Positions 1-31,098 of a DNA stretch of 31,098 bases are shown here, piece by piece. A program made the position numbers and the translations under genes. The notes under the pieces were generated by a model. It was not told the DNA's origin and did no database searches. It was given only the letters and a program-made list of their open reading frames with translations. Position 1 is the stretch's first letter. Each line of letters opens with the position of its first letter. Source of the DNA: a virus; IMG/VR virus record IMGVR_UViG_3300037042_000849, positions 1 to 31,098 of that record. One strand, written 5' to 3'.

Positions 1-600
1 TGCGGGTGTCGGGTTTGGTACGGGTTGTGTTGTTGGTTTCACGGTGAACGGGTGGAATTGTCCTGGGGCTTTACATTGGTTGTGTGATCTTGGTCACTTT
101 GTAGGGGTTTTTTGTAAAAAACGCAGGTATTAGTAATGGGAGGGGTAAGAGAGGGAGCGAAGCGACCGAGCGCACCCCGACCCCTTGACAGTGTTTAAGG
201 CCGGTGCTTCAACACCGGCCAATATCCTGAAATAATTTAAGGCCGCTTATCGGCGGCCTACTGACTTCTAGGTTAGAAACCGTTCTGTCCTCCTTCGTCG
301 GACAGTCGGCGCCGTGGCCGGCGCCTCTACTAAGGGGGAAATAAAAATTGTGGCTCTTTGACGACCCTTTGTGGTTTTCGTTGTTGTTTCTGCTGTTACT
401 GCTGGTGATTATCATTTATGGAAGTCGGTAGAAGTGTGTACCGTTGTGAATGTCGCTTTGTGGGCTTTGGGCGTTTACGTCCAGGTGTGTTGATATGACC
501 GTTTTCGTTGTCGTTTCGACGTTACTGACGTGTTCGTTGTTGTTTTCGGTGGGTTGTGTGTTGTTCGCTGCGAGCGTTGGCACGCTCGAGGACGATCACT
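1..600. other. Gene-free left-end region
   Basis: About 600 bases precede the first convincing start codon. I see no ORF here with a ribosome binding site or recognisable product; the reverse-strand ORFs are low-complexity and overlap the HNH gene. The region holds an A/T hairpin around 107-122 (a T-run facing an A-run), three GC-rich hairpins at 199-325, and a G/T-rich stretch at 420-560. A weak -10-like TATCAT lies at 411-416 without a good -35 at the proper distance, so I do not call a promoter. In related phages this position lies next to the cos end and the first rightward promoter; whether base 1 is the physical genome end cannot be told from the window. Confidence 0.6.
199..325. repeat. 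Three consecutive GC-rich hairpins
   Basis: Three perfect inverted repeats follow one another. The first has an 8 bp stem (199-206 with 213-220, 6 nt loop). The second has a 7 bp stem (240-246 with 253-259, 6 nt loop). The third has a 7 bp stem (308-314 with 319-325, 4 nt loop). None is followed by a long T-run, so they are not typical intrinsic terminators, although actinobacterial terminators often lack one. They could be terminators for incoming transcription after circularisation, or packaging/terminase-recognition structure next to cos. The inverted repeats are seen directly; the role is open. Confidence 0.6.
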
Positions 601-909
601 TTGACTTGGGCTAGTCGCCCTTCGGGGCTCCCGAAGAATTGGGGTCGCACTCGAGCCCGAGTTTTGCGGAACTCCCGGTATGTGTGCGCTTTGTGTGGGG
701 ATCAGACCGCTTCGGAGGTAGATCACGTCATCCCACGCTCGAGGGGCGGTACGGACGACGAAAGCAACCTTAGAGCCCTCTGTAAGCCCTGCCACGGCAA
801 GAAATCTAGCCGTGAAGGTAATGACCGCCAGAAACAGCTTAGGGCGCTTAGGAAGCGTCCTGTGGCCCGTCACCCGGGAGAGAGGGAATCGGATGCTCGA
901 AGCGGCTAA
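601..909 (+). CDS. HNH endonuclease
   Basis: A small HNH-family nuclease of 102 aa from the preferred TTG start at 601. That start has a GAGG Shine-Dalgarno at 588-591 with 9 nt spacing; an upstream in-frame GTG at 556 lacks one. The zinc and catalytic pattern is complete: C29-x2-C32, then D41-H42 (the first His of HNH), N56, and C61-x2-C64-H65. HNH proteins beside terminase genes are common in siphoviruses and several are known to be needed together with terminase for cos cleavage. Its place just ahead of the small terminase fits that packaging role better than that of a selfish homing nuclease. It overlaps the next gene by 17 nt. A basic, Arg-rich tail follows the nuclease motif. Confidence 0.85.
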   Translation: MTWASRPSGLPKNWGRTRARVLRNSRYVCALCGDQTASEVDHVIPRSRGGTDDESNLRALCKPCHGKKSSREGNDRQKQLRALRKRPVARHPGERESDARSG

Positions 910-1177
910 CGCCACCATCGACCAGATCATTGCACGGACAGCCGTTCAACTGCACGCTCACCGAGCCCAAGGTGGCTGCGACAGCGATTTCGTTGAACAG
1001 ATGATGAGGGACTTCCACACCGAGGCGTTGAAATCGCCGCTAGGTGCCGGTTCTAAACACATGGCCTTGTCTGTGTACCGGATGGTGTGGCAGCAAGACC
1101 TTCTCCGCGAACTGTCAGAGAAGGTCGCTATGCGAGACGCAGCACTCGAAATGATGTTCAGTCTCGAACAAATGTAA
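893..1177 (+). CDS. Small protein of unknown function
   Basis: A 94 aa protein starting at ATG 893. The start was chosen because a purine-rich GAGAGGG Shine-Dalgarno sits about 7 nt upstream; an in-frame GTG at 812 would lie deep inside the HNH gene. I recognise no family. The sequence is mostly helical in character, with Met-, Ala- and Glu-rich stretches, no membrane segment and a single cysteine (in a GGCDSDF context). It overlaps the HNH gene by 17 nt and is followed at once by a hairpin, so it is co-transcribed with HNH. Its position between the HNH and small terminase genes suggests a packaging-related accessory, but this is inference from context only. Confidence 0.7.
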   Translation: MLEAANATIDQIIARTAVQLHAHRAQGGCDSDFVEQMMRDFHTEALKSPLGAGSKHMALSVYRMVWQQDLLRELSEKVAMRDAALEMMFSLEQM

Positions 1178-1179
1178 CT

Positions 1180-1202
1180 GATGGGCTCGAGGCCCATCTT
1201 TA
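1180..1202 (+). terminator. Hairpin, possible terminator before terS
   Basis: A perfect 7 bp stem (1180-1186 with 1192-1198) and a 5 nt loop, followed by TTTA. The loop and last stem base form a CTCGAG hexamer. It lies 3 nt after the stop of the 94 aa gene and 20 nt before the small terminase start. It could be a weak terminator or a processing hairpin. Confidence 0.5.
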
Positions 1203-1218
1203 GTCCCAGGAGGACGAA

Positions 1219-1641
1219 ATGGGTTCCAGAGGTCCTATCCCGAAACGATCCGATCAGCGGATCCGACGCAACAAACAAGAAGTTCCGTTAGACACCGTTC
1301 ACGCTATCGGTGTTGTTCCTGTCCCTACTGAACTGGGTTTCGATGAGCCTCACCCACTCGTCACTGATTTGTTCCTATCCATGAGGGAGTCTGCACAGTC
1401 TAAGTATTTTGAGCCGTCTGATTGGGCTTACGCTAAGTTCGCCCTGCATTTCGCTGATATCCTTCTTAAGTCCTCGCGTCCCTCGTCGCAACTGTTGGCG
1501 TCTGTTCAAACGATGCTGACAGATTTGCTTGTGTCTGAGGGTTCCCGCCGTCGCGTGAGACTGGAAGTTGAGCGTTCTGAATCAGCCGGGACGGTTTTAG
1601 ACGTCGCTGATCTTTTCCGCGCCCGTTTAGGGCAAGGATAG
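1219..1641 (+). CDS. Terminase small subunit
   Basis: A 140 aa protein that begins MGSRGPIPKRSDQRIRRNK, the basic N-terminal signature of many actinophage small terminases. The small subunit binds the phage packaging site and hands DNA to the large subunit. The start at ATG 1219 has an excellent AGGAGG Shine-Dalgarno. After the basic N-terminus comes a helical central part with an aromatic stretch around the WAYAKFALHFADIL segment, and a charged C-terminal helix probably involved in oligomerisation. Unusually for phages in general, but as in cluster A-like actinophages, the large terminase lies almost 9 kb downstream, beyond the fibre and lysis genes. The family call rests on the N-terminal signature and on position. 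Confidence 0.8.
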   Translation: MGSRGPIPKRSDQRIRRNKQEVPLDTVHAIGVVPVPTELGFDEPHPLVTDLFLSMRESAQSKYFEPSDWAYAKFALHFADILLKSSRPSSQLLASVQTMLTDLLVSEGSRRRVRLEVERSESAGTVLDVADLFRARLGQG

Positions 1642-1730
1642 GGGCCGCTCCACGGTTGGGGTTGAGCCAGCACCTTTACGAGTGTTTGGCCGTTTGGGTC
1701 TGCCGGTTCCCCCACCGTGGAGCATTTACT
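1641..1730 (+). other. Structured intergenic element, long-range hairpin
   Basis: The roughly 100 bp gap between the small terminase and the next gene contains a perfect 10 bp inverted repeat (1647-1656 with 1714-1723). The pairing continues inward with a G-run facing a C-run. The ~57 nt enclosed can form a smaller hairpin (about 1665-1690). The arrangement is that of a branched RNA rather than a simple terminator. It is not a tRNA: no acceptor/T-arm pattern fits. It ends some 10 nt before the Shine-Dalgarno of the next gene. It could be a terminator/antiterminator, a 5' leader regulating the tail cassette, or an mRNA-stability element. Confidence 0.5.
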
Positions 1731-1745
1731 TGAAAGGAAACACCT

Positions 1746-2087
1746 GTGTCTGTTATCGGTCCAGTATTCGCACCAGACAAACTTTATTTAACTCGAGGCC
1801 GGGATTTCAAATGGGCGTACAAGCTCGTTGACGTCAACGGGGAGCCGATTGATTTCCCCCCGGGCAAACTGTTCTTTGAACTGTTAACTGACCCTGTGAC
1901 CGAATGGCAGTTCTCTATCGCCGGTGATGAGGCTGTTCTGAAAATTGAGTCTGAGGTTGTGGAGTGGATCCCTGACCGGACTAAATGGCAGTTGGTGTTT
2001 CTGCCTGAAGGTGAAGCTGCCGGCGGTGACCCGGTTGCTCTTGGATCAGTAAAGGTGCAGGGTAATGGCTCACGCACCCAACTGTGA
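1746..2087 (+). CDS. Probable minor tail protein, LtfC/Gp6-like beta-sandwich
   Basis: A 113 aa protein starting at GTG 1746, with an AAAGGA Shine-Dalgarno at 1733-1738. The pattern of short alternating strands ([20 protein letters not shown], then [21 protein letters not shown]) suggests a compact beta-sandwich. It resembles the small LtfC/p132/Gp6-type proteins that sit immediately upstream of fibre genes in L5-like phages, and that resemblance is the basis for the call. The role would be as a baseplate or fibre-attachment component. The end of the gene overlaps the start of the collagen-like fibre gene by 23 nt, implying translational coupling. The tail-cassette role is likely; the precise family is less certain. 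Confidence 0.6.
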
Positions 2088-3552
2088 TGGAACGTGCGCT
2101 GCGAGCGCAATCCCCGTACCCGCCGCTAAAGGTTACCTACTAGCTGTTACTGGTGTTGGCGCCCCGGGTCCGCAGGGTGAAGCTGGCCCTATTGGTCCGG
2201 TTGGGCCGGTTGGCCCGGTCGGTCCTGAGGGTCCTGCTGGTGTTGCTGGTCCGCAAGGGGTTAAGGGCGATACTGGTAGCGAAGGCCCGGTTGGGCCTGC
2301 TGGCCCTCAGGGTCAGACGGGTTTGACTGGCTCTCAGGGTGTTGCTGGTGTCGCGGGTCCTGTCGGACCTGCTGGCGTTCAGGGTGAGGTCGGTCCTGCC
2401 GGTCCTAAGGGTGATACGGGCGCAGCGTCGGTGGTTCCTGGGCCGGTTGGCCCAAAGGGAGACACTGGTTCTGTCGGTCCTGCGGGTCCTGTCGGTGCGC
2501 CTGGTGCGGATTCGGTTGTTCCCGGTCCTGCTGGTCCGGTCGGTCCCGAAGGTCCTGTCGGTCCTGCGGGTGCTGATTCGAATGTGCCTGGTCAGAAGGG
2601 TGACCCTGGTCCTGCCGGTGCTGATGGTGCTACCGGACCTGCGGGTCCGAAGGGAGATACTGGTGATACGGGCGTTGCTGGTCAAGATGGTGTTGATGGT
2701 GCTACCGGGCCGCAAGGCGAGCCAGGTCCCGCAGGTGCTACAGGTGTTGCCGGAAAAGACGGCGTAGACGGTGCTGTTGGTCCGAAAGGCGATACGGGTG
2801 CCGTTGGACCTGCTGGCTCTGATGGTGCTGTTGGGCCTGCCGGCCCCGCAGGTCCTAAGGGGGATGCTGGGGCTGATGGTGTAGATGGTGCTGCCGGTCC
2901 AAAGGGTGACACCGGAGACACCGGGCCTGCTGGTCCGCAAGGTCCAGCCGGCCAGGATGGAACTGGCTCTGCCTACACGTTGCCTGTAGCTACGGCATCA
3001 GTCCTTGGTGGTGTGAAGGTCGGTACTGGTTTGTCGGTTGACGGTACTGGCGTGTTGTCTGCGACTGTTGCTACTGGTTTCCTGCCCACTACGGGCGGGA
3101 CGATGACGGGCACGATCACTGCCCCGACTGCGGTGGCTGCGTTGACGTTCGGCACTACCGGCTACAACGTGTTTGGCGCTTCGGGTGGTGTAGCTGTTCG
3201 TTCTAACACCACGAACATCACGACGTTTACCGGCGCGAGTGTGACTTACGGTGTGCAGTTGGTGACTGCGAACAACGCGACCGCTGTGAGGTTCGGTTCT
3301 GCTGGGCCTTCGTTGGGTGTCAGCGCCGGGGTTATTCAGTCTTCGTCGGTGATTGATGCTGCGGCTGCTCCTACTGCGGCGAATCATCTGACGAATAAGG
3401 CGTATGTCGATGCCCAGGTCGCTTCGGCGGGTTCTTCGGTCGCTAACCCTGTTGCTGGTTCTTCTGCCGGGTTGACCCTCTGGACGGGCTCCCAAGCTGC
3501 CTACGATGCCGTGGCGACGAAGGACCCTAAAACCGTTTACATGGTGGTGTAG
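2065..3552 (+). CDS. Collagen-like tail fibre protein
   Basis: A 495 aa fibre protein. Residues 1-31 form a short head ([11 protein letters not shown]...). Residues ~32-298 are nearly uninterrupted Gly-X-Y collagen triplets rich in GPAGPxG and GDTG, broken at a few places (for example the SVVPG and SNVPG segments). Residues ~299-495 are a globular C-terminus with Ala/Thr/Gly-rich beta structure, including an [15 protein letters not shown] segment common in phage fibres. The protein ends with [19 protein letters not shown] and a hydrophobic TVYMVV tail. Such proteins trimerise into long fibres that contact the host envelope. The C-terminal LW-G-xxx-YD-x-(I/V) signature recurs in the fibre at 3976-7260, marking the two as paralogous modules. 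ATG 2065 lies inside the end of the previous gene. Confidence 0.85.
2158..2961 (+). repeat. Collagen-like Gly-X-Y coding repeat
   Basis: About 270 codons of degenerate 9-18 bp tandem repeats based on GGT-CCT-GCT/GGT-CCG-N encode the collagen-like region. Synonymous variation is high and no two long units are identical, so this is an old repeat under protein-level selection rather than a fresh expansion. Such tracts can change length by recombination. Confidence 0.85.
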
Positions 3553-3554
3553 CT

Positions 3555-3962
3555 GTGGGCGCAAGTGTGGGCGCAGGCTCTTTGAGTAAGGCGTTTGTGG
3601 GGTCTGTTCCGGTGCAGAAGATTTATGTCGGGCAGTCGCAGGTTTGGCCGGCTGACACCCCACCTGTCGATGAGCCACCGTATTTGTATGCCGTCGAGGT
3701 TGAGTATCTGCCTAACTATGTCGTGAACTTCACGGCGAAGAAGGGTCTGCCGTATGACCCTGACTCTGATGAGGCGTTCATGTTCAGGTGTGTGCAGATG
3801 CCGAAGGATGGTTATACCGGGCGCACTTTCAGCAAGCAGTGGTCTGTGAATGGCTATGGCGGGTTGGATTGCACGTTGGAGGACTTGTACGGCGACGGCA
3901 TCCCCGCCAATAACGCGACGATGCTTACCACGGTCAGTTTCAGGATCACCCCAAAAGCTTAG
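3555..3962 (+). CDS. Small fibre-companion protein (copy 1)
   Basis: A 135 aa protein at GTG 3555, two nt after the stop of the collagen-like fibre. Its N-terminus carries the pattern F-V-G-S-V-P-V-Q-K-I-Y-V-G-Q-S-Q-V-W-P, which reappears in the protein encoded at 7263-7949, directly after the second fibre. A proline-rich hinge (PPVDEPP, ~residues 36-42) leads to a beta-rich C-terminal half with YLYAVEVEYLPNYVVNF and a FRITPKA end. Two genes with the same N-terminal motif, each following a collagen-like fibre, suggest an adaptor or tip protein that docks on its fibre through the shared motif and carries a variable C-terminal domain. Function is inferred from context; I recognise no named family. 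Confidence 0.65.
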   Translation: MGASVGAGSLSKAFVGSVPVQKIYVGQSQVWPADTPPVDEPPYLYAVEVEYLPNYVVNFTAKKGLPYDPDSDEAFMFRCVQMPKDGYTGRTFSKQWSVNGYGGLDCTLEDLYGDGIPANNATMLTTVSFRITPKA

Positions 3963-3975
3963 TTGAGAGGTTTTT

Positions 3976-6900
3976 ATGTCCTTCGATGAGGATGCGTATT
4001 ACGACACCACTTTAGATGTTCCTAATATCCGTTACGGCAAGCTGATTGCTATTCCTGGCGGTAATGGCCCTCCTGGGGTGCAGGGTCCTGCGGGACCGGC
4101 TGGTCCTACTGGACCGGGTTCTACTGTGCCGGGTCCTGCGGGTCCTCAGGGTGTGACGGGTCCGCAGGGTGAGCCTGGGGTGTCTTTGGATATCGAAGGC
4201 ACCGTCCCGACGTATGCCGATCTGCCTGCCAGCCCTGTTGAGGGTTCGGCGTATGTGGTTGCTGCTGACGGTTTGCTGTACTTCTTTGACGGTACGACGT
4301 TTCCGGCTGACGGTGCGGGTGTGCCGTTTCAGGGTCCGCAGGGCATCCAAGGGATTCAGGGTGTTCCCGGCGCTTCGGTCACTGGCCCTGCTGGGCCTGC
4401 TGGCCCGTCTGCGGTGTCTGCTGATGCCGGAAATACGAGCGTCCTTGGTTCCGACAATCTGATCTATACGCCGGCTGTTGAGGCCGCGTTGGTGGCTGCA
4501 CCGACAAAAACGGATTTCCCCCCGGTGGGCGATCCCGGCAAGGTGTATTTAGCGCAGGACAGTAATGACACTTTCCGGTTCGATGCAACCGCGAAGGGCA
4601 CTGATACTTACGTCAGGATCGCCGAGAACACGCTGTCCACGAAGATCGAGGACTCGACCGTGGTGGGTCGGGATCTGGTCACGGCGGTCGATAAGCCGTC
4701 TGGTCGGGGCGCGATTGATGCGGCATCCATTCTGGTGATTGATCCGACGCAGGCACCGTACAACGTGAAGATGGACCGGTTTACGTCCACGAAGGCGAGC
4801 ATGACTGCCGGGTCCACGACGTTGAAGGTCACTGATTACGCCTTCACTGCCGCTGATGTGGGTAAGCCGGTGAAGGTTGTCGGCGCGGGTGCGGCTGGTG
4901 CAAGCCTAAAGACCACGATCACTGGGGTTAGTGGTTCGGATGCGGTGCTGGGTGCTGCGGGTGTTACTGCGGTAACGGATGCGTTCTGCATTTTCGGCAC
5001 CGACAATGCGGCGGCGTTAGAGAAGCTGTTCACTGACCTGTCGTGGACGGGCCGCGCCAGGAATCTGTCGCGCACCGCCGTATTCCCCATTGGGGCGTGC
5101 ATGTATTCGGGCACCCTGATGTTTCCGTTCACTGGAACGGTGAAGGGCGTGGCCGAGAACTGGGCCAGCTACGACATTCTGTACTCGAAGTTTGGTGGCG
5201 CGGAGAACACTGGCGGCACCGTGTTCTATCAGATGTGGGATCAGAACAAAGACTGCGCCAGGGTGCGACATTCCGGTTACGGCTGGAACGGGTTGCTTGA
5301 AGGTTTCTCCATCATTCAGGACTGGGAGAACACCGCCGGCAACGGCCTGAACTTCATTGCCTCAGATAACACGCCAATCAAGATCATGGACGGCGGCGGG
5401 GTCAACAAGGTTGCGGCGATGGGTTGCGCTAACGCCGGATTCAACTTTGCGGGCGGCACATTCGCTGCGACACTGCGCGACCTTCAAGCGTTCTGCAACG
5501 GCTATGTCGACCGCAAAGTGTTCACCGCTGACACCACTATGGGCAGCAACGTGTTGTCGAACGTGTCGGCTACTGCTGGGTTGGCTTACGGCGACATCAT
5601 TTCCGGTCCCGGTATTCCGGTGGATGCGCTGATTACGGCTGTGGATGCTGGCGCAAAGACGGTGACGATCAACCAGAAGGCCACTGTCGCTGCTGCTGGT
5701 GTGAAGGTGCAGCGTGCCGGCAGTCCCGGTATCCGCTACAAAATGTCGTTGAGTGAGTCGGTGCATTTCGACTTCCCTTCGGGCGATCAGAACTCGGGCG
5801 GTTTGTTGCGCCTGGTTGGGCCGGGATCAACCCCGATTGGCGGGAACGTCACCATCACCAACTTGAAGTATGAGTACGGCGAGAACGTGTACTGGAATGG
5901 CTTCAACGGCCCAGGGTCGGGTTTGCGTCCAACTGATAGTCCGCAGGGCAGCAACGCGATTGTGTTGGATAACTTGGCGTCGTGTTCGGTGAGTGTGCAT
6001 GGCTTGAATCACTGGGCGACAACGACCAGTGGTGTGAATACTTACACCCCGCCGAATGAGTTTGGCCGCGATATCGGTGCGGCGATCCTCAACTTGAACA
6101 CTGCGGTTGCCCCTACGGTGTCGTGGGAAGGTTTGAGCGTTCGTGTTGCGGCTGGGTCCACGCAGACCGCGTATGCGTTCCGTGATGGTTGGTCTGCATC
6201 TAATGAGCCGATTGTGGATGATGCGGCTGGCCGGGGTACGAACCGGCCCCGCCCATCTGCGGTGAGGGTGGTTGCGGACGTGAACACCAACGCCGCCTAT
6301 CACGATTCGATGTTGATGTGGTCAAGTACCACCGCCGCTCGAACCGCTGGTCTGCCGCCGTTGGCGTCCGTTCCGGCTGGGCGCATGTATCTGCTGATCG
6401 GGGCGAGTAACACGTCGGCCACGAACACGGTCACTGCGGTCGCTCAGGGCGCGGACACGATTGTTGGGGCCAGCAAGATCAGCAGCCCGTTCGGGCAGTT
6501 GCAGCTTGTCAGCAACGGCACGCAGTGGGTGGGCTACGGCGGCGGTGATGTGACCCTCGCAGGCCAGCAAACCCTCACCAACAAAACGCTCACCGATGCG
6601 CGTGTCAACAAGCTGCTGGACACCAATGGGGCGGCTGGTTTAACGGTGCAACCCACCGTTGGCGCGGTGAACAGCTACACGGTCGGAAACGCTGCTGCCG
6701 GTCAGTCGCCCTACATTACACCTATCGGTTCGGACGCTAATATCGCTGTCGTCTTGGCCCCGAAGGGCACGTCCCCGGTGCAAATCGTGGGCGGTGCCGG
6801 GGTTACACCGCGACTGGGGATTAGTTCACCGGACACCAACGCCAACCTGAACCTCACCGCAAAAGGTACGGGTGTTGTTCAGGCAAACGGGTTCCCAGTC

Positions 6901-7260
6901 GGGTCGAAAGTTGGCATTCCTACAAACCTTGTCAATGCAGGTCAGCCGGGGCAGTTCGCCGTGGACGCGAACGGCATGTACGTCTATATCGGTGACGGCA
7001 CCACCCATCAGTGGAGCGGTGTTGTTACCGGTGTCACGGCCAACGCCACACCGTCCGCTGGCAAGCCGCTATCCCTGTGGTCGGGAACCAAAGCCCAGTA
7101 CGACTCCATACCGGTCAAGAGCCAGACATGCATATATGTGGTGACTGGTGTGGCAGTGGTGACCGGGGATATCACCGTCGATGAGGGTGTTCAGACCGGC
7201 GATATCGCAGCCGAGCCTGCAACTAAGTCGGCAACCACCAAGTCCACTAGGAAGAAGTAG
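3976..7260 (+). CDS. Large tailspike/fibre, collagen-like plus beta-helix
   Basis: A 1094 aa tail protein, probably the main receptor-binding or wall-polysaccharide-processing fibre. Residues 31-69 and 120-144 are collagen-like; between them is a small domain with the YADLPASPVEGSAYVVA pattern. From ~250 the sequence looks like a right-handed beta-helix of the pectate-lyase-like type: a DVGKPVKVVG entry strand, a GTDNAAALEKLF helix, and then many short Asn/Gly-rich turns up to ~770. Around residues 510-580 an extra beta domain (TTMGSNVLSNVSATAG...) interrupts the helix. The C-terminal third has QQTLTNKTLTDARVN, typical of phage fibres, and near the end the LSLWSGTKAQYDSI signature shared with the 2065-3552 fibre, then a Lys/Thr-rich tail. 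ATG 3976 has GAGAGG upstream. Enzymatic activity cannot be asserted from sequence alone. Confidence 0.8.
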   Translation: MSFDEDAYYDTTLDVPNIRYGKLIAIPGGNGPPGVQGPAGPAGPTGPGSTVPGPAGPQGVTGPQGEPGVSLDIEGTVPTYADLPASPVEGSAYVVAADGLLYFFDGTTFPADGAGVPFQGPQGIQGIQGVPGASVTGPAGPAGPSAVSADAGNTSVLGSDNLIYTPAVEAALVAAPTKTDFPPVGDPGKVYLAQDSNDTFRFDATAKGTDTYVRIAENTLSTKIEDSTVVGRDLVTAVDKPSGRGAIDAASILVIDPTQAPYNVKMDRFTSTKASMTAGSTTLKVTDYAFTAADVGKPVKVVGAGAAGASLKTTITGVSGSDAVLGAAGVTAVTDAFCIFGTDNAAALEKLFTDLSWTGRARNLSRTAVFPIGACMYSGTLMFPFTGTVKGVAENWASYDILYSKFGGAENTGGTVFYQMWDQNKDCARVRHSGYGWNGLLEGFSIIQDWENTAGNGLNFIASDNTPIKIMDGGGVNKVAAMGCANAGFNFAGGTFAATLRDLQAFCNGYVDRKVFTADTTMGSNVLSNVSATAGLAYGDIISGPGIPVDALITAVDAGAKTVTINQKATVAAAGVKVQRAGSPGIRYKMSLSESVHFDFPSGDQNSGGLLRLVGPGSTPIGGNVTITNLKYEYGENVYWNGFNGPGSGLRPTDSPQGSNAIVLDNLASCSVSVHGLNHWATTTSGVNTYTPPNEFGRDIGAAILNLNTAVAPTVSWEGLSVRVAAGSTQTAYAFRDGWSASNEPIVDDAAGRGTNRPRPSAVRVVADVNTNAAYHDSMLMWSSTTAARTAGLPPLASVPAGRMYLLIGASNTSATNTVTAVAQGADTIVGASKISSPFGQLQLVSNGTQWVGYGGGDVTLAGQQTLTNKTLTDARVNKLLDTNGAAGLTVQPTVGAVNSYTVGNAAAGQSPYITPIGSDANIAVVLAPKGTSPVQIVGGAGVTPRLGISSPDTNANLNLTAKGTGVVQANGFPVGSKVGIPTNLVNAGQPGQFAVDANGMYVYIGDGTTHQWSGVVTGVTANATPSAGKPLSLWSGTKAQYDSIPVKSQTCIYVVTGVAVVTGDITVDEGVQTGDIAAEPATKSATTKSTRKK

Positions 7261-7262
7261 CC

Positions 7263-7949
7263 GTGCTGATACCGGGTTTGTCTAACCGGGACGCTGAAAA
7301 TGTGTTCCTGGGTGGGGTTGCCGCCCAGGTTGTTTACCTGGGCACCGAGCAGGTTTGGCCCACAGCAGGCATCATCCAAGGGGTGATGGGCGAACAGTTG
7401 TTCGTCAACACCACTAACACTGCCGCTACTCAAAGGTGGAATGTGTTCATTCCTGCTGCTGCCACCAAAGTCGATGTTGTTCTTATCGGCGGCGGTGGTG
7501 GTGGTGGGGATGGTGGCACTCTTGGACCTGGCGAGGGTGGTATCTGCGGTGTGTGGCAGACCGGCACTTTCACGGTTGGCACGGATTTCCCGGCAGGTCA
7601 CGTTTTGCGTCTGCAAACAGGTGAAGGCGGGGAGGGTGGTGGCGCACTTCTAAACACAGGTGGCTTGCAGGGTGTGGAGTCTTGGATTCTCAACAAAGAG
7701 AACACCGCCCCTTTGCTTGTCGGCCCTGGCGGTAAACCTAACAAGGCACCGGACAGAACTGGACTCACTCCCCCTGACTGTGTTTACAACGGCAGAACTT
7801 ACAAGGGTGGTGCCGGTGGCGTGTCAGCCAATCAGAACGGCGTTGACGGCGCTGCTCCTGGCGGTGGCGGTCAGGGCGGTAATGACGAAGTGAACGGTAA
7901 CAACGGCGGTCGCGGTGGCGCCGGCGGCGTGTACTTGTATTTCTATTAG
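7263..7949 (+). CDS. Glycine-rich fibre-companion/tip protein (copy 2)
   Basis: A 228 aa protein starting two nt after the large tailspike gene. Residues ~11-37 (NVFLGGVAAQVVYLGTEQVWPT) match the N-terminal motif of the small protein at 3555-3962. The rest is a glycine-rich domain: an IGGGGGGGDGG run near residue 80, a GEGGEGGGA run, and GGGGQGGNDEVNGNNGGRGGAGG close to the end, finishing VYLYFY. Polyglycine-sandwich domains of this look form receptor-binding adhesin tips in other tailed phages (the T-even Gp38 type), which supports a host-recognition role. It is the last fibre-cassette gene before the endolysin. The duplicated N-terminus with a different C-terminal domain suggests modular exchange of tip domains. 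Confidence 0.65.
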   Translation: MLIPGLSNRDAENVFLGGVAAQVVYLGTEQVWPTAGIIQGVMGEQLFVNTTNTAATQRWNVFIPAAATKVDVVLIGGGGGGGDGGTLGPGEGGICGVWQTGTFTVGTDFPAGHVLRLQTGEGGEGGGALLNTGGLQGVESWILNKENTAPLLVGPGGKPNKAPDRTGLTPPDCVYNGRTYKGGAGGVSANQNGVDGAAPGGGGQGGNDEVNGNNGGRGGAGGVYLYFY

Positions 7950-7977
7950 TTCGGCCTGCCAGTGAGTAGAAGATTGT

Positions 7978-9357
7978 GTGGCGAAAGTATTAACGGTCCC
8001 GCAAGCTGACCGGATTCCACAAGAAACAGGATTCTGGTGCGGTCCTGCGTCTTGTCAGACTGCGTTGCAGGTTGACGGCCAGTGGATTGAAGAACAGCAA
8101 CTCGCAAATGAAATGGGCACCACGGAGGACGGCACACCGCATATCGGTTTGTTGGCTGATGCTCTGAACGCGCACGCGCATCACGCGGAGTGGGAAGCGG
8201 TGTGGATGCCGGATGATCCCCCGTCGCGTGAGCAGTGTGAACAGTTTTGGGTGGACCTGAAAGCAAACATTGATTCAGGTTTCGCTATGCCTGCGAATTG
8301 GGTTTCGCCTGACAACAATCACCCTCAGGCTGTGCATGGCAGCGGACCCTCACCCGGCTACTACGGCACGGTGTTTCACTATGTTTGCTACACCGGGTAT
8401 GACGAGGATGCGACTGGCCGGTTTGTGCATGTCGCTGACTCAGGTTTTTCGCCGTGGCAGTATTGGGTTTCGTTCGAGCAGGCGTGTTTGTTGATGCCAC
8501 CGAAGGGCTATGTCAGGGCGAACGCCGCTAAAGCGGGTGTTCCTGCTCTGCCTGGTCCTGTCACGGAACTGTCGGACGCTGAGAAGTTGTCTTACGCAAT
8601 GGATGAGTCTTTGTCGATTGCGGATTACGAGAAGCTGCTTCCGTATGTGCGTGCATCGTTGGCTGCGTGTGAATGTACCAACGAGAACCGTATCGCTATG
8701 TGGTTCGCGCAGATCGGCCATGAGTCGATGGGTTTGAAGTATTTCGAGGAACTGGCTGACGGTTGGGCTTACGAGGGTCGCACTGATCTTGGGAACACTC
8801 AGCCGGGGGATGGTCCCAGGTTTAAGGGCCGGGGTCCTATCCAACTGACCGGTCGCAGTAACTACACGCAGGTTTCTGCGTGGGCTGCCGAGCATGGTTA
8901 CGCCGGTTCACCGACGTTCTTTGTCGATCAGCCGGAACTGTTGGGCACTTGGGAGTGGGGTTTCCTGGGCACGGACTGGTATTGGGTTGTTGCCCGTCCG
9001 AAGATCAATGCAATGGCTGATGCCGGCGACATTGAGGGTGTGACGAAGGCGATCAACGGCGGGTTGAACGGCTATGAGGATCGGTGTCACAGGTATGAGC
9101 GTGCGAAGCAGGTCGCTGCGGCGTTCCTGCCGGGTACGGGTCAGCCTGCCGCTCCTGCTCCTGCCGCTCCCCCACCCGCGCAGCAGACGTGTCTTACGGG
9201 CCGTCCTCACCATCACAGTGAGAACGAGCCGACTGACGCTCAGGTTTTGAACATTCGCGCTGAGGGTTTGATTACGCAAGCTCTTGTTTATGCGATTGCT
9301 GAGAAGCTAGGAGTTGACGCTGCCGGTTTGTACGCACAGGTCAAGGGCAGCTTCTAG
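7978..9357 (+). CDS. lysA: Endolysin (LysA), C39 peptidase plus GH19 domain
   Basis: A 459 aa multidomain peptidoglycan hydrolase. Residues 1-~190 resemble a papain-like C39-family peptidase, with Cys21 in the FWCGPAS motif, His134 in VFHYVCYTGY and Asp154 in HVADSGF as the likely triad. Residues ~200-380 are a GH19/chitinase-type glycosidase with the FAQIGHES segment (Glu249, a second Glu at 257/258) and the KGRGPIQLTGRSNY signature at 283-295. An Ala/Pro linker and an HHH-containing segment lead to a C-terminal ~45 aa helical region that may bind the wall. Cutting both peptide and glycan is typical of actinophage LysA enzymes. No signal peptide is seen, so release would depend on the holins encoded next. 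The GTG 7978 start has only a weak upstream purine stretch. Confidence 0.9.
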   Translation: MAKVLTVPQADRIPQETGFWCGPASCQTALQVDGQWIEEQQLANEMGTTEDGTPHIGLLADALNAHAHHAEWEAVWMPDDPPSREQCEQFWVDLKANIDSGFAMPANWVSPDNNHPQAVHGSGPSPGYYGTVFHYVCYTGYDEDATGRFVHVADSGFSPWQYWVSFEQACLLMPPKGYVRANAAKAGVPALPGPVTELSDAEKLSYAMDESLSIADYEKLLPYVRASLAACECTNENRIAMWFAQIGHESMGLKYFEELADGWAYEGRTDLGNTQPGDGPRFKGRGPIQLTGRSNYTQVSAWAAEHGYAGSPTFFVDQPELLGTWEWGFLGTDWYWVVARPKINAMADAGDIEGVTKAINGGLNGYEDRCHRYERAKQVAAAFLPGTGQPAAPAPAAPPPAQQTCLTGRPHHHSENEPTDAQVLNIRAEGLITQALVYAIAEKLGVDAAGLYAQVKGSF

Positions 9358-9611
9358 TGGCTGTCGATTCTGCGGTACTTGAAGCGGTGGAGAAGGCTGT
9401 CAACAAGGCCCGATATGCGCGTGATGAGTTCCCCGAAGTGACGTTGTTGAACGGTGCGACGGTCGATCTGTCGGTGGCGGTTGCTGCTGCGGTAGGGACT
9501 GTCCTTGACGCGGATTGGGCTGCTGTCGCGTGGTTTGCGGTGGGTGTGCTGGCCGGTAAGACGTTGGTGCAGACGTTCGTTGCGATCCTGTCTGACAGGG
9601 GTGTGACGTGA
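9357..9611 (+). CDS. Small membrane protein, holin-like
   Basis: An 84 aa protein whose GTG start overlaps the last base of the endolysin stop (TAGTG). The N-terminal third is a charged helix. Residues ~36-50 (VDLSVAVAAAVGTVL) and ~54-78 (AAVAWFAVGVLAGKTLVQTFVA) are hydrophobic, giving one or two membrane segments, and the protein ends with a short polar tail. Its size, topology and position directly after lysA fit a holin or holin regulator. Three small membrane proteins follow one another here, and which of them forms the lethal hole cannot be decided from sequence. Confidence 0.65.
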   Translation: MAVDSAVLEAVEKAVNKARYARDEFPEVTLLNGATVDLSVAVAAAVGTVLDADWAAVAWFAVGVLAGKTLVQTFVAILSDRGVT

Positions 9612-9991
9612 AGCTGCTAGATGAGATTAAGCAGGTTCCTCCGCACACTTTGATTACTGGTGTGGCTGCGATTGCGTGGCTTGCCAGTTTCGGGTTACGG
9701 GCTGTGTTCCCGGGTTTCGCGTTGGGTCCTGCCGCTGACACTCTTATGGCGACGTGTGTCGCTTGGTGGATGAAAGCGAACAAGGATGCCGGTAAGGGCG
9801 ACGGGCTGATGAATGAGGTTATGGAGAAGATTGCGTTGCCGTACATTTCGACAGCCCACTCTCCCGCACCTTCTCCTGCGGCTGTATACACCCCGAAGCC
9901 GGTTACCCCGGCGCAGAAACCAGTTCAACCGTCACCGAAGCCAGTTCAACCAACTACTAAACCGCCAGGAGGTTTGCCGTGGGAGCAATGA
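9608..9991 (+). CDS. Holin, two TM segments and a proline-rich tail
   Basis: A 127 aa protein starting at GTG 9608, overlapping the previous stop by 4 nt. Two hydrophobic segments (about residues 13-35, HTLITGVAAIAWLASFGLRA; and 41-56, PAADTLMATCVAWWM) are followed by a basic KANKDAGKG segment and a long C-terminal tail of Pro/Lys/Gln repeats (KPVTPAQKPVQPSPKPVQP). Two TM segments plus a charged C-terminal tail are classical for class II holins, and actinophage holins next to lysA often have this form. The Pro-rich tail could span part of the thick wall or interact with the endolysin. It is the best holin candidate in the cassette. Confidence 0.75.
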   Translation: MKLLDEIKQVPPHTLITGVAAIAWLASFGLRAVFPGFALGPAADTLMATCVAWWMKANKDAGKGDGLMNEVMEKIALPYISTAHSPAPSPAAVYTPKPVTPAQKPVQPSPKPVQPTTKPPGGLPWEQ

Positions 9992-10275
9992 CACCAGGGA
10001 CTCTTGTTCTGCTTGGTTTCCTTGTCCTTCTGTACGGTGCGCTTATCGGCGGGACTTGGGTGCGCCGGAACAGCGAGAAGTTGTGGGACACCGTTTCGAC
10101 GGTCATTTTTATTGTGATCGCTGCGGCTGCAACTTTGAATCTGGTGATCGTCGGCGCGAGGCAGGCTGACGCTTTCCGTAAAGCTAAGGAACGCCTGGAC
10201 TGTGTTCAGGTTCAACTAGATGCGGTTCGGGTCCAAGCACCAATGCCTGACTGTCAAGTCAAGTGGGACCAGTGA
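9979..10275 (+). CDS. Membrane protein of the lysis cassette, two TM segments
   Basis: A 98 aa protein starting at GTG 9979, with a perfect AGGAGG Shine-Dalgarno at 9967-9972 that lies inside the end of the holin gene. Residues ~7-27 (TLVLLGFLVLLYGALIGG) and ~40-59 (VSTVIFIVIAAAATLNLVIV) are membrane segments. They are followed by a charged helix (RQADAFRKAKERLDCVQVQLDAV) and two cysteines in the C-terminal part. Its last bases overlap the start of a lipoprotein gene. A membrane protein with an extramembrane coiled helix paired with a tiny overlapping lipoprotein recalls the Rz/Rz1 spanin layout of Gram-negative phages. Here it may serve disruption of the mycolic-acid outer membrane, but this is speculative. 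Confidence 0.65.
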   Translation: MGAMTPGTLVLLGFLVLLYGALIGGTWVRRNSEKLWDTVSTVIFIVIAAAATLNLVIVGARQADAFRKAKERLDCVQVQLDAVRVQAPMPDCQVKWDQ

Positions 10276-10436
10276 AAACGCTGTTTCTTGTTCCTCTGGT
10301 TGGCGTGTTGACGGGTTGTGGTGGTTCGACTGCCGCCCCGTTGATGACAACCAGTTCGTTTTCACCGACTCCTGTTACATGCAGTGAGTTGATGTGTCCA
10401 CCGACAGACCCACCTGGGACACCAGGAGATAACTAG
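10272..10436 (+). CDS. Small lipoprotein of the lysis cassette
   Basis: A 54-codon ORF from GTG 10272, overlapping the previous stop by 4 nt. The translation begins MKTLFLVPLVGVLTGCGG. This is a Lys n-region, an ~11 aa hydrophobic core and a clear lipobox L-T-G-C, so Cys16 would be lipidated and about 39 residues would be exported. The mature part is Thr/Ser/Pro-rich with two more cysteines and a PPTDPPGTPGDN end. The stop at 10434-10436 lies 14 nt before the large terminase start. It is Rz1-like in size, proline content and overlap. Possible roles are an outer-membrane (mycomembrane) disruption partner of the preceding protein, or superinfection exclusion. The signal sequence is seen directly; the role is inferred. 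Confidence 0.75.
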   Translation: MKTLFLVPLVGVLTGCGGSTAAPLMTTSSFSPTPVTCSELMCPPTDPPGTPGDN

Positions 10437-10450
10437 GAAGGCGGCGGGGA

Positions 10451-12118
10451 GTGACTGAAACAGACCTGCTCCCCGCCCCACCTAATGTGACTGGTCCGAC
10501 GTGGCGTAAAACCGTCGAGGGTCAGTGGTGGCTGCCAGAACAGACCCTTGGTTGGGGTGTGTTGAACTGGTGGGCTAACTACGTCAAGACCCCGGGCGGG
10601 GATGACGCTGGCTCCCCGTTCCTGCCCACGCTTGAGCAGGCCCGGTTCGTGCTGTGGTGGTACGCAGTCGATAAGAACGGCAGGTACTCCTACCGTAACG
10701 GTGTTCTGCGCCGGATGAAGGGTTGGGGTAAGGACCCGTTGGGTGCAGCCCTTTCGCTTGTTGAGCTTTGTGGCCCTGTCGCTTTCAGCCATTTCGATAA
10801 GGATGGTGAGCCGGTAGGTAAGCCGCGTCATGCGGCGTGGATTCAGATTGTTGCTGTCTCCCAGGAGCAGACGAAGAACACCATGAGCTTGTTCCCGGTG
10901 ATGGTGTCCTCTCAGTTGAAAGAGGACTTTGCGCTCGAGGTCAACAAGACCGTCATTTACAGCGAGGCCGGCGGCAGGATCGAGTCGGTTACTTCTTCCC
11001 CGTATTCGATGGAAGGTAACCGCCCGACGCTGGTGATCCGTAACGAAACTCAGTGGTGGCAGGAAGCTAACGAGGGTCATGCTCTCGCGGGTGTCATCGA
11101 GGGTAACGTCACGAAGATCCCGGGCTCCCGCACCCTGAGTATCTGTAACGCACATATTCCTGGTGATGATTCTGTCGCGGAGAGGGACTATGACGCTTGG
11201 CAGGCCGTGGAGTCTGGACAGGCCATTGACGTGTCGACTTTGTACGATGCGCTGGAAGCGCCTGCCGATACCCCTGTGTCGGAGATACCACATGAACTTG
11301 ATGATCCCGAAGGGCATGTAGCGGGGCTCGAGAAGCTTCGTGAAGGGGTTTTAACTGCCAGGGGTGACTCTGTGTGGTTGCCGGTCGACACGATCTTAGA
11401 GTCCATTCTGGACGTTAAGAATCCTGTCACTGAGTCTCGCCGTAAGTTCCTGAACCAAGTCAATGCCACCGAGGACTCTTGGATCGCCCCGTATGAATGG
11501 GATGCCGTCACAGATCCCCGGGCTGTGCTCGAGAAGGGTGACCGGATAACCCTTGGGTTTGATGGTTCTAAGTCGAATGACTGGACCGCTCTGGTTGCTT
11601 GCCGCATCGAGGATGGTTGCCTGTTTCTGTTGAAGGCATGGAATCCGGAGAAGTTCGGCGGTGAGGTTCCACGCGAGGACGTCGATGCGACGGTTCGGTC
11701 AGCGTTTGACCGCTATGACGTGGTGGGTTTCCGCGCTGACGTCAAGGAGTTCGAGGCGTATGTCGATCAGTGGGGTTCGACGTTTAAGAAACAGATAAAG
11801 ATTAACGCCACCCCAGGTAATCCGGTTGCGTTCGATATGCGCGGTAACACGAAACGGTTCGCTTTGGACTGTGAACGGTTTATGGATTCGGTGTTGGAGC
11901 AAGAGTTGTCCCATGACGGGAATGTCACTCTGCGACAGCATGTGTTGAACGCTCGCCGCTATCCGACGAAGTACGACGCTATCAGTATCCGTAAGGCGAG
12001 TAAGGACAGTTCAAAGAAAATTGATGCCGCTGTGTGCGCGGTACTGGCGTATGGAAGTAGGCAAGATTTTCTGATGAGTCGCAAGAATAGGACTAGGCGA
12101 GCGGTGGTGATTCAGTAA
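10451..12118 (+). CDS. Terminase large subunit
   Basis: The 555 aa packaging motor and nuclease. A deviant Walker A occurs at residues ~90-96 (KGWGKDP) after an Arg-rich turn. A Walker B-like hydrophobic run with N-E (TLVIRNE, Glu199) follows. The C-terminal RNase H-like nuclease begins near ITLGFDGSKSNDWTAL (Asp371) and continues with VGFRADVKEFEAYV and the late KIDAAVCAVLAYG helix. These are family features of actinophage TerL proteins. GTG 10451 has AGGAAGG upstream at 10435-10441. The stop overlaps the portal ATG by one base (TAATG), so the two are translationally coupled. Length and motif spacing look complete. Confidence 0.92.
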   Translation: MTETDLLPAPPNVTGPTWRKTVEGQWWLPEQTLGWGVLNWWANYVKTPGGDDAGSPFLPTLEQARFVLWWYAVDKNGRYSYRNGVLRRMKGWGKDPLGAALSLVELCGPVAFSHFDKDGEPVGKPRHAAWIQIVAVSQEQTKNTMSLFPVMVSSQLKEDFALEVNKTVIYSEAGGRIESVTSSPYSMEGNRPTLVIRNETQWWQEANEGHALAGVIEGNVTKIPGSRTLSICNAHIPGDDSVAERDYDAWQAVESGQAIDVSTLYDALEAPADTPVSEIPHELDDPEGHVAGLEKLREGVLTARGDSVWLPVDTILESILDVKNPVTESRRKFLNQVNATEDSWIAPYEWDAVTDPRAVLEKGDRITLGFDGSKSNDWTALVACRIEDGCLFLLKAWNPEKFGGEVPREDVDATVRSAFDRYDVVGFRADVKEFEAYVDQWGSTFKKQIKINATPGNPVAFDMRGNTKRFALDCERFMDSVLEQELSHDGNVTLRQHVLNARRYPTKYDAISIRKASKDSSKKIDAAVCAVLAYGSRQDFLMSRKNRTRRAVVIQ

Positions 12119-13530
12119 TGGCTGCGGTCGACTTAGAGAAAACCCGCGACGAAATGCTTAACAAGTTTGAGCAGGCACAGACTGGGATGAAGGACGCGAA
12201 GGCGTACTACGATTCGGAACGCCGGCCTGACGCGGTTGGGGTTGCTGTTCCTCCGCAGATGCGTAATCTGCTCGCCCATGTCGGCTATCCGCGTTTGTAT
12301 GTGGATGCTATTGCGGAACGCCAAGAGGTTGAGGGTTTCCGCATGGGTGGGGCTGACTCTGCCGATATGGAGTTGTGGGATTGGTGGCAGGCTAACAACC
12401 TTGACATTGAGGCCACGCTTGGGCATACGGATGCTCTTGTGTATGGCAGCGCCTACATCACTGTTGCGGCGCCGGATCCGCAGTTGGATCTGAACGTCGA
12501 TCAGAGTGTCCCTCTGATTCGTGTTGAGCCGCCGACTTCGTTGTACGCGCAGATCGACACCCGCACCCGCGAGGTTACGCAGGCTGTTCGTGCGGTGTAT
12601 GACGAGGAACAGACGCAAATTATTGCCTCGACGTTGTACCTGCCGGATCAGACTGTGCAGTGGGTTAAAGATAACGGTGTGTGGAAGGTCCTCTCGAGGG
12701 TCACTCACGGCATGATGGTTGTTCCGGTGATCCCGTTGGCTAACAGGACACGGTTGTCGGATTTGTATGGGACGTCGGAGATTACCCCTGAGCTTCGGTC
12801 GGTGACTGATGCTGCTGCACGGATTCTGATGGACATGCAGGGCACGGCAGAACTTATGGCTATCCCGCAACGTCTGATTTTCGGTGTGAAACCGGAGGAC
12901 CTTGGTGTCGATCCTGAGACTGGTGAGAAGTTGTATGACGCTTATATGGCTAGGATTCTTGGTTTCGAGGATCCGGACGCGAAAGCGCAGCAGTTTTCGG
13001 CGGCTGAGCTCCGCAACTTTGTGGATGCTCTTGATGCTTTGGACCGTAAGGCTGCGGCATATACAGGCTTACCGCCGCAGTATCTCTCGTTCTCCTCTAA
13101 CAACCCTGCTAGTGCTGAGGCGATTAAATCCGCAGAAGCCCGGTTGGTGAAGAAAACTGAGCGTAAAAACAAGATTTTCGGTGGTGCGTGGGAGCAGGCG
13201 TTCCGTGTCGCCCATGTCGCTATGAAGGGTGGGGAGATACCGCCCGATATGTACCGGCTGGAAACTGTGTGGCGCGATCCCAGCACTCCGACGTATGCGG
13301 CTAAGGCTGATGCGGCTACGAAACTGTATGCCGGTGGTATGGGTGTGATTCCTCTCGAGCGTGCCCGTATCGACATGGGTTATTCGATCACTGAGCGCGA
13401 GGAAATGCGTGCTTGGGATGAGCAGGCTAATCCGTTGGGCCAGTTGTCAGGTTTGTATGGGGCTCCGCAGGGCGCCCCGGTGCAGCAGACTCCGGTTGAG
13501 CAGATGCCGGATAGTCCTGGTGACGCCTGA
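12118..13530 (+). CDS. Portal protein
   Basis: A 470 aa protein matching the SPP1 Gp6-type portal family in layout. A charged N-terminal helix is followed by the PPQMRNLLAHVGYPRLYVDAIAERQ segment, a beta-rich wing (VYGSAYITVAAP), a central DLYGTSEITPELRSVTDAA helix bundle, and a late YLSFSSNNPASAEAIKSAEARL helix. Twelve copies form the ring through which DNA enters and to which connector proteins bind. It starts one base inside the terminase stop and overlaps the next gene by 11 nt. The C-terminus is Gln/Pro-rich, as is common for these portals. Confidence 0.9.
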   Translation: MAAVDLEKTRDEMLNKFEQAQTGMKDAKAYYDSERRPDAVGVAVPPQMRNLLAHVGYPRLYVDAIAERQEVEGFRMGGADSADMELWDWWQANNLDIEATLGHTDALVYGSAYITVAAPDPQLDLNVDQSVPLIRVEPPTSLYAQIDTRTREVTQAVRAVYDEEQTQIIASTLYLPDQTVQWVKDNGVWKVLSRVTHGMMVVPVIPLANRTRLSDLYGTSEITPELRSVTDAAARILMDMQGTAELMAIPQRLIFGVKPEDLGVDPETGEKLYDAYMARILGFEDPDAKAQQFSAAELRNFVDALDALDRKAAAYTGLPPQYLSFSSNNPASAEAIKSAEARLVKKTERKNKIFGGAWEQAFRVAHVAMKGGEIPPDMYRLETVWRDPSTPTYAAKADAATKLYAGGMGVIPLERARIDMGYSITEREEMRAWDEQANPLGQLSGLYGAPQGAPVQQTPVEQMPDSPGDA

Positions 13531-14566
13531 GGAATACGCGGCAGCGCAGGGAGTGATTTCGGCTGCTGCGGCTAACTACGTCATGCGGTTTTCGACGTTC
13601 TTCTCTGAACCTCAGTTGTCTACGGTTCAGTGGTTGGGGTTGTTGCAGACGGTTTATCCGCAAGTTTCGAGGTTCCGCGAGGAATCGTCTGCGTTGGCTC
13701 GAACATTTTATGACCAGCAGCGTGCCTTCTACTATCCGGATCTGCCGAGACATGACCGTCTTGTTGAGCCTTACGAGTTCAAGTGGTTCGTAAAGAGTAT
13801 GGAGCCTGTTCGGAAGCAGGTTCAGCAACCGTATTCCCCGCCGGCTGTCATGGCGAGGTTCACTTTGCAGGTTGTCCGCGAGGTTGAGAACGCTGGTCGA
13901 CGTCAGATCATCCATGCGGTTGAAACGGATGAGCCTGTCGCTGAGGCTGTTGAGGCTTACAACGCGTTGCCGCGAGTCGAGCAGCGGAAGGTTACAGATG
14001 TTAGGCCGTCTCAGGAGGACGTTAAAGCCAAGTTAGAGCGTCTGATTTCTGAGACGGCTGGCCGTCCTGAGGTTGTTCGTCCTTCCCCGAAAGCCGTCAC
14101 AACGGAGTCGAGGATTGTCCAAGGCTGGGCCAGGGTTGCCACCGGGCGCGAAACATGCGAATGGTGTTTGATGCTGGTGTCTCGCGGCGCGGTTTACAAA
14201 ACTGCCCGTTCAGCCGGATTGAAGTTAGATGACAACACTGCGTCTGACGCGTACCTATCTGGTACGGACGCACAGGATTACATGAATGAGTGGCATACCG
14301 GGTGTGACTGCAAAGTTGTTCCGGTGTTCGACCTAGAAAATTGGGTCGGTAAAGACGCTGCGGATCGTGCGCTCGAGTTGTGGATCCAGGCCGGTCGCAA
14401 AGCTGACGTTGTGTTGGCTGACGATCCGGATAAAAAATACTTCTCTCACAAAGAAGGCCGTTGGGTGAAAACCACGGTTAACCGCGAAACGATCAACCAA
14501 CTTCGCAAGATGGTTGAGAGCGGTGAAATCAGTTCCCAAGAATGGGCAGTCTTGCAGGCTGCCTAA
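13520..14566 (+). CDS. MuF-like minor head protein / capsid maturation protease
   Basis: A 348 aa protein best started at GTG 13520 (TPEEYAAAQGVIS...), overlapping the portal stop by 11 nt. Extending further upstream would only read the portal gene out of frame. The N-terminal two thirds are helical (FFSEPQLSTVQWLGLLQTVYP). The C-terminal third has a cysteine/histidine motif: ETCEWC, then H-T-G-C-D-C followed by KVVPVF, as in the VG15/MuF-type proteins that follow the portal in L5-like phages. In that group the gene is usually called capsid maturation protease, although a protease active site is not obvious here. It is probably a minor capsid protein attached to the portal and ejected with or before the DNA. 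Confidence 0.8.
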   Translation: MTPEEYAAAQGVISAAAANYVMRFSTFFSEPQLSTVQWLGLLQTVYPQVSRFREESSALARTFYDQQRAFYYPDLPRHDRLVEPYEFKWFVKSMEPVRKQVQQPYSPPAVMARFTLQVVREVENAGRRQIIHAVETDEPVAEAVEAYNALPRVEQRKVTDVRPSQEDVKAKLERLISETAGRPEVVRPSPKAVTTESRIVQGWARVATGRETCEWCLMLVSRGAVYKTARSAGLKLDDNTASDAYLSGTDAQDYMNEWHTGCDCKVVPVFDLENWVGKDAADRALELWIQAGRKADVVLADDPDKKYFSHKEGRWVKTTVNRETINQLRKMVESGEISSQEWAVLQAA

Positions 14567-14574
14567 GTCCCGCC

Positions 14575-14595
14575 GAGCCCTTGATGGGCTCTCAA
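14575..14595 (+). terminator. Short hairpin between MuF and scaffold genes
   Basis: A perfect 6 bp stem (14575-14580 with 14586-14591) with a 5 nt loop, 8 nt after the stop of the MuF-like gene and just ahead of the AGGAGG of the scaffold gene. It is too short to be a strong terminator and could instead be an mRNA processing or stability site at the boundary to the highly expressed scaffold/capsid genes. Confidence 0.4.
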
Positions 14596-14614
14596 ATATC
14601 CCCAGGAGGGAAAT

Positions 14615-15097
14615 ATGTCCGACGAAACCCAAACTGAGACTGCTTCGGTTCCGGAGCCAACCTCGAAGGTTGAGACGTTCAGTAAAGAGTATGTCCAAGA
14701 GCTTCGCAATGAGGCCGCTAAATATCGCACCGAAAAGAACGATGCGGTTGAGAAGGCTCGAGCCGACGTTATCAAGGACTACGAGGCGAAGCTGTCTGAG
14801 AAGGACGGCACGTTCAACGAGATTCAGTCAGAGTTGTCTGTTCGGGGTCTTGAACTGTTGAAGATAAAGGCGGTTGTTTCTGCCGGCATCCCAACGGAGG
14901 ACGTGCTTGATGTGGTGACTCTCATCCAAGGTTCGGATGAGGACACCATTTCGGAGAGCGTCAAACGGGTTAAGTCGCTTATCGGGAAGGCTCCTGAACG
15001 GGAGCGTCCCGTTGACCCATCACAGGGCTCAGGTAACCATCTTCCTTTGAATGGTGATCCGCTGCTGGAAACAGTGCGTCGGATCGTCGGTGCCTGA
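14615..15097 (+). CDS. Scaffolding protein
   Basis: A 160 aa acidic, highly helical protein with an excellent CAGGAGGGA Shine-Dalgarno before ATG 14615. A disordered Thr/Glu-rich start leads to a long charged coiled-coil region (KEYVQELRNEAAKYRTEKN...KARADVIKDYEAKLSEKD), a short hydrophobic ELLKIKAVVSAGIP segment, and a C-terminal Pro/Gly stretch ending LLETVRRIVGA. Size, composition and location immediately before the capsid gene are those of siphovirus scaffolds, which direct capsid assembly and are removed before DNA packaging. The short C-terminal helix is the likely capsid-binding end. Confidence 0.88.
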   Translation: MSDETQTETASVPEPTSKVETFSKEYVQELRNEAAKYRTEKNDAVEKARADVIKDYEAKLSEKDGTFNEIQSELSVRGLELLKIKAVVSAGIPTEDVLDVVTLIQGSDEDTISESVKRVKSLIGKAPERERPVDPSQGSGNHLPLNGDPLLETVRRIVGA

Positions 15098-15127
15098 CCT
15101 ACCTTTTAACAGAAAGTTGATTTGACA

Positions 15128-16096
15128 ATGGCTAAGTTCATTACGCCGGATACCGTTGCACAGACTACGGACACGATGTTCTCCGGTTATCTCGATCCTG
15201 TTTTGTCGCAGGATTATTTCGCTGAGGTCGAGAAGATTTCGGTTGCTCAGCAGATCGGTCGCAAGATCCCTTTGGGGCCGAGCGGCGTCCGGATTCCGCA
15301 CTGGACCGGTAACGTCACCGCCAACTGGGTTGGTGAAGGCGAGCAGAAGCCTGTCACTAAGGGTGATATGACTTCTCAGACTATCGCCCCGTACAAGATT
15401 GCGACTATTTTCGCAGCTTCGTCCGAGGTTGTGCGTGCGAACCCGTTCAACTACCTGAACGTGATGCGCGTCAAAGTGGCCGAAGCGATTGCGTTGGCGT
15501 TCGACTCTGCTGTGCTTGGCGGGATCAACTCGCCGTTCGGTGCCAGCATTGCTGACAGCGACAAAGAGGTCGATCTAGGCGACAACGCTTACAACGCTCT
15601 GAACGAGGGTCTGACGCTTCTTCTGGATGACGGTAAGAAGTGGAATGGCACTCTGTTCGATTCGACTGCTGAGCCGATCCTTAACGGGTCTGTCGACGCT
15701 GTTGGCCGTCCGCTGTTCATTGAGTCCACCTACGGGGATATCAATGCGCCTATGCGTTCGGGCCGCGTCCTGGGCCGTCCCACCTACGTCAGCGATCACG
15801 TCGCCAGCGGTGCGTGTGTCGGTGTCATGGGCGACTGGTCGCAGTTCGTGTGGGGTCAGATCGGTGGCCTGAGCTACGACGTTTCGGACCAGGCAACTCT
15901 GGACCTGTCGGCTGCACAGGACGGTTCTGGAATTGTGTCGCTCTGGCAGAACAACCTCGTCGCAGTCCGCGTCGAGGCTGAGTTCGGCGCCTTGGTCAAT
16001 GACCCGCAGGCGTTCGTGAAGCTGAACAAGAGCGCGGCGCCGAAGGCTCCTGCCCCGGCTACCGCTCCGAAGGCTGCTCCGGTTCCTGCTAAGTGA
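15128..16096 (+). CDS. Major capsid protein, HK97-fold
   Basis: A 322 aa capsid protein. I prefer ATG 15128; an in-frame TTG two codons upstream (15122) is closer to the AGAAAG purine stretch and cannot be excluded. Recognisable HK97-fold features include the N-arm (TDTMFSGYLDPVLSQDYFAEVEKIS), the E-loop with IPHWTGNVTANWVGEGEQKP, a spine-helix region around MRVKVAEAIALAFDSAVLGG, and the P-domain and A-domain strands. The C-terminus ends in an Ala/Pro/Lys tail (KAPAPATAPKAAPVPAK) likely exposed on the surface. A long hairpin follows directly after the stop. Position after the scaffold gene makes the call secure. Confidence 0.92.
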   Translation: MAKFITPDTVAQTTDTMFSGYLDPVLSQDYFAEVEKISVAQQIGRKIPLGPSGVRIPHWTGNVTANWVGEGEQKPVTKGDMTSQTIAPYKIATIFAASSEVVRANPFNYLNVMRVKVAEAIALAFDSAVLGGINSPFGASIADSDKEVDLGDNAYNALNEGLTLLLDDGKKWNGTLFDSTAEPILNGSVDAVGRPLFIESTYGDINAPMRSGRVLGRPTYVSDHVASGACVGVMGDWSQFVWGQIGGLSYDVSDQATLDLSAAQDGSGIVSLWQNNLVAVRVEAEFGALVNDPQAFVKLNKSAAPKAPAPATAPKAAPVPAK

Positions 16097-16102
16097 CGTT
16101 AA

Positions 16103-16141
16103 GGGCAGTCGGTGACTTCACTTTGAGGTCACCGGCTGCTC
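16103..16141 (+). terminator. Strong hairpin after the capsid gene
   Basis: A 14 bp stem including G-T wobbles (16103-16116 with 16128-16141, 11 nt loop) starts 6 nt after the capsid stop and ends ahead of the Shine-Dalgarno of the next gene. There is only a TT after the stem. It probably acts as a partial terminator or 3'-end protecting structure that raises capsid mRNA relative to the connector genes. Confidence 0.65.
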
Positions 16142-16161
16142 TTACCAGGAAAGGGAGTGAC

Positions 16162-16653
16162 ATGGCTTACGCAACTGCTGAGGACGTAGCTGTCCGTTGG
16201 GCTCGAGACTTAACCGTTGAGGAAACGGCTCTCGTTGAAGTTCGCCTCGAAGATGTGGAACGGATGATCCGTAGGCGTATCCCCGATCTTGACGTGAAAG
16301 TCGATATCGGTGTGATTGACGTTTACGATCTGATTCAAGTCGAGTCAGACTGTGTGTTGAGGTTGGCCCGTAACCCTGAGGGTTACTACTCTGAAACGGA
16401 CGGCAACTACACCTATCAGTTGCAGAAGGGTTTGACGAGCGGGACGCTCGAGATAACCGCTGAGGAATGGGCCATGCTTGGTGTGTCCCGTAACCGTCTG
16501 TTTTACCTTGACCCGAATCCGATGCTGGACACCTATGGGGAGACTGCGGCTGCGCCGATCACTCCGCGTAGCCGGCAGCGCCGCGACGTCGAACGGTTCG
16601 TTGAGGGTCCGCGTGGCCGTCAGGTAGTGGACTGGATTAGGCAAATCTGGTGA
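16162..16653 (+). CDS. Head-tail connector (adaptor), Gp19/Gp15/Gp42-like
   Basis: A 163 aa protein from ATG 16162 with AGGAAAGGGAG upstream; an in-frame upstream extension would run through the post-capsid hairpin and is unlikely. The YATAEDVAVRWARDLTVEE start, with a following helix bearing VRLEDVERMIRRRIPDL, is characteristic of siphovirus head-completion adaptors (Pfam Gp19/Gp15/Gp42 type). These bind beneath the portal ring as the first connector layer. The C-terminal part is Arg-rich (PRSRQRRDVERFVEGPRGRQ) and may contact DNA in the channel. Confidence 0.82.
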   Translation: MAYATAEDVAVRWARDLTVEETALVEVRLEDVERMIRRRIPDLDVKVDIGVIDVYDLIQVESDCVLRLARNPEGYYSETDGNYTYQLQKGLTSGTLEITAEEWAMLGVSRNRLFYLDPNPMLDTYGETAAAPITPRSRQRRDVERFVEGPRGRQVVDWIRQIW

Positions 16654-16656
16654 CCT

Positions 16657-17010
16657 ATGAGCTTACTGGATAGCGGCACAGAGGACATTATCGTTTTCCT
16701 CGAGGAAGTTGTCACCGATGAGGACGGCAATCTTCGCACTCAGCCGTCGAAGTGTGGGGTTCCTGCTAAGGCGACGATCCAACCGTTAGGGCAGTCGGGT
16801 ACTGCCGCTAGGCGGTCTGAGCAGGACAACGAGGGGTTTGAGTCTGAGAAGGTTTATTGGATGCGCCTGCCGCGTTCGTTTCCTTATGTGATTAAGGCTC
16901 AGTCGAGGATTGAGTGGCGTGGCGAGTATTGGGCTGTGTTCGGTGACCAGTTCAGGTTCACTAACTCCCCTCGTACCGCCCATGTGACTTACACGATTAA
17001 GAGGTACTAA
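16657..17010 (+). CDS. Head-tail connector (stopper)
   Basis: A 117 aa beta-rich protein starting 3 nt after the previous stop. Segments EDIIVFLEEVVTDEDGN and RIEWRGEYWAVFGDQFRF resemble the small SH3-like/beta-barrel stopper proteins that close the connector after packaging. It overlaps the next start by one base (TAATG). The call relies on size, strand pattern and its second position in the invariant connector order. Confidence 0.75.
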   Translation: MSLLDSGTEDIIVFLEEVVTDEDGNLRTQPSKCGVPAKATIQPLGQSGTAARRSEQDNEGFESEKVYWMRLPRSFPYVIKAQSRIEWRGEYWAVFGDQFRFTNSPRTAHVTYTIKRY

Positions 17011-17357
17011 TGGCTAAGGTCGATATTTATTTGTCGTGTAATGACACTGTGTTGGAACTGCCCGGGGTAGGCCAAAGCGTTAAAGACGGCGCTCAGGACG
17101 TTGAGGAAAATGCGAAAGTCATTTTGCGAACGATCCGCGCTACTACCCCGCACAGTAAAATCAGTGGTCCGGATAATCTGACGAAGATCACTTCGGAGAA
17201 GGCCACAGACCAGCCTAATGACTGGTTTGTTTCTTTGTGGGCGCCTAATCCGGTCGCTATCGAGTACGGGCACCAACCTTCGGGTTGGTTCGCTGGTACG
17301 GACACTAAAGCACCGGATGGGCTTTACATTCTGCATCAGGCAGCCGGTCTAGCGTAA
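17010..17357 (+). CDS. Head-tail connector, HK97 gp10-like
   Basis: A 115 aa protein coupled to the previous gene by TAATG. A helix (GQSVKDGAQDVEENAKVILRTIR) is followed by TTPHSKISGPDN and a late segment, VAIEYGHQPSGWF, that matches the 'E-x-G' plus aromatic pattern of HK97 gp10-like connector or neck proteins (often annotated 'HK97 gp10 family'). It probably joins the stopper to the tail terminator. Ends with a small Ala-rich helix. Confidence 0.75.
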   Translation: MAKVDIYLSCNDTVLELPGVGQSVKDGAQDVEENAKVILRTIRATTPHSKISGPDNLTKITSEKATDQPNDWFVSLWAPNPVAIEYGHQPSGWFAGTDTKAPDGLYILHQAAGLA

Positions 17358-17367
17358 AGGGGGAACA

Positions 17368-17808
17368 ATGTCGGTGCTACCTCGCATCCAGGCTATTGTT
17401 CTGCCGATTCTGCGTGAGGCTTTACCGGGTATCAAAGTTGGCTCTTGGGTTGAAGACATTGATTACCGCGAGTTCCCGATGTTGAACATCAGGCGTATCG
17501 GCGGGGTCAGGCATGATCGGAAACCTTTGAGACTCGACATGCCAGTTATCGAAATGACCGCCTTTGGGAGCGTCGGTCTGCCGGAAACTGAGCGTTTGTA
17601 TGAGGATGCGCTTGAGGCGCTGTACGAGGCTGTGAGGCTTCAAACGCTGACCGAGGCAGGTTACTTGCACTCGATTAAGGAAACGATGGGGATGACCCAG
17701 TTTTCTTCTCTGTATATGGACTCCTGGCGGGTCCAAGGGCTTATCCGTTTGGGGCTTCGCCCACCCAACTATTTAACTAACCAGGAGATTCCTAATGTCA
17801 CAAAATGA
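17368..17808 (+). CDS. Tail terminator protein
   Basis: A 146 aa protein starting at ATG 17368 with an AAGGGGG Shine-Dalgarno. The alpha/beta pattern (RIQAIVLPILREALPGIKVGSWV, then PMLNIRRIGGVR and PVIEMTAFG, then ETERLYEDALEALYEAV) is typical of the tail terminator (lambda gpU / HK97 gp-type) that caps the tail tube and sets its end. It overlaps the major tail gene by 14 nt, as is common for this pair. Confidence 0.82.
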   Translation: MSVLPRIQAIVLPILREALPGIKVGSWVEDIDYREFPMLNIRRIGGVRHDRKPLRLDMPVIEMTAFGSVGLPETERLYEDALEALYEAVRLQTLTEAGYLHSIKETMGMTQFSSLYMDSWRVQGLIRLGLRPPNYLTNQEIPNVTK

Positions 17809-18796
17809 CAGTGCTGTTTTAACTGCTGCTGTCGGATATGTGTATACCGCTGCTGCGGGTACGCCTCGTCCGACACCGGCACAGATCGCGTCTTTGGACG
17901 CTGAGGCGTTTGGTTCGTCCTCGAGTTCTATCAAGGCCAGTGCCGCCCCTGAGGGTGGGACGTTCACGGTCACGGTTGGTACTCCCGGGCCGGCGCCGCT
18001 GGCTGTCGATCCGGTTGTTGAGCCGAATACCCTTGAGGGTTCGGTTCCGGCTGCCAAGCCCACCACCACTAAGACCGCTAAGGCTGTTGAGCCTGTTGCG
18101 GCAGAGCCGGGTCCTTCGGGCACCACTGAGGAACTGCCGTTCGATTCGGGTGCTGCCGAGGTTCAGGCTGCGCTCGAGGCTATCGAGTCGGTCGGTGTCG
18201 GTAACGTCAAGGTCAGCGGTGAAGGTTTGGCCGGCGACGGTTTCGTTATCGCGTTCGTCGGTGATCTTGCCGGTAAGAATATCGGCGTGAGCGCCGCAAG
18301 CAAGCTCGATGGTGGGGTCACTCTCGCCGCTGAGGTTGTTGGGGCTCCGAATGGTTGGTCATCTGTGGGGCATACGTCTCGCGGGGATCTTCCGGAGTTC
18401 GGGTTCGATGGTGGCGACACCGAGGTTCGTGGTAGCTGGCAGAACGAAAGTCTGCGGGAGGTTGTTACCGCCCCGATTGCGGACTATCTGACGCTGCTGC
18501 TGCACCAGTTCGACACGGAAACCTTCGAGCTTTACTACGGCAAGGATGCGTCCTCCGCTAAGGGTGTGTTCGGTGTGTCCGGTGGGTCTACTCCTGCTGT
18601 GGAGAAGGCTCTGCTCGTCATCATCCAAGACGGTGATACGAAGGTCGGTTTCTACTCCCCGAAGGCGAGCATCCGTCGTGATGATTCGATCAGCCTTGCG
18701 GTGGATGACTTCGCTGCGCTTCCTGTGCGTGCGACGTTCTTGAAGCACGGCAGTAAGAACAAGTTCGAGTGGATTAACGAGGACTTGTTCTCGTAG
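17795..18796 (+). CDS. Major tail protein with inserted domain
   Basis: A 333 aa tail tube protein with an AGGAG Shine-Dalgarno before ATG 17795. The N-terminus (TAAVGYVYTAAAGTPRP) and the C-terminal half from ~190 (NGWSSVGHTSRGDLPEFGFDGGDTE..., ending KFEWINEDLFS) are typical of actinophage tail tube proteins. Between them sits an extra domain: EGGTFTVTVG near residue 53, then a ~50 aa Pro/Ala/Thr/Lys-rich linker, and then ELPFDSGAAEVQAALEAIESVGVGNVKV (~112-140) with VIAFVGDLAGKNIGV. The latter strands resemble a small repeat domain frequent in phage tail proteins, and would be displayed on the tail surface. A strong hairpin follows the gene. Confidence 0.88.
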   Translation: MSQNDSAVLTAAVGYVYTAAAGTPRPTPAQIASLDAEAFGSSSSSIKASAAPEGGTFTVTVGTPGPAPLAVDPVVEPNTLEGSVPAAKPTTTKTAKAVEPVAAEPGPSGTTEELPFDSGAAEVQAALEAIESVGVGNVKVSGEGLAGDGFVIAFVGDLAGKNIGVSAASKLDGGVTLAAEVVGAPNGWSSVGHTSRGDLPEFGFDGGDTEVRGSWQNESLREVVTAPIADYLTLLLHQFDTETFELYYGKDASSAKGVFGVSGGSTPAVEKALLVIIQDGDTKVGFYSPKASIRRDDSISLAVDDFAALPVRATFLKHGSKNKFEWINEDLFS

Positions 18797-18811
18797 TTCA
18801 TTTGTTTGACC

Positions 18812-18849
18812 GGGGGGAGCGTTTCCTTGGCGGGCCTAACGCTCCCCCC
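18812..18849 (+). terminator. Strong hairpin after the major tail gene
   Basis: A perfect 12 bp, G/C-rich stem (18812-18823 with 18838-18849) with a 14 nt loop, 15 nt after the major tail stop. No T-run follows, so it is likely a factor-dependent or partial terminator, or a 3' stabiliser, separating abundant tail-tube mRNA from the low-level chaperone and tape measure genes. Confidence 0.75.
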
Positions 18850-18895
18850 TCCAAGCAGTATCTAGGTCCCGCCGCTAACCTTGAAAGGTCCGCTA

Positions 18896-19273
18896 ATGGC
18901 TAACAACATTTTCACTCTTGACGCTATGCGTGAGGAAATCGAGCGGGAGTTCGCGCCGTTCCAACTTGATATCGACGGTAAGACTCTGACTCTCCGTAAT
19001 CTGCTGCGTGTCCCGAAGAAGGACCGTGAGCAGGTTTACAGCCTGTTGGATGAACTGTCGAAAGTCGGTGATTCGGACTCTGACGGCAGCTTGACGTCGA
19101 CTGAGTTGTCGGCTCAGATCGCGTTGAAGATCATTCCGTTGGTGTCTGATAACACGAAGCTCGCTAACCTTCTCGTTGAGAACATCGAGGATGATTTGGC
19201 TTTGACGCTGCGTGTGTTTTCTTCGTGGATGGGCGCTACTCAGGCGGGGGAAGCCGAGGGCTTGGACAGCTAA
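18896..19273 (+). CDS. Tail assembly chaperone (gpG-like)
   Basis: A 125 aa acidic protein starting at ATG 18896 with GAAAGG 7 nt upstream; a TTG five codons earlier overlaps that ribosome binding site and is rejected. Short helical pattern TLRNLLRVPKKDREQVYSLLDELSK, ending ...SSWMGATQAGEAEGLDS. It has the place and size of the first of two chaperones that, like lambda gpG and gpGT, wrap the tape measure protein during tail assembly. A second frame opens just before its end without a proper start signal, which is the usual sign of a programmed -1 frameshift producing a longer fusion. Confidence 0.85.
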   Translation: MANNIFTLDAMREEIEREFAPFQLDIDGKTLTLRNLLRVPKKDREQVYSLLDELSKVGDSDSDGSLTSTELSAQIALKIIPLVSDNTKLANLLVENIEDDLALTLRVFSSWMGATQAGEAEGLDS

Positions 19274-19674
19274 TAGACGAGTACGGCGAGTTCCTGGCCG
19301 CTGACTTATTGGAGTATTACCGGGTGGATCTCAGGGACATTTTTGTCCCTGAGGCTCGTCTGACTCCGCTGTATTTGTTGGTGTTGATTCGGGGCTTGCC
19401 GGAAGGGTCGCGGTTTGTCGCTGAACGTCGTGGTGGTTCTGAGTTCCGTGGTTGGGACACAGGCCGGTATATCGACGTGGCAATCGTTAACGCTGTTCGA
19501 GCTTTGCAGTACACCTATGTCGCCGCTCATGTGAAGAAGCGCCCACCGGCTCCTGAGCCGTTCCCTATTCCAGATAAGACAGTTAAGAAGCAGAGCGGTC
19601 CTAATTCGTTTGCGTTTATCGCTGCGGCGCGGATAGCTGCTGCTAAGAGAAGGGTTAGTGATGCCGGGACCTGA
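19225..19674 (+). CDS. Tail assembly chaperone, frameshift extension (gpT-like)
   Basis: This frame lies -1 relative to the chaperone at 18896-19273 and overlaps its last ~50 bases. It is expected to be translated as the C-terminal part of an 18896-19674 fusion protein. The T-part begins GQLIDEYGEFLAADLLEYYRVDLRDIF, very typical of actinophage gpGT extensions. It continues with LTPLYLLVLIRGLPEGSRFV, a VAIVNAVRALQYTYVAAHVKK segment and a basic C-terminus. A GTG at 19225 exists but has no Shine-Dalgarno. The end overlaps the tape measure start by 14 nt. Confidence 0.85.
   Translation: MDGRYSGGGSRGLGQLIDEYGEFLAADLLEYYRVDLRDIFVPEARLTPLYLLVLIRGLPEGSRFVAERRGGSEFRGWDTGRYIDVAIVNAVRALQYTYVAAHVKKRPPAPEPFPIPDKTVKKQSGPNSFAFIAAARIAAAKRRVSDAGT
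19246..19252 (+). promoter_or_regulatory. Probable -1 ribosomal frameshift site
   Basis: In the gpG frame the sequence reads G-GGG-GAA (GGG codon at 19247-19249, GAA at 19250-19252). A one-base backward slip keeps the P-site pairing and moves ribosomes into the frame that is open to 19674. It lies 8 codons before the gpG stop. The A-site re-pairing is imperfect, so this is a non-canonical slippery heptamer; the exact site is inferred from frame geometry. Confidence 0.6.
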
Positions 19675-22600
19675 CGGTGGTGCTAGTGGTAATGAGATTG
19701 GCCGGGTTACAGTCCGCGTTGTCCCTGACACAACTGGCTTTAAGCGCAAGGTTGAGGAACAGCTTAAGACTGAGACTGCCGGCTTGGATGAGCAGGTTCC
19801 TGTCGAACCCGAAGTTGAGAATGGGCTTTTAACTCAGAAGGTTAAGGCTCAGGCTAAGGCTGCGTCGGGTGAGAAGGTCACTGTCGGCGTCGAGACTGAA
19901 CAATTTGACTTGGATCGTTTTCAGCGCCGGATGCTGTCGGATCTTCAACGGTTTATGTCGAAGAACGAGACGAAGATCCCGCTGACCGTTGAGGGTGAGA
20001 GTTTACGTCGTGGCCTTGAGGCGTGGGAGAAACGCATCGAGGCTGATATCGCCCTTGAGATTCCGGTCGATTTTGGAACGGCTGCGGCTCAACGCGAGAA
20101 GATTCAAACGATCATAGATGCCGTCGAGGAGTTGGAGAAGGCTGCTAAGAAACCTATCAAGTTCGATCCGTTTCAGTTCGACGATAAAGCTTTGTTCCGG
20201 TGGGATCAGAAGGTTCAGAAGTTCCGGCAGGAGGAAGCGGAATCAGCGATACGGTATCTGGAACTCGCAATCCGCGAGGCTGATGAGCGTCTAAAAGCGA
20301 GCCGTGAGGAAGCACTTAAGAAGGTATCTCTCGATCCTCGTTTCTTTGCAGTCGAGTCTGACCTTATTACTCAAGATGAGATTATTAAGATCAAGGCCGA
20401 CGCGGATTTCCGCGACGTCGAGATTGCTTTGCAGAGGCTTAAAGCTCAGGCTGCACTTGTCAAGATTGATGATCTTGGCGGGGTTGATGCCGTCAACAAG
20501 TTTGAGAAACGGTTTCAGGAACGTCCGCTGAAAGCGAATGTTGAACTGAACTTCAAGGGCAACTCGTTCACTAAAGCTGTATCTGGTTTGTCAAGTTCAG
20601 CTTTTTCGACTGTAGCGCAAGGTTTGGGTTCTATCGGTTCGGGTGCTTTTAGTGCCGCTAAGGGGTTCATTGAGCTTGGTCGCACCGGGATTATTGTTGT
20701 TGGTGTCCTGGCGTTGATTGCCCCGGCGTTGGCGTTGGTGTCGGGTGCTCTGGTTACTTTGCCGGCGATTATGGCTGCTGTGTTGTTCCCGATTGGTGCT
20801 ATCGCGTTGGGTTTGGACGGCATTAAGAAGGCTGCTACCGATGCCGGTTTGTTTGAGGATTCTAACGGTGGGAAGAAGGGCGGCGGCAAGGTCGGTGCCG
20901 CCCTTGATTCTATCAAGGAGAAGGTCAACGGGGCTTTCGAGCAGGGTCTTAAACCTGCTTTCGAAAGTTTCGCTGCGATCCTGCAAGACGGCGCGTTCGG
21001 TAGTGCTTTAGCTAATGTCGCTACTGGTTTGTCCGATATGTTCGCTGGGGTTACTTCCGCTTTGGAGAAAAGCAAGGGTGCGCTCGCTAATATCGGTAGC
21101 AACATAGGTAAAGCGTTCTCTGCTGCACGGCCCGGTATCGAAGATTTCACTACTGGTTTAGTGAACCTTGTGTCTAAGTTGTCCGATAAGTTCCCCGGCA
21201 TTTCCGAAGCTATCAACCGGACAGGTCAGTCATTCTTGGATTGGGTTGACCGTATGACTGCGGTCGATCCGAGTACAGGTGTGTCGAAGTTGGACACAGC
21301 CATGAAGCAGCTTGGTGACACTCTTTCGGAGCTTGGCGGCTTGGTTTCGGACTTCTTTAATAGCGGCTGGGAGAACCTGTCTAACGTCGATTTCGGCAGC
21401 AGCATGAAAGGGTTCGTTCAGAGTATCCGCAGTTTGGTTACGGACACTTTGCCTGCGCTGTCTAATGCTTTTCAGACTATTGCGTCTGCGTTGAAGCCTA
21501 TTGCGGTTGTGGTCGACGCTATTGACAAGGTTTTGAATCGTCTTGGTTCTGCGTCTATTCCTAGGATTGGCACGGACCAGTCGAGCTTGGAGACGCTTTT
21601 CGGTAAGCCTGGTAAGTGGATCAACGACGCTATCAATCCTGAGGCTGCGAAGCAGCAAGCGTTAGAGGCTGGTAAGCAGGTCGGTGATTCGCTGAATCAA
21701 GGTATGGCTACTGCTGCGTTGAACACGAACGCTGCTACTCAGCAGGCGGCTGCGGTGGCTGTTGCTGCTAAGCAAGAGTTCGATAAAACTATTGCGGCTA
21801 TGCCAGCCAATGACCAGGAAAGTTTAATTGCTGCCGCTCTTGGTAGTGATGAAACCGCTCAGGCGCAGTGGGGTGCGAAACTTGCTACGGCGGCTTCGTC
21901 CGCTAGGGACGGGATCACCGCACAGTTCGACGGCGTTAAGGAAGCTGTTGCAGCGAAGTGGGTGGAAATCAACGCGGCGGTCACTACTGGTATCACCGGT
22001 ATGCAAACCACGATCAGTACGTTCTTCACCCAGTTACCTTTGGGCTTCACTGGGGCTTTCACAGGTATTCAGCAGTCGATAACCGGAATGTTCATTCTGA
22101 TTGCTCAGTCGATCAGCACTCAGTCAGCGAATCTCAGTAACACCTTCGCTACCGCTTTTGAAGGTTTACCGGGCCGGATCGGGCAGGCTTTGTCTGGTGC
22201 GCCGGCAGCTATCACTGGTGCTTTGGCGGGTGTCGCTGGCGCTGTGGCTGTAAGCATGGCTGAGGCTGCTGAGGCCGCGAACCAGGGTGGTGCGTTGACC
22301 GCTCAGGTTGCTGGCGCGTCCTTCGGGACGGTGCCACCAGCTATCTCTGCTGCTATGCAGCCGTGCATCACGGTGGTTGCAACTGTCTGTCAGCAGATGG
22401 TTTCTACCGCTTTGAGTTTCGCCGGGGCTATGGAGCAGTCCGGTGTCGCTATCGGTGCGTCTTTCGCTCGCGGTATCGCTTCGCAGGCGAGCCTTGTGGC
22501 TTCCTCCGCTAATGCGCTCATGGCGGCAGCTAGGGTGTTCTTCCCTAACTCCCCCGCTAAAGAGGGTCCGTTCTCCGGTTCGGGCTGGGTGGACAAATCC

Positions 22601-23338
22601 GGTGAAGCTTTAGGTGAGGGCTTCGCTATGGGTATTGAAGATTCCGCTGGCGGGGTTGTCGGTGTCGCCAAACAGATGATGCAAGCAGTCAAGGACGTGT
22701 TCGGTGACGCTGCCGGGTTGACCTTGAACTTCAACTTTGGTGCTACCGCTATGAGTTCTATGGCTGCCGATGCTGAATCGTTTAAGGGCTCGATGGAGGG
22801 TGCTGCTGCCTCACTGAACACCGTCTCTGTTCCTTCGGGTGTGGGTGGCGGTACGTCCGGTAATAACTTCGCCGGGAAGGTTGATACGCAAACCAAGGGT
22901 GAGCTTGACGTTCTGAAATATCAGCAAGAGTACTTGGATTTGCAACGTCAGTCTTTGCAGCTACAAACGAACGGTGCGTCGAAGGCGCAGCAGGCCGAGT
23001 TGAAACGGCAGATGGATATGTTGCAGCTTCAAAAGGACCGTATCGGGTTGCAGTCTAAAGAGTTGGAGTATTGGTCTAAGTATCAGGACACCAGCCGCGA
23101 CATGAACGACGCGTACACCGCTGCCGGGGATAAGTTTAAGGACTCTGCTACGGATATCGCCAAGAATGTTGGCGGTCAGTTTATGTCCGATCTTGGTATG
23201 TCTGGTTCGGGTGCGATCCCTAACTTGGTGGATCAGGGTTCGCAATACATATTCCAGGTCCTCGATGTTCAGAGCGCTTTGACGGGCCAGCAGGTCCTTC
23301 AAAATAAGAAGGCGCAGCAATACACAGGAGGAATGTAA
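19661..23338 (+). CDS. Tape measure protein
   Basis: The longest gene in the window, ~1225 aa, preceded by AGAAGGG. ATG 19661 is preferred to the GTG one codon upstream because of spacing. The N-terminus (GRVTVRVVPDTTGFKRKVEEQL) is a standard tape measure opening. Long charged helices run to ~residue 300. A hydrophobic double segment at ~341-392 (GIIVVGVLALIAPALALVSGALV...AAVLFPIGAIALGL) is a predicted membrane-active region. The rest is Ala/Ser-rich with helical repeats, and a Gln/Leu-rich coiled coil (EYLDLQRQSLQLQ...LQLQKDRIGLQSKELEYW) lies close to the end. It sets tail length during assembly and is ejected at infection; its size implies a long tail (about 0.15 nm per residue is the known rule). 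Confidence 0.93.
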   Translation: MPGPDGGASGNEIGRVTVRVVPDTTGFKRKVEEQLKTETAGLDEQVPVEPEVENGLLTQKVKAQAKAASGEKVTVGVETEQFDLDRFQRRMLSDLQRFMSKNETKIPLTVEGESLRRGLEAWEKRIEADIALEIPVDFGTAAAQREKIQTIIDAVEELEKAAKKPIKFDPFQFDDKALFRWDQKVQKFRQEEAESAIRYLELAIREADERLKASREEALKKVSLDPRFFAVESDLITQDEIIKIKADADFRDVEIALQRLKAQAALVKIDDLGGVDAVNKFEKRFQERPLKANVELNFKGNSFTKAVSGLSSSAFSTVAQGLGSIGSGAFSAAKGFIELGRTGIIVVGVLALIAPALALVSGALVTLPAIMAAVLFPIGAIALGLDGIKKAATDAGLFEDSNGGKKGGGKVGAALDSIKEKVNGAFEQGLKPAFESFAAILQDGAFGSALANVATGLSDMFAGVTSALEKSKGALANIGSNIGKAFSAARPGIEDFTTGLVNLVSKLSDKFPGISEAINRTGQSFLDWVDRMTAVDPSTGVSKLDTAMKQLGDTLSELGGLVSDFFNSGWENLSNVDFGSSMKGFVQSIRSLVTDTLPALSNAFQTIASALKPIAVVVDAIDKVLNRLGSASIPRIGTDQSSLETLFGKPGKWINDAINPEAAKQQALEAGKQVGDSLNQGMATAALNTNAATQQAAAVAVAAKQEFDKTIAAMPANDQESLIAAALGSDETAQAQWGAKLATAASSARDGITAQFDGVKEAVAAKWVEINAAVTTGITGMQTTISTFFTQLPLGFTGAFTGIQQSITGMFILIAQSISTQSANLSNTFATAFEGLPGRIGQALSGAPAAITGALAGVAGAVAVSMAEAAEAANQGGALTAQVAGASFGTVPPAISAAMQPCITVVATVCQQMVSTALSFAGAMEQSGVAIGASFARGIASQASLVASSANALMAAARVFFPNSPAKEGPFSGSGWVDKSGEALGEGFAMGIEDSAGGVVGVAKQMMQAVKDVFGDAAGLTLNFNFGATAMSSMAADAESFKGSMEGAAASLNTVSVPSGVGGGTSGNNFAGKVDTQTKGELDVLKYQQEYLDLQRQSLQLQTNGASKAQQAELKRQMDMLQLQKDRIGLQSKELEYWSKYQDTSRDMNDAYTAAGDKFKDSATDIAKNVGGQFMSDLGMSGSGAIPNLVDQGSQYIFQVLDVQSALTGQQVLQNKKAQQYTGGM

Positions 23339-24322
23339 GTGCAGACTGTCGTTGAGCTCGAAGGGGTTAACGGGGAATGGTTTACACTTGCTGGTCCGCA
23401 GGCCGGTGACAAAGGTGTCTATTTAGGTACTGGTGTCACCGGTCTGTTCGACCCGCCTGTGAAAGTGATGTACGAAGAACCTGGCAACTGGCCGGGTGCA
23501 AGGTTTTTGAATCACCGGATTTTACGTCGGGACATTGTTTTCGGCGTGGAGATTATGGATGACCGTTCTGATTCTTGGTTGAGCCGTGACGCTGAGTGGC
23601 GTAAGGCTTGGGCTTATGACCGGGACTGCAAACTGTATGTGACCACGGAGGAATCGGGTACACGGTATTTGAAATTGCGGTTGGGGGAATCCCCTGACGT
23701 GTCGTGGTTCATGGATCCGAATGGGTTGAATATCAACCGTTGCGGGATGGTCGCTATCGCTGGTGATCCGTTCTGGTATGAGGATGATGTTGTTCATTCT
23801 GCTGTGACTACGTTGGACACCCGGTTCGATCCTGGGACGTACTTTGAGACTCCGGACGTCGGCAAGTTGCCGTTCGAGGATCTGGTTATCTCTGTGGCCG
23901 CTAATCGCGGCGGGGTGAATCCTACGGATAGGCACATTTTCCCTGTGTGGACTGTGCCGGGTTCAACTGAACCGTTGGTGGAGAACGATGGATTGATCGA
24001 GTGGGAGAAGTCGCCGTTTGTGGCGTGGACTCTGCCGGATTATTCGTTCGAGGATGACGGCTACGATAACCGCCGGCTGCGCCTGCCTGGGTTGGTGAAC
24101 GGGGAGAACTGTGTCATCGACACAGATCCTCGTATGGAGCAGGTTGTTTCGGAGTCTGGTTCTCAGGTGTGGTCCCGTATGAACGGTGTGCGGTTCCGGC
24201 ATCCGATCCCCCCGTACACCCGTAAGCGTGATTTCAAAATCAAGGTGTCTGGAACTATCCCAGGCCAGATGGTGACGTTGCGTTTGTCTCGTCCGTGGAC
24301 TCGCCCTTGGGGGATGGAATGA
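23339..24322 (+). CDS. Minor tail protein, distal tail (Dit)-like
   Basis: A 327 aa protein starting at GTG 23339, one base after the tape measure stop, with AGGAGG 6 nt upstream. Being first after the tape measure, and having the segments VYLGTGVTGLFDPPVKVMYEEPGNWPG and RILRRDIVFGVEIMDD, it fits the distal tail protein that forms the hub between tube and baseplate in siphoviruses. Later parts are beta-rich, with aromatic/proline patches (SPFVAWTLPDYSFEDDG) and a VSGTIPGQMVTLRLSRPWTRPWG end. It overlaps the following small gene by 4 nt. Confidence 0.78.
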   Translation: MQTVVELEGVNGEWFTLAGPQAGDKGVYLGTGVTGLFDPPVKVMYEEPGNWPGARFLNHRILRRDIVFGVEIMDDRSDSWLSRDAEWRKAWAYDRDCKLYVTTEESGTRYLKLRLGESPDVSWFMDPNGLNINRCGMVAIAGDPFWYEDDVVHSAVTTLDTRFDPGTYFETPDVGKLPFEDLVISVAANRGGVNPTDRHIFPVWTVPGSTEPLVENDGLIEWEKSPFVAWTLPDYSFEDDGYDNRRLRLPGLVNGENCVIDTDPRMEQVVSESGSQVWSRMNGVRFRHPIPPYTRKRDFKIKVSGTIPGQMVTLRLSRPWTRPWGME

Positions 24323-24519
24323 GGTTCGTTCTTCGGCTGTTTGGTTTCCCTGTTCTGTCTCTGGACATGCTCGAGCTTGTCGAGGTTGAGGAAGAAAAGG
24401 ACAGCCGCATTGAGGCTGGTTCAGCGCACAACTTTGAGCGTGATTCGTTTCCGTTGTCTCCTACTTCGCACCATGAGTGGGAGTGGGAGGACCGTAAGAG
24501 AGGGTTTGGTTTCCGGTGA
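24319..24519 (+). CDS. Small tail-region protein of unknown function
   Basis: A 66 aa protein starting at ATG 24319 in an ATGA overlap with the preceding stop. The N-terminus is hydrophobic (MRFVLRLFGFPVLSLDMLELVEV). The rest is acidic then His/Trp-rich (SPTSHHEWEWEDRKRGFGF), and its stop overlaps the next gene's GTG. The hydrophobic stretch is short and interrupted, so a membrane location is uncertain. The 4 nt overlaps on both sides argue that it is a real gene. Function unknown; it may be a small structural or assembly factor. Confidence 0.65.
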   Translation: MRFVLRLFGFPVLSLDMLELVEVEEEKDSRIEAGSAHNFERDSFPLSPTSHHEWEWEDRKRGFGFR

Positions 24520-26279
24520 GCGGTCTAGCGACTCTTGAGGATCATGCGGCGTTGTGGGATTGGCGTGAGGATCGCCGTCACCGCCTCGAGGCTGAAAGGT
24601 TGAAGCCACCTACCATCCGTATGTGGGATGGGGATTATCGTCTGCGTGGCGAGGTCGCTGGTGAGCGCAGCGGTGATTTCGAGTTCATTGAGAATGACAC
24701 TGGGACTGGTTCGCTGCAACTGCCGCTTGACCATTATCTTGCTAAATGGGTGATGGATCATAAGGGCCGCTCGAAGCGGAATGTGCATATCACTATTGAT
24801 AAGCAGGGCGCCCGGTGGTCTGGTTGTATGGATCATTACACGGTGGTTCGTGACGAGTTCGGTGACGTGTATTTAGATATCGTGTTCAAGCACGATTATG
24901 AGCAGGCCAAACATATCATTTGTTGGGCCAATCCGTTCTTGTTACCGTCGATACAATTTCCGAAATTGTGGGTGATTTTCGGGCCGTCGAAATGGTGTCT
25001 GCTTATGACATTGTTTGTGAACCTTATGAGGCTTGAAACTTCTTTATGGACTTTGCCGGATGACCCGCTTGACCCGAATGAATGGATGGGGCCGTCTTTC
25101 GATCCGACGAATTGGCGTAACCAAGTTACACCGTTCCCTATCGTGGGCGACAACTCCAACCTCACTATTGTTTATTCGAGGTTCAAACCGTTCCACGATG
25201 TTGCTAAGGACACGTTGGCTGACGCTCAGTTGACGTTGACGTGCCGGCGGTATCTGGATGGTGACCCGCACCCGTATGAGCATTTGCGGGGCGAGTTAGG
25301 TTTGGAGCCCGTCGAGGATTTGTTTCAACTGTTTCAGATCCGGCATGGCTGCCTGGTGTGGGATATCGTGGACAATTCGGAGTGGGGTTCTGAGACTGCT
25401 TTCGGTGGATCGTGGCTGACTGGCCTTATCAGGGCTGTTGTTTCTATCGCCTCTGACGGCACCACAGAAGGTGTCGACGTTTACACAGGTGACCCGACTT
25501 ATCCTGGTGAGTATTACAACCCGGGCTTCCTGGGCACTCGTCCGAAGGCACCGTGGGTGGTGTTTGAGGACGGGGAATACACTGGCATTAAGTCCTCTGA
25601 GTTCAACTATTATGAGGCTACCGATACCAGTTTTCTCACTGGCGGTGCCAGTATGCCCGGTGTCAATGAGGGTATTAGTGCTGCGATAAACATGGCCGGC
25701 GATATCATTACGGCACATATTTCTGTCGGCGCTGAGTTACAGATACCGCCTATCGGCGGTTTGATGGATGCTGTGGCACGCCCTTTATATTCCAATGTGT
25801 TTTTGGCATTTCAACAGGTGCCTACGTTGCGGGCTATGGGTGAAACTCTGCCTATTGCTGGGCTTGAGAACTTGTTATCTGACCTTGGTGATTTTCATTA
25901 TTATGAGGGTTGGGCTGACGGCGCCGACAGGGGTTACACCCTTTCGGCTGTTATGGCTATCCGCGCTAAAATGTGGGCCACCAGGACGCATACCGCTCAC
26001 ACTATAAAGGTGTCTGATGCTGCACCGTATCTGATCGGTGAGGCTGGGTATGGGCATTTCTGGCTGGGCTCGAGGGTTGCCACGTCGGTTAAAGGCTATC
26101 CGACTCCGCACACTTTGTTTGTGGAGCGGGTCAATAAGATCAGCTACCGGTGGGATAAGGACGGCCCTTCGGGGTGGGAATTGGAAATCGGTTACCAGAG
26201 TCCGAAGGACCCTGTTCTGAAAGCGTTTGAAATGATCCGCGACATTAACGCTGCTGCTGGTGAGCTTGGTGTGTGGTAA
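24516..26279 (+). CDS. Minor tail protein (baseplate hub-like)
   Basis: A 587 aa protein starting at GTG 24516, overlapping the previous stop by 4 nt. Residues ~27-120 (PPTIRMWDGDYRLRGEVAGERSGDFEFIENDTGTGSLQLP...) resemble the N-terminal domain of siphovirus tail-hub/Tal proteins found in mycobacteriophage minor tail proteins. A central part is Pro/Trp-rich, and a C-terminal beta-rich part (VERVNKISYRWDKDGPSGWELEIGYQSPKDPVLKAF) closes it. Second large protein after the tape measure is the usual place of the hub that anchors fibres and opens the tail. Family assignment is by position and pattern. Confidence 0.75.
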   Translation: MSGLATLEDHAALWDWREDRRHRLEAERLKPPTIRMWDGDYRLRGEVAGERSGDFEFIENDTGTGSLQLPLDHYLAKWVMDHKGRSKRNVHITIDKQGARWSGCMDHYTVVRDEFGDVYLDIVFKHDYEQAKHIICWANPFLLPSIQFPKLWVIFGPSKWCLLMTLFVNLMRLETSLWTLPDDPLDPNEWMGPSFDPTNWRNQVTPFPIVGDNSNLTIVYSRFKPFHDVAKDTLADAQLTLTCRRYLDGDPHPYEHLRGELGLEPVEDLFQLFQIRHGCLVWDIVDNSEWGSETAFGGSWLTGLIRAVVSIASDGTTEGVDVYTGDPTYPGEYYNPGFLGTRPKAPWVVFEDGEYTGIKSSEFNYYEATDTSFLTGGASMPGVNEGISAAINMAGDIITAHISVGAELQIPPIGGLMDAVARPLYSNVFLAFQQVPTLRAMGETLPIAGLENLLSDLGDFHYYEGWADGADRGYTLSAVMAIRAKMWATRTHTAHTIKVSDAAPYLIGEAGYGHFWLGSRVATSVKGYPTPHTLFVERVNKISYRWDKDGPSGWELEIGYQSPKDPVLKAFEMIRDINAAAGELGVW

Positions 26280-26408
26280 GTGGCTAAACACCGTGGCCGG
26301 TTTAAGTGGAAGAAGTACAGCAAATACAGAGGCAACCTGCGAATCTTCTGGATTGCGTCGGATAGACCTGACGTGACTAGGCACCGTCGAGAGGAAAGGG
26401 AGACATGA
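26280..26408 (+). CDS. Very small basic protein between minor tail genes
   Basis: A 42-codon ORF from GTG 26280, immediately after the TAA of the large minor tail gene, ending in a TGA at 26406-26408 that overlaps the ATG of the next gene (ATGA). The product begins MAKHRGRFKWKKYSKYRG and contains an FWIASDRPDV segment and an Arg/Glu-rich end. It is strongly basic, with about a third of its residues Lys/Arg/His. No family is recognised. Perfect gene-to-gene overlap and gap-free packing support translation. It may bind DNA or an acidic tail protein, or exist to couple translation of the flanking genes. Confidence 0.6.
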   Translation: MAKHRGRFKWKKYSKYRGNLRIFWIASDRPDVTRHRREERET

Positions 26409-26848
26409 TCCCGGCACAGGAAGATGTTGATTTCAACGCCCCTGAGGAACATTTCTCTTGGGCTATGAAGATGATGCCGACGTTCGCGGGTATCGGTGCG
26501 GTGACCCATCCTGGGTTTCTGCGGCAGTGGTCTAAGCATTTGTGGGATTGCGGGTTCGCTCACCGCGACTACTTGGAGGGGCTTGCCGATAAGGACGGCA
26601 ACATTCATGTCAGCAAGTTGCCCAAGCAGCGCATTAAGTTGCAGAAGGCTTTGCGTGGTCCGAGGAATCTTTACAACAATGCTGCGGTGTGGGTGCCTTA
26701 CGATTCGACTGAGCCGCCGAAGATGCGGCTGCCTGATATCAGCCAGTTGACCGTTGAGGAAAACGAGGCGATGTTGGAGCAGTATCGGGCTGCCGGGTTG
26801 ATCCCTGGTGGGGCGGCTGAGCCTGTTATGGCAGGGGAAGCTGAGTGA
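26405..26848 (+). CDS. Minor tail-region protein, phage gene 29 family (DUF2744)-like
   Basis: A 147 aa protein, ATG 26405, overlapping the previous gene by 4 nt and with a good GAGGAAAGGGAG Shine-Dalgarno. The FSWAMKMMPTFAGIGAVTHPGFLRQWSKHLWDCGF N-terminal segment and the LPKQRIKLQKALRGPRNLYNNAAVWVP centre are characteristic of the L5 gene 29-type family that sits in the minor tail operon of L5-like phages. Function in virion assembly is not established; it is placed among structural genes. A Pro/Ala/Glu-rich C-terminus overlaps the next gene by 4 nt. Confidence 0.72.
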   Translation: MIPAQEDVDFNAPEEHFSWAMKMMPTFAGIGAVTHPGFLRQWSKHLWDCGFAHRDYLEGLADKDGNIHVSKLPKQRIKLQKALRGPRNLYNNAAVWVPYDSTEPPKMRLPDISQLTVEENEAMLEQYRAAGLIPGGAAEPVMAGEAE

Positions 26849-28170
26849 CAACACCTAATCAGCCGGCACCTAACTGGGGAACAACTTTCGTTGACCTGTC
26901 TTATGAGATAGGTGGCGGCGCGTACAACTTCGGCCAGGAGTTCGACTCTGACGTTATCAAGTGGTTGATCTACGGCCCTAAGCCGACGTTAGAGAACCTG
27001 TGGGAGTTTCTGGAACATCATCTGCTGGAAATGCCTTTGGAGGTTTTACGGACGTGGGAGCCGTTCATCCCGTTCAAGTTCCTTGACCCTGACTTCATTG
27101 ACGTTCCGACGTCGGTGGCGACTATCGTTGAGTTCTTTGCGGGTATTAAGAAGCTGCTGAGTGTGGAGCAGTGGGAGGAATGGCTGCGGGACATTTTCGG
27201 CCCGTTCTACGATTCCACCGTGGCGTTCATCGAGGATACGTTGCAGTGGCTTGAGGACGTTTTCACACCGTTTTATGACCTGACTGTGAAGTTCATCGAA
27301 GATGCTTTGAAGTGGTTGGAGGAAGTGTTCAAGCCGCTCGAGGCTCTTATCCCGATCATTGAGGCTTTGGCTACGGATGCGTGGGAGTTGTCGACGGGGA
27401 TCCTCGACAACCTGATGCGCGGTTTCCACGGTTGGAGTTCTAACGTCGGTGGGTTCGTTGCTGATGATCTAAAGCAGTTGGGTGCCGCTATCGGCACCGG
27501 GCTGGGTGAGCTTAACCATGTCGCTATGAGGGTCACCAAGCTCGAAGGCGAGATTGTCAATGCGCTGGAAAACTTCGCTACTTACGGTGAGAACGCTTTG
27601 GGTTTGGCCGGTGATCTGTGGGAGCAGGTTTACACCGGGGTCGGTGGTGGCACGTTGGGCACGCAGCAAGGGTATGCGGTGTTTCAGACCGCCGTGGACA
27701 CCGTGGACAAGGTTGCGGTGGCTGTCGCTAAGGAAGTCCTTGGTACGGACTTTCAGAAGGTGTCTGCGGTTATCTCTAAGCCGCTGAATGATGCTGCTGC
27801 TTCTGCTAACACAATCTTGGCGAGGGTGGATAACACAATCCCGCCTGGTTTATCTCCGGATCATGTGTTCGCTAAGGTCACTGACGCTGTAGCGACTATC
27901 GGTTTCGTTAAGGGCGGGGTGACTACTGTCCTTGGGACGGTGAACAACGTACTCAAGAACGGTTCGACGTACACCCTCGAGGCTGGTGTCGGGACTGCCG
28001 CTAACACGTTCCGGCTTGTGGAGAACTCGAAAGAGATTTTGAAGGTCACTGACGCCGCTGGGATTGCCCCAGCCGGCGCCAATAATCGCCGTGCAGGGTT
28101 TGGGACTATCGCCCCAAATCAGAAGGCCCGTCCAGGCGTAGTCGCAGCTTTCGCCGCATTTACTAGGTAG
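26845..28170 (+). CDS. Minor tail protein with 22-residue helical repeats
   Basis: A 441 aa protein starting at GTG 26845 in a 4 nt overlap. The N-terminal third contains three consecutive copies of a 22 aa amphipathic unit (consensus W-L-x-D/E-V/I-F-x-P-F-Y-D-x-T-V-x-F-I-E-D, residues ~113-180). A Gly/Val/Ala-rich middle follows, and the C-terminal part is beta-rich with Asn turns (TTVLGTVNNVLKNGSTYTLEAGVGTAANTF...) and ends GVVAAFAAFTR. Its position, last large gene of the tail operon, suggests a peripheral baseplate or fibre-associated component. I recognise no specific family. Confidence 0.7.
   Translation: MTTPNQPAPNWGTTFVDLSYEIGGGAYNFGQEFDSDVIKWLIYGPKPTLENLWEFLEHHLLEMPLEVLRTWEPFIPFKFLDPDFIDVPTSVATIVEFFAGIKKLLSVEQWEEWLRDIFGPFYDSTVAFIEDTLQWLEDVFTPFYDLTVKFIEDALKWLEEVFKPLEALIPIIEALATDAWELSTGILDNLMRGFHGWSSNVGGFVADDLKQLGAAIGTGLGELNHVAMRVTKLEGEIVNALENFATYGENALGLAGDLWEQVYTGVGGGTLGTQQGYAVFQTAVDTVDKVAVAVAKEVLGTDFQKVSAVISKPLNDAAASANTILARVDNTIPPGLSPDHVFAKVTDAVATIGFVKGGVTTVLGTVNNVLKNGSTYTLEAGVGTAANTFRLVENSKEILKVTDAAGIAPAGANNRRAGFGTIAPNQKARPGVVAAFAAFTR
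27181..27360 (+). repeat. Tandem 66-bp coding repeat
   Basis: Three units start with TGG at exactly 27181, 27247 and 27313, 66 nt apart. The first two align over all 22 codons and the third diverges after its first nine codons. The unit encodes an aromatic, amphipathic helix. Synonymous differences show that the duplication is not recent. Confidence 0.75.
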
Positions 28171-28175
28171 GGATT

Positions 28176-28442
28176 ATGGTTGACGATTCAGTTGTAGCCA
28201 CAGTGGTTAAGGCCAGTAAGAAGTCTGAGGCTGTTGTCCGCGCCGTTTTGACTGCGCTTGAGAACGCTCTGTCGGGTGATCCGGTGGGCACGGTGGTTCA
28301 GGACCCTGAGAATGGTTCTGTGGCTGTGCGTGTCTCTGAGGATGGTGTCCCGGTGTGGCGGGTGAACACCTTGAATGGAAATGAGTATCGGGATGCCCAA
28401 CCCACCTTGAAAGGGTGGACGGTCATTTCGGCAATTAAATAA
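28176..28442 (+). CDS. Small protein ending the structural operon
   Basis: An 88 aa protein, ATG 28176, with TAGGGA upstream, six nt after the previous stop. A helical N-terminal half (ATVVKASKKSEAVVRAVLTALENAL) is joined to a beta-rich half (GSVAVRVSEDGVPVWRVNTLNGNEYRD...). It is the last rightward gene before the bidirectional terminator. No family is recognised. Its compact two-part fold and position suggest a minor virion or assembly protein. Confidence 0.7.
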   Translation: MVDDSVVATVVKASKKSEAVVRAVLTALENALSGDPVGTVVQDPENGSVAVRVSEDGVPVWRVNTLNGNEYRDAQPTLKGWTVISAIK

Positions 28443-28447
28443 AGAAC

Positions 28448-28489
28448 GCCCCCTGGATGATGTTTATACATCATCCGAGGGGCTTCTTT
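28448..28489. terminator. Bidirectional terminator between convergent arms
   Basis: A long hairpin pairs 28448-28463 with 28468-28483 around a 4 nt TTAT loop, with a single mismatch and one G-T pair. On the + strand it is followed by TTCTTT, and on the - strand by GTTCTTTA. It starts a few bases after the last structural gene and covers the stop codon of the leftward integrase, so it can end transcription from both arms. This is the best terminator in the window. Confidence 0.9.
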
Positions 28490-29865
28490 GTGTTCAAAAG
28501 GGTTTGTATGTTGTCGGGTGTGAACATTCTTTGGTTGAGTGCTTCGGTGCCTGGGATTCGTTGGATGAAGAACCGTATGCCGGATTGGAGTAGCAGTTGC
28601 CGGCGTTCCTCTGTGTCGGCGGTTTCCCATGCTTCTGCGTAGGTTATATCGGTTTGGATATACTCCCACCCAGCTTCCCGGGTTTCCAGCTTTTCCAGGG
28701 CAGTTATCTGAGAATCTAGGGCGCTCAGTTGCTCCGTAAGGCGTTTTCTCATGGTGTCGCTAGTGACTGCCCCGAGAAGGGGTGTTAGTTCGTCTACGGC
28801 CCGTACAGCCTCGTCTAACTGCATTTTATGGTTTTCGGCCTGCCGGTAAACCCTTCTCTGCACATTCAACGCCCCAGCAGCCTCAATAAAAGCATCCCCA
28901 ACCAATTCCTCAACAATCTCAGCCTCAACCTGACCGCAATGACCCTTAACCCGGCAATGATAATACCGATACAAACGCCTACCGTAATCGCGGCGATAGA
29001 TTTTATGAAACAAGTTCAATTCACAAACAAAACATTTCACCACACCATTCAAAGGCGCCGTGTCCCGCGTCCGGTGAGGACCCCGCCGACGCGCCTCGAG
29101 CGCGGCCTGCAACTGATCCCAAGTATCCTGAGTCAGAATCGGCTCAGCGTTCAGGACAGGCTTACCCTGCATGTCCCTGACCGTCTGCCCCTCGTAGGTG
29201 GCATGACCCAACAGGTACTTAGCGGTCAGCATTTTCCAGAACGTCGAAGGCAGCGTGTCCCGCTTGAAAGCCACCTTTTCGACAGCAGCGCCGGCAATGA
29301 CCTCATCGACAATCTCACGCACCACAGGGGCTTCCTCAGGGTGCAACCCCAGCCGGTAACCTCCCCCGGGTAGCTCCACAGCGGTCAACCCAAACGGCAC
29401 CTGACCACCCGGCCAACGGCCAGTCTCCAACAGCCTCTTACGGGACGCTTTCGTGCGCTCCTTAATAGCCTCTAGTTCGCCCTCAGCGACACCAGCTATG
29501 ACGTTCGCTACCAGACGCCCAACCCAGTTCGACAGGTCCAAAGATTCGCTCATGGAGACGAGAGTTTTGTCGTGCTCGATCATCCACCCAAAGACTTCGT
29601 TCAGGGCGATCACACGGCGACTCAGGCGGTCTAGGCGCCACACCACCAGGACGTCCCACTCGTCCCGTTTGTCCTCCCCAAACCAAGGACCTAGACCGGG
29701 TGCGTCGAAAGGGCTCACAGAACCAGAAACGTCGACGTCCTCAGCCCACCCGACAACGGTGTGATCGTGGAGGTTCGCGTACTGTTCAATCAGTTCCCGT
29801 TGCCGCTCTACGCTGGTACTTTCCTCTTTGAACCTTGATAGCCGCACCCGGCCTAGAATCCTCAT
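28471..29865 (-). CDS. int: Large serine integrase
   Basis: A 464 aa large serine recombinase that inserts the phage genome between attP and attB. The catalytic domain has Ser10 in the GRVRLSR motif, TSVERQRELIEQYA, and Arg77/Arg80 in VVWRLDRLSR. The recombinase domain follows (KERTKASRKRLLETGRWPGG, QVPFGL). A zinc ribbon is formed by Cys278, Cys281, Cys304 and Cys310, and a coiled coil at ~340-395 precedes the C-terminal tail. The layout and many segments (EDVDVSGSVSPFD, GHATYEGQTVRDMQGKPV) resemble the Bxb1-type enzyme. The stretch between the two DNA-binding domains seems shorter than in Bxb1. The start ATG has no Shine-Dalgarno, and the predicted transcript begins at or within a few bases of it (leaderless). 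Confidence 0.95.
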   Translation of the reverse strand: MRILGRVRLSRFKEESTSVERQRELIEQYANLHDHTVVGWAEDVDVSGSVSPFDAPGLGPWFGEDKRDEWDVLVVWRLDRLSRRVIALNEVFGWMIEHDKTLVSMSESLDLSNWVGRLVANVIAGVAEGELEAIKERTKASRKRLLETGRWPGGQVPFGLTAVELPGGGYRLGLHPEEAPVVREIVDEVIAGAAVEKVAFKRDTLPSTFWKMLTAKYLLGHATYEGQTVRDMQGKPVLNAEPILTQDTWDQLQAALEARRRGPHRTRDTAPLNGVVKCFVCELNLFHKIYRRDYGRRLYRYYHCRVKGHCGQVEAEIVEELVGDAFIEAAGALNVQRRVYRQAENHKMQLDEAVRAVDELTPLLGAVTSDTMRKRLTEQLSALDSQITALEKLETREAGWEYIQTDITYAEAWETADTEERRQLLLQSGIRFFIQRIPGTEALNQRMFTPDNIQTLLNTKKPLG

Positions 29866-29871
29866 ACCGGC

Positions 29872-29923
29872 AGTCTACAATGCCTCTACTATGATTTGTC
29901 AAACGCTAGGGAGTGTAGATACT
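29872..29923. other. attP: Candidate attP site
   Basis: Imperfect dyad symmetry: 29875-29885 and 29908-29918 match as inverted repeats at 9 of 11 positions (10 of 12 when extended to 29874/29919). A further short symmetric core surrounds the centre at 29896/29897 (dinucleotide TT). Total span of about 50 bp with two half-sites and an asymmetric central dinucleotide is the architecture of serine-integrase attP sites. These normally lie directly beside the integrase gene, as here. It overlaps the integrase promoter and the last codons of the dCMP deaminase. An operator for a regulator would look similar, so attP is a proposal. Confidence 0.5.
29874..29902 (-). promoter_or_regulatory. Integrase promoter, sigma-70 type, probably leaderless
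   Basis: On the - strand a perfect TTGACA (-35, + strand 29897-29902) is followed after 17 nt by TGTAGA (-10, 29874-29879), or with 19 nt by TAGACT (29872-29877). The expected start of transcription, 6-8 nt further, falls at about 29865-29868; the integrase ATG begins at 29865. With no Shine-Dalgarno present, a leaderless mRNA, common in Actinobacteria, is the simplest reading. Confidence 0.65.
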
Positions 29924-30388
29924 CATTGATCCTTTGACGTGGGCCTGAGCAGCCTTGCGAGGACATAACCCCGCATGTGGCATCCCACAGCCGTTGCAAT
30001 ACTCCGGTTTAGGCCACACCACCGCACGAACGCCGGCACCCTGAATCAGTTTATCGCAGGCATAACACGGCTCCCTAGTAACGTACAAGGTGGCGCCTAC
30101 AAGGTCCTGGCGGTCACAGTGCAGAAGCGCATTAGCCTCAGCGTGAATAGCTACACACCGGGTTTGTCCTTGATCGTAGTCAGATAGTCCAGCAGTCGCT
30201 CCTGATATTCGTCTAGGGCACGAATCACAGCCGGGTTGTCCGGAAGGCGCACCGTTATACCCAGCAGAGCGGATCCGACGATCCTTGACCACGACAGCAC
30301 CAACCTTGGACCGTTCACAATCCGAACGAGCAGACACCGCTTCCGCGACACCAATCCAATAGTCATCCCAACCCAACCTTCCTGTCAT
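29906..30388 (-). CDS. Deoxycytidylate (dCMP) deaminase
   Basis: A 160 aa zinc-dependent deaminase converting dCMP to dUMP, which feeds dTMP synthesis for phage replication. The catalytic motif is complete: His82-Ala83-Glu84 in CVAIHAEANALL and Pro107-Cys108-x2-Cys111 in TREPCYACDKLI. The N-terminal KVGAVVVKDRRIRSAGYNGAP strand and the CDSCP cysteines (54, 57) are typical of phage dCMP deaminases. An additional cysteine group, Cys131-x2-Cys134 and Cys142, occurs in a C-terminal extension. The ATG at 30388 overlaps the end of the upstream gene by 4 nt (ATGA). Its stop lies within the right half of the candidate attP. Confidence 0.92.
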   Translation of the reverse strand: MTGRLGWDDYWIGVAEAVSARSDCERSKVGAVVVKDRRIRSAGYNGAPSGQPGCDSCPRRISGATAGLSDYDQGQTRCVAIHAEANALLHCDRQDLVGATLYVTREPCYACDKLIQGAGVRAVVWPKPEYCNGCGMPHAGLCPRKAAQAHVKGSMSIYTP

Positions 30389-30729
30389 CCAACAAGCCCT
30401 TGCAGGTCCTCTTTCAATTCAGCGACCTCCATTTCAAGTTCAGCGATCCGGCACTCCCGGGAATCCGTGTTGTTGTCAGCGCGGTCTGCGTAATCCAGTG
30501 CAGCGAGATACCGCTTCACCAGTTCAGGGAAAGCGCCGTGGATAGCGGTGATCCAGTCTGCGTCCGACTCTCGCTCCGCGTACCCGAGGAAAGTCAACTC
30601 GCCGTCAGAGCCCACAGCCCGAAGATTGAAGTCCTCCCACTTGTCCTCGTAATCCCAATAGCGGTCTGTAGCGCCTGTAGTTTTCGCCCACAGGCTGTAA
30701 AGGGTGTCGATCATTTCCCGCTCATCCAT
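30385..30729 (-). CDS. Acidic protein of unknown function
   Basis: A 114 aa protein read leftward from ATG 30729, chosen because a GAAAGGA Shine-Dalgarno lies 8 nt upstream; ATGs further upstream lie close to or inside the polymerase gene. The first half is rich in Asp, Glu, Trp and Tyr (DRYWDYEDKWEDFNLRAVG), followed by a DWITAIHGAFPELVKRYLAALDYADRADN helical segment and a C-terminal coiled coil (RIAELEMEVAELKEDLQGL). It lies between DNA polymerase and dCMP deaminase and overlaps the latter, so a replication or nucleotide-related accessory is possible. No family recognised. Confidence 0.75.
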   Translation of the reverse strand: MDEREMIDTLYSLWAKTTGATDRYWDYEDKWEDFNLRAVGSDGELTFLGYAERESDADWITAIHGAFPELVKRYLAALDYADRADNNTDSRECRIAELEMEVAELKEDLQGLVG

Positions 30730-30742
30730 TGTCAAGTTCCTT

Positions 30743-31098
30743 TCAGTAATCTGATCCATACAGTGAACCCCAAGACCTGCCGCCAACCTCAGCGTCAGTA
30801 CCGATATGCACACCCTGAAAATCAGTGGACATAAGTTCACCGATCTTTCCCGCACCCCAATTAGCTTTACCGGCAGGCAACGAAGCTAAAACCTCGTCGT
30901 GAATAGGTAACCGCAGATACGGTGTGAAACCCGCTTCATGTAAACGAATCAACCCCTTCGCCGTGATATCCCGGCTCGAGGACTGCACCATATAATTTAG
31001 GGCCGCGTAAGGGCGTGCCCTATCCACCGGCAACCGGCGCCCAAACGGTGTCGTGACATACCCGTCCCGTAAAGCTTCCCGCTGCAACCTTTGAGACA
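30743..31098 (-). CDS. DNA polymerase I (family A), C-terminal part
   Basis: The 3' end of a leftward gene whose start is beyond the window. About 118 C-terminal residues are visible. The palm/fingers motifs are present: RDGYVTTPFGRRLPVD, then AALNYMVQSSSRDITAKGL (motif C region helix), and LPIHDEVLASLPA with the catalytic His-Asp-Glu. This is the family A polymerase used by L5-like actinophages to replicate their genome. The stop lies 13 nt before the start of the next leftward gene. Codons continue openly to the window edge. Confidence 0.93.
   Translation of the reverse strand, partial: SQRLQREALRDGYVTTPFGRRLPVDRARPYAALNYMVQSSSRDITAKGLIRLHEAGFTPYLRLPIHDEVLASLPAGKANWGAGKIGELMSTDFQGVHIGTDAEVGGRSWGSLYGSDY

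Follow-up and report, generated by a model that had tools for sequence, protein, structure and literature searches.

The 46-bp segment at positions 29874–29919 of the virus record analysed here (31,098 bases in all, referred to below as the window) is most probably the attP of a cluster A-type large serine integrase, the int-proximal half of which would also form the core of the promoter of the integrase gene (int), with integration swapping the upstream half of that promoter. We put the probability of this reading at about 0.78. Serine integrases of the Bxb1 class are standard genome-engineering tools but, to our knowledge, there are few good descriptions of how phages limit integrase after integration. 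One simple layer of such control would be a leaderless promoter core conserved within attP.

The int region of the window shows kinship to cluster A mycobacteriophages, and judging from these relatives alone the host of the phage would be actinobacterial. At the right end of the window, a partial DNA polymerase A gene is accompanied by a small gene, a gene for dCMP deaminase (29906–30388) and, directly adjoining attP, int itself (28471–29865), all four on the minus strand. The 464 amino acid int product matches the Pfam Resolvase (4e-22) and Recombinase (2e-6) domains and the PHROG integrase family (1e-107), and its nearest relatives are the integrases of Topanga and Twister at ~64% identity (64% for Twister). 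With int starting at 29865 and the deaminase gene ending at 29906, the 40-bp gap reported between them in an earlier note on this DNA is correctly placed. The deaminase gene is co-directional with int and its stop codon falls within the distal half of attP, so the deaminase would be left intact by integration. In Twister, Benedict and Swirley a divergent gene lies between int and the deaminase gene; this is absent from the window (29866–29905), where the deaminase gene directly adjoins attP.

Compared with other close relatives, 11 residues of the recombinase domain are missing from the window integrase and from that of the relative L017 (2001–3392). The L017 sequence suggests natural variation rather than an assembly error, and because these residues are missing, the activity of the window integrase cannot be assumed. 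Between int and a convergent tail operon, positions 28436–28500 form a very stable stem–loop (z −9.3 and −8.0) that is probably a bidirectional terminator.

The evidence for attP begins with the inverted repeat that the earlier note described in the gap. We verified its arms (29875–29885 and 29908–29918, with 9 of 11 positions matching), its centre at 29896/29897 and the letters of two hexamers 17 bp apart: TGTCAA at 29897–29902, which reads TTGACA on the minus strand, and TCTACA at 29874–29879, which reads TGTAGA on the minus strand. By themselves these arms carry no significance, since 19% of shuffles of the 120 bp contain 11-nt arms that match at 9 or more positions. The full repeat, TCTACA-N34-TGTAGA at 29874–29919, has 14 of 23 pairs matching, which is seen in ~2% of shuffles, and has the form of an imperfect inverted repeat of ~46–50 bp with a central crossover dinucleotide. 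We judge it to be real because it is conserved: immediately upstream of int, Twister, Topanga, phiGD24-3 and L017 each have a repeat of the same 46-bp length whose ends resemble TCTACA and TGTAGA, and such a repeat is also present in the attP sites rebuilt from the prophage ends of G006 and G003 (see below). The relatives that share the repeat upstream of int have integrases that are 54–64% identical, and this homology bears out the earlier identification of the site as attP. As RNA, the attP sequence folds no better than its shuffles (z 0.43). In the relatives L018 and L020, attP and the start of int are identical whilst the upstream genes differ from the outer edge of attP onwards, as would happen if attP and int moved as a single module.

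The position of the crossover can be read from three relatives. The 8-bp core TACGACTT accounts for the difference between phiGD24-3 (54,877 bp) and prophiGD24-3 (54,885 bp); it is present at both prophage ends and corresponds to positions 17–24 of the inverted repeat, at its centre. In Mycolicibacter sp. MYC340 (G006), comparison of attL, attR and the empty sites of relatives places the exchange within GATCC (repeat positions 20–24), and the two ends of the element rebuild a 46-bp repeat, TCTACAAAGCCCCTTTAATGATCCATCGTACACAGGGCATTGTAGA. In the third case, a prophage of Mycobacterium sp. D16Q14 (G003) inserted in a gene that we take from its translated sequence to be glgP (glycogen phosphorylase), the shared core GACAGATC corresponds to repeat positions 20–27, and the attP rebuilt from this prophage has the same length of 46 bp. 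Transferred to the window by homology, the overlap of these cores defines a crossover region at 29896–29900 (repeat positions 20–24), with the central dinucleotide likely to be 29896–29897 (TT on the plus strand). The earlier proposal that crossover occurs at the centre of the repeat is in keeping with all three sets of junctions, and both the identity of attP and the position of the crossover appear well supported by homology.

No prophage carrying the window's attP was found in genome contigs or in viral contigs, using two integrase queries for each, and a first scan of genome contigs with close relatives likewise yielded none. The large provirus contigs G001 and G002, when searched for the MabJ attB, contained intact attP only. 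A Bxb1 attB sequence had no match among 396 genomes and we therefore claim no Bxb1 hybrid. The core found at the prophage ends in D16Q14 (L060, L179) resembles the corresponding window sequence, GACAAATC, and an attB similar to that of D16Q14 might therefore serve the window phage.

A likely −10 element, TAGACT (a match to TANNNT), is located at 29872–29877 on the minus strand, 6 nt ahead of the int start codon, a spacing from which transcription is predicted to begin at the A of the ATG (29865, minus strand) to give a leaderless mRNA. There is no Shine–Dalgarno sequence for int, and an in-frame stop codon (TAG) overlaps the −10. When the region 5–8 nt ahead of the start codon was inspected in 20 representative related integrase genes, TANNNT was present in every one (13 at 6 nt, five at 7 nt and two at 8 nt), with 1.1 expected, and in none was there a Shine–Dalgarno sequence. 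In mycobacteria, SigA prefers TANNNT as its −10, a conserved −35 is lacking, and about 24% of M. smegmatis transcripts are leaderless (PMC6448022). The window sequence, with TAGACT 6 nt from an ATG, has the form of a leaderless SigA promoter (TANNNT 6–8 nt ahead of RTG with no Shine–Dalgarno sequence) and, in agreement with the leaderless promoters of mycobacteria, we infer that int mRNA is made leaderless from TAGACT.

That the int promoter overlaps attP had been proposed earlier, and this part of the proposal stands; the −10 then chosen, TGTAGA, does not, the likely −10 being TAGACT, two bases further on. TGTAGA is the att arm, lacks A2 and T6, the bases that count most in a −10, and was not reported by a promoter scan. 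In addition, the register of the arm relative to the start codon varies between relatives (in L017 and G003 the arm overlaps the ATG) whilst TANNNT stays 6 nt away, indicating that conservation of the −10 is independent of the arm. In searches of an open-access library we found no description of a leaderless int promoter inside a cluster A attP. The annotated integrase starts of phiGD24-3 (L003:3001–3025), prophiGD24-3 (L004:39–63) and prophiGD43A-4 (L008:39–63) lie 24 nt downstream of the conserved leaderless start and appear to be mis-set. Similar upstream sequence is also seen in a set of Streptomyces serine recombinases (L085, L086, L102, L104, L109, L113 and L115), mostly together with TAGCAT 6 nt before the start (TACTAT in L086 and TATGAT at 7 nt in L104), and leaderless recombinase promoters may reach beyond the mycobacteria.

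How might integration affect int? RNA polymerase would use TAGACT and start at or beside the first base of the ATG. Before integration, the −35 region would consist of phage DNA, here including TTGACA, and the deaminase operon would also read towards int. Crossover at 29896–29900 would leave int, its start codon and the −10 joined at one end of the prophage, with everything upstream becoming host DNA, and int transcription would as a consequence depend on the host site (attB). The integrated gene would lose TTGAC- and operon read-through, retain its −10 and possibly gain a host promoter. Both the activity of the promoter and its change on integration are what we infer from this layout, which makes it likely that int transcription depends on integration state.

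The same layout bears on a second reading, to which we give somewhat less than even odds, in which the overlap serves mainly for autorepression, with Int at attP or attL blocking RNA polymerase in both states. The −10 and start lie inside or at the edge of the P half-site, and as both would be covered when Int occupies attP or attL, autorepression is likely. There is also a precedent in KplE1, where Int and the RDF repress an int promoter that overlaps attL (PMC2951348). Autorepression is, however, compatible with an exchangeable promoter half and does not exclude it.

The earlier note went further, proposing that loss of the −35 box makes integration a built-in off-switch for int; in this form int transcription needs TTGACA and is silenced by its removal. 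TTGACA (29897–29902, minus strand) and TAGACT (29877–29872) do flank the crossover at 29896–29900, and integration would indeed separate the −35 region from the −10, although from TAGACT and not from the −10 originally named. The coordinates given for TTGACA to the right of the centre are also correct, but the box runs into the crossover region at its 3′ end, so that it straddles the edge of the crossover instead of clearing it. The spacer to TAGACT (19 bp, compared with 17 bp to TGTAGA) is longer than usual. The window contains 14 copies of TTGACA, the number expected by chance, but a copy falling within the right five positions occurs with a frequency of only 0.0006 in shuffles, which favours a dedicated switch, as does the GTGACA-17-TACTGT of L024 and L025, nearly as good a match (5/6) and likewise with its −35 in the distal half. 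Against this, TTGACA is not conserved: the full match is found in the window, and the remaining relatives match at 2–4 of 6 positions. Furthermore, all three mapped cores have the G–A at repeat positions 20–21, and nearly every att site keeps it in each of its half-sites, implying that this part of TTGACA is integrase recognition sequence, and the incoming host half would probably restore the GA of the −35. No L5-like stoperator (phage repressor) site is present at TTGACA, nor is there a repeated 12-mer family in the window.

Comparison of −35 scores across the family gives a mean of 3.29 for free-form attP and 2.5–2.64 for integrated attL. This is a hint that falls short of demonstration, with p values of 0.015 for all sites (uncorrected), 0.08 when each attB group contributes a single site and 0.12 when the window is left out. 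Given in addition that the −10 stays with int and that mycobacteria lack a conserved −35 (PMC6448022), we consider a dedicated switch unlikely. A clean off-switch on integration is possible but unproven, and would not be a family trait acting through TTGACA; the firmer and more general result is the leaderless −10 that is found family-wide within attP or at its edge.

The MYC340 element also speaks against a built-in switch. This 10.7-kb element (L063, 9950–20722), possibly a satellite, carries a serine integrase and is inserted in the pyrR leader. The host pyr leader and an apparent promoter, GCTAGGCT, that is also present in the empty sites of relatives, come to lie upstream of its int, and the insertion separates this apparent pyr promoter from pyrR, so that it faces int instead. 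Such an arrangement would be the opposite of silencing and, with int gaining an apparent host promoter, implies that the outcome of the swap depends on attB. By extension, and as a tentative generalisation only, the cluster A-type attP may be an int promoter with a fixed leaderless −10 and an exchangeable distal half, in which attB sets the level of integrase in the lysogen, nearly silencing int at one extreme and giving it a captured host promoter, for example that of the pyr operon, at the other.

The least probable reading, that the overlap is compact packing only, with free-phage int supplied by read-through from the deaminase operon and the promoter features of attP mattering little, draws on the co-directional deaminase gene ending within attP and on co-directional genes that also end near attP in L017, L018, L022 and L024, but sits poorly with the lack of a Shine–Dalgarno sequence for int and with a −10 spacing that is kept in 20 of 20 genes, even where the neighbouring gene is divergent (Twister, Naca and Swirley).

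Minimal attP fragments may carry a promoter if the core lies inside attP as proposed. The conserved leaderless start also offers a means of correcting annotated integrase starts, and the conserved layout one of locating attP sites beside unannotated integrases.

Several known systems bear comparison with this one. Lyras and Rood (2000; cited in PMC13023037) are said to have described how the promoter of the large serine recombinase TnpX of Tn4451 and Tn4453 forms when the ends of the element are joined in the circular form. As here, promoter boxes lie on opposite sides of the crossover of a large serine recombinase; Tn4451/Tn4453 are, however, clostridial transposons, whereas in the present case int would keep both its −10 and its start, and the half carrying TTGACA is not conserved across the family. 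Bxb1 has an integrase of the same cluster A serine class and a TACGGT 8 nt before the ATG, but differs in having no TTGACA and other arm sequences; this TACGGT presumably sits inside the published attP, which abuts the ATG. In ICEclc and ICEKp1 the circular form transcribes int from the other end of the element and, when integrated, ICEKp1 transcribes it from a host promoter (PMC13023037). The int promoter is state-dependent there, as it would be here, but these elements insert in tRNA genes and their promoters lie outside att, rather than having a core inside attP. The promoter of KplE1 intS, like that described here, overlaps the recombination site; the KplE1 integrase represses its own gene, and among prophages inserted at tRNA genes an overlap of the int promoter with attL is described as widespread (PMC2951348). 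KplE1 differs, however, in having a lambda-like integrase and a tRNA gene target, in that the overlap is described for attL, and in that the promoter is active in the prophage. Finally, in integration-dependent immunity attP lies within the repressor gene (PMC8092301). Here too the placement of attP lets integration alter a phage regulatory gene, although it is the C-terminus of the repressor that is altered in that case and the int promoter in this one. The layout that we describe is common to many related phages and resembles arrangements already known from other mobile elements.
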